From Candidatus Dadabacteria bacterium (GTDB taxonomy: Bacteria; Desulfobacterota_D; UBA1144; Nemesobacterales; Nemesobacteraceae), in NCBI GenBank assembly GCA_022827275.1, contig JAJDTG010000011.1, forward strand, positions 1 to 64,000: a stretch of 64,000 bases of DNA, written 5' to 3'. Within the stretch, counting starts at the first letter, position 1, and every line of letters starts with the position of its first letter. Below the pieces are notes generated by a model. The model searched no databases. It had not been told where the DNA came from and saw only the letters and a list, made by a program, of their open reading frames with translations. Shown here piece after piece: positions 1 to 64,000 of this stretch. The translations under genes were made by a program, and so were the position numbers.

Positions 1-110
1 TGGGGCTCTTTGCTGTACAATCTTCCATGGCGGTGTTTCCTCCTGTTAAATAGATTTTAGAACATCTTTATCTAACCGGATTTACCAGGAAATGCCGCCT
101 CCTTTTTTAA

Positions 111-362
111 TTTGCGAAAGATTTAAAGCGTTATCTTCAGATCCCGCAGGTTAAGGGCCGTTATCACTTTGTGAGGGCGAAGGTGGAAGTGCACGAGTAC
201 TCAGACGGGAGTATGTCCATATACCATGGGAAGCGTAGAGTGGGAAGTTATGACAGTGAAGGCAGGTTGAAGAACAAAGGAGGAAAAAGCAGGCCGAGAA
301 CCTGCATAAGGGGTTCCCGCAGTTTCACATCACCCTCTTCGGGCTACGCCCTTCGAGGCTGA
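111..362 (+). pseudogene. C-terminal remnant of an IS transposase (ISNCY/IS1202-like)
   Basis: An open stretch from 111, with a possible GTG at 171, reads like the last beta-strand region of integrase-type transposases: a VHEYSDGSMSIYHG block followed by a GSYD motif. An in-frame stop just upstream (108-110) and the absence of any DDE catalytic core show that only the tail survives. The last codons run into a hairpin at 325-367, so the carboxyl end is probably not original. The family name rests on remembered similarity of the tail and is tentative. Confidence 0.5.
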
Positions 363-367
363 TGTGA
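325..367. repeat. Imperfect hairpin at the end of the transposase remnant
   Basis: TCACATCA (325-332) pairs with TGATGTGA (360-367). Inside this, CCTC and GGGC pair with GCCC and GAGG around a symmetrical internal loop. It is followed by two GGACA-containing words near 371-410 (GCGGACAA and CCGGACAG), which could be the terminal part of the same insertion element. Confidence 0.55.
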
Positions 368-394
368 GCAAAGCAAAAGCGGACAAACAATGGA

Positions 395-2020
395 TCATAA
401 AACCGGACAGTTCCATTTGTCATTAACATCGAATATCAGCTTCGACCTGGCCTTCAGGAAAATGTTGTAGTCATTACTTTCAATTCCAAATCCATTTAGA
501 TCAATAAAGTGCGATTTCAAAGCTTTGTTTATGTTGCTGTTCTCGTCCTTGAAATTACCAATATAGCTTGAAGGCGCCCTTGCGCGTATGATTCTTTTGT
601 TCAAACGATCACTGACAAAAGTGATATTGACTAAGCTGTTACTGTTTGGAATCTCTTTATTCTCCAGATACTTTTTCGGGAAAAAATGATGGTAGTTTTT
701 GCTGCTTGCTATCTTTAACCATGAGTTATCAAGAATAATTTTGCCATTATCCTGAAAGTCTTTAGGTTCCTGATATGCCAATAAACAAAGCACAGCCTTG
801 CAGTAGCTGTTTCCTGCGCTGAAATTTGTATCAATCAGTGACTGTGAGGATTCCAGATAAACATTGATATCGCTGTAATCAGGACGTTCATTCTTCAAGA
901 TCAGATCAATCCGCCTTATATCCTGTGCCAACCGCGATTCTGCCGAGCTTGAATACCGGTAAGACAACGACATGCGCCAGAAGAACTCTTCGAGATACTT
1001 CCGTTGAGCTGGTCCTGGTTTCCCTTTATTCAAGAAGAAGAAATACGCAAATGAAGCCAATAGAGCATCATAAGGCAAGATCTGGGAGACAGGTATTCGG
1101 TAGGTCGTCCTGAAGTAGTCAATACTATCCTTTAAGGCAGATATTGCTGCATCCCAATTATCTATTATCGCTTGCTTGTCTAAGGCCAGTACGGTCTTGC
1201 GTTTGCACTCTTTAGTTCGGCTTAAGATAAGAGAAAGCAGACTGAGAATTACAGTACTCGACACACCCTCGTACTTAATATCCTTAAGTTCTTTTATAAA
1301 GTCTTCCCACTCCGCCTGCATATCAAACTTTTGATCTTCATCGTAAGTCTTGGCAGACATGATTTCGAACAGCGTAAGTGTTTGCCCGCTTGTGTTAATA
1401 CGAGTAAAAACTTCGATTGCTGAGTCAATATCTTCCTTTCTAAGAACTACAGTTGAGAATTCATACGTTTTAAACGCCGTTGAATACGCATCGATAGTCT
1501 CTAATTCGCCTTCACTGAATTTATCAGAAAGTTTTTTTGCTTTGCCAAAGTTAAAGTTCAGGACGTCATATAGCGATATGAATTTTTCGCCCGTGGGTTC
1601 AGCGGCAATTACTTGGTCGTCATTTTCGCTTACGTCCTTGTCGAGATTGACAAAAATATCGCTATAATTTGTTATCTTCTTTTCGCCCGTTTTCTGAATC
1701 TGAGCACCAAGGTAAGCAGCAAAAAGGGAGGTAATACGTTGTTGTCCGTCCAGCACATACTGAACTTTGGTTCCTTCCGGCGTATCGGGAATCTTCAAGT
1801 TTCCAATGTTCTTAATGTCGTTAATTCGTTCATCCGTTTGCCAAAAAATAAATGTACCGATGGGATATCCCTTTAAGATGCTATCCAACAACTTGGCTGT
1901 CTTGTCTATACTCCAGACAAACTCGCGTTGAAACTTAGGAATTTTGATTATTCCTTTCTGAATCTCGTTAATAAGGTCAGAATATTTTTTTGAGTCCGGT
2001 TTTGGCTGTTCGAAGTTCAT
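395..2020 (-). CDS. DUF262/DUF1524 protein, GmrSD-like type IV restriction enzyme
   Basis: A 541-residue protein with the layout of GmrSD-type enzymes. The N-terminal DUF262 half carries a DGQQR motif (residues 91-95) and an FTRINTSG block (205-212). A C-terminal HNH-like DUF1524 motif, HHFFPKKYL, lies at 444-452. Such proteins restrict modified, often glucosylated, phage DNA, and DUF262 is thought to be the nucleotide-dependent half. An AGGAG Shine-Dalgarno sequence precedes the ATG at 2020. The gene stands alone, and its last codons run into the GGACA-bearing end of the adjoining IS remnant, so the extreme C-terminus may be altered. Phage defence is inferred from family knowledge only. Confidence 0.85.
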   Translation of the reverse strand: MNFEQPKPDSKKYSDLINEIQKGIIKIPKFQREFVWSIDKTAKLLDSILKGYPIGTFIFWQTDERINDIKNIGNLKIPDTPEGTKVQYVLDGQQRITSLFAAYLGAQIQKTGEKKITNYSDIFVNLDKDVSENDDQVIAAEPTGEKFISLYDVLNFNFGKAKKLSDKFSEGELETIDAYSTAFKTYEFSTVVLRKEDIDSAIEVFTRINTSGQTLTLFEIMSAKTYDEDQKFDMQAEWEDFIKELKDIKYEGVSSTVILSLLSLILSRTKECKRKTVLALDKQAIIDNWDAAISALKDSIDYFRTTYRIPVSQILPYDALLASFAYFFFLNKGKPGPAQRKYLEEFFWRMSLSYRYSSSAESRLAQDIRRIDLILKNERPDYSDINVYLESSQSLIDTNFSAGNSYCKAVLCLLAYQEPKDFQDNGKIILDNSWLKIASSKNYHHFFPKKYLENKEIPNSNSLVNITFVSDRLNKRIIRARAPSSYIGNFKDENSNINKALKSHFIDLNGFGIESNDYNIFLKARSKLIFDVNDKWNCPVL

Positions 2021-2256
2021 CTGAAAACTCCTATGCAGTACCTGCTAAAAAAATCTTGAGTTGCTGAAATAAAATAAGCGGAAATTATATCTGAGAAAAA
2101 TAAAAGTCGCAGTTTTAGAGGTATTAAATCAGGAACATAGGATATAATTTCGACCGACCGCACTCTCTTATCAACATTTACAAAAAATTACACTATGCGC
2201 TCGGGTCACAGCTCTCATGACGGTAACAAAGTAAAGGTAGCGGTTTTAAAGCACCT

Positions 2257-3276
2257 TCATGGACTTATGATGATCTTGAGACTTTCCTCGGGATTCTCTG
2301 CAAGAGCAAAGCCTTTCTGGATATCCTGCAGTGAAAACCTATGGGTAATCATCTTCTCCACATCCACGGCTCTTTTTCCTATGAGGGAAAGGGCATCTTC
2401 AAGATCCCCGGGAGCCGCGGCGTAGGAACTTACGACCCGAACTCCAGACCACCAGTATTCATTAAAAGGAAAATCAAGGGTGAATTCCGGGTCAGAAGGA
2501 GCAAAAAAAAGGATTTTCCCCGACGGGGAAACAAGTTCGAAGGCGCTTTTTATCGCGGCCCTAGCTCCGGTACAAACTACCACCAAGTCCGAAAGGTATC
2601 CCGAGTTGTTCTCTCTCACAAGCGAAGCGATATCGTCGTCGGAACTGAAAGCGGAGGTAGCCCCGAATTCCATGGCCTTACGAAGCTTATATTCGTTTGA
2701 GTCGGTCGTAAAAACCGGCCCCGCACCGAGATGAAGAACGTACTGAAGGCACAAAAGTCCAGCCGTGCCGCTTCCAAGAATCGTTACGCTGTCTCCACGC
2801 TCAAGCCCCGCGGCCCGAACCGCCCTCGTAACGCACCCTAGGGGTTCCGTGAACGAACCTTCCTCAAAAGAAATGTTATCCGGCAGATGAAAAACACCCC
2901 ACTCCACGTTCGGCGGCGCCACGCACACATACTCCGAGAAACCACCCGGATTAAAGCCTGATTTCCTTATCATGGGACAGTTAGTGTGCCTGTCGGTAAG
3001 GCAGTAACGACACTTCCCGCAGGGAACGTGATGGGTGGCCACAACCCTTTCGCCTACCTTGAATCTGCTCACTCCCGGCCCCGTTTCTACCACTTCCCCC
3101 GCAACCTCATGACCCAGCACCAAAGGAGCCTTCGGCACCCTGTACCACTCCATAAGATCGCTTCCGCAGATTCCGCTCGCTCTGATCCTGATGAGTATCT
3201 CTCCCTCTCCCGGCTCGGGGCGGGGAAACTCCTCAATCCTCACATCGCTGTTTGTGTGGTAAACTGCGGCAAGCAT
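2257..3276 (-). CDS. Zinc-dependent medium-chain alcohol dehydrogenase
   Basis: A 339-residue MDR dehydrogenase. The catalytic zinc ligands are visible at Cys37 (GICGSD) and His56-Glu57 (GHE). The structural zinc site is Cys86, Cys89, Cys92 and Cys100. The Rossmann motif (GSGTAG) lies in the second half. It resembles the threonine/sorbitol dehydrogenase branch and should oxidise a secondary alcohol or polyol with NAD(P). Its ATG is one base past the stop of the LsrF-like gene, so the two are translationally coupled and probably act on related phosphorylated sugar-like substrates. The exact substrate cannot be read from the sequence. Confidence 0.88.
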   Translation of the reverse strand: MLAAVYHTNSDVRIEEFPRPEPGEGEILIRIRASGICGSDLMEWYRVPKAPLVLGHEVAGEVVETGPGVSRFKVGERVVATHHVPCGKCRYCLTDRHTNCPMIRKSGFNPGGFSEYVCVAPPNVEWGVFHLPDNISFEEGSFTEPLGCVTRAVRAAGLERGDSVTILGSGTAGLLCLQYVLHLGAGPVFTTDSNEYKLRKAMEFGATSAFSSDDDIASLVRENNSGYLSDLVVVCTGARAAIKSAFELVSPSGKILFFAPSDPEFTLDFPFNEYWWSGVRVVSSYAAAPGDLEDALSLIGKRAVDVEKMITHRFSLQDIQKGFALAENPEESLKIIISP

Positions 3277-3277
3277 G

Positions 3278-4075
3278 CTAGGAACTTTCTTCTTTTAGTT
3301 CCGTGAAAAACTCGTGGGCCTGCTTCGGGGTCATGTTCTCGTGAACGATCCCGCGGATCGCCCTTATGATCGCTACGGGGTTGTCGCGCTGCCAAATGTT
3401 TCTTCCCATGTCCACCCCGGCGGCACCTTGGGATATGGCCTCGTGAGTCATGTTGAAAACATCCATCTCGGTGTCAAGCTTGGGACCGCCCGCGATCACT
3501 ACGGGAACGGGACAGCTTTGGGTCACTTTCTCGAAATCCTCGCAGTAATAGGTCTTAACAAGACGCGCCCCGAGTTCCGCGCATATCCTGCAGCAAAGCG
3601 CCAGGTACCTCGAGTCCCTTTTTTCAAGTTCCTTTCCGACAGCGGTTATCCCAAGAACCGGAATGCCGTACTTCTCTCCCTGGTTCACAAGCTTGGAGAG
3701 TCCCAAAAGAGTCTGTCTCTCAAACTCGGTTCCGACAAAAACGGAAAGCCCTACCCCCGCAACGTTAAGCCTTATTGCTTCCTCGAAATCTACGGTAATT
3801 CCCTCGTCCTCAAGGTGCGGTCCTGCTATGCTCGTTCCCCCAGAGACCCTGAGCACTACGTTGGCCCCCAAGTCGGGATCGACCGAGGTTCTGAGCACTC
3901 CCCTTGTGAGCATTATGGTATCGGCGTAGGGAAGAAGAGGGGTTATGGTTTCTTTAGGAACCTCGAGGCGGTGGGTTGGACCCAGGAAGTAGCCGTGGTC
4001 AAGGGCGAGCATCACAGCCCTTCCGGTATCGGGCCTTATAATGCGGGTCATCCTGTTTTTCATGCCCCAATCCAT
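3278..4075 (-). CDS. LsrF/DhnA-family class I aldolase or thiolase
   Basis: A 265-residue DeoC/FbaB-like TIM barrel. It has the LALDHGYF block near residue 25, a KTYY segment in the barrel that probably carries the Schiff-base lysine, and a C-terminal GVDMGRNIWQ phosphate-binding loop. The sequence tracks E. coli LsrF (3-hydroxy-5-phosphonooxypentane-2,4-dione thiolase) along its length but lacks about 30 N-terminal residues. No other lsr genes are nearby, so AI-2 breakdown is not implied. Related DhnA aldolases make or break phosphorylated deoxy sugars. GGAGG lies 12 nt before the ATG, and a strong promoter precedes it. Confidence 0.85.
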   Translation of the reverse strand: MDWGMKNRMTRIIRPDTGRAVMLALDHGYFLGPTHRLEVPKETITPLLPYADTIMLTRGVLRTSVDPDLGANVVLRVSGGTSIAGPHLEDEGITVDFEEAIRLNVAGVGLSVFVGTEFERQTLLGLSKLVNQGEKYGIPVLGITAVGKELEKRDSRYLALCCRICAELGARLVKTYYCEDFEKVTQSCPVPVVIAGGPKLDTEMDVFNMTHEAISQGAAGVDMGRNIWQRDNPVAIIRAIRGIVHENMTPKQAHEFFTELKEESS

Positions 4076-4109
4076 TAGAACACGTATCCTCCAATCGGCG
4101 TTTCGCTAA

Positions 4110-4138
4110 ACTCTAGAGCACAACCTGTCGCATGTCAA
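4110..4138 (-). promoter_or_regulatory. Sigma70-type promoter of the aldolase-dehydrogenase operon
   Basis: On the minus strand TTGACA (4138-4133) and TAGAGT (4115-4110) are separated by 17 bp, followed by GGAGG (4092-4088) and the ATG at 4075. Confidence 0.65.
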
Positions 4139-4279
4139 ACACGTCTTGGAGCAAAGAATGGGAACACGACCTTTAAAATACTGCACGAGGACTTTCCCGT
4201 TTCCGTCTGTAATTCTCATTGTTCTGATATATACTTGTTCCGCCTATACATCTACACCACAGGAGTGACTTTCAGTTCG

Positions 4280-5440
4280 ATGACCAGAAAAGTCTTAAGA
4301 CGAACCCTGAGCTTAAACACCCTCGTACTTATCGCGCCCCTGGCGTTTTTCCTGTCTTTTGCTGTTCTCTCGTGCGACAACGATGACGGCTCCCCGGAAG
4401 AAAGCGGCCCTAGGGTCGGAATTGTATATGACAGCGTGGGAAAAGGTGACGGGTCATTCAATGATTCCGCATATGAGGGAATTAAAAGAGCCCAAGGGGA
4501 ACTTGGAGCGGTGGTGAGCGAGGAAACGACCGATGGAATGGAGAGCAACCGCGAGGAGTTGATTCAGTCTCTAGCCGAGGACAATGATCTTGTAATAGCG
4601 GTTGGATTTTCATTTGAGAGTTCAATAAAAAAAGTCGCGGCCGCCAACCCTGACACCAATTTCGCAGGTATAGATATCCTGCAGAGAAATGACTCGCCGG
4701 CGAACTTCGCAAGCCTAGTCTTTAACGAGGCCGAGGGATCCTTTCTGGTGGGCGTCGCGGCCGCCCTTAAAAGCGAAACCGGCAAAGTAGGCTTCATCGG
4801 AGGAGTATGCGGAACCCCCGACAGACTCATTGAAAAGTTCGAGGCCGGATTCGTCTCAGGCGTTTTGGCCATGGTAAAAGGGATTAACAGGAACATGGAA
4901 GTCGAAACAGTCTACCTTTCCCAGTTCTCCGACCCGCAGAATCCTGACGGGCCGCCCGACATAAGCGGCTTCTTTAACCCGGAGGGAGCCAAGGAAGCGG
5001 CGGAAGGAATTTTCAGCGGCGGTTCGGATGTCGTTTTTCATGCGGCCGGGGGCTCGGGAGCAGGGCTTTTCGAAGCCGCTAGGGAATTCAGTTCGCAGGA
5101 GAACAACTCCAAGGTCTGGGCCATAGGCGTCGACTCGGATCAGTACGGAACCAGCGAAGAATCCGTGCGGGAATACATACTGACCTCGATGCTTAAAAGG
5201 GTGGACACGGCCGTCTACAACATCATCAAGGCCCAAAGGGACGGCGAATTCTCAGGCGGGAGCGTAAACCACGACCTCGCAAACGACGGAGTGGGCTACG
5301 CCACGTCGGGAGGATTCGTAGATGACATCAGGGAACTGATCGAGGGTCAGAAAGCCTTCATAGTCCGCAACCTGTTTGATGTCCCGACCGCTCCCGTTAA
5401 AGGCTGCCGGGAACCGCAGACCTATAATCTGCGATATTAG
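4280..5440 (+). CDS. BMP-family (PnrA/Med-like) substrate-binding lipoprotein
   Basis: A 386-residue periplasmic binding protein of the basic-membrane-protein family, which captures purine nucleosides or related ligands for ABC import. The start chosen is ATG 4280, which gives a proper lipoprotein signal (positive N-region, hydrophobic core, VLSC lipobox). A TTG at 4235 would add 15 residues ahead of the signal and is less likely. The GSFND segment after the first strand and GGVCGTP/GVDSD blocks later are typical. No permease or ATPase gene is adjacent, so it is an orphan binding protein here and could equally serve as a receptor. Confidence 0.88.
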   Translation: MTRKVLRRTLSLNTLVLIAPLAFFLSFAVLSCDNDDGSPEESGPRVGIVYDSVGKGDGSFNDSAYEGIKRAQGELGAVVSEETTDGMESNREELIQSLAEDNDLVIAVGFSFESSIKKVAAANPDTNFAGIDILQRNDSPANFASLVFNEAEGSFLVGVAAALKSETGKVGFIGGVCGTPDRLIEKFEAGFVSGVLAMVKGINRNMEVETVYLSQFSDPQNPDGPPDISGFFNPEGAKEAAEGIFSGGSDVVFHAAGGSGAGLFEAAREFSSQENNSKVWAIGVDSDQYGTSEESVREYILTSMLKRVDTAVYNIIKAQRDGEFSGGSVNHDLANDGVGYATSGGFVDDIRELIEGQKAFIVRNLFDVPTAPVKGCREPQTYNLRY

Positions 5441-5682
5441 CACCACGCGAACTGCCCTCCCCGTGCAACATGCAGGGTCACATGCGGTGCTGATCTGAAT
5501 TCCAGATCCCGGAGTCCTGCAGAGAGATTTTCCATTATTGCGCATCAGAATCACCTGGGCAGACACAACGGCGATGTTTTTGCACTTGAACTCAGTGGTA
5601 CTTTTATGTTTTACTTAAGTTTAGGATTGTGCGATTTCGGGTCGCTATTTTAACGGGCGGCACAATAACCACGGAGGTAATG
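5441..5682. other. Intergenic region ahead of Cache copy 1
   Basis: It holds an imperfect stem near 5443-5494 (AGCACC pairing with GGTGCT), which could end the BMP transcript but lacks a T run, then AT-rich sequence and a GGAGG (5673-5677). I see no convincing gene in it. Confidence 0.5.
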
Positions 5683-7036
5683 ATGAATTTCAGAATTCAG
5701 AGAGTAATTTTAAGCTTCGTGCTTTCAGCCTTTTTTGCCTTGGGGCTTGTTTTTTCGTTTGGCATTGATGCATCCGCTGATCACGGGGAGGGGGGGGGGT
5801 AGAGTCGCAGAAGACGTTGATCCCACCAACAAAGAGCACGTAAGCGAATTTCTTGATAACGTAGTAGGTTATTATGAAGAAGCTTATTCCAGACACCCAC
5901 CAGATGCCTTCAATGCGCTGATCAGAGAAGTCAATATATACAGCAGGGCGGTAAGACGGGAAGGAGAGTACAAGCACGGAGAAATCTATTCTTTAAGCAT
6001 AAATAACAGAAATATAGTAACGAATCACGCAAGATATCCCAACCTGTTCGGTTATGAGTTTAACCCAGATGCCATGGGTTCCGATGTCGCAAGCACCATA
6101 AAGGCTTTGATTGAAGGCACAGAAGGTAAGCCAGGCATGAATCACTGTGAAACTTACGGCGGCGAAGCCATGAGATATGCCTGCGCACGCAGGGTGAATG
6201 ATCCCTACGGCGGACATTTAACATTCATAGCGGGACTTCGACACTCTGAAGATGACTCCGCTTTTTCTCCTCCCGACTGTAACGGGTTCGAGCTTGAAAC
6301 TTCAGCTGAAGTTGTACATGAAAATCCTACAGACGCAAATCTTGAAGCTTACGTAAAAGGGGTTATCAGCGTAGCTCAAAATCAATTTGCAGGAACAGTA
6401 TTAGCATCACTAACTGATTTGCCAAATCTTACAGGTCCGGCACGTACGTTTGACATACTCAGAAGAGCCTACGACCAATCCGCTTGCTACAGAATAGGAG
6501 ATCTCAAGCATGGAAACATATATACCTTCATTATGGAGGCGGAAGCGGATCCGGAAGAACCCGCCGCAGTGATTATAAACGGAAACAACTTTGATCTTAA
6601 CGGCACCAATCTGGAACTGAACGATGACAGACTGTCAGGAGAGCAGAATATAGCAAGACTGTTTACCCAAGAGCTGGGGAGCGCGGAAATCGGAAGCTCC
6701 ACTTACGTGAATTATCACTGGGATGACCCCACGAACCCTAACGATAACGTTGCGAACTTTCTTGAAAACGGTAAGGTTCCCGGCACTTCGTGCAAGAGAA
6801 GCTATATTGAGGTGGCAGACATAACCGGGGCGTTGCCGCCGGGTTTGCCTCTCGGTCCCACCCTGTACATCTTCGGCTCCGGAACTTATCCCGGAGATGA
6901 TGTCTGCGAGGCTGAAGATGATGACGGAGGATGCGCGATCGCGGGCACGGTGCATACGTACAAGGGCGCACTGCTTAACCTGTTTGTTATGGCCTTCGTT
7001 CTGTTTCCGGTTGCCCTCCTCAGAAGGCGCATGTAG
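5683..7036 (+). pseudogene. Cache-CTERM surface protein, copy 1, out of frame at a G10 tract
   Basis: The gene starts at ATG 5683 behind GGAGG and encodes a signal peptide matching copies 2 and 3. The ten Gs at 5790-5799 put a TAG stop at 5800, and the rest of the protein continues in the +1 frame to 7036. With nine Gs, or twelve, one frame of about 450 residues results. The body has two Cache-like domains (roughly residues 40-190 and 260-410). The second ends in SYIEVAD and a YIFGSGTY strand. The tail is an acidic linker, GGCAIAG, a hydrophobic segment and LLRRRM. This is either a phase-variable gene caught OFF, a recent frameshift, or a homopolymer assembly error. The sequence alone cannot decide. 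Confidence 0.75.
5790..5799 (+). repeat. Run of ten Gs in the coding region of Cache copy 1
   Basis: It lies just after the signal peptide (codons 36-39) and sets the reading frame of the remaining 410 codons. Tracts of this length are typical slipped-strand sites. Confidence 0.9.
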
Positions 7037-7082
7037 GAAGTTCCCGGAAATACCGGCTTCTCTGCCGGTAAGGATTTGCTGA

Positions 7083-7117
7083 ACAGGGGCAGCCTTTGAG
7101 GCTGCCCCTGTTTTTTT
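7083..7117 (+). terminator. Rho-independent terminator of Cache copy 1
   Basis: A perfect 12-bp stem (7083-7094 with 7100-7111), loop TTTGA, then a T run to 7117. Confidence 0.92.
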
Positions 7118-7208
7118 CAGGATCTGAAAGCACCCTGTTACCAGACCCGGGATAAGCATAATCAATATCGGAATATTCCCCGGCAATCATCTTCCGGGAA
7201 TTCTCTAT

Positions 7209-7283
7209 TATAATTCAAGAACTATGAGCGATACGGAAACAAGATGCGGCGTTTTCATCGACGGCGAAGCAGCGAACTTTTGA
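7209..7283 (+). pseudogene. Promoter and first 19 codons of a truncated aldehyde dehydrogenase
   Basis: TATAAT (7209-7214) lies nine bases before ATG 7224, and the reading frame ends at TGA 7283 after MSDTETRCGVFIDGEA and three more residues. The intact dehydrogenase at 17589 has the same TATAAT-to-ATG spacing and begins MAGTETKCDLFIDGEE. The 3' flank of copy 1 also matches that of copy 3 before this point. It is therefore a duplicated, truncated gene start, now overlapped by the antisense 3' end of bioF. Confidence 0.75.
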
Positions 7284-8460
7284 CAAACTCGGCGGCGGCC
7301 CCGAACCCCTCAAGCGCCCGCGATATGTGATCTTCCGTATGTGTAGCCATAAGTGACGCTCTTATCCTGCATTTTCCGGCGGGAACCGAAGGGGGCCTTA
7401 CGGCTGGAGTGTAAATTCCCCGCTTGCGAAGCGCCGAGGCCAGTTCAAGGGTGGCTTCCGGTTCTCCGGTCAACACGGGTACGATCGCACTCTGGGACGG
7501 AAGCACGTTAAATCCCATATCGCAAAGACCCACCTTGAACGTATCTACAAGATCCTTTAGATGCTTTCTTCTCTGCGGTTCACCTTCTATGATGCCGATC
7601 GCCTCGATTGACGCGGCCAGAGAAGCAGCCGGGAGGGAAGTATCGAAAATGTAGCTTCTCACTCTGTTTCGTATGAAGTCAACGAGGCTTCGGCTGCCGG
7701 CAACGTATCCCCCTAGGGACCCAACGGCTTTTGACAGAGTACCCATGACTACAGGGACTCTGTCCTCGACCCCGAAATGCTCGGTGGCCCCGCTTCCCTT
7801 CTCCCCAAGAACTCCCATCGCGTGGGCCTCGTCCACCATTAGCATGCAGCCGTGGCGCTCGGAGACCTCGCAGACCTCCCTGAGGTCTGCGAGGTCCCCG
7901 TCCATGCTGAACACTGTGTCCGTTACTATGAGCTTCTTTCCGCCACCCCGGCTTCGGGAAACCATGCGATCGAGGCTGTCCGTATCGAGATGGGGATACA
8001 CCTCTACTCTCGCCCGGGAGAGCCTGCAGCCGTCTATTATGGATGCGTGGTTAAGCTCGTCGCTGAACACCGTGTCCCCTTCCCCGACCAGCGCGGCGAT
8101 CGTGCCGACGTTCGCTAGATAGCCACTTGAGAAAAGAATCGCGGCCTCGGTCGATTTGAATTCCGCTATTTTTCTCTCAAGCTCGGCGTGAAGATCGGAA
8201 CTTCCGCTCACGAGCCTAGATCCCCCGGAACCCGTACCGTACTTGGCAAGAGCCTCGGCGGCCGCCTGTACAACCCTCGGGTCGGTCGAAAGCCCCATAT
8301 AGTTGTTGGAAGCGAGAAGTATGTGCTTTTTCCCGCCGATCAGTATTTCGGGAGACTGTCCCGAGGCAATCTCCGTAAGCATCCTGAAAAGATTCTTCCC
8401 CCGTATGGCCCTTAACTCATCTTCAATCCACTCAAGAGAATCGGAGGACTCCATCCGCAC
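7255..8460 (-). CDS. bioF: 8-amino-7-oxononanoate synthase
   Basis: A 401-residue alpha-oxoamine synthase that condenses pimeloyl thioester with alanine in biotin synthesis. The aspartate of DEAHAMG (residues 210-216) and the PLP lysine Lys244 in TLSKAVGS are present. The GTG start at 8460 overlaps the bioA stop by one base, and an ATG two codons later is an alternative start. The last residues (SSLLRRR) are encoded on the reverse of the truncated dehydrogenase start, so the carboxyl end was probably rewritten when the gene landed here. A 2-amino-3-ketobutyrate ligase is the main alternative, but the bioA/bioB context favours BioF. Confidence 0.93.
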   Translation of the reverse strand: MRMESSDSLEWIEDELRAIRGKNLFRMLTEIASGQSPEILIGGKKHILLASNNYMGLSTDPRVVQAAAEALAKYGTGSGGSRLVSGSSDLHAELERKIAEFKSTEAAILFSSGYLANVGTIAALVGEGDTVFSDELNHASIIDGCRLSRARVEVYPHLDTDSLDRMVSRSRGGGKKLIVTDTVFSMDGDLADLREVCEVSERHGCMLMVDEAHAMGVLGEKGSGATEHFGVEDRVPVVMGTLSKAVGSLGGYVAGSRSLVDFIRNRVRSYIFDTSLPAASLAASIEAIGIIEGEPQRRKHLKDLVDTFKVGLCDMGFNVLPSQSAIVPVLTGEPEATLELASALRKRGIYTPAVRPPSVPAGKCRIRASLMATHTEDHISRALEGFGAAAEFVKSSLLRRR

Positions 8461-9818
8461 TAGCCCTCTTCGGTTACCTTTTTTATGGAGAGATAAGTCG
8501 CCCGCAAAAGCTTCGAGAGATCATCCATCTCGATTCCCACGGGAGGCATTAGCACGACCACGTCCCCGAGCGGTCTTATCAAAACCTCGTGCGAGAGCGC
8601 CTCCTCTGCTACCCGCCACCCCATTCTCTCCCCAGCCTCGTAGGGTTTCTTAGTCTTTTTGTCGCTTACAAGCTCGATTCCGACCATAAGCCCCTTGTTT
8701 CTCACGTTTCCGACGTGGGAGAGACCCTCGAACTCTCGAAGTTCGTCTTCCAGAAACCCAATTTTTTCGGAAAGGGAAGCCAAGGTGTCGTTATTTCGAA
8801 AGGCCTCAAGATTGCCCGTAGCAGCCGCACACGAAAGAGGGTTTCCGGAGTAGCTGTGTCCGTGAAAGAAAGTCCTGAACTCCTCGTAGTCCCCCAGAAA
8901 TTCCTCGTAGATCTCGTCGGTGGTTATTGTCGCCGAAAGCGGAAGGTACCCCCCGGTCATTCCCTTTCCGAGAACCATCATGTCGGGCATCACGCCGTCG
9001 TGTTCGCACGCGAACATCTTGCCGGTTCTGCCAAAACCGGTCGCCACCTCGTCAACTATCATAAGCACGTCGTAGCGAGTGCAGTATTCTCTCACTTTTG
9101 CGAGATATCCGTCTGGAGCTACCACCATTCCTCCCGCAGCCTGAACGCATGGCTCCAGTATGACGGCGGCTATCTCCTCGTGGTTCTCCCTTAGTATTTC
9201 TCCCATCTCGTCCGCACACGCAATCCCGCATCCCGGCCAGGTCTTTCCGAGCGGACACCTGTAGCAGTAATAGGAAGGAGCCCTGAAGGTCTTGAAGAGA
9301 AGCGGTGAGAAAGCCTTGTGGAAAATATCGATTCCCCCGACCGAGACGGCCCCCAGAGTGTCACCGTGATAACCGTTATCAAGGCACAAGAACGCTTTTT
9401 TCTCCGGCTTGCCTTTGTGCGACCAGTACTGAAACGCCATCTTGAGCGCAACCTCAACGGCACTTGCCCCGTCGCCCGAGTAAAAGACCTTCTTAAGTCC
9501 CGGCGGGCAGATCTCCACAAGTTCTTTGGCAAGTTCCGCCGCGGGGGGATTGGTTATACCGAGAAGTGTGCTGTGGCTTACCATCTCAAGCTGTTTTTTT
9601 ATGGCCCCGTCGATCTCAGGCACCGCGTGGCCGTGGATGTTGACCCAGAGAGATGAAACGCCGTCTATGTATTTTTTTCCCTCGGAATCTATTAAGTAGG
9701 AACCCTCCGCGCGCTCGATCACTATGGGGTCCTTGCGCGCATAGTCCTTCATCTGGGTAAAGGGGTGCCAAACGAATTCCCTGTCGTAGGACCCTATCTG
9801 TTTTGATCTGTCGCTCAT
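8460..9818 (-). CDS. bioA: Adenosylmethionine-8-amino-7-oxononanoate aminotransferase
   Basis: A 452-residue class III PLP aminotransferase that converts the BioF product to 7,8-diaminononanoate with S-adenosylmethionine as amino donor. Visible marks are WHPFTQM near residue 17 (typical of BioA), GYHGDTLGA at 149-157, DEVATGFGRTG at 256-266, and the PLP lysine Lys285 in LGKGMTGG. It is the middle gene of bioB-bioA-bioF, 65 bp after bioB and overlapping bioF. bioD and bioC are not in the window. Confidence 0.95.
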   Translation of the reverse strand: MSDRSKQIGSYDREFVWHPFTQMKDYARKDPIVIERAEGSYLIDSEGKKYIDGVSSLWVNIHGHAVPEIDGAIKKQLEMVSHSTLLGITNPPAAELAKELVEICPPGLKKVFYSGDGASAVEVALKMAFQYWSHKGKPEKKAFLCLDNGYHGDTLGAVSVGGIDIFHKAFSPLLFKTFRAPSYYCYRCPLGKTWPGCGIACADEMGEILRENHEEIAAVILEPCVQAAGGMVVAPDGYLAKVREYCTRYDVLMIVDEVATGFGRTGKMFACEHDGVMPDMMVLGKGMTGGYLPLSATITTDEIYEEFLGDYEEFRTFFHGHSYSGNPLSCAAATGNLEAFRNNDTLASLSEKIGFLEDELREFEGLSHVGNVRNKGLMVGIELVSDKKTKKPYEAGERMGWRVAEEALSHEVLIRPLGDVVVLMPPVGIEMDDLSKLLRATYLSIKKVTEEG

Positions 9819-9883
9819 CTCGGTCCGTAAGAGGCACAGGATGCCTCAAGAGAAAAGAATATCATGAAAACGCCGCGGGGGGA

Positions 9884-10873
9884 CTAGTTGAGAATTTCCT
9901 TTCTGACCGGCATCTGCAAATCATCAAGCATCCGGAGGTCTTCCTTAGGCGTGCGCCCGGGAGTGGTTAGGTAGTTGCCGAGGATCATGGCGTTTGCCCC
10001 GGCCACAAGTCCCATGGCCTGGAGATCCCTCAGCGTCACTTCCCTTCCCCCAGCCGTCATTATTATCTTGTCCGGAAGCACAAGCCTGAAAATCGAAATG
10101 GTCCTTACGGCTTCAAGCGGCTGTATGGTCTCAAGGTTCTCAAACGGGGTTCCGGGTCTTGGGTCAAGGAAGTTTATAGGGACCCAGGTGGGGTCAAGAT
10201 CCCTTATCTCGAAGGCAAACTCTACTCTCTGGGCGATCGTCTCTCCCATGCCTAGTATTCCGCCCGAGCAGAGATTCATTCCCGTTTCTTTTACCAGGAG
10301 AGCGGTCTTCAGCCTGTCATCGTAGCTGTGGGTTGTGCATATGCTGGGGAAATGGCTCCTGCAGGTCTCAATGTTGTGATTGTACCTCCACACCCCGTGA
10401 TCCCTGAGCTCGTAGGCCTGTTCCCTGGTAAGATCCCCCAGTGAACATCCGACCTTGAGATTAGTTTCCGCGCAGAGAAGATCAACGGCCTCTAGAACCT
10501 TCTTGAATATCCTCGGCGTCGGGCCCTTGGCGCTTATGACTATGCAGAAATCCATGGCGCCCATCTTCTCCGCCTGCCTGGCAGCTCCGAGTATTCTCTC
10601 CGCTGCCATAAGCGGATGGGCTTCGACCTCAGTATCGAAATGGGCCGACTGGGAGCAAAAAGAGCAGTCCTCGGGACAGTTCCCCGTCTGGGCACTTATT
10701 ATAGAGCGCAGAAACACCCCGTCGCCCTTGTACTTGAGGGTCACTTTTCTCGCAAGAGATATGAGTTCTGAAAGCCGCTCCCCGGAAAGTTCCGTGAGTG
10801 CGAGAGCGTCTTCAAAGGTTATCTCTTCTTCTTTTTCAAGAAGTTTTTCTGAAACTACATCAAGAATGTCTAT
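9884..10873 (-). CDS. bioB: Biotin synthase, start codon non-canonical or mis-sequenced
   Basis: A radical SAM enzyme that inserts sulfur into dethiobiotin. The CxxxCxxC cluster motif is in CPEDCSFC, and the protein ends in a normal BioB carboxyl region. The first ATG/GTG/TTG in frame is GTG 10744 (286 aa), but about 43 codons upstream of it are in frame and read like the conserved BioB N-terminal helices (FEDALALTELSGERLSELI). A GAGG (10886-10883) sits nine bases before ATA 10873, and an ATT lies two codons later. Starting at ATA gives 329 residues, the normal family length. Either a rare ATA/ATT start is used or one base differs from ATG. Confidence 0.82.
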   Translation of the reverse strand: MDILDVVSEKLLEKEEEITFEDALALTELSGERLSELISLARKVTLKYKGDGVFLRSIISAQTGNCPEDCSFCSQSAHFDTEVEAHPLMAAERILGAARQAEKMGAMDFCIVISAKGPTPRIFKKVLEAVDLLCAETNLKVGCSLGDLTREQAYELRDHGVWRYNHNIETCRSHFPSICTTHSYDDRLKTALLVKETGMNLCSGGILGMGETIAQRVEFAFEIRDLDPTWVPINFLDPRPGTPFENLETIQPLEAVRTISIFRLVLPDKIIMTAGGREVTLRDLQAMGLVAGANAMILGNYLTTPGRTPKEDLRMLDDLQMPVRKEILN

Positions 10874-10910
10874 TTTTGGTTGCCTCTGAGTCCTGAGTCT
10901 AGGGGAATCT

Positions 10911-10938
10911 AGGTTACAGAAACGGGCGGGGTTGTCAA
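10911..10938 (-). promoter_or_regulatory. Sigma70-type promoter of the bioBAF operon
   Basis: On the minus strand TTGACA (10938-10933) and TAACCT (10916-10911) are separated by 16 bp. The predicted start of transcription lies about 30 bases before the proposed bioB start. I did not recognise a BirA operator. Confidence 0.6.
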
Positions 10939-11464
10939 ACCAGGCCGCCTGCGGGCGATGGGCCGTTTAGTCGGGCATCCGAAAGTGCGTTTGCCGGATT
11001 CTCCGCGGAGCGAACTATCCTGCCGCCGCTTTTCCGCATGAAACACTCGACCCGGAGGTTAAGGGAAAGGCCGGAGGAGTTTTGGGGTGCCTGTATGCAT
11101 GATGGAAGATCAGCGCAAGTTCATTCCAGGTTGCAGTGTGATGCAGGAGGAACAGGATGTGGATATGGCAGGGAACTGTTCATTTAGTCCTCTCAATGTT
11201 ATATTGGTAATAAAAATCCTTGCTGGCTGACTAGTTGTCGTTGGACCGCTCTCAAAGTCCCCAGTAAAGCGCCAAGCAACGCCTTTCGAATTTAACTCTT
11301 AAGTCTTTGCCAAAGCAGGCGTGAGAGATGGAGAAAACAATTTCAGGCGAAGAAAAATGTTTTTACAATACGGGCTTGGAATGCAGTATCAGGTTTAGCA
11401 ACACCTTGCCGTTGACGAACCGCAACGACAATCCTTGGCACTGTCAAGGCGAGAGGTTCGCAGG
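10939..11464. other. Intergenic region between bioB and the SulP gene
   Basis: About 525 bp between divergent genes. Only short open frames without family resemblance are present. No RNA gene, repeat or clear promoter for the SulP gene was found. Confidence 0.5.
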
Positions 11465-13699
11465 ATGAAATCGTCTCCCATGCATATTCTCGGCGGGCTA
11501 CATTCCAAGATATTCTCCTCGCTGTCGCTTCCGGCACTGTCGGCCGGGATCACCTCGGGTCTCAGTCTGCTGGTCATTGAAGTTGCCTTTGGAACATTTA
11601 TATTCTCCGGAGCGCTGGTCCCTTATTCCTCCCAAGGCATCGGCCTGATACTGTTCGGAAACTTCGCCGCGTGCCTGCTCATCGCTCTTGCAGGCGGGTA
11701 CCGCGGTACGATCGCAGGGCTCTCTCCCATGCTTGTGCCCGTGATGGCGACCATTGCGGCCACGATGAAGGCGGATGCCCAGGCACTCTTCGTGACCACG
11801 GCGTGCGCGCTGATAATCAGTGCCGTGGTGACGGGGATATTCTATCTTCTGGTCGGTCGGTTCCGAATTGCCAACCTGCTGCGCTTCATCCCGTATCCGG
11901 TGGCGGTAGGATTCGTGGCCGGGATCGGGGGGATTGTCTGCCTGGCAGCCTTGTCCCTGATGGGGGTAAACCTGGATTGGCAGGCAACGGGGCTGCTGGA
12001 GCCAACTGTGCTTTGGAAATGGTTCCCTGGCGTCGCCTATGGGATAATCTTGTATGGTGCCATCAGGCGCTGGGAAAATCCCCTGATCCTGCCGGCAAGC
12101 GTTCTGCTCGCAATCGCCGCGTACCATCTCGCTCTTTCCGCCCTCGGGATTTCCGGCGCCGAGGCCAGGGCGGAGGGACTGCTTCTTGTCAGCACGGCCA
12201 AGGGGAGCCTGTGGTGGCCAGCGTTGTGGCCGGCCGACTTCACACACGTGGATTGGCCCGCGATCGTCGGACAGATACCAAACATGATGATGCTTGTCCT
12301 TATTGCTCTTATCTGCATCATTGTGGATATCGCCGGACTCGAGGTTGCCGTGGATGAGGATCTGGACTGGAACCGTGAGTTCCGGGCGACAGGCCTTGGC
12401 AGTATCGTTGCCGGATTCGGCGGGGGGACGGTGGCGAACATCATCGTTTCCGCATCGCTCCGCAGCAAGCTCTTCCGCGCTACCACCAGAATGACAGGAG
12501 TAATCGCAGCCTGCGTCGTCGGGGGTGCGCTTTTGTTTGGCGACAAAATGCTGGAACTGGTGCCGACCGCGTTTGTCGGCGGCATGCTGGTCTTCGCCGG
12601 TCTGATTATGCTGGACCAGGGGCTGGTGAAGAGCCGAGAACGCCTGCCCGGGCCGGAATACGCAATCATTCTCTTGATCTTCGTCGTCATCCTCTTTTTC
12701 GGCCTGCTCGAGGGCGTGGGCGCCGGCGCGGTGGCCACCCTAGTGTTCTTCGCCGTGCGTCTCAGCCGGGTGAATACGATCGCATCGCACTTCACCGCGC
12801 GCGAGCATCGGAGTAACAAGGCCCGCTCGGTCCCCGATCGTGCCATCCTCCTAGCGGAAGGCGACCAGGTGCAGGCGTACCAGCTTCAGGGATACATCTT
12901 CTTCGGCAGTGCCAGCATCTTGGCCAACCGTCTCAAGAAGGCTCTCGACGGCCCGCCGCGGCCTGCCTGCCTGATGATTGACTTCTCCGACGTTTCCGGG
13001 TTCGACTTCTCGGCGGTGAGCGTGGTTGCCCGATTCGTCCAGCGGGCAAACGCAGCGGGGGTGCGTGTGATCTTGAGCGGTCTTTCAGAGAAACTGCGGT
13101 TCAGTTTGGAGAGGAACATCGCTCCTTCGGTGTTTGCGGAGTTGTGGCTGGAATCGAACGCCGACCACGGCTTGGAGCGCTGCGAGGATCTCATCATCGC
13201 GGCGTGGAAGGCGGATGCGGCCACGATGGAGCAACAGCACGCCTCGTTGCTGGAACACACTGTTGACGACCTTGAGCGCTATCTGGAGCGACAGGTTCGC
13301 TTCGAGGACCTCATCGAAGCACTTCGGCCATGGCTGATCCCCCGGAATTATGCCGCCGAGGATATCATCGCAGGACCGGATGTCTCAAGCGAGGGCCTGC
13401 AATTATTGTTATCGGGCCATGCCTCCGTCTACGATTCCGCAGGTCTGCGACTCCACCAGTGCGGCCCCGGTGACGCGATCTGGCCGTCCAATCCGGCAGC
13501 TGACACGGAAGCAACGATAGTTGCAGACGAAGCATGTACCACGATGCTGCTCACCCCCAACGCCCGGAGTTGGATGGAAAAACACGAACAGGGATTGGCA
13601 ATCGAGTTGTATCGATACATGCTTGCCGAGCACTTCAAAGCTGAGGTGGACGAGAGCATACCCCAGAATGAGACAATCGGTCGGGAGGACTCCACGTGA
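11465..13699 (+). CDS. SulP-family anion transporter with STAS and C-terminal regulatory-like domains
   Basis: A 744-residue inner-membrane protein. Residues about 15-430 form the SulP transport core with many hydrophobic segments. A STAS domain follows at roughly 465-560 (CLMIDFSDVSGFD block). From about 610 to 710 there is a region resembling a cyclic-nucleotide-binding beta-barrel. SulP proteins carry sulfate, bicarbonate or other anions. ATG 11465 is preferred over the upstream TTG 11435 because an AGAGG lies just ahead. Isoleucine is mostly ATC and leucine mostly CTG, unlike the ATA-rich neighbours, which suggests transfer. The stop overlaps the next start. Confidence 0.85.
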   Translation: MKSSPMHILGGLHSKIFSSLSLPALSAGITSGLSLLVIEVAFGTFIFSGALVPYSSQGIGLILFGNFAACLLIALAGGYRGTIAGLSPMLVPVMATIAATMKADAQALFVTTACALIISAVVTGIFYLLVGRFRIANLLRFIPYPVAVGFVAGIGGIVCLAALSLMGVNLDWQATGLLEPTVLWKWFPGVAYGIILYGAIRRWENPLILPASVLLAIAAYHLALSALGISGAEARAEGLLLVSTAKGSLWWPALWPADFTHVDWPAIVGQIPNMMMLVLIALICIIVDIAGLEVAVDEDLDWNREFRATGLGSIVAGFGGGTVANIIVSASLRSKLFRATTRMTGVIAACVVGGALLFGDKMLELVPTAFVGGMLVFAGLIMLDQGLVKSRERLPGPEYAIILLIFVVILFFGLLEGVGAGAVATLVFFAVRLSRVNTIASHFTAREHRSNKARSVPDRAILLAEGDQVQAYQLQGYIFFGSASILANRLKKALDGPPRPACLMIDFSDVSGFDFSAVSVVARFVQRANAAGVRVILSGLSEKLRFSLERNIAPSVFAELWLESNADHGLERCEDLIIAAWKADAATMEQQHASLLEHTVDDLERYLERQVRFEDLIEALRPWLIPRNYAAEDIIAGPDVSSEGLQLLLSGHASVYDSAGLRLHQCGPGDAIWPSNPAADTEATIVADEACTTMLLTPNARSWMEKHEQGLAIELYRYMLAEHFKAEVDESIPQNETIGREDST

Positions 13700-13986
13700 T
13701 GACTCCGGGTAGTGTATCGAGGGCGATGAAGGCAGCTGGAGTTTTCGCACTGGTCTTGGGACTGTGTGCCCTCTTGGCGGCGCAGGATCTGTCGCCTAAC
13801 ATCATCCTAGCGGGCAAGTCTATACCGGAGGCAGCTTCGGCACAGGCAGGGATCTCAGAGCGACTGCCTGACATTCTCCGGGAGGTGCCTTCTCCCTCGG
13901 GTTCCCGCCACACCTGCCTGAGGCGGGGACGGAACAGTTCCCACGGGATAATCGCGTTGAGTTTGACCAAAGGGTCTTTCTTGTGA
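13699..13986 (+). pseudogene. Small exported protein gene, broken by an IS5-like fragment
   Basis: ATG 13699 overlaps the SulP stop (TGATG), implying coupling. About 35 residues form a signal peptide (hydrophobic core ALVLGLCALLAAQ), followed by about 20 plausible residues. From about 13870 the frame runs antisense through a transposase fragment and ends at 13986. The original protein was probably a periplasmic partner of the transporter, and only its N-terminus remains. I do not recognise a family. Confidence 0.5.
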
Positions 13987-14033
13987 TCCAGCTTCACGTA
14001 CCTGCCCTCTTCTCCAAAATCCAGTTGTTCCAC
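13870..14033 (-). mobile_element. N-terminal fragment of an IS5-family-like transposase
   Basis: The minus strand encodes about 50 residues beginning MEQLDFGEEGRY and continuing through DPLVKLNAIIPWELFRP and RLRQVW. This is the usual N-terminal pattern of IS5-type transposases. The reading frame then passes antisense into the neighbouring small gene, and no DDE core is present. Confidence 0.65.
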
Positions 14034-14084
14034 TTTCCTGCCTCCGGCTTTACTCTATCTACGCCTTCCGCCCTGCAATTTGAC

Positions 14085-14094
14085 GGGGGGGGGG
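14085..14094 (+). repeat. Run of ten Gs upstream of Cache copy 2
   Basis: It lies at the outer edge of the IS5-like fragment and about 17 bp upstream of the presumed -35 of copy 2. It is the same length as the tract inside copy 1. Confidence 0.85.
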
Positions 14095-14110
14095 TATGTA
14101 GATATACTTT

Positions 14111-14140
14111 TTTACTGTTTAAAGTTTAACTGAATATACA
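14111..14140 (+). promoter_or_regulatory. Candidate promoter of Cache copy 2
   Basis: TTTACT (14111-14116) and TATACA (14135-14140) are separated by 18 bp. The start codon is about 60 bp downstream, behind GGGAGGG. Confidence 0.45.
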
Positions 14141-14198
14141 GGGATATTTTTAGAGATGCCTTATAGTTACAACAAATTTTATGGGAGGGACAATCAGG

Positions 14199-15617
14199 AT
14201 GAAGTTTAGAACATACGGAATGATTTTGAGCCTGCTTTTTGCGCTGGGGATTGTTTTTTCGTTCGGCATTGAGGCATCCGCAGATCACCCAGGGGGCACT
14301 GAGACCAAGACTGCGGCAGACACCAAAATCACAAGTGAGACAGATGTGAGGGCCTTTCTTGATCATATAATAGAATACTATAATGATAGTTACATCGCGG
14401 AAGATTCCCGCAATGAACAGGACAGGAAATTGGCAGTATACGGCAGGCAGATCAGGGAAGAAGGAACCTACAAAGACTCCGATACCAACATGTACAGCAT
14501 GGGAATAAACGAAGATGGGATTGTGACGAATCACCCGAGATATCCCAGTCTGTACGGTTACAAGTTTGTTTCGGATGCACCGGGTTCGGCGGTGGCGAGC
14601 ACCATACAAGATTTAATAAGCGCATCGGGTCTTGATAAGATGGAATGCAAAATGTATGGCGCTGAGGAAAGATGGGCCTGCGCAATCGAAGTGGACTCTC
14701 CTTCCGGAAAGGTGACTGTAATAGCCGGTCTTCATCACGCAGAAAATGACTCGGCTTTTATATTCCCTGACTGCACAGACTTGTTACGCGATAACTATAC
14801 TTCCGCTATGGAAGTTACTGATAAAGAAAGTCTCAAAAATTATGTAGAAGATGTTATTAAGATATCCGGAGATCTGCTAACCAAGGTTGGGACAGACCTT
14901 TTTATGGAACATCCAGGTATTTTCACAGCGGTCTTGGGACGTAATGCGACAGATGAACAAATAGCCGAAGCTGGAAAGTTGACATCTCAAAGACTCTTTC
15001 AGAAAATCGCCTGCTTAAGCAATGAAGACCCCAGCAGGGGCCCGGTTCTCAATCACGGAGCAATATACAGCTTTATCATGGGTACGGACCCGGCCGCCAC
15101 CGTGCTCATTAACGGGAATAACCCTGCTCTAAACGGCCTCGACCTTCAAGTGAATGACCCGAACCCCATTGGTGGAGCGAAAGCGAATATCGCAGAACTG
15201 ATTCACGATGCGGTAACAGATGACCAGGGAGAGTTAAAACTTGGACCAGGAGACGGAGCATTCGTTGAATACCACTGGGACGACCCCACAACCGACGCCG
15301 ACAACAACGAGGGCTGGTTTGAGAGGCAGGAGGTTCCCGGCAATTCGCGCAAGATAAGTTACGTCAGGGCAGCAGACATAAACGTACCTCTACCTGGGTT
15401 AGGCCAAATTGGCCCCCCCGCTATCTACATCTTCGGTTCCGGAATTTATCCAATGGATAGTGGAGACGGCGGTGATGGAGATGGCGGTGATGGAGACGGC
15501 GGTGACGGTGGATGCGCCATAGCAGGAGTCGGCAATACGTCTCAGGCCACCTTGCTCAACCTGCTTCTGACAGCGTCCGTTCTGTTCTCGGTAGTTTTTC
15601 TGAGAAGACGTATTTAG
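14199..15617 (+). CDS. Cache-CTERM surface protein, copy 2 (intact)
   Basis: A 472-residue secreted protein. ATG 14199 lies ten bases after GGGAGGG; an ATG at 14181 would overlap that site. The signal peptide occupies residues 1-27. Cache-like domain 1 (about 45-185) has the IVTNHPRYPSLYGY strand-turn and VIAGLHHAENDSAF. Cache-like domain 2 (about 285-410) shows NGNNPALNGLDL, YHWDDPTTDADN, SYVRAAD and YIFGSGIY. A Gly-Asp linker built on three 15-bp repeats leads to GGCAIAG, one hydrophobic helix and LRRRI. Such tails are cut and replaced by surface-sorting intramembrane proteases. There is no kinase, HAMP or methyl-accepting domain. A role in extracellular ligand binding is inferred. Confidence 0.75.
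   Translation: MKFRTYGMILSLLFALGIVFSFGIEASADHPGGTETKTAADTKITSETDVRAFLDHIIEYYNDSYIAEDSRNEQDRKLAVYGRQIREEGTYKDSDTNMYSMGINEDGIVTNHPRYPSLYGYKFVSDAPGSAVASTIQDLISASGLDKMECKMYGAEERWACAIEVDSPSGKVTVIAGLHHAENDSAFIFPDCTDLLRDNYTSAMEVTDKESLKNYVEDVIKISGDLLTKVGTDLFMEHPGIFTAVLGRNATDEQIAEAGKLTSQRLFQKIACLSNEDPSRGPVLNHGAIYSFIMGTDPAATVLINGNNPALNGLDLQVNDPNPIGGAKANIAELIHDAVTDDQGELKLGPGDGAFVEYHWDDPTTDADNNEGWFERQEVPGNSRKISYVRAADINVPLPGLGQIGPPAIYIFGSGIYPMDSGDGGDGDGGDGDGGDGGCAIAGVGNTSQATLLNLLLTASVLFSVVFLRRRI
15462..15506 (+). repeat. Three 15-bp tandem repeats encoding the Gly-Asp linker
   Basis: Units at 15462-15476, 15477-15491 and 15492-15506 differ by one base each. Each encodes GDGGD in phase, so copy-number change would lengthen or shorten the linker without shifting the frame. 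Confidence 0.8.
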
Positions 15618-15660
15618 TCGGAAACTGAGTTTCCCCGGAAGCTTTTTCCGGAACTTATAG

Positions 15661-15721
15661 CTGGTTATCGAGGGCGGTTTTCACAAACAAGCTGATGCCG
15701 CCCCCGATAATCAGTTTTTTT
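15661..15721 (+). terminator. Rho-independent terminator of Cache copy 2
   Basis: A 17-bp stem with two mismatches (15661-15677 with 15698-15714), a 20-base loop, and seven Ts after it. Confidence 0.85.
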
Positions 15722-15972
15722 GACATTCAACAACACCTCTTCCCCTTTCAAGACAAGAAAGTAAAAGAATCAGCAGGAGTGCTGTTTCCCAACTTGGGAA
15801 ACGGCAAGGCGCAACCCTTCTTGTTGACCCAGCAAATCAGACACGCCGAGCCAGAAACCGCAGTAAAAATCCCGATATTTTTGCGAAATCTCCAAGAGGT
15901 TAACGCATAAATTTCTTCCTTTCGCGCACCATTACATCGGAATCGATATCGCACCGGAAACCGGGTTTCTTC
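15722..15972. other. Intergenic region between Cache copies 2 and 3
   Basis: Apart from a short inverted repeat (TTTCCCAACTTGGGAAA near 15785), I see no gene or RNA. Short open frames on both strands have no recognisable content. Confidence 0.45.
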
Positions 15973-16001
15973 TTGCAACTCAGGCATCTATGCAATAAAA
16001 T
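15973..16001 (+). promoter_or_regulatory. Candidate promoter of Cache copy 3
   Basis: TTGCAA (15973-15978) and TAAAAT (15996-16001) are separated by exactly 17 bp. The leader to ATG 16084 is about 75 bases and includes the palindrome TTAACGAATTGTTAA. Confidence 0.55.
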
Positions 16002-16083
16002 CTGAATCAAGGATTAACGAATTGTTAAGTCTTAATGAGTGTCGATATGACAGAAATCTTTACTTGAAGGAGGAATCTTCAGA

Positions 16084-17388
16084 ATGAAATTTAAAACGTA
16101 CGGAATGCTTCTGGGACTGTTTTTCGCGTTGGGGCTTGTTTTCTCATTCAGTATCAACGATGCAGAAGGCAGCCATGACGGCGCAGACAAGGTCGACCCC
16201 GGAGATGAACAGGAAATGTCAACTCTTCTTTCGCATGCGATAGATTACTACAACCAGGTCAGAGAGGAATACAAGGATGACCGCGCCGCGCTGATAAGAC
16301 AGCTGACAATATTCGCAAGAGACATAAGAAGGAACAGCACAGACGGCGGATTCTACAAGCACGAAGATATCTATATGATCGACGTAAACGATCTGGGCAT
16401 TGTGACGAATCACGCCGGACATCCGAAGAAACTGATAGGCCACAAGGTTAATCGAGATGCCGAGGGTTCGGAAGTTCTGGACACTTTAACGTCCCTGCTT
16501 GACGATCCAGGTCTCGAGGTGGGCAATCCTCCGGTGTGCAAACGTTACGAGAATGATGAAAGAGTAGCCTGCGCCGCCAAGGTAGATAGCGACCTCACCG
16601 TGGATGTAACGAATATAATAGGTCTTCGTCACGCAGAAGACGACTCCGCTTTTCTCCCTCCCGACTGTTCCGGTTTTGAGCTCGGCACCACCGCCAAGGA
16701 GGTTTACGAAGACCCGACCAACGACAACCTTAAAGCTTACGTGAAAGACATTATAAAAGCGGTTCAAGCGGACGTAGCAAGGATAACAGGCGAAGAAAGC
16801 ATGAAAGGACTTGAAGGGATTCGGGACCGTATAACCGCAAGAATTCAGGAACGGACTTTCTGTTTTGCAGAAGAAGGTGGGGATTTTAAGCACGGAAACA
16901 TATACGCCTTCATAATGTCCGCGGATCTTGAAAACTCCACAGTTATCGTGAACGGAAACAACTTTGACCTAAACGGCGGCAACCTCGCGCTTGAGGACGA
17001 AGAACTGGATCACGAGGATAAAACAATAGCGGGCCTGTTCAGCCGAGCACTGGCAGGCGGAACTTCCGCTTACGCCAACTACCGCTGGGACGATCCCACA
17101 ACCGATGACGACAACATCAGAAACTGGTTTGAAATAAATTCGGTTCCCGGCAGTTCGCCCAAGAGAAGCTATATTGAGGTGGCGAACTTGAACGCAGACA
17201 TAACAGGCGCGCCAGAGGATGTCTACATCTTCGGTTCTGGGATTTACCTGAAAGAAGATAGTGGTGATGACGATGACGGAGGATGCGCGATCGCCGGAGC
17301 GGGCAGTACGTCTCAGGCCACTCTGCTCAACCTGCTTCTGACGGCGTCCGTTCTCTTCTCGATTGTTTTCCTGAGAAAACGCGCGTAG
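16084..17388 (+). CDS. Cache-CTERM surface protein, copy 3 (intact)
   Basis: A 434-residue paralogue of copies 1 and 2, with AGGAGG ten bases before the ATG. It has a signal peptide (MKFKTYGMLLGLFFALG), Cache-like domain 1 with IVTNHAGHPKKLIGH and IIGLRHAEDDSAF, and Cache-like domain 2 with NGNNFDLNGGNL, YRWDDPTTDDDN, SYIEVAN and YIFGSGIY. An acidic linker precedes GGCAIAG, a hydrophobic helix and LRKRA. Its sorting tail is nearly identical to that of copy 2 in protein and DNA, while the ligand-binding halves differ widely. It is followed by a terminator and an aldehyde dehydrogenase, the same order left as a remnant after copy 1. Confidence 0.75.
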   Translation: MKFKTYGMLLGLFFALGLVFSFSINDAEGSHDGADKVDPGDEQEMSTLLSHAIDYYNQVREEYKDDRAALIRQLTIFARDIRRNSTDGGFYKHEDIYMIDVNDLGIVTNHAGHPKKLIGHKVNRDAEGSEVLDTLTSLLDDPGLEVGNPPVCKRYENDERVACAAKVDSDLTVDVTNIIGLRHAEDDSAFLPPDCSGFELGTTAKEVYEDPTNDNLKAYVKDIIKAVQADVARITGEESMKGLEGIRDRITARIQERTFCFAEEGGDFKHGNIYAFIMSADLENSTVIVNGNNFDLNGGNLALEDEELDHEDKTIAGLFSRALAGGTSAYANYRWDDPTTDDDNIRNWFEINSVPGSSPKRSYIEVANLNADITGAPEDVYIFGSGIYLKEDSGDDDDGGCAIAGAGSTSQATLLNLLLTASVLFSIVFLRKRA

Positions 17389-17437
17389 AGACTTTTTCGC
17401 GATACCAGCGGACTTTCCGCGGGTAACGGCTTACTTA

Positions 17438-17481
17438 ACAGGGGGTGGTCCTGATTCGGTCAGGGTCGCCTCTTGTTTTTT
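17438..17481 (+). terminator. Rho-independent terminator of Cache copy 3
   Basis: A 17-bp stem containing G-T pairs (17438-17454 with 17460-17476), loop TTCGG, then Ts. It occupies the same place as the terminator after copy 1 and looks like a diverged version of it. Confidence 0.75.
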
Positions 17482-17570
17482 CCGGCATTGAAACGCACCT
17501 TATTACCGACTCCGAAACGAGACGGCGAAGCATCAATCTGTCCTCGGACGGATACGCTCAAGGAACTGTC

Positions 17571-17579
17571 TGTTATAAT
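17571..17579 (+). promoter_or_regulatory. Extended -10 promoter giving a near-leaderless aldehyde dehydrogenase mRNA
   Basis: TGTTATAAT is an extended -10 element ending nine bases before ATG 17589, so transcription would begin within about three bases of the start codon. No -35 box or Shine-Dalgarno sequence is evident. The remnant at 7209-7224 has the same spacing. Confidence 0.55.
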
Positions 17580-17588
17580 TCAAAAGCC

Positions 17589-19064
17589 ATGGCCGGTACT
17601 GAAACAAAATGCGACCTCTTCATTGACGGCGAAGAAAGGGCCCCGAAAAGCGGTTCCTACTCTGAAAGGGAGAACCCCGCTACGGAAAAACCCTTCGCCA
17701 AGATAGCAGAAAGTGGGCCCGAAGACATTGACGCGGCGGTCGGGGCCGCCCGGCGCGCTTTCCCCGGGTGGTCGAGGCTTCCGGCAGGCGAGCGGGCCAA
17801 ACACCTTCTTCGGATAGCCCAGGCGCTCTCTGACAACAGGGACAGGATCGCGCTTGTAAACACCCGTGAAACCGGAAAACCCATACGCGAGAGCGCGATG
17901 GTAGAGATAGGCGGCTCCATAAGAACGCTTGAGTACTACTCGGGAGCGCACACCCGTCTTAACGGAGAGACACTGCAGGTAAACGAAAACCAGGTATCCC
18001 TCACCGTAAAGGAACCCGTAGGGGTGGCGGCCCACATAATCCCGTGGAATTTCCCCCTTCTTCTCTCCTTCTGGAAAATAGCCCCGGCGCTTGTCGCGGG
18101 GTGCACCATAGTGCTGAAGCCCGCGGAGCTCACCTCGTGCGGAATCTTCGAGGCGGCAAAGCTCTGCTCAGAAGCTGGACTGCCCGACGGCGTCCTGAAT
18201 GTCGTGCCCGGAGAAGGCGCGGTGGCGGGCCAGGCCCTAACTGAACACCCGGGAGTTGCCAAGATAGCGTTTACCGGTTCCACCGAGGTCGGAAAAACCG
18301 TCATGAGGACTGCGGCGGGCGGCATGAAAAGAGTGTCGCTTGAACTGGGAGGCAAGGCCCCCTGCATAGTTTTCGCGGACGCGGACGTCGAGGGGGCGGT
18401 CGAGGCTTGTCTCAGAGGAGGGTTCTTTAACCAGGGCGAGAACTGCACCGCCGTCACAAGACTCATGCTCCACGAAGATATATACGACGGGTTTCTCTCG
18501 GCCTACCTTGACAGGATATCCCGTATAAGAATCGGAGACCCCGAGGATCCTGAAACCGAGTTCGGAGCCGTGATATCAAAAGAGCACTATGACAGCGTTA
18601 TGAACTACATAGAAAAAGGCGTTTCGGAAGGGGCGCGCGTCATAGCGGGCGGAGACCGCCCCCGGGAGATAGCGAAGGGTCACTACATCGCGCCGACGGT
18701 CCTTGAAGACGTCCGGTCCGGCTCCACTCTCGCGCGCGAGGAGATATTCGGACCAGTTGTCTGCGTCATGCCGTTTAAGTCGGAGGAAGAGGCGGTCGCG
18801 ATGGCAAACGACGTCGAGTACGGCCTTGCGGGGGGAATCTGGACCCGGGACATAAACCGCGCGCTCCGGGTGGCGAAGGCCGTAAAAGCAGGCTACCTCT
18901 GGGTTAACACCTACGGAGGAATAATCCCCGAGACTCCCTACGGCGGGTTCGGGCAGAGCGGAATCGGAAAGGAACTCGGAGCGGAAGGCATAGACAACTA
19001 CCTTGAGACCAAGTGCGTCAATATCTTTACCGGTGAGAGCACGGGGAAGTGGTACAGGGGATAG
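17589..19064 (+). CDS. NAD(P)-dependent aldehyde dehydrogenase (betaine-aldehyde type)
   Basis: A 491-residue ALDH that oxidises an aldehyde to the acid. Visible motifs are IIPWNFPL (cofactor entry), FTGSTEVGK, LELGGKAP with the general-base glutamate, the catalytic cysteine in NQGENC, and EEIFGPV. ATG 17589 is chosen because the open frame further upstream runs through the copy 3 terminator, and because the remnant at 7224 begins at the same point. Three bases separate its stop from the crotonase start. The pair probably handles one pathway, but the substrate is unknown. Confidence 0.92.
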   Translation: MAGTETKCDLFIDGEERAPKSGSYSERENPATEKPFAKIAESGPEDIDAAVGAARRAFPGWSRLPAGERAKHLLRIAQALSDNRDRIALVNTRETGKPIRESAMVEIGGSIRTLEYYSGAHTRLNGETLQVNENQVSLTVKEPVGVAAHIIPWNFPLLLSFWKIAPALVAGCTIVLKPAELTSCGIFEAAKLCSEAGLPDGVLNVVPGEGAVAGQALTEHPGVAKIAFTGSTEVGKTVMRTAAGGMKRVSLELGGKAPCIVFADADVEGAVEACLRGGFFNQGENCTAVTRLMLHEDIYDGFLSAYLDRISRIRIGDPEDPETEFGAVISKEHYDSVMNYIEKGVSEGARVIAGGDRPREIAKGHYIAPTVLEDVRSGSTLAREEIFGPVVCVMPFKSEEEAVAMANDVEYGLAGGIWTRDINRALRVAKAVKAGYLWVNTYGGIIPETPYGGFGQSGIGKELGAEGIDNYLETKCVNIFTGESTGKWYRG

Positions 19065-19067
19065 TCG

Positions 19068-19859
19068 GTGAATTTTGAAGACATAATCTACGAAAAAACG
19101 GACGGGGTGGCCACAGTCACCATAAACCGCCCGGAAACGCTGAACGCTTTCCGTGACCTCTCGCTTCGCGAGATGATCGCGGCCCTTAAGGACGCGTGGG
19201 GAGACGCGGAGACCGGCGTGGTGGTTCTGCGGGGCGCGGGCGGGAAAGCGTTTTCAAGCGGAGGGGATATGAAGAGGAGGAAACCCGGCGCGGGCGGGGA
19301 GGACGGCCTTCTCGGGGTCGGAGACTATCTCTCCCAGGTTCACTATCTCATAAGAAACATCCCCAAGCCCGTCATAGCCGCGGTCAGGGGCTACGCCATA
19401 GGCGGGGGAAACATCCTGCAGTTTATCTGCGACCTGACAATCGCTTCTTCGGATTCGGTCTTCGGTCAGGTGGGACCCAGGGTCGGAAGCGTAGACCCGG
19501 GCTTCGGAACGGCTTACCTCTCAAGGCTCATAGGGGAGAGAAAGGCAAGGGAGATGTGGTATCTCTGCAGACAATACTCCGCGAGGGAAGCCCTTGAGAT
19601 GGGACTTGTAAACAGGGTCGTTCCCCCCGAGGAGCTTGACTCTGAGGTTTTTCGCTGGTGCGAAGAGATACTGTCCAAAAGCCCTACTGCGCTTAAGCTT
19701 GCCAAGTATTCCTTTAACTCCGAGACCGACGGCCTTTTCGGAATCTCAAGCATGGGAAAGGCCTCTCTCGATCTTTTTAAGGCGACCGAGGAGGCCGCCG
19801 AGGGAACCAGGGCGTTTGTTGAGAAAAGACCGCCTGATTTTTCGCGCTACAGAAAGTAA
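19068..19859 (+). CDS. Crotonase-superfamily enzyme, MenB/BadI-like
   Basis: A 263-residue enoyl-CoA hydratase/isomerase fold protein starting at GTG 19068. The oxyanion-hole regions (GGKAFSSGGDMK and YAIGGGNILQ) are clear. FGQVGPRVGSVDPGFGTAYL, KAREMWYLCRQYSA and the final RPPDFSRYRK follow naphthoate synthase (MenB) and 2-ketocyclohexanecarboxyl-CoA hydrolase (BadI) more closely than ordinary hydratases. With no men genes nearby, and an aldehyde dehydrogenase in the same operon, a ring-opening or degradative BadI-like role is the better inference. Confidence 0.85.
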   Translation: MNFEDIIYEKTDGVATVTINRPETLNAFRDLSLREMIAALKDAWGDAETGVVVLRGAGGKAFSSGGDMKRRKPGAGGEDGLLGVGDYLSQVHYLIRNIPKPVIAAVRGYAIGGGNILQFICDLTIASSDSVFGQVGPRVGSVDPGFGTAYLSRLIGERKAREMWYLCRQYSAREALEMGLVNRVVPPEELDSEVFRWCEEILSKSPTALKLAKYSFNSETDGLFGISSMGKASLDLFKATEEAAEGTRAFVEKRPPDFSRYRK

Positions 19860-19918
19860 AACGCCGGTTTGAAGCTCCATGTTTGCAAATCTGTTATTCC
19901 ATGTTATATCTGCAAAAC

Positions 19919-21223
19919 ATGGATTATATCCAACGCTACCTGGCTAATACAATCCGCAAGGCTATGATTTCTTTTCCGGCGGTGCTGGTTACCGGTGCCA
20001 GACAGACCGGCAAGACTACCTTGCTGCGTACCGAATTCGGCGCATCGCATGATTACGTATCGCTTGAACGCCCTGATATACGCAACAGGGCATTAGCGGA
20101 TCCTGTCGGGTTTTTTGCGCGGACTTCAGGACCGCTGATTCTGGATGAAATTCAATACGCGCCGGAGCTGCTGCATTACATAAAGGAACTGATAGACGCG
20201 CAGCGCAAACCCGGACAGTGGCTGCTTGCAGGTTCTCAGAGCTTCTCGCTGATGCAGGGAGTGAGTCAGACCCTGGCCGGCCGCGTAGCCGTGCTGAACC
20301 TTGATCCCTTGTCCGCAAGAGAACTGTCGCAACAACCGCAGATCTCCCCCGAAGATATGCTTGAATGGATGTTCGGACCCACTGAAAAGCACATTCCCGC
20401 CAAGGCGGGCGGAATGTCTGACCCTGCTGATACGGCGAACGCAGAATCTCTCCGGAACGACAGCAAGCAAGCCGCCAGCCCCGGTCTTGAGGACTGGCTG
20501 TTGCGCGGGGGCTTTCCCGAACCTTGCCTGAACAAGCAGGTGGACCGGCAGTTGTGGTTTTCCGGTTATCTGCAAACTTATATACAACGCGACGTTCGGG
20601 ATTTGACTCAGGTAAGCGATTTGGAAACTTTCTACAAATTCCTGATGCTGGTCGCCGCTCGTACCGGACAACTTCTGAATATGGCGGAGCTTGGAAACGA
20701 AATCGGCATTGCCGGACCTACGGTAAAGCGCTGGCTGTCCGTGCTGAAGACCAGCCAGCTAATCTGTCTGCTGCCGCCTTATCACAAGAACTTCGGCAAA
20801 CGGCTGAGGAAAAGTCCCAAGCTGTATCTGCTTGATCCCGGGCTTGCCGCTTTCATGCTGGGTCTGCATTCACGAAGCTCCATTCTGCAAGGTCCCTCCC
20901 TGGGAGCATTGGCGGAAACCGCCGTGGCGGCAGAGTGGCTGAAATTTTTTCGCCAGCATGGGGAGGAGCCGCAAATCTATTACTGGCAATCAAGCGGCGG
21001 CAAGGAAGTTGATCTGATCATCGAGCGCGACGGCAAACTGTACGCACTGGAAGTCAAGGCAACGGCGACACCTCGAGCGCAGCATGGCAGCAACCTTAAA
21101 CAGTGGCTGAAACTGGCTGGCGCGAATGCGCATGGCGCACTGGCCTGCAACATCAGCGAACCGCAAGCCCTGCTGCCTGGTATCAGAGCCGTTCCCTGGC
21201 ATCTGAACGCGTGCTCCGATTGA
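19919..21223 (+). CDS. AAA_14/DUF4143 ATPase
   Basis: A 434-residue P-loop protein of the AAA_14 plus DUF4143 family, often found on mobile or accessory DNA and of unclear function. Walker A is GARQTGKTT, Walker B is LILDEIQ, and AGSQS is the sensor region. The C-terminal half ends in a nuclease-like YYWQSSGGKEVDLI and LEVKA segment, as in PD-(D/E)XK folds. ATG 19919 gives the usual N-terminus. Codon use (CTG and CGC rich, few ATA) differs from the flanking core genes, suggesting acquisition. A palindromic repeat is inserted in frame at 20392-20416. Confidence 0.85.
   Translation: MDYIQRYLANTIRKAMISFPAVLVTGARQTGKTTLLRTEFGASHDYVSLERPDIRNRALADPVGFFARTSGPLILDEIQYAPELLHYIKELIDAQRKPGQWLLAGSQSFSLMQGVSQTLAGRVAVLNLDPLSARELSQQPQISPEDMLEWMFGPTEKHIPAKAGGMSDPADTANAESLRNDSKQAASPGLEDWLLRGGFPEPCLNKQVDRQLWFSGYLQTYIQRDVRDLTQVSDLETFYKFLMLVAARTGQLLNMAELGNEIGIAGPTVKRWLSVLKTSQLICLLPPYHKNFGKRLRKSPKLYLLDPGLAAFMLGLHSRSSILQGPSLGALAETAVAAEWLKFFRQHGEEPQIYYWQSSGGKEVDLIIERDGKLYALEVKATATPRAQHGSNLKQWLKLAGANAHGALACNISEPQALLPGIRAVPWHLNACSD
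20392..20416. repeat. Palindromic repeat inserted in a coding region
   Basis: CATTCCCGCC, two As, then GGCGGGCGGAATG form an inverted repeat with a one-base bulge. It is translated as HIPAKAGGM in a stretch not needed by the ATPase fold, like dispersed palindromes seen in other bacteria. Confidence 0.65.
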
Positions 21224-21507
21224 AACATCCCTCAACTAGGGAGTCGGAGTTCTCTCAGACGGCCGGCGGTGAAACCTCGAATCCGTTGCGCGTTCCGATT
21301 TATTTGAACACCCGTTCTGAACTTGTTTGAACGCTTCTGTAAGGGTCTCCAGGCTTCATCGCACCTGTTCCCAAGATTCCCGCAGTGGAGCGCCAAGCTG
21401 ACTGGCGCATGGGCAACCGGCGGAGGTAAAAAGGCTGTCTCACACCGAAGAAAAGGCTGCTGCTGCGTGCGTAACGGCCCTCCCGTTTCGTGGCCCTTCC
21501 CCATAGC
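21224..21507. other. Intergenic region ahead of prs
   Basis: It holds a small stem (GCGCCA at 21390 with TGGCGC at 21403) and short open frames without family resemblance. I looked for a tRNA and did not find one. Confidence 0.5.
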
Positions 21508-21535
21508 TTGAATTATCAGAACTTTACTCTATAAT
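21508..21535 (+). promoter_or_regulatory. Promoter of prs
   Basis: TTGAAT (21508-21513) and TATAAT (21530-21535) are separated by 16 bp, 28 bp before the prs ATG. Confidence 0.7.
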
Positions 21536-21562
21536 ACAGGGTTTGATATTTTCGGGTTCGCC

Positions 21563-22510
21563 ATGGAAATACAGCACATGAAAATATTCAGCGGGATGTC
21601 AAATCATCCTCTATTTGAAGATGTATGCAACTATCTTGACGTCGCTCCCGGGCAGATGGAGATAACCCGTTTCAGCGACGGGGAAATCTTCGTCGATATA
21701 AGGGAGAGCGTGAGGGGTTCGAACGTGTTTTTGATACAGTCCACGTGTCCTCCCGTGAACGAGAACATAATGGAGCTTCTCGTCATCACTGATGCGCTCA
21801 AGCGGGCCTCTGCAAGATCCATAACCGCCGTCATACCGTATTACGGGTACGCAAGGCAGGACCGCAAGGTTCAGCCGCGCGCCCCGATAAGCGCCAAGCT
21901 CGCCGCAGACCTAATAGTCGTGGCGGGAGCAAGCAAAATAGTTACCATGGACCTCCACGCCGGCCAGATACAGGGTTTTTTCGACGTTCCGGTAACCCAC
22001 CTCTACGCCACACCCGTGATAATCAACTATCTGGGGGAAAAATGCCCTGACGGCGAAATGGTGATCGTTTCCCCCGACGCGGGAGGAGTTGAGAGGGCAA
22101 CCGAGTTCGCGGACAGGACCCACTCTGAAATCGCCATCTGCTACAAGAGAAGGCCCGCTCCCAACGTCGCGCAGATCAGCAACATAATCGGCGACGTGGA
22201 AGACAAGCATGCGATAATAGTCGACGATCTGGTGGACACGGCCGGAACCGCCACGGAAGCTGCGAGAGTGCTCCTTGAGAAAGGCGCGAAAAGCGTATCG
22301 CTCTGCTGCACGCACGGCGTTCTTTCAGGACCCGCTCTTGACAGGATAAACAACTCGGACATTGACGAGGTAATAATCACAAACACCATTCCCCAGCAGG
22401 AAAACCAGAAAAAAAGCACAAAAATCACAGTGCTCAGTATCGCTGATCTCATCGGCGAGGCCATAAGGAGAACGGCGCTTGGGGAATCGATAAGCGCACT
22501 TTTCACTTAA
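21563..22510 (+). CDS. prs: Ribose-phosphate pyrophosphokinase
   Basis: A 315-residue class I PRPP synthetase that makes PRPP from ribose 5-phosphate and ATP for nucleotide, histidine and tryptophan synthesis. FSDGEIFVDI, the flexible-loop motif YARQDRK, the metal-binding MDLHAGQIQGFF and the PRPP loop DDLVDTAGTATEA are all present and correctly spaced. ATG 21563 has no obvious Shine-Dalgarno; ATG 21578 is an alternative nearer the usual N-terminus. It heads the prs-rplY-pth string. Confidence 0.97.
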   Translation: MEIQHMKIFSGMSNHPLFEDVCNYLDVAPGQMEITRFSDGEIFVDIRESVRGSNVFLIQSTCPPVNENIMELLVITDALKRASARSITAVIPYYGYARQDRKVQPRAPISAKLAADLIVVAGASKIVTMDLHAGQIQGFFDVPVTHLYATPVIINYLGEKCPDGEMVIVSPDAGGVERATEFADRTHSEIAICYKRRPAPNVAQISNIIGDVEDKHAIIVDDLVDTAGTATEAARVLLEKGAKSVSLCCTHGVLSGPALDRINNSDIDEVIITNTIPQQENQKKSTKITVLSIADLIGEAIRRTALGESISALFT

Positions 22511-22531
22511 ACAAAATCCAGGAGAAAGACC

Positions 22532-23161
22532 ATGGTACAGAGTTCACTTCGGGTAAAACCCAGAATAAGAATAGGAAAAAGCGGAGCAAGGGAGGTAAGA
22601 AAGGAAGGAAACATACCGGCAATACTCTACGGGCGGGGAGAAGACCCTGTGCCGCTTGTGGTGCGTCCCGACGAACTTAAGCGGGCGCTTTCAAACAGCG
22701 CCGGAATAAACACCGTTCTGGAACTTGAGATAGACGGTTCCGAACCCCCCGAGAAAAGGTTCTCGATGGTAAAGGAAATACAGAAAGACCCCATTAAGAA
22801 CAGGGTGATCCACCTTGATTTTCTGGCCATAGACATGAAAAAAAGCATAAGGGTAAAAGTTCCGGTAAACACCCAGGGAAGATCTGAAGGGGAAAGAAGA
22901 GGCGGCAAGCTTGAGCAGTTAATGAGAACCATTGACCTTGAATGCCTACCGGGTGACATTCCCGATTCGATAGAAATAGATGTAAGTTCTCTCGACATAG
23001 GAGGTTTCGTGGACGTATCAGGCCTTTCACTCGGCGAGGGAATAACACCGGTTAGACCCGGGAGTGAAAAAGTCGTCCAGGTGGTCGCGCAGAGGGCAGA
23101 AGAGGAAGTGGACGAGCCGGAAGTCGAAGAAGAGGAACAGGAACCCGAGGCCCAGGAATAA
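22532..23161 (+). CDS. rplY: 50S ribosomal protein L25/Ctc
   Basis: A 209-residue long form of L25 that binds 5S rRNA. The N-terminal beta-barrel has the conserved GNIPAILYGRGEDP turn, and the C-terminal TL5-type domain follows (INTQG-like loop, LECLPGDIPDSIEIDVSSLDIG region). It ends in a very acidic tail of about 20 residues rich in Glu. AGGAG precedes the ATG. The prs-rplY-pth order is a common bacterial arrangement. Confidence 0.96.
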   Translation: MVQSSLRVKPRIRIGKSGAREVRKEGNIPAILYGRGEDPVPLVVRPDELKRALSNSAGINTVLELEIDGSEPPEKRFSMVKEIQKDPIKNRVIHLDFLAIDMKKSIRVKVPVNTQGRSEGERRGGKLEQLMRTIDLECLPGDIPDSIEIDVSSLDIGGFVDVSGLSLGEGITPVRPGSEKVVQVVAQRAEEEVDEPEVEEEEQEPEAQE

Positions 23162-23173
23162 GTCACCGAATCT

Positions 23174-23746
23174 ATGCGATATCTGATTGCCGGCCTGGGG
23201 AATCCCGGTTCCGCCTACGACAATACGAGACACAACATAGGCTTTCGCGCGGCTGAGCGGGCGGCTGAACGTCTGGGCGTAAAAATCGGCAAGAAGAAAT
23301 TCAGAAGTCTCTGCGCGGAGGCGCTTTATTCGGATAAAAAGCTGCTCATAATAAAGCCCCAGACCTTCATGAACGCAAGCGGCGAGGCACTTCGCGAAGC
23401 GAAGGAATTCTACAGAATAGCGCTCGAGCAGATAATCGTGGTTTATGATGAACTTGACCTTCCCTTGGGAAACATAAGGGTGAATAGGGGAGGAGGCTCG
23501 GCCGGGCACAACGGGATAAGATCAATCATTTCGTCTCTTGGCTCCGAGGAATTTTGCAGGGTGAGAATCGGCATAGGGAAACCCCGGGGGGAAAAAGAGG
23601 CACGGGATCATGTTCTCTCCAGATTCTCCTCGGATGAGAGGGAAACGGCCGCCGAGATGGTCGAGGTCGCGGTCGAGGCGGCACTTGAGATAATAAGCGC
23701 CGGGGTGGATTCGGCGATGAACAAATTTAACAGTCGACTTAACTGA
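23174..23746 (+). CDS. pth: Peptidyl-tRNA hydrolase
   Basis: A 190-residue enzyme that frees tRNA from dropped peptidyl-tRNA. The catalytic His20 (NTRHN), Asp92 (YDELDLP), and the substrate-contacting asparagines Asn67 (FMNASG) and Asn113 (GHNG) are in place. It follows rplY by 12 bp and is read in the same transcript. Confidence 0.97.
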
Positions 23747-23777
23747 AAAAAAACACTCTACTAGGAGGAATTTACCA

Positions 23778-25844
23778 ATGGGTGAAGTCATAGCGGGCAA
23801 CATAGGACTCGTGGGGATCGTGGTAGGTCTTATCGTGCTCCTATATGCGTATTTTGTATACAGGGGGATAAACAAGCTTCCTGAAGGAAACGATAAAATG
23901 AAGCAGATCGCTTCTGCGATTCACGAGGGAGCGATGGTGTTTCTGCAAAGGGAATACAGGATAATCGGCATTTTCGCCGTGATTGTATTTGTCCTGCTCT
24001 CGGTTTTTCTTGGAATTGAAACCGGAGCCGCTTACATCGGCGGTGCGTTATGTTCGCTCATAGCCGGTTTTTGCGGCATGAAGGCGGCCACAAAGGCTAA
24101 CGTGAGAACTGCGCAGGCAGCGGCGACCGAAGGACAGGGAAAAGCCCTTGAGGTGGCGTTTCGTGGTGGAAACGTGATGGGACTCGCAGTCGCAGGTCTC
24201 GGTCTTCTGGGGCTCTCAATAGTCTTCTTTGTGGGAATCGACCTTCAGACGAAGCCCGAAGACGCCTCTCTTCTTACCGCGTTCTTAAAGGAATTCGGAG
24301 GAATGATAGGCGGATTCGCTATGGGGGCCAGCACCGTGGCTCTTTTCGCCAGGATAGGCGGAGGAATCTTCACCAAGGCCGCTGACGTCGGGGCGGACCT
24401 TGTCGGAAAAGTTGAAGCAGGAATACCGGAGGACGATCCGAGAAATCCGGCCACGATCGCCGATAACGTGGGAGACAACGTCGGAGACGTGGCGGGAATG
24501 GGCGCCGATCTTTTTGAATCCTACGTGGGAGCCGTAATCGCAACTGTAGTAATCGCGGCAAGCATGGCGACAAACCAGCTCGCCATGATGATGGTTCCCC
24601 TGATACTAATAGTAATCGGAAGTCTCGCCTCGCTGGTCGGATCCAAGGCCGTGGGATGGCTCAGGGAAGGAGAACCGAGCGCCGTGCTTGAGAGATCCAC
24701 AATATTCGCCGCGGTCGTGTACTGCGCGATTTCACTGCTGGTACTCTACGGGCTCGCGCAGGTGGAGAACCTTCCCACCATGGGAACACAGGGATACCTA
24801 AGCATATGGATCACCTCCATAGCGGGTCTGCTCGCGGGGATACTGATCGGAAAGGTCACAGAGCATTTCACCTCGGGACCGCCGATAAAGAAAATAGCAA
24901 ACGCTTCGGAGACGGGCGTTGCCACCAACATAATCGAGGGAATCGCAGTGGGAATGTACAGCACGACTTACCCAGTGCTTATAATCGCGGCGGCAATAGT
25001 GCTGTCTTACTGGCTCACGGGGCTTTACGGAATAGGAATAGCCGCGGTCAGCATGCTAGCGACCATAGGGATAACGATGTCTGTGGATGCCTACGGTCCG
25101 GTCGCAGATAACGCGGGCGGTATCGCGGAGATGTCGGAGCTCGGCGCAGATGTGAGAAAGATCACGGACAAGCTTGATTCTCTCGGCAACACCACCGCAG
25201 CCATAGGAAAAGGATTCGCTATCGGTTCCGCGGCACTCTCCGCCCTCGCGCTTTTCGCCGCTTACACAAACGCCGTCGGGCTTACCTCGATCGACATTAC
25301 CCAGCCGAAGGTTGTGGCGGGAATGCTGGTAGGGGGAACTATACCGTTCCTTATAGGCGCCCTGACCATGGGCTCTGTCGGAAGATCGGCGCAGCAGATG
25401 GTTGAAGAGGTAAGAAGGCAGTTCCGGGAAATAAGCGGACTTCTTGAAGGAAAGGCCACCCCGGACTACGCAAGGTGCGTTAAGATAAGCACTGACTCTT
25501 CCTTAAGAGAAATGATACTGCCGGGCATTATAGCCGTGGTGGTACCGCTCGTAATAGGTTTTGCCCTGGGAGAGGAAGCCCTCGGAGGTTTTCTCGCCGG
25601 AGCAGTCGTGGCGGGAGTCATGCTCGCCCTTATGATGGCGAACTCGGGAGGAGCGTGGGATAACGCGAAGAAATTCATAGAGGAAGGAAACTTGGGAGGA
25701 AAGGGATCGGATGCGCATAAAGCCGCCGTCGTAGGAGACACAATAGGGGATCCGTTCAAGGATACCTCAGGACCGGCGATGAACATTCTCATCAAGCTTA
25801 TGTCCATAGTGTCGCTTGTCGTAGCTCCTCTTCTTATATTATAA
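23778..25844 (+). CDS. hppA: Membrane-bound pyrophosphatase, potassium-dependent type
   Basis: A 688-residue integral membrane pump that couples pyrophosphate hydrolysis to H+ or Na+ export. The pyrophosphate site shows [11 protein letters not shown] and [19 protein letters not shown], and a second acidic set is near the C-terminus ([14 protein letters not shown]). Around residues 470-480 it reads [10 protein letters not shown]; alanine after GNTTA, rather than the lysine of the GNTTKA form, is the mark of the potassium-requiring class. Which ion is pumped is not decided by these motifs. A strong AGGAGG site precedes the ATG. Confidence 0.96.
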
Positions 25845-25857
25845 AACGGGTGTTTTT

Positions 25858-25881
25858 CGGACGGGGTTATAACCCCGTCCG
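25858..25881. terminator. Palindrome after hppA, likely terminator
   Basis: A perfect 24-nt palindrome (CGGACGGGGTTA and its complement). The T content on either side is modest, so termination is likely but not certain. Confidence 0.65.
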
Positions 25882-25883
25882 TA

Positions 25884-25912
25884 TTTACACAGTTTCTGAA
25901 AATCAGTATAAT
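25884..25912 (+). promoter_or_regulatory. Promoter of the rpsF-rpsR-rplI operon
   Basis: TTTACA (25884-25889) and TATAAT (25907-25912) are separated by 17 bp, leaving a leader of about 70 bases that could hold the usual S6:S18 autoregulatory site. I did not resolve a CCG-loop structure. Confidence 0.7.
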
Positions 25913-25987
25913 AGTTTTTTTCTGTTGCTCCTGACTTCCAAGCGACGATGTTCAGGGGCCTAAGACCAAGACAGGAGGCAGTAAGTC

Positions 25988-26500
25988 ATGGCTATCGAGC
26001 CAAGGAAGTACGAAACGCTTTATCTCGTAAGGCCGGACATATCCCCCGAAGATCTTCTTACGATCCAGAACAGGGTCGAGCAGAGCGTAGCCGGAAACGG
26101 CGGGGAGATTATAAAATCCGAAAAATGGGCCGAGAGAGATCTCGCGTACAGAATAGAGAATTACACCAGAGGCACTTACTATATAGCCGTTTACGCGGCT
26201 GAACCTAAGGCCGTAACGGACATAGAGAGATATTTTAACCTCTCGAAAAACAATGTTCTGCGGTTCATGACCGTAAACTACATCGAGGAAGAAGGGAAAA
26301 CTGCAGGCGCCGGAACAAACGTTCCTCCGCGACCGTCCGAACAAGAGGATCAGAGTGCTTTTCAGACCCCCCATTCAGAATCCGAGGAGCAGGCCAAAGG
26401 CGGTGATGAACAACCTCAGGAGGCCGCAGAACAGCCTCAGGAGGCCGCAGAACAGCCCAAGGGAGACGAAGAAAAGACCCAAGGAGGCGACCAATCATGA
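25988..26500 (+). CDS. rpsF: 30S ribosomal protein S6 with repetitive acidic tail
   Basis: Residues 1-98 are a normal S6 ferredoxin-like domain ([23 protein letters not shown]) that pairs with S18 in the 30S platform. Residues about 99-170 are a low-complexity Gln/Glu/Pro tail with two exact copies of PQEAAEQ. The usual length is 95-130, so 170 is long. AGGAGG lies before the ATG, and the stop overlaps the rpsR start. Extended S6 tails occur in several phyla and are probably disordered. Confidence 0.96.
26414..26455 (+). repeat. Two exact 21-bp tandem repeats in rpsF
   Basis: Units 26414-26434 and 26435-26455 are identical and in frame, encoding PQEAAEQ twice. A partial third unit follows. 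Confidence 0.85.
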
Positions 26501-26754
26501 GCAGAAGAGCGATGGGCGGGGGAGGCGGAAGAAGGTTTTACTCGCGCCGAAAGAAACCCAGAGACCTTGCCAAGGAAGGCAAGCAGATAGATTACAAGGA
26601 CACGGAACTTCTCTCGCAGTTCATAACCGAGAGAAAGAAAATACTGCCCAGAAGAAACACGGGGCTTTCCAGGCAGGAGCAGAGGAAGGTGGCAATCGCT
26701 ATAAAGAGAGCCCGTTTCATGGCACTTTTGCCGTACACGGTAACTCACAAGTAA
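26497..26754 (+). CDS. rpsR: 30S ribosomal protein S18
   Basis: An 85-residue small-subunit protein. [24 protein letters not shown] and [11 protein letters not shown] are standard S18 blocks. The ATGA overlap with rpsF implies coupled synthesis of S6 and S18, which form a heterodimer. Confidence 0.97.
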
Positions 26755-26792
26755 TTCCCGAATACCGTTTAGCCAATGCGCGGAGGTAAACA

Positions 26793-27248
26793 ATGAAAGT
26801 AATTCTGATTTCCGACGTGGAGAACATAGGAGTCGTCGGAGACGTAAAAGACGTAAAGAACGGGATGGCGAGGAACTATCTTTTTCCCCGAAAGCTCGCA
26901 ATAAAGGCAACAGAAGCGAACCTTAAGGCCTGGAAAAGCAAAATAGAGGCAATAAGACTGCGCAAAACCGAAGTCCTTGAGAACGCCAAGGAGTTTGCGG
27001 AAAAACTCGAGGGTCTCGAAATCACCATACCCGCCAAAGCCGGAGAGGAAGATAAGTTGTTCGGATCAGTTACCTCGCAGAACATTTCTGATGCGCTCGG
27101 GGAAAAAGGATTCGAGATCTCAAGAAGGGACATATTGCTTGACGGCACTTTAAAGGAACTCGGAACATACACAGTCGCGCTGAAACTCCATACGGACGTA
27201 ACACAGCAGATAACCGTAACCGTCGTGAAGGAAGAAGAGCAGCAGTAA
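26793..27248 (+). CDS. rplI: 50S ribosomal protein L9
   Basis: A 151-residue two-domain protein. The N-terminal domain shows VILISDVENIGVVGD and GMARNYLFPRKLA, then the long helix, then a C-terminal domain with LFGSVTSQNISDAL. GGAGG precedes the ATG. It closes the rpsF-rpsR-rplI set, and the thiazole synthase follows 40 bp later, possibly in the same transcript. Confidence 0.97.
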   Translation: MKVILISDVENIGVVGDVKDVKNGMARNYLFPRKLAIKATEANLKAWKSKIEAIRLRKTEVLENAKEFAEKLEGLEITIPAKAGEEDKLFGSVTSQNISDALGEKGFEISRRDILLDGTLKELGTYTVALKLHTDVTQQITVTVVKEEEQQ

Positions 27249-27288
27249 AAGGCAGAAACTTATTGACATTTTCTCGGAGGAAAACGCT

Positions 27289-28098
27289 ATGTCAGACAGT
27301 TTAAAAACCCCCCAGTTTGCGCCGGTAGGAGAAAAAGAAGTTACCCGGGCCATCGTCGAGGGGTTCTCGGAAGAATTCAGCGAATACATTACAAGCGACG
27401 TTATAATCGTTGGCGCGGGGCCGAGTGGGCTTGTGGCAGCAAAGGACATAGCGAAAAAGAAGTACAAAGTGCTGCTTGTTGAAAGAATGAACTACCTCGG
27501 AGGAGGATTCTGGATCGGCGGATACTTGATGAACAAGGTCACCGTGCGCGCCCCGGGAGAGACGGTTCTTGATGAGATTGAAGTGCCGTATGAAGAGGTC
27601 TCCGAAGGGCTTTTCGTCGCCGACGGTCCTTACGCCTGCTCGAAGCTGATAGCGACGGCGTGCGAAGCCGGGGCAAAAGTAAGGAACATGACTCTGTTTG
27701 ACGATCTGGTTTACAGGGAGAACGGAAGGGTTGCGGGGATAGTGATCAACTGGACTCCCATCGCAAACATGCCCAAAGAGATAACATGTCTTGACCCCAT
27801 CGCTATAGAATCAAAACTGGTAATAGACGCCACGGGCCATGACGCCTACTGCGTTTCCAGGCTCTCCCAGCAAGGTCTTTACAAAAAACTCCCGGGTCAC
27901 GGATCAATGTGGGTCGAGAAATCGGAAGAAGCCCTCGTTGAATACACAGGAGAAATACACCCCGGACTACTCGCGTGCGGAATGTCGGTTAACACCACCT
28001 TCGGACTTCCAAGGATGGGACCCACTTTCGGCGGGATGCTGCTTTCCGGAAAAAAGGTAGCCCAGGTAGCGATAAACATACTTGATGAAATGGACTAG
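27289..28098 (+). CDS. THI4-type adenosine thiazole synthase with active-site-position cysteine
   Basis: A 269-residue Rossmann protein of the THI4 family that builds the thiamin thiazole from NAD and glycine. GAGPSG (42-47) binds NAD, and ERMNYLGGGFWIGG and ATGHDA are family blocks. At the sulfur-donor position it has Cys167 in TCLDP. Yeast Thi4 has the sacrificial cysteine in a CMDP context, while many archaeal and bacterial homologues have histidine (HVDP) and use sulfide. Cys167 therefore points to a single-turnover or mixed-type enzyme, an inference from alignment by eye. No TPP riboswitch was seen upstream. Confidence 0.9.
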   Translation: MSDSLKTPQFAPVGEKEVTRAIVEGFSEEFSEYITSDVIIVGAGPSGLVAAKDIAKKKYKVLLVERMNYLGGGFWIGGYLMNKVTVRAPGETVLDEIEVPYEEVSEGLFVADGPYACSKLIATACEAGAKVRNMTLFDDLVYRENGRVAGIVINWTPIANMPKEITCLDPIAIESKLVIDATGHDAYCVSRLSQQGLYKKLPGHGSMWVEKSEEALVEYTGEIHPGLLACGMSVNTTFGLPRMGPTFGGMLLSGKKVAQVAINILDEMD

Positions 28099-28148
28099 AG
28101 CGGGGGCGATCTCCTGTTCACTACCGACCGCGTAGCGGGACACGGCTT

Positions 28149-28901
28149 CTACCGCCTTTTTGCTACTTTTCTTATTTCGCTCTCGCACTCGGCACACAAA
28201 AACCCCGAGTACTGTATATCAAGAACTTCCTTCTGCCAGTGCGAATTAAAAAGCACGCACCCGCTGTTTTCGCAGAACTCCTTCCCGGAGAAATGATGCA
28301 GTAGAGGCTGAAGCACGTAGGAACCTGTTATCTTCGTTATCCTCTCGTCCTCGTAATCGACGAACTTTCCCCGGAACGCCTCGTTAAGCTCTGAGAGATC
28401 CTTCCCCGACCGGATAAACTCCGCCTTCAGAAAATAATACTCCCGGGGTCTTGCCGGGCCTTCCACAAGTCCCGAGGTTGAAACAAATGACGGAAACCCC
28501 GAGATTACGACCCTCGCATGATATCTCCGGGATCCGTAGGTGCCAAGCAGCCTGCCCGTGATAACAGCGTGAAAGCCCGATTTGGCGAGTTCTCCGGGAC
28601 GCTTTCTAAGAAAAAATCTTGAGAATATTCTCTGAATCCAGAAACCGTCATAAAGCTCTTTTTCAAACGGCTCGGACAACAGATGCGTTTCTAAAAAATC
28701 AACGGGCGTTTCAATATTGAAAACCCTAGCCCTTGAGAGAAGGGATTCTATTTCGGCCATCTCCTCCTCCCCCAGAGAGAGGCAACTAAGAAAGTCCCCG
28801 CGAAACTCGACCGAAAGACCCAGGTCCGAGAGAAAACCTGTTACGCCCTGCATGACGAGCGATTGCGAAGGACTGTCTGAATAAATGTATACGGGGAACA
28901 T
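28149..28901 (-). CDS. Uncharacterised protein with Cys/His metal-site motif (DUF6775-like)
   Basis: A 250-residue protein without signal peptide or membrane segments. A C-terminal cluster Cys210-x4-Cys215, His221, Cys236 and Cys239 looks like a zinc site. The pattern CENSGC, FNSHWQ and LCAEC recalls a family annotated as putative metallopeptidases (DUF6775), but I see no classic HExxH. The gene converges on the THI4 gene and is 22 bp beyond the RidA-like gene, probably in the htrA-ridA transcript. Confidence 0.5.
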   Translation of the reverse strand: MFPVYIYSDSPSQSLVMQGVTGFLSDLGLSVEFRGDFLSCLSLGEEEMAEIESLLSRARVFNIETPVDFLETHLLSEPFEKELYDGFWIQRIFSRFFLRKRPGELAKSGFHAVITGRLLGTYGSRRYHARVVISGFPSFVSTSGLVEGPARPREYYFLKAEFIRSGKDLSELNEAFRGKFVDYEDERITKITGSYVLQPLLHHFSGKEFCENSGCVLFNSHWQKEVLDIQYSGFLCAECESEIRKVAKRR

Positions 28902-28923
28902 CAGGGTAAAACCCCCAATTCTC

Positions 28924-29397
28924 TCATAAATCGTAGCCGGGTGAGAACTCGGCTATGATCTCAATTTCCACCGGGGAATCCATCGGAAGTGCTGGAACTC
29001 CCACCGCTACCCTGGCGTGGCGTCCGTTCTCAGAGAGTATGTCGGAGAAAAACTCTGAGGCGCCGTTAACTACCTTGTGCTGTTCTGTAAATCCGGGGGC
29101 ACTCGCCACGTAACCCGTCACTTTCACGATCCTGCTTAGCTGGCGAAGATCTTCGAGGGTATGACTGATCACGGAAAGGCCGTTTATCGCCGCGAGCCTA
29201 GCCGCCTCATAACCCTCCTCAACCGTAAGATCGGATCCCACTTTGCCCGTGAAGAGAAGTTTTCCCTCTTCAACGGGAAGCTGACCTGATACGAAAACCA
29301 GGTTGCCCGACACCGTAGCTGGAACGTAGCTTCCAAGAGCGGGAACCTCTTTCGCGAGTTCTACTCCAAGTTCCGCGAGTCTTTCCTCTATCATCAC
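28924..29397 (-). CDS. RidA/YjgF-family enamine/imine deaminase-like protein
   Basis: A 157-residue member of the YjgF/UK114 superfamily in its longer two-part form. VFVSGQLP, AAINGLSVI, VTGYVASAPGF and the ending HARVAVGVPALPMDSPVEIE carry the arginine and glutamate of the trimer-interface site. It probably clears reactive enamines or binds small metabolites. Its start overlaps the stop of the upstream htrA-like gene by four bases, suggesting coupled translation. Confidence 0.88.
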   Translation of the reverse strand: MMIEERLAELGVELAKEVPALGSYVPATVSGNLVFVSGQLPVEEGKLLFTGKVGSDLTVEEGYEAARLAAINGLSVISHTLEDLRQLSRIVKVTGYVASAPGFTEQHKVVNGASEFFSDILSENGRHARVAVGVPALPMDSPVEIEIIAEFSPGYDL

Positions 29398-30791
29398 TCG
29401 CGCCCCGTCTTTACGCCGAGATATATTGTCCTTCCCTTACGCTCGATAAGAAAAAGCAGGGTTCCACCAGAACCGTGCTCTTCAAGCGCGTCATGGTATT
29501 CGTCGAGTCCGCTAACGGCATCTCCATTTACTTCCACTATAATGTCGCCCGGGCGAAACCCTGCTTCTGAGGCAAGGCTCCCGCGTGAAACTCTTGCGAT
29601 AATGACTCCACCCGACGCCTTGATCTTGAACCGATCCCTGAATTGCTCGGTTATCTCACTCACTTCAATGCCAAGTTCTTCCTCAGCTTTCAGCTTGTCA
29701 GGGGATTCCTCGATTTTTTCGTTCTCGGGATGTTCGATAAGTTTTACGGTAAAGACCCTCTCCTTCCCGTCACGAAGCACCACGAATTTCGTATCGACCC
29801 CGGGCTTGGTAAGCGCAAGCTTTCTCGCAAGTGTAGCAGCATCCGGAACCTTCTCACCCTCGACGGAGACAATAACGTCTCCCCTTCTAAGGCCCGCCTT
29901 GTCCGCCGGACTTCCACCTTTGACCTCGGATACGAGCCCTCCCTCGTCACGGTTAATACCGAGCGCCTCGGAGATTTCCGGGGTTATGTCCTGAATCATT
30001 ATTCCAAGCCAGCCCCTGATGACCTTTCCATTAACCTTGAGATGCTCGACGACAGTCTTCGCCATATTTATCGGTATGGCGAAACCAAGACCCTGGCCGC
30101 GGGCCATGACCGCGGTGTTCACGCCCACTACCTTGCCCTCGTAGTCAAAAAGCGGTCCCCCGCTGTTTCCGGGGTTAATAGCCGCATCAGTCTGAATGAA
30201 GTTGTCGTATCGCCCGATTCCAAGAGCCCTTCCCTTCGCGCTGACTATCCCGGCTGTAACCGTGTGACCCAGGCCGAAAGGGTTCCCTATGGCAAACACC
30301 CAGTCCCCTATAGCAAGGGCCGAGGAATCACCCATTTCCACAGCGGGAAGAGGCCCTTCCGGATCGATTTTCAGCAGCGCAAGATCCGTTAGGGGGTCGG
30401 TGCCGACTATCTTGGCAGTGTATTTCTTGCCGCCTTCGAGTATCACCTCGATCTCTTCGGCTTTTCTTACGACGTGGTTATTGGTAATTACGAAGCCGTC
30501 GGAACTCATTACGAAGCCAGAACCGAGTCCCTTGTTCCTGAATTCCCTCCCCGGCATCTGGTCGGAGAAAAACTTCTCGAAAAACTTCTTGAAGTATTCA
30601 TCCTGGTACGGCGAAGTAAACGGCGACGCTTTTATCACGTTTGTCGTACTTATATTAACGACCGAAGGGGTAAGACGCTTTACCGTAGGCGAGATAGACT
30701 CTGTAGAACCATGGGAAAGAGCTCCTGACAGAGGAAACGAGGAAACCGCCGCCACGATGAAGAAAAAAAGCAGATGTTTAAGTAATTTCAT
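29394..30791 (-). CDS. DegP/HtrA-family periplasmic serine protease
   Basis: A 465-residue exported protease for misfolded envelope proteins. A signal peptide occupies residues 1-27. The triad is His106 (NNHVV), Asp136 (DPLTDLAL) and Ser210 (NPGNSGGP). Two PDZ domains follow, at about 245-345 (IMIQDITPE, GSPADKAGLRRGD) and 375-460 (ASEAGFRPGD). The length and two PDZ domains fit the Do family (DegP/DegQ). It is the first gene of a transcript with the RidA-like gene. Confidence 0.95.
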   Translation of the reverse strand: MKLLKHLLFFFIVAAVSSFPLSGALSHGSTESISPTVKRLTPSVVNISTTNVIKASPFTSPYQDEYFKKFFEKFFSDQMPGREFRNKGLGSGFVMSSDGFVITNNHVVRKAEEIEVILEGGKKYTAKIVGTDPLTDLALLKIDPEGPLPAVEMGDSSALAIGDWVFAIGNPFGLGHTVTAGIVSAKGRALGIGRYDNFIQTDAAINPGNSGGPLFDYEGKVVGVNTAVMARGQGLGFAIPINMAKTVVEHLKVNGKVIRGWLGIMIQDITPEISEALGINRDEGGLVSEVKGGSPADKAGLRRGDVIVSVEGEKVPDAATLARKLALTKPGVDTKFVVLRDGKERVFTVKLIEHPENEKIEESPDKLKAEEELGIEVSEITEQFRDRFKIKASGGVIIARVSRGSLASEAGFRPGDIIVEVNGDAVSGLDEYHDALEEHGSGGTLLFLIERKGRTIYLGVKTGRE

Positions 30792-30841
30792 TAAAGTTAC
30801 ACTCCGAAATCAAAAAGATTTTCAACCGCAGGACATTAATC

Positions 30842-32038
30842 TCAAAGGGGGTCTTTCAGCATGTTGTCCCAGTACCTGAAGAGCTGTCTACTCGAATACA
30901 CCCTCACAATATAATCACGGATAGACGAGAGAACACCGCTTTCGGTGTATATGAATTTCCCCATGATCCTTGACTGGTTCTGAACTTTGTTCACCCTTCC
31001 CTTTCTTCTTGACTCATACTGCCAGAAAGCGTGAGGGAGGTTGACTGAATCGGTTCTGCAAAGTTCCTCGGCCAAAACGGCCGCCGATTCCATCGCCATT
31101 GATACGCCTGCGCCGGCGTTCGGGAGTATCGCGTGAACCGAGTCTCCGACAAGCACCACCCTTCCTCGCGACCAGCTATCCATTCTGAGGTCGTTGTACT
31201 CGTCATAGTAGATATTGCGGGGATCATCAAGACTGCGCAAGATTTCCGGCACCACGCCTCCAAACTCGGCGAAGCTCTGCCGGATGCTCTCTATTCTCGT
31301 ATCAACGCTGTCCGGGACACCGGATTTTCTTCTCACGCTAGTGAAAACGGCAAGACGTCCGCGAGTCGGCCACATACCGAGAAACCTCCCCTTGCCCCAG
31401 TACTCAATGATTCCTTCGCTCTTGCAGAGATCCGGGTTGACCCAGAAGCCCCACCCAGACATGCCGCTGTAGTGAAGAGGTATATCGCCGAATATCTCCG
31501 TTCGGACTTTTGACCTTATTCCGTCACATCCTATAATGAGATCGTAGGTTCCTGTGCTTCCGTCGCTGAATACCGTCTCGACTCCGTCCCCAGTGTCCGC
31601 GAGTGAAACAATCGTGGTGTTCATCCTGATCGAATCATCACTTGCCGCCCCTAGGAGTATGTCTATCAGATCAGGCCGGTAAATGCTTATTATGGGGCCG
31701 TACTTCTCAACCACGGAATCAATCGTGTAGCTGTTTATAACCTTGCCCCTGTAGTTGGAAATGTTGTAATCGGTAAAAGCGCAGCCCCGCTCCCTGAGCA
31801 GTTCGTAAAGACCGAGCCCCTTCAGTATCCTGCTGCCTGAGGGCCAGACCACTATCACGTATCCCACATCCCCGAACCGTGGAGCCCTCTCTACAAGGGT
31901 AGGATGAAAGCCCCTCTGCTCGAGAAGCCCGCAGAGCGTGAGTCCGGCAACGCCGGCGCCGACGATAAGAACTTTCATGTCGGGACCGTAACGGACACGA
32001 CCGTTTGAGGGCATAGGGACATTCTCAGCCCGGTTCAT
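30842..32038 (-). CDS. FAD-dependent monooxygenase (PHBH/UbiH type)
   Basis: A 398-residue class A flavoprotein hydroxylase. The FAD dinucleotide motif GAGVAG lies near residue 27, the CDG motif (IIGCDGIRSKVR) in the middle, and GDSVHAILPNAGAG late, with ARG/GD residues for NADPH and FAD. A GGGAG seven bases before ATG 32038 supports this start; ATG 31978 would begin directly at the FAD strand. The substrate is unknown, and aromatic, quinone or polyketide hydroxylation is possible. The adjoining CoA ligase lies upstream in the same orientation. Confidence 0.88.
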   Translation of the reverse strand: MNRAENVPMPSNGRVRYGPDMKVLIVGAGVAGLTLCGLLEQRGFHPTLVERAPRFGDVGYVIVVWPSGSRILKGLGLYELLRERGCAFTDYNISNYRGKVINSYTIDSVVEKYGPIISIYRPDLIDILLGAASDDSIRMNTTIVSLADTGDGVETVFSDGSTGTYDLIIGCDGIRSKVRTEIFGDIPLHYSGMSGWGFWVNPDLCKSEGIIEYWGKGRFLGMWPTRGRLAVFTSVRRKSGVPDSVDTRIESIRQSFAEFGGVVPEILRSLDDPRNIYYDEYNDLRMDSWSRGRVVLVGDSVHAILPNAGAGVSMAMESAAVLAEELCRTDSVNLPHAFWQYESRRKGRVNKVQNQSRIMGKFIYTESGVLSSIRDYIVRVYSSRQLFRYWDNMLKDPL

Positions 32039-32095
32039 GCTTCTCTCCCATTTATCCTTAAAACCAAAAAAGACCGACCTCGGATTACAGAGAAA

Positions 32096-33595
32096 TTATA
32101 AACTATTTTTAAAAGACTGCTTAATGCGGTTTTTGGTTACCTTTCCCATCGAGTTTCTCGGAAGCGAGGAAAGTAGCAGAAGCCGGGTTGGAAACTTGTA
32201 CCGGGCGAGTTTGTCCGAAGCCCAGTCGCGAAGCTCCTCAAGGTCAACCGACAGACCCTCCCTTAAAACGAGCGCCGCCCCCACCCTCTCTCCCCAGTCC
32301 GGATCGACGACACCTACCACGGCGCACTCTTCGATAAGCGGATGCTCAATCAGCACTTCCTCGATTTCAAGAGCAGATATCTTGTATCCACCCGACTTTA
32401 TTATGTCCACCGATTCCCGCCCGAGTATCCTGTAGGAGCCTCCGCGCTCCAAAAATGCAATGTCCCCGGTTTTGAACCATCCGTCACAAAAGACACTCTC
32501 CGTCTCTCGCGGTTTTCCCCAATATTCAAGGAATACGCCTTTTCCCCTCACCCTGATCTCTCCTTGTTCTTCAACGCCCAGCAGCCTGCCGTTCTCGTCG
32601 AAAATTCCCACCTCAACCCCAGGCATGGCAAACCCCACGCGCCCCGGCAACCTTTCGCCTCTGTAAGGATTCGAAAGAGCCATTCCTATCTCGGTCATTC
32701 CATATCTTTCAAGAAGCCCCTGCCCGCTTACCTCTTTCCATTTCTCAAAAACGGACACGGGAAGAGCCGCGGAGCCGGAAACCATGAGACGAAGGCCGAG
32801 AAGATAATCTTTCATGCGTCTTCTCTCCTCAGCGGAGGAATCATCCCAAACATCTATCAGCTTGGAGTAAATCGTGGGAACACCCATGAATAGGGTCAGG
32901 TCTTTTTCTTCAAATCTCTTCCATACTTCCCGCGCCTTGAATCCGTCCATCATCACGCATCTGGCACCGGACCACAGACAGCAGAGAACAACATTCAGTA
33001 TTCCATGGAGATGATGAAGGGGCAGGACATTGAGTATCGAATCTTCAGGGGTCCACTCCCATGCCTCCGTCATGCTGTTTATCTGGGCTTTTATGCCGAG
33101 ATGGGTCGAGACTACTCCCTTGGGTTTAGAGGTAGTACCGCTCGTGTATATGATCATCGCCCTTCTTTGTTCGGAAACGCCGGGGAGTTCTCCCCGGGCA
33201 GGCCGCAAAATTTCTGGAAGCTTCTGGAACCGCACGCCGGTGTCAGGGAGCACTCCCTCGAGCTTTTGGGTGAGTTCCGGGTGAAAAACCACTATCTCGG
33301 CACCGGAGTCTCCCACGACGTATTGTATTTCTCTTGGCGAATGGGCAAGACCCAAGGGAACGGACACCCCTCCCGCCATCCATACGCCGAGCTTAAGCGC
33401 CACGTACTCGAGTCCGGGGGGAACAATAAAGGCAACTCTTTTTTCCCCAAGATCCTTTTCGTCGCCGAGAAGATTAAGGGCCGCAAAACGCGAAACGCGA
33501 AGCAAGTCGGCGTAAGTGAAGATCCCCGTCCAGTCCTCAACCGCGGTCTTTTCTCCGAACCCTGCTGCCCTCTGTATAAGTTCAATTTCCGCCAC
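32096..33595 (-). CDS. Acyl-CoA synthetase, malonyl-CoA synthetase (MatB/ACSF3)-like
   Basis: A 499-residue ANL-superfamily ligase. The P-loop IYTSGTTSKPKG is at 149-160, followed by RYGMTEIGMALSNPY, GWFKTGD and the hinge region GRESVDIIKSGGYKISALEIE, with the catalytic lysine in NSMGKVTKN. GMTEIGMALSNP and SVDIIKSGGYK match the malonyl/methylmalonyl-CoA synthetase branch rather than long-chain ligases. It would activate malonate with ATP and CoA. It is divergent from def and runs in line with the monooxygenase gene 57 bp downstream. Confidence 0.85.
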   Translation of the reverse strand: MAEIELIQRAAGFGEKTAVEDWTGIFTYADLLRVSRFAALNLLGDEKDLGEKRVAFIVPPGLEYVALKLGVWMAGGVSVPLGLAHSPREIQYVVGDSGAEIVVFHPELTQKLEGVLPDTGVRFQKLPEILRPARGELPGVSEQRRAMIIYTSGTTSKPKGVVSTHLGIKAQINSMTEAWEWTPEDSILNVLPLHHLHGILNVVLCCLWSGARCVMMDGFKAREVWKRFEEKDLTLFMGVPTIYSKLIDVWDDSSAEERRRMKDYLLGLRLMVSGSAALPVSVFEKWKEVSGQGLLERYGMTEIGMALSNPYRGERLPGRVGFAMPGVEVGIFDENGRLLGVEEQGEIRVRGKGVFLEYWGKPRETESVFCDGWFKTGDIAFLERGGSYRILGRESVDIIKSGGYKISALEIEEVLIEHPLIEECAVVGVVDPDWGERVGAALVLREGLSVDLEELRDWASDKLARYKFPTRLLLLSSLPRNSMGKVTKNRIKQSFKNSL

Positions 33596-33604
33596 TAAGC
33601 CTTC

Positions 33605-33632
33605 TTTAACCTCCCGGTTTTTTGTTTATAAT
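33605..33632 (+). promoter_or_regulatory. Candidate promoter of def
   Basis: TTTAAC (33605-33610) and TATAAT (33627-33632) are separated by 16 bp, in the divergent region between the ligase and def. Confidence 0.5.
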
Positions 33633-33696
33633 AATAAGACCTTAAGCACCGGCCCGCAATCCTCTGTAGGCGGGCTGTTTTCAGTCAGTTACAATC

Positions 33697-34245
33697 ATGG
33701 CCCAGCAACGTGAAATCACCGAACTTGGAAACCCCGTGCTCAGGCAGAGAGCCGAAAGCGTCGAAAACATAAGCAACCCGAAGATCCAGCAGCTGATTGA
33801 CGACCTGATCCTAACGGCCGCCGAAGCAAGCGGAGTCGGAATAGCCGCTCCCCAGATATCCGAGTCTCTTCGCATCTTCATAATCGCCGGAACTGCGAGT
33901 TCACGGTATCCCGACGCCCCTGAAACGGAAATCAGGGTGGTAATTAACCCCGAGATAGTCTCGGTATCAGACGAGGTGGAAAAAGGCTGGGAAGGATGTC
34001 TCAGCATTCCGGGGCTCCGGGCACTTGTGCCGAGACACAAGTACATCCGGGCGGCATACAGGGACAGGAACAACAATCTCGTCGAAGAAGATTTCTTGGA
34101 TTTCGCAGCGAGAGTGTTCCAGCACGAATATGATCACATAAACGGAGTGGTATTTCTTGACAGGGTTGAGAGTTCGCTGGAGATAATCACAGAAAACGAA
34201 TACATGAAACTTGTTACCGAGTCCGATTCCGAGGAGGAGGAATAA
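33697..34245 (+). CDS. def: Peptide deformylase
   Basis: A 182-residue metalloenzyme that removes the formyl group from nascent proteins. All three motifs are present: GVGIAAPQ (46-53), EGCLS (99-103, metal ligand Cys101) and HEYDH (143-147, two His ligands and the catalytic Glu). A short acidic tail (DSEEEE) follows the C-terminal helix. No Shine-Dalgarno sequence is obvious. No fmt gene is adjacent, unlike in many bacteria. Confidence 0.96.
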   Translation: MAQQREITELGNPVLRQRAESVENISNPKIQQLIDDLILTAAEASGVGIAAPQISESLRIFIIAGTASSRYPDAPETEIRVVINPEIVSVSDEVEKGWEGCLSIPGLRALVPRHKYIRAAYRDRNNNLVEEDFLDFAARVFQHEYDHINGVVFLDRVESSLEIITENEYMKLVTESDSEEEE

Positions 34246-34287
34246 AACTGTCTGCGGGAGCGGAAAAAACAAATTAAGGAGAAATTC

Positions 34288-35598
34288 ATGAGCAAATATC
34301 CAGAAGGTCTTGATCACGCCATAGACCACGGTTTCTATGACGCTGTTTTCCAGAGAAGGTCCCGCCGCTTCGGCCTCGGAATGGAGATCGAAAAGGGACC
34401 CCTGCAGTACAAGTCCAAGCACGACCCGGTTCCCTTGTCAGAACTTGAGGAAGCCATACTGGTGTGGACGGGCCTCGGCATAAAGAACATAAACCTCTCC
34501 GATTTCCCCCCTCATGTGGGCCTTGACCTTGAAATGCAGTTTACCAGCAAGACGATCCCCGCCCTAGGGGACGTGCACAGAACGGAGCTTTTCTACACGA
34601 ATGACGAGGGGCTTTACATGATAAAGATGCACGATCGGCGCGCCGAGGATTTTGAGGGTCTTGAAAAAATGACCCGTCACCAGAGAGTGGATAGGATACT
34701 TGAGTTGTTCCGTGAATCCAAGATTAAGCTTTCGGACGGAAGGGCGGACCTGCCGTCAAAACCTCCGGGAATCGCCGCTCATAATCTCTGGAACGTGAAC
34801 AAGCCCGGAACGACGGTGTTCATGCCGGTAACGGATCTTTCTGCGTGCATAATCAATCTTTACTTCTTCTACATGAGACCCGACCACAGGTTTAACTTCG
34901 TCGACGAGCTTCACAACCTGAGAGCACCCGGAACCGCACACTGGCTTGAAAAAGGCTTTCTTGACAAATCGAAAAGGATGCCGCTTGTCGAAGCGGAACT
35001 TCGCTTTGCAAACGGCTACATTGCGGAACAGGCCTTTATGGGACAGAACATGGTCCTGACACTTCAGACCCTCGGTCTTGGAGGATGGCTTTTCAGTGGA
35101 TTCGCGAGCATGTTCATGCTCGGGGGCACCCCTTTTAACAGGGGGCTGGGTTTCCGGTTCGCAACTCCCAAGATACAGGGCGACACGGGAAATCCGAACC
35201 CCGTCGCCGTAGGCAGAGACGACCTGTTCCAGGCGTTCTGTCCACCGTACTACAAGGATATGGGAGAAGCTGTGGAAGCGTTTAACGACATGAAATGGAC
35301 AAACTGGGAATCGCACAAACTTCCCTATAAGGATCCGACCGGAGTGCTCGCGGAGGTTGAAAGACCCAGTAAAGACGAAATTCAGGTTGTAAAGGACATC
35401 TGCAACTACGTTTACGATACATACGGAAGATTTCCTGCTTTCTCCGATCCCATGTTCCTTCGGTTCATGGTGCAGGCCCATCATCTGGACCTGGATTTCT
35501 ACGATAAGTACTACCCGCCCGGAGCTTATACAGAAGCGCACAAAAACCATTTCGCGCGCTGGCATCCCGACATTCCCGATCCGTTTGCCAGCAGATAA
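34288..35598 (+). CDS. Nitroreductase-superfamily-like protein of unknown function
   Basis: A 436-residue soluble protein. The N-terminal RRSRRFGLGM and the LSELEEAILVWTGLG helix, plus a later GQNMVLTLQTLGLGGW block, resemble the FMN-binding core of nitroreductases (usually 180-250 residues). The protein is about twice that length, with a middle and C-terminal part (EVERPSKDEIQVVKDIC, HHLDLDFYDKYYPPGAY) I do not recognise. AAGGAG precedes the ATG. The flavin assignment is tentative, and nothing in the neighbours suggests a pathway. Confidence 0.55.
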   Translation: MSKYPEGLDHAIDHGFYDAVFQRRSRRFGLGMEIEKGPLQYKSKHDPVPLSELEEAILVWTGLGIKNINLSDFPPHVGLDLEMQFTSKTIPALGDVHRTELFYTNDEGLYMIKMHDRRAEDFEGLEKMTRHQRVDRILELFRESKIKLSDGRADLPSKPPGIAAHNLWNVNKPGTTVFMPVTDLSACIINLYFFYMRPDHRFNFVDELHNLRAPGTAHWLEKGFLDKSKRMPLVEAELRFANGYIAEQAFMGQNMVLTLQTLGLGGWLFSGFASMFMLGGTPFNRGLGFRFATPKIQGDTGNPNPVAVGRDDLFQAFCPPYYKDMGEAVEAFNDMKWTNWESHKLPYKDPTGVLAEVERPSKDEIQVVKDICNYVYDTYGRFPAFSDPMFLRFMVQAHHLDLDFYDKYYPPGAYTEAHKNHFARWHPDIPDPFASR

Positions 35599-35688
35599 GA
35601 AACTACGCCGCTATTTTTATAACTGTGGCTGAATTTCTTGGCTTTTCATCTCGACAGCTGTTCAGTACTCTCTCAGACTCCGCTTCTG

Positions 35689-37494
35689 TTAATTCTGTTG
35701 AGGTCTTCCGTTTCGATTCTGATATCGCCGAATAATTTCATATGGCGATACACATTGCCCTTGGCGCAAGCTGCGACCCTGGCTACCCGCATATGTCCGA
35801 ACGGAGGCAGGAAGCAGAGGGGGATGGTAGTATCCCGGAGAAATTGCCCGAGTTGCACCGATCGTTTCAGGCGCAGAATATGGCAGACGGACCATACCCT
35901 GCTGAACAATAGCGTTTCCAAGGTTCAGGATCCCCCAGCCGTAGACAGGATCCGGTTCTTCGGGATTCTCCTTGCGGATTCCCACCGGATCCGCTGAAAC
36001 AAGCAATATGGCCTGTATAACCTCCATCGGCATATCGGGAAACCGGCTCCTGAGTACCGCAAGTGCCCCGCTCACCATGGGGGCGGCAAAAGACGTGCCG
36101 TTAAGCCCCGCCAGATTGTCAGGATTAACTGTGAGGTCTTCTCCCGGCGCCACCAGACACCAGTTCCTGGCCGCGCCGCATCCGTTGGAAAACGAGGAGA
36201 TTGCGCCGTTTTCATCCGACGCTGCAGCCACGATCCATTTTCCAAGCAATCCGGGTTCAAACAAGGGGGCTTCCTTCCATTCTCCCGGGGAATTGTACTC
36301 CGCGCAGTTGTCTTCTCCGCAGTCCTTTCCCCACATGTCTTTGAACGAAACCGTACGACCGGAATTGTCCTCGTCGTAGACCCACATGAAATTCTCCATG
36401 AATTCCTGCGGAGGGACATGCATTTCTCCCAGCAGGCATCCGTCTTCGTCAATGAAATTTTTCCCGCACATGCTGACAACAGCGTCCTTATGATAGGAAT
36501 TCCATCCTTCGTTCCCTGCTGCCCACACAAGGACGATGTCCCGATCTTGAAGAACTTTGACAACCTCCGTAAACTCTCGTGTCAGTGAACTTGTACTGGG
36601 GCCCAGTTCCAAACTTAAAAGCGGCCGGAAATAGGGCAGAGGCAAGGTAAGCCATACACCTTCCCTGCCGGCGTATCTACCGTAATACTGAGTAGACAGA
36701 CCTATGCTGAGATTCAGCACATGCGCTTCATTCTGAACTGCGTATCTTACTGCGTCCACAGGGTTTGCACCACCTTCCATTGCTATCGGCATTACCGAGG
36801 CCTGCGACGCGACGCCATGGACGTTTTTGGTAGGAATAGGTGGGCCGCCATCAACCGTTATCTCGAAAGTCCCGTCGGTATTGCCCCTTGCCCCAGCCGC
36901 AATCAGAGCCACATAGGTGCCATGTCCCGCCCCCATCCCGTAATTAGGTTCCCTGACCACAGCATTCCGGTTCCGAACATGCCAAGGGTCCCTGATCTTG
37001 CCGACCACAGCCAGATCGGGATGGGTGGGGTCCATACCGTCATCCGCCACCGCAATGGTCACTCCCCTACCGAAGTACCTCCGATCGTAGGCCTCATCGG
37101 CGGAGATGGCCTCCAGCCCCCAATGGGCCATGAATTCCGCGTCCCGGTTGTAATTCTCGCCATCCGATGCGTCTGGAGAGCCGAGATGAGTCGGGCGGAA
37201 TTCAAGTTCAGTCGGGTTTGGTCTTGTGGTTGGGGCAGGACCACCTGGGGGAAGGTCTTCCATAAAGTGAGGCGTGTCCTCTCCCGTGCTCCCACCGCAG
37301 CTGCCCGCCAAAAGTAGCATGGCGCATGTCAGTAAAAACAGCCCCGCGTCGCGGCAAGTGAAATCCAGACGGAAGGAAGAACTAGGCACTCTGAATGTTT
37401 TTGGGCTCAAACGGCGCCAATACCGACTGAAAAGTCCGTACTTTGCAGAGCCCTTTTCTCCTGCCGGAGACTCGAAGTTCTTTGTAATCATCAT
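35689..37494 (-). CDS. Subtilisin-family (S8) serine protease, probable lipoprotein
   Basis: A 601-residue exported protease. The catalytic set is the Asp in VADDGMDPTHPDL, the His in GAGHGTYVALIAAG and the Ser in LNGTSFAAPMVSGAL. Start ATG 37494 has an AAGGG five bases ahead. A long N-region (about 45 residues) precedes a hydrophobic stretch ending in LLAGSC, a lipobox, so the enzyme is probably anchored to the outer or inner membrane. No I9-type propeptide was recognised. It stands alone between convergent and divergent neighbours. Confidence 0.88.
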   Translation of the reverse strand: MMITKNFESPAGEKGSAKYGLFSRYWRRLSPKTFRVPSSSFRLDFTCRDAGLFLLTCAMLLLAGSCGGSTGEDTPHFMEDLPPGGPAPTTRPNPTELEFRPTHLGSPDASDGENYNRDAEFMAHWGLEAISADEAYDRRYFGRGVTIAVADDGMDPTHPDLAVVGKIRDPWHVRNRNAVVREPNYGMGAGHGTYVALIAAGARGNTDGTFEITVDGGPPIPTKNVHGVASQASVMPIAMEGGANPVDAVRYAVQNEAHVLNLSIGLSTQYYGRYAGREGVWLTLPLPYFRPLLSLELGPSTSSLTREFTEVVKVLQDRDIVLVWAAGNEGWNSYHKDAVVSMCGKNFIDEDGCLLGEMHVPPQEFMENFMWVYDEDNSGRTVSFKDMWGKDCGEDNCAEYNSPGEWKEAPLFEPGLLGKWIVAAASDENGAISSFSNGCGAARNWCLVAPGEDLTVNPDNLAGLNGTSFAAPMVSGALAVLRSRFPDMPMEVIQAILLVSADPVGIRKENPEEPDPVYGWGILNLGNAIVQQGMVRLPYSAPETIGATRAISPGYYHPPLLPASVRTYAGSQGRSLRQGQCVSPYEIIRRYQNRNGRPQQN

Positions 37495-37641
37495 CTGAAC
37501 CCTTTTAACCCTAAACGTGGTTTCAAGTTTGAAACGCAACTTTTGATGTATTGCTAAGGGAAAACAAGAGCGCAATAAGCAATGCACCTGAAGCATGGGT
37601 CTCCCTGCGGGTATTATCTTACCTGCCCCGAAGAAACTGCA

Positions 37642-37866
37642 CTAGTCCCGCTTTCTGCCGAAAATGCATCTGAACGGTTGTTTGACAAGGAATAAGACAA
37701 CCTGAAAATTGAATAACACCCCCGCAAAACTGAGAAGGTCGGAGGGCTTCATGTAGATTTGCGAATCCCACACCCCCATCTGCCCGCTTATTACGATAAA
37801 ATCGCCCTCCACGGACGATTCTGTCACCGTTATCTCAAAATCCCCTGCTGGACTGGTTACTTTCAT
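37642..37866 (-). CDS. Small uncharacterised protein
   Basis: A 74-residue protein with GGGAG seven bases ahead of the ATG. The first half (FEITVTESSVEGDFIVISGQMGVW) looks like beta strands. The second half has a hydrophobic helix and ends in basic residues. There is no recognised family, and it could be a small membrane-associated protein. It lies 61 bp upstream of aroE in the same orientation. Confidence 0.5.
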   Translation of the reverse strand: MKVTSPAGDFEITVTESSVEGDFIVISGQMGVWDSQIYMKPSDLLSFAGVLFNFQVVLFLVKQPFRCIFGRKRD

Positions 37867-37927
37867 TAAAATTCTCCCGTGACAAATTAAAAACTTATGG
37901 GTTCATTATACCAAAAAACGGGAATCC

Positions 37928-38785
37928 TCACGCGGGAACCGAAAGGGCCTTTCTCATCACCTCAATCGGGGCGTCTTCGCCCGTCCAGATCTCAAAAGCG
38001 TCAACTCCTTGGTAAAGGAGCATGCCGAGTCCAGATTCCGCCTTGAGCCCCAGAGCCCTGGAGCCCCTTACAAGCGGAGTAACAGGAGGCTTATAGACAA
38101 GATCGTAGACCACGCAGTTCTCACCGAGCAGGGCAAGCGGAAGACAAAGGGGTTCGATATCGCCCATTCCCGCAGAAGAGCAGTTAATCACGATATCGGC
38201 CCGCTCCATCATCTGCGCTACCAGTTCTTCGTCCTCAAGCGGTGCCGCGGAGAATCCAACATCTTCAAAACACGCAGAGAATTCTTCTGAGAGATCCTGC
38301 GTTTTTGAGTATGTTCTGTTCACAATTGCGATACTGCTGGCGCCACCTGTACACATCGCCACTATTACAGCCCTTGATGCTCCACCGGCCCCCACGATAA
38401 AGACATTCTTGCCCTGCGGGACAAATTCGAGTTCAGAATGAAGAGCTCTCAGTACCCCGGAGACATCCGTGTTATAGCCCTTGAGCCTGCCGTTTTTGTT
38501 AACTATGGTATTCACCGCTCCGACCATGGACGCCTCGGGAGCAACTTCATCCAGGCCTGCCATAACGGACTGCTTATGCGGGATGGTGACGTTAACTCCG
38601 CAAACACCAAGGGCTCTTATTGAACTCACAGCCTTGTCTATGTTCCGGGGGTCCACATCAAAAGCCAGATAAGCGCAGTCAAGCCCTAGATACGCGAACG
38701 CTGCGTTATGCATAGCGGGAGACAGGCTCTGGGATACCGGATGACCGAAGATGCCGTATATCCGCGTTGTGGCTTTTATTTCCAA
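37928..38785 (-). CDS. aroE: Shikimate dehydrogenase
   Basis: A 285-residue NADPH enzyme that reduces 3-dehydroshikimate in aromatic amino acid synthesis. GHPVSQSLSPAMHN and NVTIPHK (with the catalytic lysine) bind substrate, GAGGASRAV binds NADPH, and NRTYSK marks the NADPH specificity loop. Its ATG overlaps the ribF stop by ten bases. aroQ, another step of the same pathway, lies 8 kb away on the same strand. Confidence 0.96.
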   Translation of the reverse strand: MEIKATTRIYGIFGHPVSQSLSPAMHNAAFAYLGLDCAYLAFDVDPRNIDKAVSSIRALGVCGVNVTIPHKQSVMAGLDEVAPEASMVGAVNTIVNKNGRLKGYNTDVSGVLRALHSELEFVPQGKNVFIVGAGGASRAVIVAMCTGGASSIAIVNRTYSKTQDLSEEFSACFEDVGFSAAPLEDEELVAQMMERADIVINCSSAGMGDIEPLCLPLALLGENCVVYDLVYKPPVTPLVRGSRALGLKAESGLGMLLYQGVDAFEIWTGEDAPIEVMRKALSVPA

Positions 38786-39717
38786 ATCCGTTCGTCCTTC
38801 GGGTGGTCGCGGAGAATTCCCCGCACCGCCGCAACATCGTGTTCAATCTGCGCTACAAGCTCATCCACACTCGCAAAACGCTTCTCGTCCCTCAATCTTT
38901 CAACGAAATTAACCCTGACTTCCTTTCCGTAAAGATCGTCGCTGAAATCAAAAAGGTGGGTCTCAACCGTAAGCTTGCTCTCCTCGAACGTCGGGCGTAT
39001 ACCTATGTTGGTAATACTTTCGTGGAAGCCATCGGGAAGCCTGACGTAGGTGGCGTAGACCCCCGGTTTGGGAAGAATCTCCCATTCGGTATCAAGATTA
39101 ATAGTAGGAAACCCCAGTTTCCTTCCTCTTCTCTCGCCTTCCACTACGACGCCCTCTATGTAGTAATCGTAACCGAAAAACCGATTCGCCTCGCTGATTT
39201 CCCCGTCTCTTACAAGGTTCCTTATAGCGCTGCTGCTCACCACCCGACCATCTACCCGAGCCACTTCTGCAACTACCGTATTAAAGCCATAGGCTTTTCC
39301 CATGGAGCGAAGGAGATCGACGTTTCCCTTTCTTTTGTGTCCGAAAGAAAATCCCGGACCCACGACTATGTCCCTTACCCTCAGGCAGCCAAGGAGAATG
39401 TCTTTTATGAAATTCTCCGCACTCACCGTCGAGAATTCACGGGTGAAGTTAAGGCAGATAACCGCATCAATCCCAGTAGACTCAAGCATCTCGAACCTCC
39501 TCCCAAGGGGGAAGATGAGCGAAAGCTCCTTTCTGCCGAGAACTTTCTGCGGATGGGGATTGAATGTAATTACGCAGGAACGCGTTGAATTTTTCCGCGA
39601 GCGGAGCTTCGCAGCCTCTATTATCTCTTTGTGTCCGAGATGAATGCCGTCAAAATTTCCAATGCCCGCTGAGGTCTCGAAATCCAGAGGCTGCTTGGGA
39701 TCAACGATAATCTTCAT
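38776..39717 (-). CDS. ribF: Bifunctional riboflavin kinase/FAD synthetase
   Basis: A 313-residue enzyme that phosphorylates riboflavin to FMN and adenylates it to FAD. The N-terminal adenylyltransferase half has IGNFDGIHLGH and SSSAIRNLVRDG. The C-terminal kinase half has RRGRKLGFPTINLD and the NIGIRPTFEE strand. Overlap with aroE suggests coupled expression. No FMN riboswitch is visible ahead of it. Confidence 0.96.
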   Translation of the reverse strand: MKIIVDPKQPLDFETSAGIGNFDGIHLGHKEIIEAAKLRSRKNSTRSCVITFNPHPQKVLGRKELSLIFPLGRRFEMLESTGIDAVICLNFTREFSTVSAENFIKDILLGCLRVRDIVVGPGFSFGHKRKGNVDLLRSMGKAYGFNTVVAEVARVDGRVVSSSAIRNLVRDGEISEANRFFGYDYYIEGVVVEGERRGRKLGFPTINLDTEWEILPKPGVYATYVRLPDGFHESITNIGIRPTFEESKLTVETHLFDFSDDLYGKEVRVNFVERLRDEKRFASVDELVAQIEHDVAAVRGILRDHPKDERIWK

Positions 39718-39738
39718 GTTTTCCGAAAACCGATACCG

Positions 39739-39766
39739 TAAAAAACAAATACCCGCCGGAGGCGGG
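39739..39766 (-). terminator. Terminator downstream of trkH
   Basis: On the minus strand CCCGCC, TCC, GGCGGG (39766-39752) is followed by a T-rich run. It lies between the trkH stop and the ribF start and could instead attenuate ribF. Confidence 0.6.
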
Positions 39767-39961
39767 GAAGGAAAGAATGCAATACTAGCATCTAATGGTT
39801 ACTAGATTACATTCAGTTTTGCCAATTTTCAAAAGGAAATTTTCTATTCCTGACCTAATCTAGAGTTGAATGAAAAAGTTTCTTCCTAGTTAATAAAAAA
39901 CATTATCTTTGTATGGTTCCTAGTTGAGAAACTATTCTGTTGAGCTGGCAGGCTACTTTCT
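39767..39961. other. AT-rich intergenic region between trkH and ribF
   Basis: About 195 bp, markedly AT-rich, with no gene seen. It probably holds the ribF-aroE promoter, but no single hexamer pair stands out. Confidence 0.4.
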
Positions 39962-41419
39962 CTACCTCTTCCAGAAAGACGGCATGAAAAGCACCAGAAC
40001 CGTGTAGAGTTCAAGCCTTCCTATGATCATCGCCAGCGATAGAATGATTTTCGTAGGCGACCTAAGGTGGGCATAATGATTTGCCGGACCGACCTCGTCA
40101 AAAGCGGGTCCGACATTGGTTATGGAAGCAGCCGCGGCCGAGACGGCGGATTCCAAGGATATGTCCTCAAGCATAAGAACCACGAAAGCAATGAAGCCGC
40201 AAAGGAGAATGTAAAGGATAAAGAAGCTCGTTATGCTTGCGACCGCCTTCTCCTTTATGGCCTTTCCCTCTATGGTTATGGGAGAAACCACGTTCGGATA
40301 AACGAGTCTCCGTATCTCCCTGTGAGTTTTTTTGAAAAGCACCATGATTCTCAGTGCCTTTACCGACCCGGAAGTCGACCCCGCGCAGGCACCGAAAAAC
40401 ATCAGCATGAAAATCACCCATTTTACGAAAGCCGGCCATGCATCAAAATCCGTGGTGGTAAATCCGGTTGTGGTGATAATTGAAACCACCTGAAAAGAGG
40501 CGTAGCGCAGGGACTCGGAGAAGGTTCCGTAAACGCCGGTCTGGATGAGTTCCAGAGCAATAAACATTGTCGCGGCAATGACGAAAAAGAGATAGAACCG
40601 AAACTCGGAGTTCCTCAGAAGCCTCCCAGGCTTCCCGGTAAAGAAGTAGAAATGAAGTACGAAGCTAGTTCCGCCGAGGAACATGAAGAACGTAATCAGC
40701 CCCTGTATGTAGCCACTGTCATAAGCCCCTATGCTTGCATCTCTGCAGGAGAAACCCCCGGTTGAGAGGGTGCTGAAAGAATGCGTCAGGGCATCAAAAA
40801 AACTCATTCCGCCGAAAATGAGAAGTACCGTCAACACGGCCGTAAGGGCAATGTACACAATCCAGAGCTTCTTGGCCGTCTCGGCTATTTTCGGAGCGAA
40901 CTTTTCTGTTGTCGGTCCCGTGGTCTCAAGACCCATCAGCTGCGCCCCGCCGACAAAGAGCCTGGGGAAAATCGCGATTCCAAGAACTATTATTCCCATG
41001 CCGCCAAGCCACTGAGTAAAATTCCTCCAGAAAAGAATTCCCTTGGGAAGCCACTCAATGGACGCAAGGGCGGTGGCTCCGGTGGTGGTAAAACCCGCGG
41101 TCGATTCGAAAAGCGCGTCAACCGGGCTGGCAAACACCCCGTAAAGAAGATAGGGAATGGCACCGAAAACGCTTGCAAGCACCCAGCAAAGCGCCGCGAT
41201 CAGAAAACCTTCCCTTCTTCGTATCTCAGTCGGAGTTTCGGGAATGCGGCAAATGACCATAAGCGCAAGACCCGCAATTGATGTTATAAGCGCTGAGATC
41301 AGGAAGGCAGAGAGATCGTCCTCCGGGTAAAAAAGCGTACAGGCAGCCGGCACGAGCATCAGCAGCCCCAGATACATCACGAACTTTCCCGTGACCTGAA
41401 AACAGAACCTAACGTTCAC
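39962..41419 (-). CDS. trkH: TrkH-family potassium uptake channel
   Basis: A 485-residue membrane protein with repeated membrane-pore-membrane units. Filter-like segments TTTGATAL, LSTGGFSC, TTTGFTTT and a last SSITNVGPAFD (starting AAASITN) give the four pore loops. GSTSGSVKALR is the intramembrane loop region. It overlaps trkA by four bases, the usual pairing of channel with its gating ring. Confidence 0.95.
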   Translation of the reverse strand: MNVRFCFQVTGKFVMYLGLLMLVPAACTLFYPEDDLSAFLISALITSIAGLALMVICRIPETPTEIRRREGFLIAALCWVLASVFGAIPYLLYGVFASPVDALFESTAGFTTTGATALASIEWLPKGILFWRNFTQWLGGMGIIVLGIAIFPRLFVGGAQLMGLETTGPTTEKFAPKIAETAKKLWIVYIALTAVLTVLLIFGGMSFFDALTHSFSTLSTGGFSCRDASIGAYDSGYIQGLITFFMFLGGTSFVLHFYFFTGKPGRLLRNSEFRFYLFFVIAATMFIALELIQTGVYGTFSESLRYASFQVVSIITTTGFTTTDFDAWPAFVKWVIFMLMFFGACAGSTSGSVKALRIMVLFKKTHREIRRLVYPNVVSPITIEGKAIKEKAVASITSFFILYILLCGFIAFVVLMLEDISLESAVSAAAASITNVGPAFDEVGPANHYAHLRSPTKIILSLAMIIGRLELYTVLVLFMPSFWKR

Positions 41420-42747
41420 GAAACCAGTATCTCTTCAACCTTTTGCACTGCGGCCGGCAGGGAGAACACTACCAGACGGTCCCCGATCTGCGCGACGAAA
41501 TCCCCACCAGGGAATATCGGTTTCCCGTCCCTTATACAAACTCCTATGACTGAATCGTGCGGCATTTTGCATTCAGAAAGGGGTACCCCTAGGATTTTAG
41601 TATGCTCGGTTACGTCAAACTCGAGAATCTCTCCCGCTCCTTCGTAAAGAAGCGATATGTTGGCCTCTCCGCCGAGATGAAGAGAATTCAGAATGGCGTT
41701 TGCCACGGCCATGTTTACGCTTATTGCCCTGTCGATTCCGATCGCCTCGAGCACTCCCACGTAATCGGGATTCGAATAAAGCACAGTGCATCGATCAATA
41801 CCGAGATTTTTCGCGAGAAGTGCGCTGAGAACGTTGTTTTCATCGTCGCCGGTAAGCGCAAGCAGATAATCGCTTTTTTCAACTCCGGCCTCCTTCAGTA
41901 TCTCGAGGTCGGTTCCGTCACCTTCAAACACCATCACGCCGACAAGTTCCTCGGCGGCAGCCCTGGCCCTGTTATGATCGCTTTCAATGAGCCTTACGGA
42001 AAGTCCTTTTTCGTGAAGTGCGGAAGCCACTTCACACCCCACTCTGCCCCCGCCGACTATGATAACGGAATGGACCTTCTGGATTTTGAGGTTAAACAGC
42101 TTTTTAAGTTTCTCAAGGGCAGAAGGAACTCCCAGAGCGAATACGAAGTCGCCCGGGCGAAGCTCCGTATCTCCCCTCGGAATGCTAATTCTGTGATCCC
42201 TCTGCAGTCCGACGAATGTCCAGTTCCTGGGGCTGCTGACGAAATTCCTGAGCTTCTCGTTTATTATGGGCACCCCTTCATGCACCCTGAGCTTGAGAAG
42301 TTCTATCTTTCCGCTTGCGAAAAACTCCACCCTTCCCGCGAAAGGAGCGCTGATAAGCGCGCTTATCTTCTCTGAGATTATGCCGCTTGAACTTACTACC
42401 GAGATGTTCGAGCTATCTATGACCCCCGCGTATTCGGCATACTTCGCGTCCTTTACCGAGGCAACGATTTTTTTGACTCCCGAGGCATGGGCGATAAACG
42501 AGGCAAGTATATTCGTTCTGTCATCCCCGGTAACCGCAAGGACTATGTCTGCCTTTTCTATCTCCGCACGCCTCAGGACGGCGGGGTCGTCCCCGTTTCC
42601 CTGAATTGCCAAGACATCCTGAGTCTCCTTGGCCTTGGCTATAAGCTCGGCGTCTTTTTCGACGACCACGACTTCCTGGCTCTTGCAAAGCTCCTTTGAG
42701 AGGAAGTTTCCCACCTGCCCCAGACCTATTATCAGAATTCTCTGCAT
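41416..42747 (-). CDS. trkA: Trk potassium uptake regulator TrkA
   Basis: A 443-residue cytoplasmic protein with two RCK units. Rossmann motifs IIGLGQVG (N-terminus) and IVGGGRVG (near 230) bind NAD(H) or ATP, and each is followed by a smaller RCK_C domain. It forms the gating ring of TrkH. It starts 9 bp after the lgt stop. Confidence 0.96.
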   Translation of the reverse strand: MQRILIIGLGQVGNFLSKELCKSQEVVVVEKDAELIAKAKETQDVLAIQGNGDDPAVLRRAEIEKADIVLAVTGDDRTNILASFIAHASGVKKIVASVKDAKYAEYAGVIDSSNISVVSSSGIISEKISALISAPFAGRVEFFASGKIELLKLRVHEGVPIINEKLRNFVSSPRNWTFVGLQRDHRISIPRGDTELRPGDFVFALGVPSALEKLKKLFNLKIQKVHSVIIVGGGRVGCEVASALHEKGLSVRLIESDHNRARAAAEELVGVMVFEGDGTDLEILKEAGVEKSDYLLALTGDDENNVLSALLAKNLGIDRCTVLYSNPDYVGVLEAIGIDRAISVNMAVANAILNSLHLGGEANISLLYEGAGEILEFDVTEHTKILGVPLSECKMPHDSVIGVCIRDGKPIFPGGDFVAQIGDRLVVFSLPAAVQKVEEILVS

Positions 42748-42756
42748 AGCAGCAAA

Positions 42757-43512
42757 CTAGCTCTGTGTCTGCTTCCTTAAAACGCTGCCGGAAAGCTGAA
42801 ACAGCCTTATCCCGAAGACAACCACTAGCACCAAGGCCACAAGCTGCGCCTGCGAAAGACCCTCTATGAAGCTCGGGGTAGTCTCCCTTATAAACTCAAT
42901 CAGAAATCTCTGGGTACCGAGAATCACGAACCCTACTGCCGCGATAAAACCCGTGGGACGGTTTTGGGTTCTGATTTTCCAGAGAAAGACAAAAAGCAAG
43001 GCCATAAGCAACGTATCGTAGATCTGAGTGGGATGGACATTGACGACTTTCTCGGAAAAAGAGACCGCCCAAGGCAGGGAACACGCGGTCCCGTAATCGC
43101 AGCCGCTAAGAAAACATCCTATCCTTCCGACCCCGTAACCAAGGATGAGGGCGGGACAAACGATATCGAGAACCCTCTGAAAATCCGTTCTTTTAAGCCT
43201 TGAGACAATCCATAGGGCACAGAATATCCCGATCAGGCCCCCTACCGATGCATACCCCGATGCGAAGTAGCGCGCCGGGTTAGCGAGAAACTCGGTCAAA
43301 GTGACATTCTGGTAAAGAAAAAGTATCTTGGCTCCCAGAAGCCCGGCGATAAAGCATGCAAGCAGAAGGGTGGAAGGAAGCGTCGGGTCCATTTTCCTGC
43401 GGCTTACCTCCGCGGACACCACCCAGTAAGCGAGCAGATATCCGAGCGCGAGCAATACCGAATATGAATAGATGACCAGACCTCCGCCGAGATCTAAAAG
43501 TACCGGGTACAT
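42757..43512 (-). CDS. lgt: Prolipoprotein diacylglyceryl transferase
   Basis: A 251-residue membrane enzyme that adds diacylglycerol to lipobox cysteines. YSVLLALGYLLAY, GASVGGLIG-like (YASVGGLIG) and the signature GVGRIGCFLSGCDYG, a variant of GRIGNFxNxE, are present, and HPTQIYD follows. It serves the lipoproteins predicted here (BMP protein, subtilase). It sits between the prohibitin-like gene and trkA. Confidence 0.93.
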   Translation of the reverse strand: MYPVLLDLGGGLVIYSYSVLLALGYLLAYWVVSAEVSRRKMDPTLPSTLLLACFIAGLLGAKILFLYQNVTLTEFLANPARYFASGYASVGGLIGIFCALWIVSRLKRTDFQRVLDIVCPALILGYGVGRIGCFLSGCDYGTACSLPWAVSFSEKVVNVHPTQIYDTLLMALLFVFLWKIRTQNRPTGFIAAVGFVILGTQRFLIEFIRETTPSFIEGLSQAQLVALVLVVVFGIRLFQLSGSVLRKQTQS

Positions 43513-43528
43513 ATGGCGTCTCCCTGGC

Positions 43529-44422
43529 TTACTCTTCCTTTAGAAGAGAATCCACGTTTAACAGAGGTACCATGTTACCACCCGAGAATTTGGGAAGGGT
43601 GCCGTCCCACCTCTCCGCGATTCGAAGCTGAATGATCTGCGGGTTGTTCTTAAGCGCATTGGCTTCCCTCTCAATCGCCGCGGCTCTTGCCTTGGATGCC
43701 ACTTCTATCTCGAAAGCCTGGGCGCTTGCGGCAAGCTTTTTCTCCTCAGCGGCGGCTTCTGCCTGGGTCACTCTTCTTATTTTCTCGTTTAGAGCCTGGA
43801 GCGCTTCCTGCTCAGCCTTTACCTTGAGTTCAATCGCCTTGTTGAACTCATCCGAGAAATCAAAGTCCGTTATGGCGATGTTGGCTATTCTGAGAGCATT
43901 GGGAGAAATTCCCTTCTCGTCGAGAGTAATTGATATGAAATTGTTTATGGCCTCCTGTATCTCGACCTTTACCTCGGCCCTCTTGGTAACCAGTTGCTCG
44001 GCGGTGTACTTGGCAGTAATGGCCTTTACAGATTCCTGTATCGCGGGCTCTATAAGCGTAAGCGACACGGTGTTTCTCTTCCCTATTTTCTGAAATATAA
44101 CGGGAGCGAGTTCTCCCGTAATGGAATACTGGAGAGTAACCTGGGTCTGTACCGTCTGGAGGTCTTTGGAAGCGGAAACAGCCTTGGCACTCGCCGCGGT
44201 AAGACGGATATCGATCTGTTCAACCTTATCCATGAAAGGTTTTTTCATATGGAATCCCTCGGGAAGCGCATTGGGCTGCACGGCGCCAAGGGTTCGTACG
44301 ACTCCAACATGCCCGCTTTCCACTATTACGAAAACCCCCGTCACTATAAAAAACAGCAGGATAAAAATTATCGGGTAAAAAATATTAAGTTTGGGCAACT
44401 GCCGCCTAACTCTCATAAACAT
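43529..44422 (-). CDS. Prohibitin/SPFH-domain membrane protein
   Basis: A 297-residue protein with one N-terminal membrane helix (about residues 16-35), an SPFH/band-7 domain beginning VIVESGHVGVVRTLG, and a long C-terminal coiled coil rich in Ala/Glu/Lys (EKIRRVTQAEAAAEEKK). Such proteins form oligomeric scaffolds that organise the membrane or shield FtsH-type proteases. It is upstream of lgt in the same operon. Confidence 0.92.
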   Translation of the reverse strand: MFMRVRRQLPKLNIFYPIIFILLFFIVTGVFVIVESGHVGVVRTLGAVQPNALPEGFHMKKPFMDKVEQIDIRLTAASAKAVSASKDLQTVQTQVTLQYSITGELAPVIFQKIGKRNTVSLTLIEPAIQESVKAITAKYTAEQLVTKRAEVKVEIQEAINNFISITLDEKGISPNALRIANIAITDFDFSDEFNKAIELKVKAEQEALQALNEKIRRVTQAEAAAEEKKLAASAQAFEIEVASKARAAAIEREANALKNNPQIIQLRIAERWDGTLPKFSGGNMVPLLNVDSLLKEE

Positions 44423-44508
44423 ACCTCCGTTATATACTACGTGCTCATAACATTATAATAAGAGTTATCCGAAAACATAGACCCATAAAAAAGTCCAGAT
44501 CCGGAGAC

Positions 44509-46215
44509 TCACCGAAGGGGCTTCCTCGCATCCTTTATGAAAAGACGGGGTTCCCTCTTTCCGTTCCGGACATTAAAGCGCAGAGCAAAAACCAGATCTA
44601 TTTTTTCGGGAAGACGCTTTTGGGAAGCGTAGAACCAGATGCAGTTAAACACAGAGCCGTTCTTTTTCACCCTGAACATAACATGCTGGTTCTTAAGCAG
44701 GTTCTGACTCACCACAGAAACGGCCTTCGAGAGAAAAAGGGGCTCGGGATTTCCCTCTCCGAAAGGCGAGAGGCTTTCAATCTCAGAAACAAGGGTGTCA
44801 TCTATGGAAGCGAGGCTGATTTCTGAGTCTATATCAAGTCTGCTTTCGGGTTTCTGCCCGCTTTTTTCAAGTTCTTCTGAGAAGCGCTCCCTGAAAGAAC
44901 CGATTTTTTCTTCAAGAATGGTTACCCCGGCCGCGTAAGCGTGTCCGCCGAACTCAACGAGAAGATCCCCGCACTTTGAGAGAACGGAAAATATGTTGAC
45001 CCCTCCGAAGGATCTTCCGCTTCCTCTGCCCACGCCGTTTTCATCCACCGAGATGAGAAAAGCGGGTTTTCCGCAGGATCCGGCCAGTGAGGAAGCCACA
45101 ATGCCCACAACTCCCCTGTGCCATTCGCGAGACGAGAGAACAAGGGAATTGCTACTTGAGTACTCGGGCACCGATTCAACCATCCGGGTCGCGTCGCGCA
45201 GTATTTTCTCTTCAATACCGCGACGTTCGGAGTTGCGCTTGTCAAGAAATTCCGCGAGCAAAAAAGCCTCTTCTTCTCTTTCGGCGAGAAGGAGCTCAAC
45301 TGCCTTGTCGGCAGAATCAAGCCTCCCCGCCGCATTTATCCTGGGACCAAGACGAAAACCAAGATCGAATACCTCTATGCCACCGTCTATCCCACTTATC
45401 TCCTTAAGTGCCCACAAGCCCAGGCGCTTGGGACTCCGCATTCTTTTAAGACCTTCTTTCAGCATGATTCTATTCACGTTTCCCACCGGCACGCGGTCAG
45501 AGACCGTCCCAAGCGAAACTAGATCAAGGAAATCCCCCATGTTGGGTTCTTCGACGGTCTCGAAGAATCCCTCCTCCCTCAGGGTTCTTCTAAGGGCCAG
45601 GGCCAAGTTAAACGCCACTCCGACGCCCGAAACCTCTTTTCCCGGGTACCTGCAGTCTGCCTGACGGGGATTGAGAACTGCTACAGCCTCGGGCAGCTGG
45701 CCACAGAAACTATGATGATCCGTGACTATGAAGTCCATCCCCAGCGTGCGAGCCTGCGCCACTTCATCCACGGCTGTGGTTCCGCAGTCAACCGAGATTA
45801 CGAGGCTTACCTGTTTTTGCCTAAGAGTCTTAAGCGCTTCGGAATTCACTCCGTAACCCTCTTTGAACCTGTCGGGAATATAGTAGGTAACGTCGCAGCC
45901 GAGAGACCTAAGAAAACCCGTCAGAAGAGAGGTCGCCGTGACGCCGTCGACATCGTAGTCTCCGTAAACGGCGATTTTTTCTTTTTCGTAAACGCACCTG
46001 CAAAGGCGCGCCACCGCCTTCTCCATGCCTTTCATCAGAAAGGGAGAAGGCAGATCCGAAAGGGATGCGGAGAGAAACGCCTCGGCGTCCTCGGCGGAAC
46101 TTATTCCCCGGTTTACCAGAAGTCTCGCAGTTATCGGCAGGATGCCGAGCTTTGCCGAAATCTTCTCAACCTGCCCTTTGGCAGGTTTTGCTACCACCCA
46201 TCTTCTTTTCTTCAT
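44509..46215 (-). CDS. recJ: Single-stranded-DNA-specific exonuclease RecJ
   Basis: A 568-residue 5'-3' exonuclease for recombination and mismatch repair. DHH motifs are visible: YGDYDVDGVTATSLL, VSVDCGTT, VTDHHS and NPRQADCRYP, then GPRINAAGRL and the DHHA1 region with RGSGRSFGGVNIF and EFGGHAYAAGV. The length is normal for the family core. Twenty-one bases separate it from aroQ. Confidence 0.96.
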   Translation of the reverse strand: MKKRRWVVAKPAKGQVEKISAKLGILPITARLLVNRGISSAEDAEAFLSASLSDLPSPFLMKGMEKAVARLCRCVYEKEKIAVYGDYDVDGVTATSLLTGFLRSLGCDVTYYIPDRFKEGYGVNSEALKTLRQKQVSLVISVDCGTTAVDEVAQARTLGMDFIVTDHHSFCGQLPEAVAVLNPRQADCRYPGKEVSGVGVAFNLALALRRTLREEGFFETVEEPNMGDFLDLVSLGTVSDRVPVGNVNRIMLKEGLKRMRSPKRLGLWALKEISGIDGGIEVFDLGFRLGPRINAAGRLDSADKAVELLLAEREEEAFLLAEFLDKRNSERRGIEEKILRDATRMVESVPEYSSSNSLVLSSREWHRGVVGIVASSLAGSCGKPAFLISVDENGVGRGSGRSFGGVNIFSVLSKCGDLLVEFGGHAYAAGVTILEEKIGSFRERFSEELEKSGQKPESRLDIDSEISLASIDDTLVSEIESLSPFGEGNPEPLFLSKAVSVVSQNLLKNQHVMFRVKKNGSVFNCIWFYASQKRLPEKIDLVFALRFNVRNGKREPRLFIKDARKPLR

Positions 46216-46236
46216 AAGAATTCCACGGGGAGGAAT

Positions 46237-46692
46237 TCAGGAAGAGGCGCTTTCTTTCCTCAGATGCTCAACGAGCCCCAGAAGCCCGAGGTAATAACTG
46301 TGCGCTCTGAAGCCCGATACCACGCCGAGCGATACTCCCGAGACAAACGATTTCTGCCTGAAGTCCTCCCTTTTGTATATGTTCGAAATATGAACTTCCA
46401 CAACAGGCATTCCGGTTGAGAGTATGGCATCCCTTATGGCTACGCTTGTATGGGTATAGGCTCCGGGGTTTATGATTACTCCGTCAAACTTCCCGTAGGC
46501 ATCCTGTATGGCGGTGACTATCTCCCCTTCTGAATTCGACTGAAAGAAAGAAAGTCCGACATCTCCGCCTAGAGAATCGACATTCGAAGAAAGAAAGGAT
46601 TCTATCTCAGAAAGGGTAAGACTTCCGTAAATCTCAGGTTCCCTCTTGCCCAGCATGTTGAGATTCGGACCGTTGATGACAAGTATTTCCAT
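46237..46692 (-). CDS. aroQ: Type II 3-dehydroquinate dehydratase
   Basis: A 151-residue enzyme of the shikimate pathway. [16 protein letters not shown] carries the catalytic tyrosine and arginine, [15 protein letters not shown] the asparagine and substrate contacts, and [14 protein letters not shown] the histidine region. It forms dodecamers in other bacteria. It is placed between the TPR gene and recJ. Confidence 0.96.
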
Positions 46693-46750
46693 GGGACAAA
46701 ATACCGGGAGTAATGATAATTAAAAGGCTGAGAAAAACCAAACGGGAGTT

Positions 46751-47362
46751 CTATTTGCCAAGAAGAACCATTATCTCTTCTCGTTTGTTTCTGTAAACCG
46801 GATTATCGGGTTCCATCTCGCAGAGAACTTCAACTATCCCCAGAGCGTCTTCGTAAAGTCCCTGAGAAACGTAGAGGTTAAGCATCGTGTCCGTTTCGAA
46901 AACTCCGGCCCGCGGCTTGCTTTTCTCTTCCGGCTCCGGGGAAGGTTCTTCGGGCTTCCTGGCATCATCCCTCCGGCGCCATGGATCCGGAACGGGTGAC
47001 AGGGCGACCCTGAAGGCTTCGGCTGTTCTACCCGCGCTTTTGTATATATGTATCAACAAGTCTGAAGCCTGAGTGTTCCGGTGATCCAGAGAAAGTGCTT
47101 CTCTGAGTTCCTCCTCCGCAGAAGCAGCATTCCAGCACATAAGATGCGCCTTGGCCAGAATGAGTCTCGCCCGGCTGCTATCACCTTTTTTTTCCGTAAA
47201 ATCGGAGACCGTGCGCCTCGCCTTGGTCACCTCTCCAAGCGCGAGATGAACTTCCGCCAGCGCAAGAAGCGAATCGGAATCGGGAAACATCCTCAAGGTA
47301 TATTCGTACTTTTCCTTGAGCGCTTCAAGCTCACGCTGGCTCAGAGTCTTAAGCTCGTCCAT
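46751..47362 (-). CDS. Tetratricopeptide-repeat protein
   Basis: A 203-residue soluble protein. Helical pairs at about 22-115 (LLALAEVHLALGEVTKAR, ILAKAHLMCWNAASAEEEL, ASDLLIHIYKSAGRTAEA) fit TPRs. A Pro/Glu-rich linker at 125-152 leads to one more TPR near the end (LYVSQGLYEDALGIVE). No signal peptide. It is likely a scaffold, and its partner is unknown. Confidence 0.8.
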   Translation of the reverse strand: MDELKTLSQRELEALKEKYEYTLRMFPDSDSLLALAEVHLALGEVTKARRTVSDFTEKKGDSSRARLILAKAHLMCWNAASAEEELREALSLDHRNTQASDLLIHIYKSAGRTAEAFRVALSPVPDPWRRRDDARKPEEPSPEPEEKSKPRAGVFETDTMLNLYVSQGLYEDALGIVEVLCEMEPDNPVYRNKREEIMVLLGK

Positions 47363-47521
47363 AAGCCTTGTTACTTTTACAAATCCCGGTAATCGCCACG
47401 CCTTTTCTCAATCCACTTCGAGCAAGAGTATACGCAGAGATCGAATCGGCACCACTTTACCAAGAATACCGCAATGCGGCGGGGCGAACAACACTAACAG
47501 AGATGCCGCTGCGGCTCGCAG

Positions 47522-49075
47522 CTACCCTCTTTTCAGAAAAGAAAACATCTCCACTTCCTTTATACCGACGAGTCTGGCGAGCAGAAAATAGAGTATAACG
47601 CCTAAACCCACCGAGGCGGCCATAACCAGCGCCTTGTCAAGAGAAAAACCGGTTTCGCTCCAAGTAGAAAAACCGGCGATGGCACTTACCGCAAAACCCA
47701 TGATTACTGCGATCGCGAGAATCTTGAGCGAAAAGGAGAGGATATCGCGAGAGAGGAAATGTCCCAGGCGGCCATTCAGCAGGATGACCAGTAGAACAAA
47801 GTTCGCCACCGAGGAAATTGAACTCGCAAGTGCAAGACCTAAGTGATCAAGCGAGAAAACGAACCCCAGAACGAACCCGCAGACCGCATTCAGCAGGAAA
47901 CAGAAAAATGCCACCTTGACCGGCGTCTTCGTGTCCTGAAGGGCGAAAAAAGCGGGCACGGTGATTCGAATTCCTCCCACCGCGAAAAGACCGAGTCCGT
48001 AACCCAGGATGGCCTGGGAAGTATTTATAACCGCCGCGTAATCAAACTGGCCATGCTGGTAAAGAAAGTTGCAGAGGGGCACCCGCAGAGCTACTATTCC
48101 GACCATTGCGGGCACCATTATAAACAGCATGCGCCTGAGGGAACGCTGATATTCCGCACCGAAGCCCCCGTAATCCTCCCTCGCCGCGTAGCCTGAGAGC
48201 GCGGGAAGCGTAACGGTCGCCAGGGAAACGGCCACAACCCCGAGGGGAAACTCTATTATCCTCTCCGCGAAATAAAGGTAGGAAACGGTTCCCTCGGACA
48301 TAAAGGACGCATACTGGGTGTTTACGAGTATATTGAGATTGTAGACCGCTATTCCGAAAAGCTGAGGGAACATGAGAAAGGCAAGTCTCCTGACCGCAGG
48401 GTGATTAAGGGTTTTCGCAAAGCCGAACATGAATTTTTCTTTGCGAAGATAAAACAGGTGGAGCAGCAACTGCAGCACCCCCCCGCCAAGGACCCCGAAG
48501 CAGAGAGAAGCTATAGGCACTTCAAATTCCCTGTAGAGAAACAGGGCGCTTGCTATTATGCACAGGTTGAAAAGAACCGGAGAGAAGGCTGGAGCGAAGA
48601 AATGTCGTACAGAGTTAAGGATCCCCATCGCGAGAGCCGTAAGAGATATAAAAAGTACGTAGGGGAAAATAAGTCTGTTAAGATAGACCGCCAGATCGAA
48701 AGTCTTTTCATCGAATCCATAGGCGAAGAGCTTCACCAACCAGGGGGAAAAAATTACCCCCAGCACCACGACTAAAACGAGAAGGATGAAAAGCACGGTG
48801 AATGCGGAACGCAGGGCGTCCCTTGCCCCCCGCCTGTCCCCTGATTCAAGGTACTGAGAGAATATGGGTACGAAAATCGCCGCCAGGGAACCTTCGGCAA
48901 AAAGGCGTCGCAGCAGATTGGGGATACGGAACGCAACGTAAAAGGCGTCGGTCTGGAAGCCCGCTCCGAAAAGCGCCGCCACCACGACGTCCCGCAGGTA
49001 TCCGACGATTCTGCTCAATAAGGTAAGAAAACTTACTAACCCCCACTTGCGCTTATGGTCTTCCCTTGTTTCCAT
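47522..49075 (-). CDS. murJ: Lipid II flippase MurJ
   Basis: A 517-residue MVF-family membrane protein with about 14 helices that moves lipid II to the outer face for peptidoglycan assembly. SRIVGYLRDVVVAALFGAG and FRIPNLLRRLFAEGSLAAIFVP are the family signature. ATG 49075 lies eight bases after the stop of the small upstream gene and is preferred over a start at 49129, which would overlap that gene. The product fits with the divergent dcw cluster. Confidence 0.95.
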   Translation of the reverse strand: METREDHKRKWGLVSFLTLLSRIVGYLRDVVVAALFGAGFQTDAFYVAFRIPNLLRRLFAEGSLAAIFVPIFSQYLESGDRRGARDALRSAFTVLFILLVLVVVLGVIFSPWLVKLFAYGFDEKTFDLAVYLNRLIFPYVLFISLTALAMGILNSVRHFFAPAFSPVLFNLCIIASALFLYREFEVPIASLCFGVLGGGVLQLLLHLFYLRKEKFMFGFAKTLNHPAVRRLAFLMFPQLFGIAVYNLNILVNTQYASFMSEGTVSYLYFAERIIEFPLGVVAVSLATVTLPALSGYAAREDYGGFGAEYQRSLRRMLFIMVPAMVGIVALRVPLCNFLYQHGQFDYAAVINTSQAILGYGLGLFAVGGIRITVPAFFALQDTKTPVKVAFFCFLLNAVCGFVLGFVFSLDHLGLALASSISSVANFVLLVILLNGRLGHFLSRDILSFSLKILAIAVIMGFAVSAIAGFSTWSETGFSLDKALVMAASVGLGVILYFLLARLVGIKEVEMFSFLKRG

Positions 49076-49082
49076 AAAAACC

Positions 49083-49322
49083 CTAGCCCTCCGGCAGGTC
49101 GTCGCTCTCGGGAGGGTCGACAAACTCAAACTCTACTTCCCCTCTGAGCGCTTCCAGCACCCCGCGCGTTTCCGAAGTGAGTTCAGGGGTGGTAATCACC
49201 TTTACTATCATTTCTTTGGGAATCTCGGTCCTCACCCACATCAGATGTCCGTAGGTACCGAGTATCGCCTGTAAAAGGACATTGGAACTCCTGTCCGCAA
49301 GTTTTATAAAGAAAACAGACAT
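49083..49322 (-). CDS. Small conserved protein, DUF4911-like
   Basis: Read from ATG 49322 this is 79 residues: FFIKLADRSSNVLLQAILGTYGHLMWVRTEI and a C-terminal VLEALRGEVEFEFVDPP resemble DUF4911 proteins of unknown role. The frame stays open to 49505 (140 aa), but the extra part resembles no family. The start is therefore uncertain. It is coupled to murJ. Confidence 0.5.
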   Translation of the reverse strand: MSVFFIKLADRSSNVLLQAILGTYGHLMWVRTEIPKEMIVKVITTPELTSETRGVLEALRGEVEFEFVDPPESDDLPEG

Positions 49323-49538
49323 TTTTTCTGAAGTAACCCCATATAAAATCTCATCTTCCAAACCATCATGTCCCCGGATGAGAGTATATACAAAATAAGG
49401 CAACAAGTAGAATTGCAGCCCCAACGGATAGTATCTTTTCTTAAGCTCCCTCACAGCATCATCCATTATTAAAGTAATATCTAGCCTTATGTTTTTACCG
49501 CTCAAACACTGAAAAGATTAACTATTTCAAAATGTTAC

Positions 49539-49565
49539 TTGACTTTTTGCATGTTTTTTTATAAT
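49539..49565 (+). promoter_or_regulatory. Promoter of the dcw cluster
   Basis: TTGACT (49539-49544) and TATAAT (49560-49565) are separated by 15 bp. The predicted transcript start falls at the edge of the TGGCA repeats. Confidence 0.55.
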
Positions 49566-49573
49566 TTATGAAT

Positions 49574-49619
49574 TGGCATGGCAGGAATATATTATGGCAT
49601 ATAATGGCAGAAGATAGCA
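49574..49619 (+). promoter_or_regulatory. Candidate MraZ operator repeats
   Basis: TGGCA occurs at 49574, 49579, 49595 and 49605, with TAGCA at 49615. The last three have exact 10-bp spacing and end four bases before the mraZ start. Known MraZ sites are TGGG-type direct repeats separated by five bases. Here the word is TGGCA, a variant of that pattern. Confidence 0.5.
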
Positions 49620-49623
49620 TAAA

Positions 49624-50070
49624 ATGTTCAGAGGAAGATACGAACACACTATGACCAAGACCGGAAGGGTCAGTATTCCTTCAAAGTTCAGGGAGGTCTG
49701 CAGGAAGAAATATTCTGATGAGACCTTCGTAATCACTAACTTTGACCGCTACCTCATCGCTTACCCAATGAGGGAATGGAACGATCTCGAAAAAAAGCTT
49801 TCCAAGATATCCATAACCGACAGCAAGGTAACCTCTTCAATACGCTATCTGATGGGAAATGCGGTTGACTGCCCCGTAGACAACCAAGGAAGAGTTCTGA
49901 TTCCTCAGTCTCTACGCTCATACGCCACCATCGAAACTGAAGTCGTTCTGGTAGGCATGCTGAAAAAAATAGAAATATGGTCAAAGGAGGTATGGGAGAA
50001 AGAAAACGGCTCAGGGGCATTTGAGACTTTCATACAAAGCACGGAGGTGCTCGCCGGATATGGACTCTAA
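49624..50070 (+). CDS. mraZ: Transcriptional regulator MraZ
   Basis: A 148-residue protein of two AbrB/MraZ folds that binds repeats ahead of the dcw operon. FRGRYEHTMTKTGRVSIPSKFRE opens domain 1, and DCPVDNQGRVLIPQSLR opens domain 2. Its last 11 bases overlap the rsmH start. It probably regulates its own operon through the TGGCA repeats just upstream. Confidence 0.95.
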   Translation: MFRGRYEHTMTKTGRVSIPSKFREVCRKKYSDETFVITNFDRYLIAYPMREWNDLEKKLSKISITDSKVTSSIRYLMGNAVDCPVDNQGRVLIPQSLRSYATIETEVVLVGMLKKIEIWSKEVWEKENGSGAFETFIQSTEVLAGYGL

Positions 50071-51034
50071 GAAAATAAGAGCCGCGGACGCAAGTTCTGA
50101 GCCGCAGGAACAGTTCCACTCCCCGGTCATGGCAAAAGAGGTAGTTGAATATCTCGACCCGCCGGAAGGCGCAGTCGTGGTCGATGCAACTGTGGGCCTC
50201 GGCGGACACTCCGAACACATTCTTAACGAATACCCTTCAATATCAAAGCTGATAGGCATGGATGTCGATCAGGCAACGATCTCTCTCGCAAAAGGCAGGC
50301 TTTCCGCGGAAAAAGTAGAGATAGTGAACAGAAACTTCATACACATTAAAAACACGGTCAATTCCATGGGAATAGAATACGTGGACGGCATCGTCGCCGA
50401 CTTGGGGATTTCCTCTTTCCAGCTCGAACGCAGCGGCAAGGGATTCAGCTTCAACAGAAACGAGTTCCTCGACATGAGGATGGACGCGGGTCTTCAGTTC
50501 TCCGCCTACGATCTTGTAAACGAAATGAAAAGCGAAGAGCTTGAATACATACTGAAAGAATACGGCGAAGAGAAGTTCGCGCGGAGAATCGCTAACTCGA
50601 TAGTGAAAAGCAGAGTGAAAAAGCCCATACAGACTTCCTTCGAACTGGCCTCGATAATATCGAACTCAATTCCCAAGAAGTTTCATCCGAAAAAAACGCA
50701 TCCAGCAACCAAGACTTTTCAGGCACTTCGTATCTCGATCAACAACGAACTCGACAACCTGGCAATCTTCATTGAAGAAGCCGTGAAGATCCTCCATACA
50801 GGAGCGAGGCTGGTGATCATCTCCTTTCACTCGCTTGAAGACAGAATAGTTAAGAACATGTTCAGAAAATTCGACTCCCCGTGTGCCTGTCCTCCGGACC
50901 TTCCTATGTGCGCATGCGGAAGAGTTCAGCAGGTAAGAAGGGTGACCCGCTCGGTCGTAAGGCCCGGAAAAAGAGAAGTGGCGGAGAATCCCAGGGCTAG
51001 AAGTTCAAAAATGAGAGTAGCAGAGGGGGCATAG
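50060..51034 (+). CDS. rsmH: 16S rRNA (cytosine1402-N4)-methyltransferase
   Basis: A 324-residue SAM methyltransferase that modifies C1402 of 16S rRNA. HSPVMAKEVVEYL and VDATVGLGGHSEHIL form the SAM site; GKGFSFNRNEFLDMRMD, HPATKTFQALRISINNEL and ISFHSLEDRIVKN are family blocks. ATG 50060 is chosen because GGAGG lies 12 bases ahead and the usual N-terminal HSPVM follows about 37 residues later; an earlier start at 50021 would lie inside mraZ. It has about 20 extra N-terminal residues. Confidence 0.95.
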   Translation: MDSKKIRAADASSEPQEQFHSPVMAKEVVEYLDPPEGAVVVDATVGLGGHSEHILNEYPSISKLIGMDVDQATISLAKGRLSAEKVEIVNRNFIHIKNTVNSMGIEYVDGIVADLGISSFQLERSGKGFSFNRNEFLDMRMDAGLQFSAYDLVNEMKSEELEYILKEYGEEKFARRIANSIVKSRVKKPIQTSFELASIISNSIPKKFHPKKTHPATKTFQALRISINNELDNLAIFIEEAVKILHTGARLVIISFHSLEDRIVKNMFRKFDSPCACPPDLPMCACGRVQQVRRVTRSVVRPGKREVAENPRARSSKMRVAEGA

Positions 51035-51040
51035 CCACAA

Positions 51041-51364
51041 ATGAGAAAAAAACTTGCTGTAAGGAAAAAAAGAGAGAGAAGATTTCCTCTGAGCACCGCG
51101 ATCATTCTCGGGGTCTTGCTTGTAACAGCCCTTTGCCTTCTGCGCGTCAAGATTGAACACACGAGAACCGGTTACGAGATCTCGAGGAACAAGGAAAAGG
51201 AAATGGAGCTCATAAAGGAGGGCCAGATTCTTAGCTACGAACTCTCGAAGCTAAAGTCTCCCGAATTTCTGGAACCCGTGGCGAAGAAAATGGGTTTCAG
51301 GTTCGCAACTTATAAAGACGTCGTTTTCGTTGAAGAGGTAGTGCTTGCTGGAAGGGCAGAATGA
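51041..51364 (+). CDS. ftsL: Cell division protein FtsL-like
   Basis: A 107-residue bitopic protein with a very basic cytoplasmic start, one membrane helix (about 17-35) and a periplasmic heptad-like coiled coil (KEKEMELIKEGQILSYELSKL). Position between rsmH and ftsI, size and topology identify it; FtsL sequence is poorly conserved. The stop overlaps ftsI by four bases. Confidence 0.85.
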   Translation: MRKKLAVRKKRERRFPLSTAIILGVLLVTALCLLRVKIEHTRTGYEISRNKEKEMELIKEGQILSYELSKLKSPEFLEPVAKKMGFRFATYKDVVFVEEVVLAGRAE

Positions 51365-53241
51365 GGAAGTCAAAAAAAGGAAAATGGAAATTTTATATCA
51401 CCACGATTTTTATCACCGGCCTTTTTGTGGCTCTGGGGTACAGATCCTTTGAACTCCAGGTACTCCAAAGCGAGAAGCTCTCCGCCGGGGCTAAGAAACA
51501 GCACAGCAGGGTTTACAAGATGCCTCCGGTACGGGGAACCCTGTTTGACCGGAATAAAAAGCCTCTGGCCACAAGCATCTGGGCAACTTCGATCTATCTG
51601 AATCCCAAGGAAGTAAAAAACCCAGACAAACTTGCACGGGCGCTATCGAAACCACTAGGTCTGTCTCGCAAGAAGTTGGTCAGTCTTACGCGTTCTAACA
51701 AGCCCTTTGTATGGATTAAAAGAGGGGAAGATCCCGGGACAGCAAAAAAGATAGAGGCCATGGATCTTTCGGGAGTCGGTTTCGCCGAGGAACCAAAAAG
51801 AATTTACCCCAACGGTTCCCTGCTCGGACAGGCGATTGGATTTACCAACGTAGATCTTAAGGGAGTGGATGGTCTTGAATACAGCTTCGAAAAGATGCTT
51901 GCCGGCAAACCCGCCACGGCGAGGATCAGAACCGACGGCAGGGGGAACAGTATATCTGATGTCCTGCTAAATGCGAAAGAACAGTCTACAAAGGGGAACG
52001 ATGTGCTGCTTACCGTGGATTCCAATATACAGCACATAGCGGAAGCCGCCCTCGAGGAAGGTATAAAAAAAATAAAAGCGGATAGGGGAGCCATCCTCCT
52101 GATGAATCCTCAAACTGGTGAGATACTCTCCATGGCCTCCTATCCGTTTTTTGATCCCAACCGCTTCGGCGAGTTTCCCCAGAAAACAAGAAAGAATCTC
52201 CCCGTGTGGATGTCTTTCGAGCCCGGTTCAACGTTGAAGGTATTTTTGGCGGCAACGCTGCTTGAAGAAAAAATGGGGGATGAGAATACCGAGTACGACT
52301 GTGAAAACGGAAAGCGGAGAATCGGCCCGAAAGTAATAAAAGACGTCCACGGCCACGGAATTCTGACGGTTTCCGAGACCATAACGTATTCAAGCAACAT
52401 ATGCGCCTGGAAAATGGGTGAAACACTGGGAAAGAAAAAACTTCACGACTCGCTCAGGAATTTCGGTTTTGGAAAAACGGTCGGAGTGGACCTTCCCGGG
52501 GAAGCCAGAGGGAGAATACAGAATCTAAAAAACTGGGGAGATATAGAGCTGGCGACGATATCGTTCGGACAGGGAATATCAGTAACGGCAATCCAGCTGG
52601 CGACCGCACTTTCGAGCATCGCAAATGACGGATATCTGATGAAACCCTATATCGTGAAGAAAATAGTCTCGCCTGAGGGCAAGGTTCTCATGGAAAGAAG
52701 ACCGGAGCTTGTTAAAAGAGTCATTTCCTACGATACGGCTTCGAAGGTCACCGGAATCCTTGAACAGGTAGTAGAAAACGGCACGGGGAAAAACGCCAGT
52801 ATTCCAGGCTACAGAGTCGCTGGAAAAACAGGCACGGCACAGATGCCCAATCCGCAAACCGGCACTTACTACGAAAACAGATATCTTTCGTCGTTTATCG
52901 GTTTCGCCCCCGCTGAAGACCCCCGTCTTGCTCTCGTCGTAATTGTCGAGAACCCCAGAAAAGATAACTACGGAGGGATAGTCGCTGCGCCTATTTTCAA
53001 GTCCATAACCGAGAAAGTTCTGTTTTACATGCAAATACCTCCACGCGAGGAAAAAATTGAAGAGATGGTCATGCCGGACATGGTGAACAAAAGCGCAAGG
53101 GCCGTCATGAAGTGGGCAGAGAAGGAAGAAGTGTCGGTCAGGTTCATAGGAAACGGCTATGTGGTCAGCCAGTATCCGCCTTCGGGAAAAAAGATAAGAA
53201 GAGGAACGGACTGCACTTTTACCCTTAAGCAGAACATATGA
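51361..53241 (+). CDS. ftsI: Division transpeptidase (penicillin-binding protein) with C-terminal PASTA domain
   Basis: A 626-residue class B PBP for septal peptidoglycan crosslinking. One membrane helix (11-27), dimerisation domain (RGTLFDRN), then the transpeptidase with SxxK at Ser290-Lys293, SxN at 344-346 and KTGT at 489-492. A PASTA-like domain at about 565-626 (VMPDMVNKSARAVMKW) is common outside the Proteobacteria model species. It overlaps ftsL and murE by four bases each. Confidence 0.95.
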   Translation: MRKSKKGKWKFYITTIFITGLFVALGYRSFELQVLQSEKLSAGAKKQHSRVYKMPPVRGTLFDRNKKPLATSIWATSIYLNPKEVKNPDKLARALSKPLGLSRKKLVSLTRSNKPFVWIKRGEDPGTAKKIEAMDLSGVGFAEEPKRIYPNGSLLGQAIGFTNVDLKGVDGLEYSFEKMLAGKPATARIRTDGRGNSISDVLLNAKEQSTKGNDVLLTVDSNIQHIAEAALEEGIKKIKADRGAILLMNPQTGEILSMASYPFFDPNRFGEFPQKTRKNLPVWMSFEPGSTLKVFLAATLLEEKMGDENTEYDCENGKRRIGPKVIKDVHGHGILTVSETITYSSNICAWKMGETLGKKKLHDSLRNFGFGKTVGVDLPGEARGRIQNLKNWGDIELATISFGQGISVTAIQLATALSSIANDGYLMKPYIVKKIVSPEGKVLMERRPELVKRVISYDTASKVTGILEQVVENGTGKNASIPGYRVAGKTGTAQMPNPQTGTYYENRYLSSFIGFAPAEDPRLALVVIVENPRKDNYGGIVAAPIFKSITEKVLFYMQIPPREEKIEEMVMPDMVNKSARAVMKWAEKEEVSVRFIGNGYVVSQYPPSGKKIRRGTDCTFTLKQNI

Positions 53242-54740
53242 GATTAGCAGATGTTCTGAGAAATGCGGGAATTGAAATTCTAGCTGGATCGAAGAATCCG
53301 GGAGATACGGAAATTACGGGAATTGCTCTCAACTCGCAGAACGTGGAACCGGGGTCCCTTTTTATTGCCATCAGGGGCAAAGTCACCGACGGGCACAATT
53401 ACGTCGCCTCTGCGGTAAGAAAGGGAGCGGCTGCGCTTTTGCTTGAGGAGGTCTCGGCGGAAATCCAAGACCTCGGAGTTCCCTTCGCAAGAACAACCGA
53501 CTCCAGGGCCGCAGCATCCATAGTCGCCTCCAATTTCCACGACCACCCTTCCCTTGCAATGAAGGTTATCGGCGTGACTGGGACAAACGGGAAAACCACG
53601 GTGTCCCACATGATCGAAGCCGGCTGGAAAGCCGATGGGATAAACACAGGTCTTCTGGGAACCATAGAGAACAGATACATGGGAAAGACCGAGCCTGCGT
53701 CCCTTACAACGCCCGACCCCATAGCTTTTATGGACATGCTGCGTGAGATGAAAGACGCCGGAGTGACAAACGTAACGCTCGAGGTATCCTCGCACGCCCT
53801 TGATCTAAAAAGAGTTGACGGATGTCATTTCGACGCGGCGATATTCACGAACCTCACCCAGGATCATCTGGACTACCACAAGACGCTTGAAGATTACTTC
53901 AGGGCTAAAGAAAGGCTTTTCTCGGAAATTCTCGAGAAGAGCGCGAAAAAAGAAGTGTTCTCGATAATAAACGCGGATGATCCTTTCGCAAGCAGAATAT
54001 CCGCCCCGAAAAAAGGTCAGAAAATAACGTTTTCCACGAAAAAAAAAGATTCAGTTGTATTCGCGGAGAATTTCACGCTTGATTCTGGAGGCATAAAGGC
54101 CAAACTGGCCACCCCGTGGGGCAAGGTGGAACTTGATTCAAAACTCATGGGGAAACATAACCTCTATAACATGATGGCGGCAGCCGGAACGCTCCTCTCT
54201 CTCGGTTCGTCCCCAGGGACAACCGGGAGAGCACTGAGTGAACTCAGGCGCATCCCGGGAAGACTTGAGAAAATCGAAACCGCCTTGGGAATAGAAATTT
54301 TTGTGGACTACGCTCACACCCCTGACGCGCTTGAAAACGTCCTTGCGTGTCTGAAACCTTTCTGCACGCAGAAGCTCATCACTGTTGTGGGTTGCGGAGG
54401 AGACAGAGACAGGGGAAAACGTCCCCTTATGGCTGCGGTAGGACGCAGGTATTCGGACACTCTGATAGTGACTTCGGATAACCCCAGAACAGAAGACCCG
54501 GAGAGGATAATAGCGGATATGACTGAGGGAGTAGAACCTCAAGATCCGGGGGTAGTGGTAATGACCGACAGGGAAGAAGCCATAAAGTACGCCGTAGATA
54601 AGGCCGGATATGGAGACACGGTCCTTATAGCGGGAAAAGGTCATGAGAACTACCAGATAATCGGCACTGAAAAAATTCATTTTGACGATAGGGAGATCGC
54701 AGAAAAATACCTTGAAGCCAAGGACAGGAGAGAACTTTGA
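53238..54740 (+). CDS. murE: UDP-MurNAc-tripeptide ligase
   Basis: A 500-residue Mur ligase that adds the third peptide residue. ATP loop GVTGTNGKTT near 115, TTPDPI, NLTQDHLDYHKT, and HTPDALEN in domain 3. The motif SDNPRTEDPERI, around residue 413, is of the DNPR type typical of meso-diaminopimelate-adding enzymes. Four-base overlaps join it to ftsI and murF. Confidence 0.96.
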   Translation: MRLADVLRNAGIEILAGSKNPGDTEITGIALNSQNVEPGSLFIAIRGKVTDGHNYVASAVRKGAAALLLEEVSAEIQDLGVPFARTTDSRAAASIVASNFHDHPSLAMKVIGVTGTNGKTTVSHMIEAGWKADGINTGLLGTIENRYMGKTEPASLTTPDPIAFMDMLREMKDAGVTNVTLEVSSHALDLKRVDGCHFDAAIFTNLTQDHLDYHKTLEDYFRAKERLFSEILEKSAKKEVFSIINADDPFASRISAPKKGQKITFSTKKKDSVVFAENFTLDSGGIKAKLATPWGKVELDSKLMGKHNLYNMMAAAGTLLSLGSSPGTTGRALSELRRIPGRLEKIETALGIEIFVDYAHTPDALENVLACLKPFCTQKLITVVGCGGDRDRGKRPLMAAVGRRYSDTLIVTSDNPRTEDPERIIADMTEGVEPQDPGVVVMTDREEAIKYAVDKAGYGDTVLIAGKGHENYQIIGTEKIHFDDREIAEKYLEAKDRREL

Positions 54741-56122
54741 GATTCAGCCTTGACTTTCTGCTAAATTCCACGGGGGGAAGCCTCATCGGCGGCAAGATGC
54801 CGATCGGAGCTTCTGGGATCTCCATCGATTCCCGAAATATAGAGAAAAACCAGATCTTCGTCGCCATAGAGGGCCCTAATTTCGACGGGCACGATTATGT
54901 CGCCGAGGCCTTTGAAAAAGGTTCTGCGGGAGCGATAGTGGAAAAATACCCCCAAATACAGGATTCGAAGCGCAACTGCGGCGCAATAATAAAGGTTGAA
55001 TCCACGCAAAAAGCCCTCCTTGAAATGTCAAGACACTGGAGAAATTCATTCCCCGAACTAAAAGTCGCTGCCATTACGGGGTCGAACGGAAAAACTACAA
55101 CCAAGAACATGACCCACAGCATACTGTCCGTATCAGGCAACGTGCTCAGCACCCACGGCAACCTAAACAATCAGATAGGTCTTCCGCTCAACCTGCTGAA
55201 ACTGGAGAAGAACCACGATTTCTGCGTACTCGAGATGGGAATGAACTCTTTCGGGGAAATAAGAACCCTTGCGGACATCGCCTCGCCCGACGTGGGGACG
55301 ATCACCACGATAGGCAAAGCTCATCTAGAAGGAATGAAAGACCTTGAAGGAGTCGCGAAGGCTAAAGGAGAACTGGTTGAGAACTTCGGAGAGGAAAACA
55401 CCTTCTGCGTAAACATTGACGATCCCTGGGTGGAGAAAATAGCGGCCCGCGTGCGCTGCCGGAAGATCACGTACGGAGTTACCTCTCCGGAGGCTTTTAT
55501 AAGGGCAGACAACATCAGCCACGAGGAAATGGAGTTTATCGAATTCACGATACACATCGGCAGGCAATCTGCCAGAGCAAGAATAAAGGGAATAGGCGCT
55601 CACAATGTTTCAAACGCACTTTCTGCCTCTACTCTCGCGTATTCGCTTGGATTCGGAATGAACGAGATACTGGCAGGCCTTGAGAAATACGTTCCCTCGG
55701 CAATGCGCCTTGAGGTTATCCGTACCCCTTTCGGCTTCAGAATCATAAACGACTCATATAACGCAAATCCCGACTCGATGCGTGCGGCACTTGATGAACT
55801 AGTCGCCCACCGGCGAGGCAAGGCGAAGGCGGTAGCGGTTCTCGGGGACATGCTGGAGCTAGGAGAAAGCAGCGAAAGGGAACACCAGCTGATCGGGGAA
55901 CATGTCTCACAACTCGGTCTTGACGTGGTAGTAGCCATGGGAGAATTCTCCCGCTCGCTCGTATCATCCGTACGGGGACAGACGGCATGTCACGTTGCGG
56001 AGAGCCCGCACGAGGCGGCGGCGCTGCTTCTTGACGTGTGCCGAGAGGACGATTTAGTGCTTGTAAAGGGGTCCCGGGGAATGAAGATGGAAGCGGTAAT
56101 ACAGATGCTTTACGAACAATAA
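54737..56122 (+). CDS. murF: UDP-MurNAc-tripeptide:D-Ala-D-Ala ligase
   Basis: A 461-residue Mur ligase that attaches D-Ala-D-Ala. GSNGKTTTKNM is the ATP loop, GNLNNQIGLPLNLL and EMGMNSFGEI the substrate region, and NDSYNANPDSMRAAL the C-terminal signature of MurF. It starts inside the murE stop and lies just ahead of mraY. Confidence 0.96.
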   Translation: MRFSLDFLLNSTGGSLIGGKMPIGASGISIDSRNIEKNQIFVAIEGPNFDGHDYVAEAFEKGSAGAIVEKYPQIQDSKRNCGAIIKVESTQKALLEMSRHWRNSFPELKVAAITGSNGKTTTKNMTHSILSVSGNVLSTHGNLNNQIGLPLNLLKLEKNHDFCVLEMGMNSFGEIRTLADIASPDVGTITTIGKAHLEGMKDLEGVAKAKGELVENFGEENTFCVNIDDPWVEKIAARVRCRKITYGVTSPEAFIRADNISHEEMEFIEFTIHIGRQSARARIKGIGAHNVSNALSASTLAYSLGFGMNEILAGLEKYVPSAMRLEVIRTPFGFRIINDSYNANPDSMRAALDELVAHRRGKAKAVAVLGDMLELGESSEREHQLIGEHVSQLGLDVVVAMGEFSRSLVSSVRGQTACHVAESPHEAAALLLDVCREDDLVLVKGSRGMKMEAVIQMLYEQ

Positions 56123-56125
56123 GCC

Positions 56126-57238
56126 ATGCTCTACTTTCTGCATCTTCTAAAAGACGAATTTATTTTCCTAAATGTTTTTAAGTATATAACTTTCCGCTCT
56201 TTCGGGGCCGGGGTGACTTCATTTATCCTCTGCGTCCTCCTCGGGAAAAAGCTGATCGACCTGCTAAAAGCGGCGCAGTTCCAAGAGACTATACGTAAAG
56301 AAGGGCCCAGCAGTCACGGCGCAAAAGCCGGCACTCCAACGATGGGAGGAATATTCATCGTAATGGCCATAGTGGTCTCATCCCTTCTCTGGACAAACTT
56401 CCTCACAGACAAGGTCATGCTCGTACTTCTGTTCACGATAAGCTTCGCCGTTCTGGGATTTTTCGACGACTTCATGAAACTAAAGAAAGGAAAGGGAATA
56501 AGGGCAAGGGTGAAATTTCTCTGCCAGACGCTCATAGCTGCAACTTTCGTGGTAATTCTCTGCATGAACGAAAGCGGAAATTTTTCAATGTCCATGAGAG
56601 CCGGCGAAAGCGCAGTGTATTCCTCAACCTCGGTGGTGTTTCCGTTCATAAAGCAGGCAGTTGTGGATCTCGGATATCTCTATATATTTTTCGCCCTTCT
56701 GGTCACCGTAGGTTCTTCAAATGCAGTGAATCTCACCGACGGCCTTGACGGTCTGGCCATAGGTTCGATCGCCATCGTAACCACCACCTACATAATCTTC
56801 GCTTACCTCGCCGGAAACCTGCAGTTTGCAAGCTACCTGCAGATCCCGCACGTACAGGGAGCCGGGGAATTAGCCATTTTTCTCGCAGCAGTCGGGGGAG
56901 CATGCTTGGGATTTCTCTGGTACAACTCCCATCCGGCCGAGGTTTTCATGGGAGACGTGGGCTCCCTTTCGCTTGGGGCGGCTATAGGATTCAGCGCCCT
57001 GATGATAAAGCAGGAAATACTCCTGATAGTGGCGGGGGGGATATTCTTCATGGAAACGCTCTCGGTGATAATCCAAGTGATCTCGTTTCGCTCTACAGGT
57101 AAAAGGGTTTTCAGAATGACACCCCTTCATCACCACTTCGAACTTGCCGGATGGGCGGAATCGAAAGTGGTGGTGCGTTTCTGGATAATATGCGTGGTTC
57201 TCTCCATTCTCGCTCTTTCAAGTTTGAAGATAAGGTGA
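56126..57238 (+). CDS. mraY: Phospho-MurNAc-pentapeptide transferase
   Basis: A 370-residue membrane enzyme that forms lipid I. GTPTMGGIFI, the aspartates of FDDFMK, NLTDGLDGLAIG and MGDVGSLSLGAA, and the closing HHHFELAGW are the catalytic and uridine-binding loops. About ten helices. The length and start match the family. Confidence 0.97.
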   Translation: MLYFLHLLKDEFIFLNVFKYITFRSFGAGVTSFILCVLLGKKLIDLLKAAQFQETIRKEGPSSHGAKAGTPTMGGIFIVMAIVVSSLLWTNFLTDKVMLVLLFTISFAVLGFFDDFMKLKKGKGIRARVKFLCQTLIAATFVVILCMNESGNFSMSMRAGESAVYSSTSVVFPFIKQAVVDLGYLYIFFALLVTVGSSNAVNLTDGLDGLAIGSIAIVTTTYIIFAYLAGNLQFASYLQIPHVQGAGELAIFLAAVGGACLGFLWYNSHPAEVFMGDVGSLSLGAAIGFSALMIKQEILLIVAGGIFFMETLSVIIQVISFRSTGKRVFRMTPLHHHFELAGWAESKVVVRFWIICVVLSILALSSLKIR

Positions 57239-57242
57239 TCAA

Positions 57243-58571
57243 ATGGAACTCGAGGAAAAAAAAATCTTGGTCGTGGGACTTGGGATAACCGGAGTAGAGA
57301 CTTCAAAATTCCTCCGCTCCAAAGGAGCCCCGGTGAAGGCAACAGACTCGAGGGAGGCCGGAGAACTCGGACCCGTGGTGGAAAAACTCGCGGCAGAAGG
57401 CATGGATATACACTGCGGGACTCATGCGGCCGAATTCTTCGAATGGGCCGATACGATAGTGCTGAGTCCCGGGGTAAGATTCGATCTTCCCGAGATCAGG
57501 GAGGCTCAGGCAGCAGGGAAAACGGTAATAAGCGAAATCGAGCTTGCGTGGAATTTTATATCAAAGCCGGTAATAGGCATAACGGGAACAAACGGCAAGA
57601 CAACAACCACGTCCCTTCTCTCGGAAATACTCGAACGAAGCGGAATGAACATCTTTACGGGGGGGAATATAGGAACGCCCCTTATATCGGTAGCTGAAAA
57701 AGACGACGAATACGACTTTCTGCTGCTTGAACTCAGCAGCTTCCAGCTCCAGGGAATAAGGGATTTTTCTCCCCATGTCGCAGTTATCCTCAACATATCT
57801 CCAAATCACCTGGACCACCACTCAAGCATGGAAGAGTACGAAGCGGCCAAGCTCGGGCTTTTTGCAAACCAGAGGGAGAACGACTGGGCCGTGTTCAATG
57901 CAGACGACCCGGCGGTGCTTAAAGGCTCGGACAGTTTCAGGGCGAAAAAAATATCTTTCGGAACTGGCAAGGAGAAAACCGATGTCTACTGCAGGGAAGA
58001 GGAGATAATGTTCGGGGAGCTTTCCTTCTGTCTTCGGGATTCGGCGCTCGTCGGAGAACACAATAAGGAAAACATAATGGCCGCGGTGGCCGTTGCGGGA
58101 GTACTGGGCTGTCAGAGGGATCCGGTGCAGAAAAGCATAAACGAATTCCGCCCGCTTCCGCACAGAATGGAATTCGTGCTGACGATAAAAGGGGTGGATG
58201 TGTACAATGACTCAAAATCCACCACCCCCTTCGCCACTCTGAGAGCAATTGAGAGCCTGCCTTCCCCGATCATACTGGTTGCCGGAGGAAAGGACAAGGG
58301 AATCGACTACGACTGCCTTAAGGACGCAGTATCAAGCAAGGTGAAAGCCCTGGTCTTGATAGGGGAGACAAGAGAGAAAATGCGCACCCAGCTGGGCGAT
58401 CTGGCACAGACAACGTGCGCGGGTTCCCTGAAAGAGGCGGCGCAAAGCGCCTTTGAACTGTCCAAGGCCGGAGACACGCTACTGTTTTCGCCTGGATGCT
58501 CAAGCTTTGACATGTTCAATTCATACGAAGAAAGGGGAAATCTGTTTAAGGAGATCGTAAGAGATGTTTGA
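57243..58571 (+). CDS. murD: UDP-MurNAc-L-alanine:D-glutamate ligase
   Basis: A 442-residue Mur ligase. The N-terminal Rossmann domain (VVGLGITGVET) binds UDP, GITGTNGKTTTTSL binds ATP, and LELSSFQLQ, NISPNHLDHH and NDSKSTTPFATLRAI are MurD blocks. FSPGCSSFDMF ends domain 3. It overlaps ftsW by eight bases. Confidence 0.97.
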   Translation: MELEEKKILVVGLGITGVETSKFLRSKGAPVKATDSREAGELGPVVEKLAAEGMDIHCGTHAAEFFEWADTIVLSPGVRFDLPEIREAQAAGKTVISEIELAWNFISKPVIGITGTNGKTTTTSLLSEILERSGMNIFTGGNIGTPLISVAEKDDEYDFLLLELSSFQLQGIRDFSPHVAVILNISPNHLDHHSSMEEYEAAKLGLFANQRENDWAVFNADDPAVLKGSDSFRAKKISFGTGKEKTDVYCREEEIMFGELSFCLRDSALVGEHNKENIMAAVAVAGVLGCQRDPVQKSINEFRPLPHRMEFVLTIKGVDVYNDSKSTTPFATLRAIESLPSPIILVAGGKDKGIDYDCLKDAVSSKVKALVLIGETREKMRTQLGDLAQTTCAGSLKEAAQSAFELSKAGDTLLFSPGCSSFDMFNSYEERGNLFKEIVRDV

Positions 58572-59673
58572 TTTCAAAAACAGAGATTTTGACATGCTGC
58601 TCCTCGGGCTCGTGCTTATAGTGGCGGGAATCGGGGTGGTGGCCGTATACAACTCAAGCTCTATATACTCGCTTGAAACCTACAACAACTCGATGCGGTT
58701 TCTCAAATTTCACATCATATATCTTCTCGTTGGAATAACGACCATGTTGACATTGATGCACATGAAGCCGTCCTTTGTAAGGAAACTGGTTTACCCGGGT
58801 TATCTGCTTGGACTCGCTTTACTCGTAGTCGTGCTTGTGCCGGAGATAGGAAAGGAAGTCGGCGGGGGGCGAAGGTGGGTTTCGATCTGGGGATTCTCGT
58901 TTCAGCCGTCTGAGTTCTGCAAATACATGCTGGTCATCTATATGGCGCACTTCCTGTTCAAGAAGGAGGACAAGATGGACAGTTTCTGGATCGGCATTTT
59001 TTCTCCCCTGCTTGCCGGTGGCGCCTACGTGGGACTTATCCTAGCCGGCCCGGACCTCGGAACTTCTTTTGTCGTCTTGGCGATTCTTTTCATAATGCTC
59101 TTTGTCGGAGGGGCAAAACTCCGGTACCTGCTCAGCATCGGGGCCGGGGCCGTGGGACTGCTTGCGCTGGCTATCATCAAAGAGGGTTACAGAATGGAGC
59201 GAATAATGTCCTTTCTTGACCCGTGGAAAGATCCTCTCGGCTCTGGATATCAGGCCGTTCAGTCGTTCATGGCCTTCGGTCTCGGCGGAATATACGGAAG
59301 CGGACTCGGAAACAGTTCCCAGAAGCTGCTTTTCCTTCCCCAGGCCCATACGGATTTCATCTTTTCGATAATAGGCGAGGAATTCGGATTCATAGGGGTA
59401 ATAACACTAATCGTACTTTTCCTCATGATCCTGGGAAGGTGCGTAAGGATATCCATGCGGGCGGAAGATCCTTTTTCAAGATATATGGTATTCGGTTTCA
59501 CGGCGCTCATAACGCTCCAGGCAGCGCTTAACATGGGAGTGGCGGTCGGGCTTTTCCCCACCACGGGGCTGACCCTGCCTCTCGTAAGCTACGGAGGAAG
59601 CTCTCTTGTATCAACGCTTGCGGCGTTCGGAATCATCCTGAGCGTCTCTAGATTCAGTGCTAAGGAAAGATGA
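58564..59673 (+). CDS. ftsW: Septal peptidoglycan glycosyltransferase FtsW
   Basis: A 369-residue SEDS-family membrane protein that polymerises lipid II with its partner PBP. GGGRRWVSIWGFSFQPSEF, LAGPDLGTSFV (containing the catalytic-region aspartate), GSGYQAVQS, and LPQAHTDFIFSIIGEEFGFIG followed by PLVSYGGSSL are the SEDS signature. Overlaps murD and murG. Confidence 0.96.
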   Translation: MFDFKNRDFDMLLLGLVLIVAGIGVVAVYNSSSIYSLETYNNSMRFLKFHIIYLLVGITTMLTLMHMKPSFVRKLVYPGYLLGLALLVVVLVPEIGKEVGGGRRWVSIWGFSFQPSEFCKYMLVIYMAHFLFKKEDKMDSFWIGIFSPLLAGGAYVGLILAGPDLGTSFVVLAILFIMLFVGGAKLRYLLSIGAGAVGLLALAIIKEGYRMERIMSFLDPWKDPLGSGYQAVQSFMAFGLGGIYGSGLGNSSQKLLFLPQAHTDFIFSIIGEEFGFIGVITLIVLFLMILGRCVRISMRAEDPFSRYMVFGFTALITLQAALNMGVAVGLFPTTGLTLPLVSYGGSSLVSTLAAFGIILSVSRFSAKER

Positions 59674-60737
59674 GGGTGATAATAGCCGGAGGAGGAACAG
59701 GAGGACATGTATTTCCCGCGATATCAATCGCGGAGGAAATACTTGAGAGAAACAGCGGAAACGAGGTTATGTTCGTGGGAACCGAACAGGGAATTGAAAA
59801 AAGGATTCTTCCAGAAAAGGGATACAGAGTTGAATTCATAAAATCAAGTGGAATTGTAGGGAAAAGTTTCTTCCAGAAGGTAATGGCGATGATCTCGATA
59901 CTAGGAGCGATGCTGAGTTCCCTTAGGATACTCAGAGATTTCAGGCCCGATGTAGTCATAGGAGTCGGTGGATACGCATCCGGACCCACCCTGCTCTGCG
60001 CCTCCATGATCTCCATACCGACTGCCGTTTGCGAACAGAACTCCGTTCCCGGGCTTGCCAACAGAATCCTCTCGAGGTTTGTCGGCAAGATATTCATAAC
60101 TTTTGAAGAAAGCAAAGAGCATCTTCCGGCAGAAAAAACCGTGCTCACCGGAAACCCAATAAGACGTGATCTCGCACACGGGGCCGCGGAGAAAAAACCC
60201 CGCCAAAGCACACTGCGAAATGTATTCGTACTCGGGGGAAGCCAGGGGGCACGGAAACTGAACGAAATCGTTCCCCAGTCACTGGCAAAACTCGGCACCC
60301 GGGTAGATGTGATCCATCAGACCGGGGAAGCCCATATAGAAAGCGTGAGGAAAACCTACCGTCAACTCGGCATTTCGGCCGAAGTGTTCGGATTTACAGA
60401 TGACATGTCGCGAATATATGAAAAAACGGATCTCGTGATCTGCAGGGCCGGCTCCGGAACGCTGTCCGAGATAACGGCGTTCGGCATACCCTCAATACTG
60501 ATTCCGCTTGCCTCCTCCACGCACAACCATCAGTTGAAAAACGCCAAGATCCTAGAGTCAAACGCAGCGGCGGCAGTGGTCGAGGAAAAAGAACTTTCGG
60601 TCGAAGGTCTTTGCACGGTTATTGAGAAAACCCTTGAGCAGGACACCCTCGGTCGCATGGCAGAAAACTCGAAAAAACTCGCACGGCCACACGCCGCCCG
60701 GGAGATAGTGAACCAAATCGAGCATATAATCAGGTAA
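59670..60737 (+). CDS. murG: UDP-GlcNAc:lipid I N-acetylglucosaminyltransferase
   Basis: A 355-residue GT-B enzyme that makes lipid II at the inner membrane. AGGGTGGHVFPAI at the N-terminus, GVGGYASGPTLL, EQNSVPGLANR, VLGGSQGARKLNE, and RAGSGTLSEITAFGIPSILIPL bind acceptor and UDP-GlcNAc. It overlaps ftsW by four bases and is followed by murC after four. Confidence 0.97.
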   Translation: MRVIIAGGGTGGHVFPAISIAEEILERNSGNEVMFVGTEQGIEKRILPEKGYRVEFIKSSGIVGKSFFQKVMAMISILGAMLSSLRILRDFRPDVVIGVGGYASGPTLLCASMISIPTAVCEQNSVPGLANRILSRFVGKIFITFEESKEHLPAEKTVLTGNPIRRDLAHGAAEKKPRQSTLRNVFVLGGSQGARKLNEIVPQSLAKLGTRVDVIHQTGEAHIESVRKTYRQLGISAEVFGFTDDMSRIYEKTDLVICRAGSGTLSEITAFGIPSILIPLASSTHNHQLKNAKILESNAAAAVVEEKELSVEGLCTVIEKTLEQDTLGRMAENSKKLARPHAAREIVNQIEHIIR

Positions 60738-60741
60738 TCGA

Positions 60742-62109
60742 ATGTACGGCAAGATAAAGAAAGTCCATTTCATCGGTATAGGCGGCATAGGAATGAGCGG
60801 CATAGCCGAAGTGCTGATAAACATGGGACTTGAGGTAAGCGGCTCCGACCTTGCGGAAACCCAGATAACCCGACGTCTGGCTTCTCTGGGGGCTGTCGTT
60901 CACACAGGTCACAGCTCGGAGAACATCAAAGGAAGCGAGGTGGTCGTATACTCATCGGCAATCAGGAAGGACAATCCTGAGATGATCGCAGCAGCAGCGG
61001 CCAGGGTCCCCCTCATACCCAGGGCGGAAATGCTCGCGGAGCTAATGAGACTCAAATTCGGCATCGCAGTCGCCGGAAGCCACGGAAAAACCACCACGTC
61101 CTCTATGATAGCATCCGTGCTTTCCCACTGCGGTGCCGATCCAACCATAGTGGTAGGAGGAAAACTGCGGACCATAGACTCAAACGCCCACCTCGGAACC
61201 GGCCGCTTCATGGTAGTGGAAGCCGATGAGAGCGACGGATCATTCGAAAAACTCTCTCCAGTCGTCACGGTGCTCACAAATATCGACAGAGAGCATCTTG
61301 ATTACTACGGAGACATGAAGGCCCTCGAGCTTGCCTTCTCCAACTTCCTGCACAAGATTCCCTTCTACGGACTCGCAGTAACATGTGCCGACTGTCCGAG
61401 GACTGCAGAGATAAGCAGAAAATTCAACAAAAAAATACTGACTTACGGAATAAACAGCCCCGCGGACCTAATGGCCGAAAACATACGCTTTTCCAAGCTG
61501 CGTACATCGTTTGAAGTAACATACGGAGGTTACCTGCTCGGAGAGGTGGACCTCAGCACCCTAGGAGCCCATAACGCCCTAAATTCCCTGGCTGCAATAG
61601 CCGTGGGAATGGAGTTCGGCTTCAGTTTCGAGAAGATAAAAGAGGGTCTTGCGGCCTTTGAGGGCACGGAGAGAAGACTGCAATTGAAAAGCGAGAAAAA
61701 AGGTGTAAAAATAATAGATGATTACGGGCATCACCCGAGCGAGCTGGAAGTCACTATAGAAGCTCTTAAGGCAGCCTTTTCCCAAGAACCGATTCTTCTC
61801 TTCCAGCCCCACAGATTTTCTAGGACAAAGCTTCTTTACAACGATTTTGTCAGGGTTTTAGGAAAAATAAAACACCTATACGTTCTGGACATATATCCCG
61901 CCGGGGAAAAACCGGTAAAGGGAATAACTTCAGAAAAACTGGTCGAAGACATAAAAAAGGCTGGCAACGCGAACGCACGCCACGTGGATGACCCCGATGC
62001 TTTCGTGGACCGCATGGCAAGCAAGCTCAAAAAAGGAGACGTTCTGCTTACCTCGGGTGCAGGAGACGTCTGGAAATACGGAGACAGGATCGCAGACAGG
62101 ATCGGATGA
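60742..62109 (+). CDS. murC: UDP-MurNAc:L-alanine ligase
   Basis: A 455-residue Mur ligase. FIGIGGIGMSGIAEVL and SGSDLAE form the UDP site, VAGSHGKTTTSSMIA the ATP loop, EADESDGSF and NIDREHLDYY the metal region, and DDYGHHPSELE plus FQPHRFSR the C-terminal domain. Four-base overlap with murB. Confidence 0.97.
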   Translation: MYGKIKKVHFIGIGGIGMSGIAEVLINMGLEVSGSDLAETQITRRLASLGAVVHTGHSSENIKGSEVVVYSSAIRKDNPEMIAAAAARVPLIPRAEMLAELMRLKFGIAVAGSHGKTTTSSMIASVLSHCGADPTIVVGGKLRTIDSNAHLGTGRFMVVEADESDGSFEKLSPVVTVLTNIDREHLDYYGDMKALELAFSNFLHKIPFYGLAVTCADCPRTAEISRKFNKKILTYGINSPADLMAENIRFSKLRTSFEVTYGGYLLGEVDLSTLGAHNALNSLAAIAVGMEFGFSFEKIKEGLAAFEGTERRLQLKSEKKGVKIIDDYGHHPSELEVTIEALKAAFSQEPILLFQPHRFSRTKLLYNDFVRVLGKIKHLYVLDIYPAGEKPVKGITSEKLVEDIKKAGNANARHVDDPDAFVDRMASKLKKGDVLLTSGAGDVWKYGDRIADRIG

Positions 62110-63002
62110 ACAACTCAACTCAAAACAGCGACCTTGAAATACTGGACAACTATCCAATGAGGAAATATCTGTACATAAAGGTCGGGGGAGAGGCAAAGCG
62201 TCTAGTGTATCCACAGAACATGAGAAGTTTCCTTGAACTGCTCAGGAGCTGCCACGAGTCGGGGGAAAAAGTTACCGTGCTTGGAGCCGGTTCCAACACC
62301 ATAATAACCGAACAGGGAATAGACGGAGTGGTTATAAGTACGAGAAAGCTAAAGGAAGTACGGATAGACGGAACGCGCGTTGAAGCCGAATGCGGCGCAA
62401 TGCTCTCGTCCATAATGAACAGATCGATCCGTCTTGGTCTCACAGGATTCGAGTTCGCCGCCGGAATACCCGGGACAGTGGGAGGAAGCATATACATGAA
62501 CGCCGGCGCGAACGGTGGGGAGATAAAGGACGCAGTGAAAAAAGTTCACGTATGGCATGAGGGTGAGGAAAAAGAGCTCTCAAGGGAAGAGATAAGCTTC
62601 GAGTACAGAAAAAGCAATCTGCCCGAGGGTTCCATAGTCACGAAAGCCGTGTTCGAACTGCGCAGAGGAGACAGAAAGAAAAGTGAAGAGAACGTGAGAC
62701 AGTACCTAGCCTACAGAAACAGAACACAGCCCGTAAAAATGGCCAACACGGGTTCAGTCTTCAAGAACCCGCCCACGGTCAGTGCGGGAGAACTGCTCGA
62801 GGGACTGGGATTCAAGGGGCTTTGCGTCGGCGGAGCTAAATTCTCGGAAATCCACGCGAATTTCATCGTGAACTTCAACAAGGCAAAAGCCGACGATATC
62901 ATCGCACTGATAGAAAAAGCGAGGGAAGACGCATTGAGAAAACGGAACATAGCACTTGAGCCCGAAGTCGAAATAATGGGCAAGGAGGCGGGAACCGCAT
63001 GA
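62106..63002 (+). CDS. murB: UDP-N-acetylenolpyruvoylglucosamine reductase
   Basis: A 298-residue FAD enzyme completing UDP-MurNAc. VLGAGSNTIITEQG and AGIPGTVGGSIYMNAGANGGE bind FAD; FEYRKSNLPEG, NTGSVFKNPP (with the catalytic serine) and HANFIVNF follow. It lacks the YPTW loop seen in type I enzymes, so it is type II-like. Overlaps murC and ftsQ by four bases. Confidence 0.96.
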   Translation: MNNSTQNSDLEILDNYPMRKYLYIKVGGEAKRLVYPQNMRSFLELLRSCHESGEKVTVLGAGSNTIITEQGIDGVVISTRKLKEVRIDGTRVEAECGAMLSSIMNRSIRLGLTGFEFAAGIPGTVGGSIYMNAGANGGEIKDAVKKVHVWHEGEEKELSREEISFEYRKSNLPEGSIVTKAVFELRRGDRKKSEENVRQYLAYRNRTQPVKMANTGSVFKNPPTVSAGELLEGLGFKGLCVGGAKFSEIHANFIVNFNKAKADDIIALIEKAREDALRKRNIALEPEVEIMGKEAGTA

Positions 63003-63700
63003 GTACACTGACAAAGGGAATATCGGTGATCTTTTTCTTCTCGGTCTGCGGAATTGCTCTTTTCGCAATCGAGCCGTCGGAGCATCTCACTGTGAAGGAG
63101 GTTGTCATCACGGGAAACGGCAAGATAAGTTCTTCGGAAATCATAAAACGTTCCGGAATAAGAGCCGGGACAACATCCATGCTGTTTCCCGCTTCCAAAG
63201 CAAAGCAGGGAATCCTTGAGAATCCATGGGTAAGCGAAGTACGGGTGAAGAAGCTTCTTCACGGGAAAATAAAAATTGAGATTTACGAAAACGAGCCTTT
63301 CTGCATAGTAGCCCGTGAGGGAGTTGAACCACACTACATAAACGCAGAAGGAAGGGAACTAGGCACAGCCGAACCGTCGCAAGGTCTTGATTTCCCGGTT
63401 ATCTCAAGCAAGGAAAAGATCAGCCCGAGTCTCATGCTCCAAGCAATTGAAATTCTCAACCTCTCCAAGTCCAGTTCGGCTCTCGGCTGGTCGGAAATTT
63501 CCGAGATAGTGGTGGAAGAGAACTTCGGCATCAAACTCCTAACCCTTGACCGCAGATTCGTAACCTTCGGGAAAAACAACATGAAAAGCAAGTGGCACAA
63601 AGTTGAGAGAATAATAGTTCACTCACGCAAGAACAATCTGGTGGAAAAAGATATAGACATAAGTTCGGGTGACGTAGGTGTAATAGGCTACGACTCCTAA
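62999..63700 (+). CDS. ftsQ: Cell division protein FtsQ
   Basis: A 233-residue bitopic protein. One short N-terminal membrane helix (about 8-24), then a POTRA domain (LTVKEVVITGNGKISSSEII, NPWVSEVRVKKLLHGKIKIEIYENEPF) and a beta-rich C-terminal part (DRRFVTFGK). It has almost no cytoplasmic tail. It bridges FtsA/FtsZ-side and FtsL/FtsI-side components. ddl, often found just upstream, is absent. Confidence 0.92.
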   Translation: MSTLTKGISVIFFFSVCGIALFAIEPSEHLTVKEVVITGNGKISSSEIIKRSGIRAGTTSMLFPASKAKQGILENPWVSEVRVKKLLHGKIKIEIYENEPFCIVAREGVEPHYINAEGRELGTAEPSQGLDFPVISSKEKISPSLMLQAIEILNLSKSSSALGWSEISEIVVEENFGIKLLTLDRRFVTFGKNNMKSKWHKVERIIVHSRKNNLVEKDIDISSGDVGVIGYDS

Positions 63701-63709
63701 CATCATCAA

Positions 63710-64000
63710 ATGGCACAGAAAAGAAACAGTTCACTACCGATAGTTGGTCTCGACATAGGAACGACGAAAGTCTCCGTAGTTGTTGGAGAATCCGACTTAA
63801 ATGGCGATATCGAAATAATCGGCGTCGGCAACCATCCCTCCCACGGGCTCAAAAGGGGAGTGGTGGTCAACATAGAGAAAACTGTGGACTCCATACAGAA
63901 CGCGGTCGAGAAAGCCGAACACATGTCCGGACATGAGATAAATGAGGTCATAGTAGGAATAGCCGGCGGACATATAAAGGGAATGAACGGGCACGGAATG
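63710..64000 (+). CDS. ftsA: Cell division protein FtsA (partial, cut by window end)
   Basis: The first 97 residues are present. LPIVGLDIGTTKVSVVVGE is the actin-fold phosphate-1 region, and GLKRGVVVNIEKTVDSIQNAVEKAEHMSG plus VIVGIAGGHI form the FtsA-specific 1C start. It tethers FtsZ to the membrane through a C-terminal helix that lies outside the window. Ten bases separate it from ftsQ. Confidence 0.96.
   Translation, partial: MAQKRNSSLPIVGLDIGTTKVSVVVGESDLNGDIEIIGVGNHPSHGLKRGVVVNIEKTVDSIQNAVEKAEHMSGHEINEVIVGIAGGHIKGMNGHGM

Follow-up and report, generated by a model that had tools for sequence, protein, structure and literature searches.

Analysis of a 64,000-nucleotide stretch of a Candidatus Dadabacteria contig (hereafter the window) indicated that a gene whose Cache-like product is exported and probably membrane-anchored is very probably phase-variable through a slipped-strand poly-G tract, and that it is OFF in the assembly. 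We refer to this gene as copy 1. The window holds two intact relatives (copies 2 and 3), and the family has about a dozen members genome-wide. The features discussed are listed below.

5683..5799 (ATG 5680/5683), + strand: start of copy 1 (signal peptide plus first mature codons), tract included; ends at the TAG at 5800-5802, by translation.
5790..5799, + strand: proposed slipped-strand switch (G10 tract); the orthologue of genome G009 has nine Gs at this base.
5801..7036, + strand: rest of copy 1 (411 codons), in the other frame; structure prediction gives two Cache-like domains; dN/dS 0.55.
About 6914-7033, + strand: C-terminal anchor-like segment of copy 1, within 5801..7036.
13895..14193, + strand (transposase start on the minus strand): terminal piece of an insertion sequence (IS; DDE_Tnp_1/DUF772); an element on contig C22 whose transposase is intact matches it at one end with 98% identity.
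14080..14108, + strand: promoter-like TTGACG-17-TATACT, the spacer of which holds the second G10 (14085-14094); the layout recurs in 12 further tracts of this and related genomes.
14199..15617, + strand: copy 2, intact frame; its ATG follows the promoter-like element by about 90 bases.
16084..17388, + strand: copy 3, without a long G tract; intact; dN/dS 0.28; used as the yardstick copy.

When translated from the ATG at 5683 (or that at 5680), copy 1 begins with a signal peptide, MNFRIQRVILSFVLSAFFALGLVFSFGIDASA, continues with DHGEGGG and terminates at the TAG at 5800-5802. The last part of DHGEGGG is encoded by the G10 tract, which occupies exactly positions 5790-5799 (codons 36-39) and begins four codons past the signal peptide. 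The original prediction, that ten Gs directly after the signal peptide force a stop at 5800, was thereby confirmed. The downstream frame is open from 5735 to 7036 and provides 411 further codons after the tract with no stops, ending in a membrane-anchor-like tail (...DDDGGCAIAGTVHTYKGALLNLFVMAFVLFPVALLRRRM) that comprises a glycine-cysteine motif, a hydrophobic segment and terminal arginines. As ten is a multiple of three plus one, the two frames are separated, and with nine Gs, as found in the orthologue, both are joined. Frame reading and the open G9 orthologue both indicate that the length of this mononucleotide tract, situated in the 5' part of the frame, sets whether a full-length or a truncated product would be made. 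No sigma-70 promoter for copy 1 was found in positions 5420-5820.

Tract length and state were compared among related genomes, all nameable members of which are Candidatus Dadabacteria metagenome-assembled genomes. The closest relative is G009, in which the genes flanking copy 1 are 98.8% and 96.9% identical at the DNA level. Its syntenic orthologue reads GGGGA-G9-CAGAGTC, with the tract at the same base as the GGGGA-G10-TAGAGTC of the window, and its frame is open through 477 codons (ON). This orthologue, together with the stop-free codons downstream, upholds the earlier claim that one G fewer joins the signal peptide to a well-preserved reading frame. Three more distant orthologues, in G008, G011 and G012 (66-69% identical protein), have no tract at the post-signal-peptide site and carry one instead in the signal-peptide core, where it is G9 and open in G008 and G8 and closed in G011 and G012. 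A third site is occupied in a paralogue, which has G8 and is ON in G006 (a single-contig chromosome) and has G9 and is OFF in G007. In these assembled sequences there are, in one family, three independent sites at which orthologues differ in tract length and state. A family tract at C23:57200 (G9) is GGGGTGGGG in a 98.6% identical relative, and therefore not every tract is a conserved switch.

Two further observations concern tracts at other positions. An unrelated paralogue pair in the genome that contains the window has an open G12 on contig C5 (L076 157-168) and a closed G9 on contig C6 (L077 4642-4650); here the tract lies about 25 codons past the ATG, and related copies are present in G009. 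At loci L137, L138 and L134 (G012 C12, G013 C92 and G008 C52, respectively), G tracts adjoin the C-terminal GGGCA/TM anchor of family members. The G8 form at L134 loses the anchor, which suggests a switch between anchored and released protein.

We assessed whether runs of this length were expected by chance. G/C runs of 5, 6, 7, 8, 9 and 10 bases numbered 85, 16, 4, 0, 0 and 2 in the window; extrapolation of this spectrum (a ratio of about 0.24 per base) predicted about 0.07 runs of at least 10, versus the 2 seen. Both belong to one family, one lying within copy 1 and the other in front of copy 2. Codon choice was examined as well: in the window, 22% of glycines are encoded by GGG, and the 11 Gly-Gly-Gly triplets in its long frames include no GGG GGG GGG. 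Eight genomes of the genus together gave 136 G tracts of at least 9, of which 18 lay inside a family gene or no more than 1 kb upstream of one, versus 2.0 expected (P about 2e-12), a statistic in which orthologous tracts are counted repeatedly, related genomes are treated as if independent, and coding and noncoding DNA are pooled. In the genome of the window itself the count was 4 of 16, versus 0.24 expected. A chance run was rejected on the run-length spectrum and the family enrichment; a dinucleotide shuffle alone would not have sufficed, as its result (six 8-G runs versus 4.1 expected) was unsurprising.

The codons downstream of the tract were then examined for constraint. Copy 1 compared with the G009 orthologue gave dS 0.107, dN 0.059 and dN/dS 0.55 (p=0.019), and the orthologues of G008, G011 and G012 gave 0.47-0.58 among themselves, though two of them are OFF. 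Copy 2 gave 0.60, and copy 3, which has no tract, 0.28. The genes flanking copy 1 gave dN/dS of 0.15 and 0.21 with dN of 0.005-0.017, and it is the contrast with the dN of 0.059 in copy 1 that would favor a decaying gene, one disabled by an accidental frameshift within G-rich sequence. Such a gene would not be expected to retain 411 codons free of stops or of a second frameshift, to show dN significantly below dS, or to share similar constraint with one ON and two OFF orthologues; we consider decay very improbable, and a pseudogene was rejected on the absence of stops and on dN below dS. Nor did the comparison reveal one invariant tract length across the relatives together with decay of the codons that follow it. 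The frame of copy 1 is constrained, and fast amino-acid change is as expected for a surface protein. Between the two nearest genomes, copy 1 changed in amino-acid sequence 4-11 times faster than both flanking genes, with a hotspot at about codons 100-125 (window 5801-7033 versus L098).

The true tract might instead have nine Gs, leaving copy 1 intact and the tenth G an assembly or sequencing error. Long G runs are error-prone, the window comes from a 25-contig draft, and the nearest orthologue is G9 and open. An error of this kind leaves unexplained why tracts recur at several positions within one gene family, the mixture of ON and OFF states in separate assemblies and the enrichment near surface genes, and a one-base error at copy 1 would still leave the tract a candidate switch; we therefore regard this explanation as unlikely. 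Long homopolymer runs are also slippage sites for polymerases, and RNA polymerase slippage on G10 could yield some full-length protein from the OFF form with no change in DNA. As such leaky expression would account neither for orthologues that differ in tract length nor for a tract that has moved to another site, we consider it highly improbable as an account of these tracts, only marginally less so than decay.

Phase variation of copy 1, as originally predicted, is very probably the correct reading, given the differing tract lengths and states of its orthologues and the constraint downstream; the OFF state, also part of that prediction, holds for the assembled consensus. Slipped-strand mispairing at replication would change the length of the G tract just past the signal peptide. 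Any multiple of three, nine for example, would join the signal peptide to the mature protein (ON), and ten Gs would give a 39-residue product ending at the TAG at 5800 (OFF), the state of the assembly. We infer that the tract varies in length within a single population, that the variation is reversible, and that surface expression changes with tract length.

The original description of copy 1 as a Cache protein was supported only indirectly. Searches of Pfam and NCBIfam gave no usable match for copy 1, and copy 2 matched dCache_2 in Pfam at E=0.02, below the cut-off. Paralogues on contigs C22 and C23 matched dCache_2 at the profile level above the cut-off (E=6e-14 and 5e-8). A fairly confident AlphaFold2 model of copy 1 (pLDDT 83) had PAS/Cache-type sensor folds as its nearest solved structures, the best match being the single-Cache chemoreceptor domain 2qhk/4exo (probability 0.99, TM 0.46-0.51 on the target); longer matches were poor. 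The label thus lacks a Pfam match and is favored by the paralogues and by a predicted fold with modest TM-scores. Copy 1 is fairly described as an exported and anchored Cache-like protein, probably of two domains. No kinase or chemotaxis module is attached to it.

The second G10 of the window (14085-14094) lies outside any frame and fills the spacer of TTGACG-17-TATACT, which matches the consensus at 10 of 12 positions; 0.4 such sites were expected in a 400-base region. In this and related genomes, TTGAC was found within 4 bases of a G/C run of at least 8 in 13 of 204 oriented tracts, versus about 0.8 expected; these 13 are not independent, being for the most part copies of one IS end. A -10-like hexamer is present at 14-17 bases in every one of them. 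They include tracts of a different, non-IS family of secreted proteins, with C9, C10 and C11 in three otherwise similar leaders, and in a C9/C10 pair the leaders of the window's genome and of G009 are 98% identical and one C apart. The TTGAC-C9/C10/C11-TATTCT leaders are located at L086 4135-4143, L164 1785-1794 and L165 2056-2066. Matching IS ends in G008 and G009 precede a family member, secreted proteins of 717 and 756 residues and an RTX-like protein, and one IS copy, that on C22, disrupts an unrelated region. The G10 before copy 2 is a predicted second type of switch, located in a promoter spacer and recurring in the genus; its promoter activity is predicted from these motifs. We rejected the alternative that the G-tract element before copy 2 is an old feature of the family, as the element is an IS end and the sequence further upstream is unrelated in the G006, G009 and G013 orthologues.

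Genomes of the genus contain 4-30 G tracts of at least 9 each by pattern search, the method used for all genome-wide counts. Most order-mates have fewer per base in counts uncorrected for base composition, although G015 and G038, among others, depart from this. The surveyed loci held 97 unique tracts of at least 9, and 35 of these (36%) were near secretory starts, versus 8.8% of random positions in the same loci; near was defined as 300 bases before to 150 after a secretory hydrophobic start, with signal peptides called by a crude hydropathy rule. The majority of the genus's tracts lack an evident gene context. Twenty-nine proteins with a tract at or near the start matched LRR (4), RTX (2), Spondin_N (2), cadherin (2), Calx-beta (2), bacterial Ig (2), SRCR, fn3, subtilase and TonB receptor domains. 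As these proteins were hand-picked (long frames beside tracts), the counts describe the set and do not prove enrichment. At L156, L162, L194 and L198, large leucine-rich-repeat secreted proteins have G/C tracts of 9-15 either at the signal peptide or immediately ahead of it. At L087 5482-5493 (C23:55481 in the window's genome), a G12 lies in the leader of a two-SRCR-domain protein (Pfam E=3.6e-30), directly past a TTGACA-18-TATAAT-like promoter; the G009 leader has no tract. Loss of mismatch repair was rejected as the general cause of the many tracts, since MutS and MutL genes are present in the window's genome and in nearly all genomes of the genus.

Promoter repeat tracts that change spacing are found at porA and opc. 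Such tracts have also been described for nadA of Neisseria meningitidis and hia of Haemophilus influenzae (PMC11475388), and the G10 before copy 2 and the C9/C10/C11 tracts resemble them in lying between -35-like and -10-like hexamers, with spacers of 14-17; in contrast, the Dadabacteria promoters are predicted only and several elements are transposable-element ends. Copy 1 is closest in kind to hmbR and hpuA of N. meningitidis, which exhibit poly-G phase variation in open reading frames (PMC3786947): a mono-G tract in the frame of a surface protein, the length of which sets the frame, with ON and OFF forms among relatives. Copy 1 differs in coming from an uncultured sponge-associated phylum and a different protein family, in having its tract at different sites in orthologues, and in that its switching is predicted from sequence. 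The leader G-repeat of the Helicobacter pylori tlpB chemoreceptor mRNA is targeted by the sRNA RepG (PMC8295292). The G12 at C23:55481 likewise lies in the 5' leader of a surface gene, although that gene encodes a different protein, an SRCR-domain protein. As in the phasomes surveyed in Campylobacter (PMC6321876) and Neisseria (PMC5953494), there are many simple-repeat loci per small genome with a bias to surface genes; here, unlike those phasomes, about 4-30 G tracts of at least 9 per genome occur in sponge-associated Dadabacteria, beside eukaryote-like domains.

Simple-repeat phase variation has been described mainly from small-genome animal pathogens (PMC11475388). Within the library searched, no paper contained both 'Dadabacteria' and 'phase variation', and searches on phase variation in sponge symbionts returned nothing on point. 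Classical poly-G phase variation is apparently unreported in this lineage. The mechanism is of a known kind; what is new is the host lineage, the tract density and the targets. The sponge origin of these Dadabacteria is deduced from record and isolate names and from papers on sponge Dadabacteria metagenome-assembled genomes (PMC8163846, PMC12648040). We tentatively propose, as a possibility we hold at somewhat less than even, that the surface repertoire of a whole genus of sponge-associated Dadabacteria is set stochastically. Host-contact proteins of symbiont cells would be turned on and off by the poly-G/C tracts that lie in the frames, promoter spacers and leaders of genes for Cache-like, LRR, cadherin, Calx-beta, SRCR, Spondin-N and RTX proteins, and the end of a transposable element with an outward TTGAC-Gn-TATACT promoter would spread switches to new genes. 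Cadherin and fibronectin-type domains are reported to be enriched in sponge symbionts (PMC8163846), and the tracts of this uncultured lineage appear aimed at domains thought to mediate contact between symbiont and sponge. If the switching is real, the sponge would meet a mixed symbiont surface, and the long-standing puzzle of how symbionts escape being eaten by a filter feeder would become testable from the tract lengths in existing metagenome reads.
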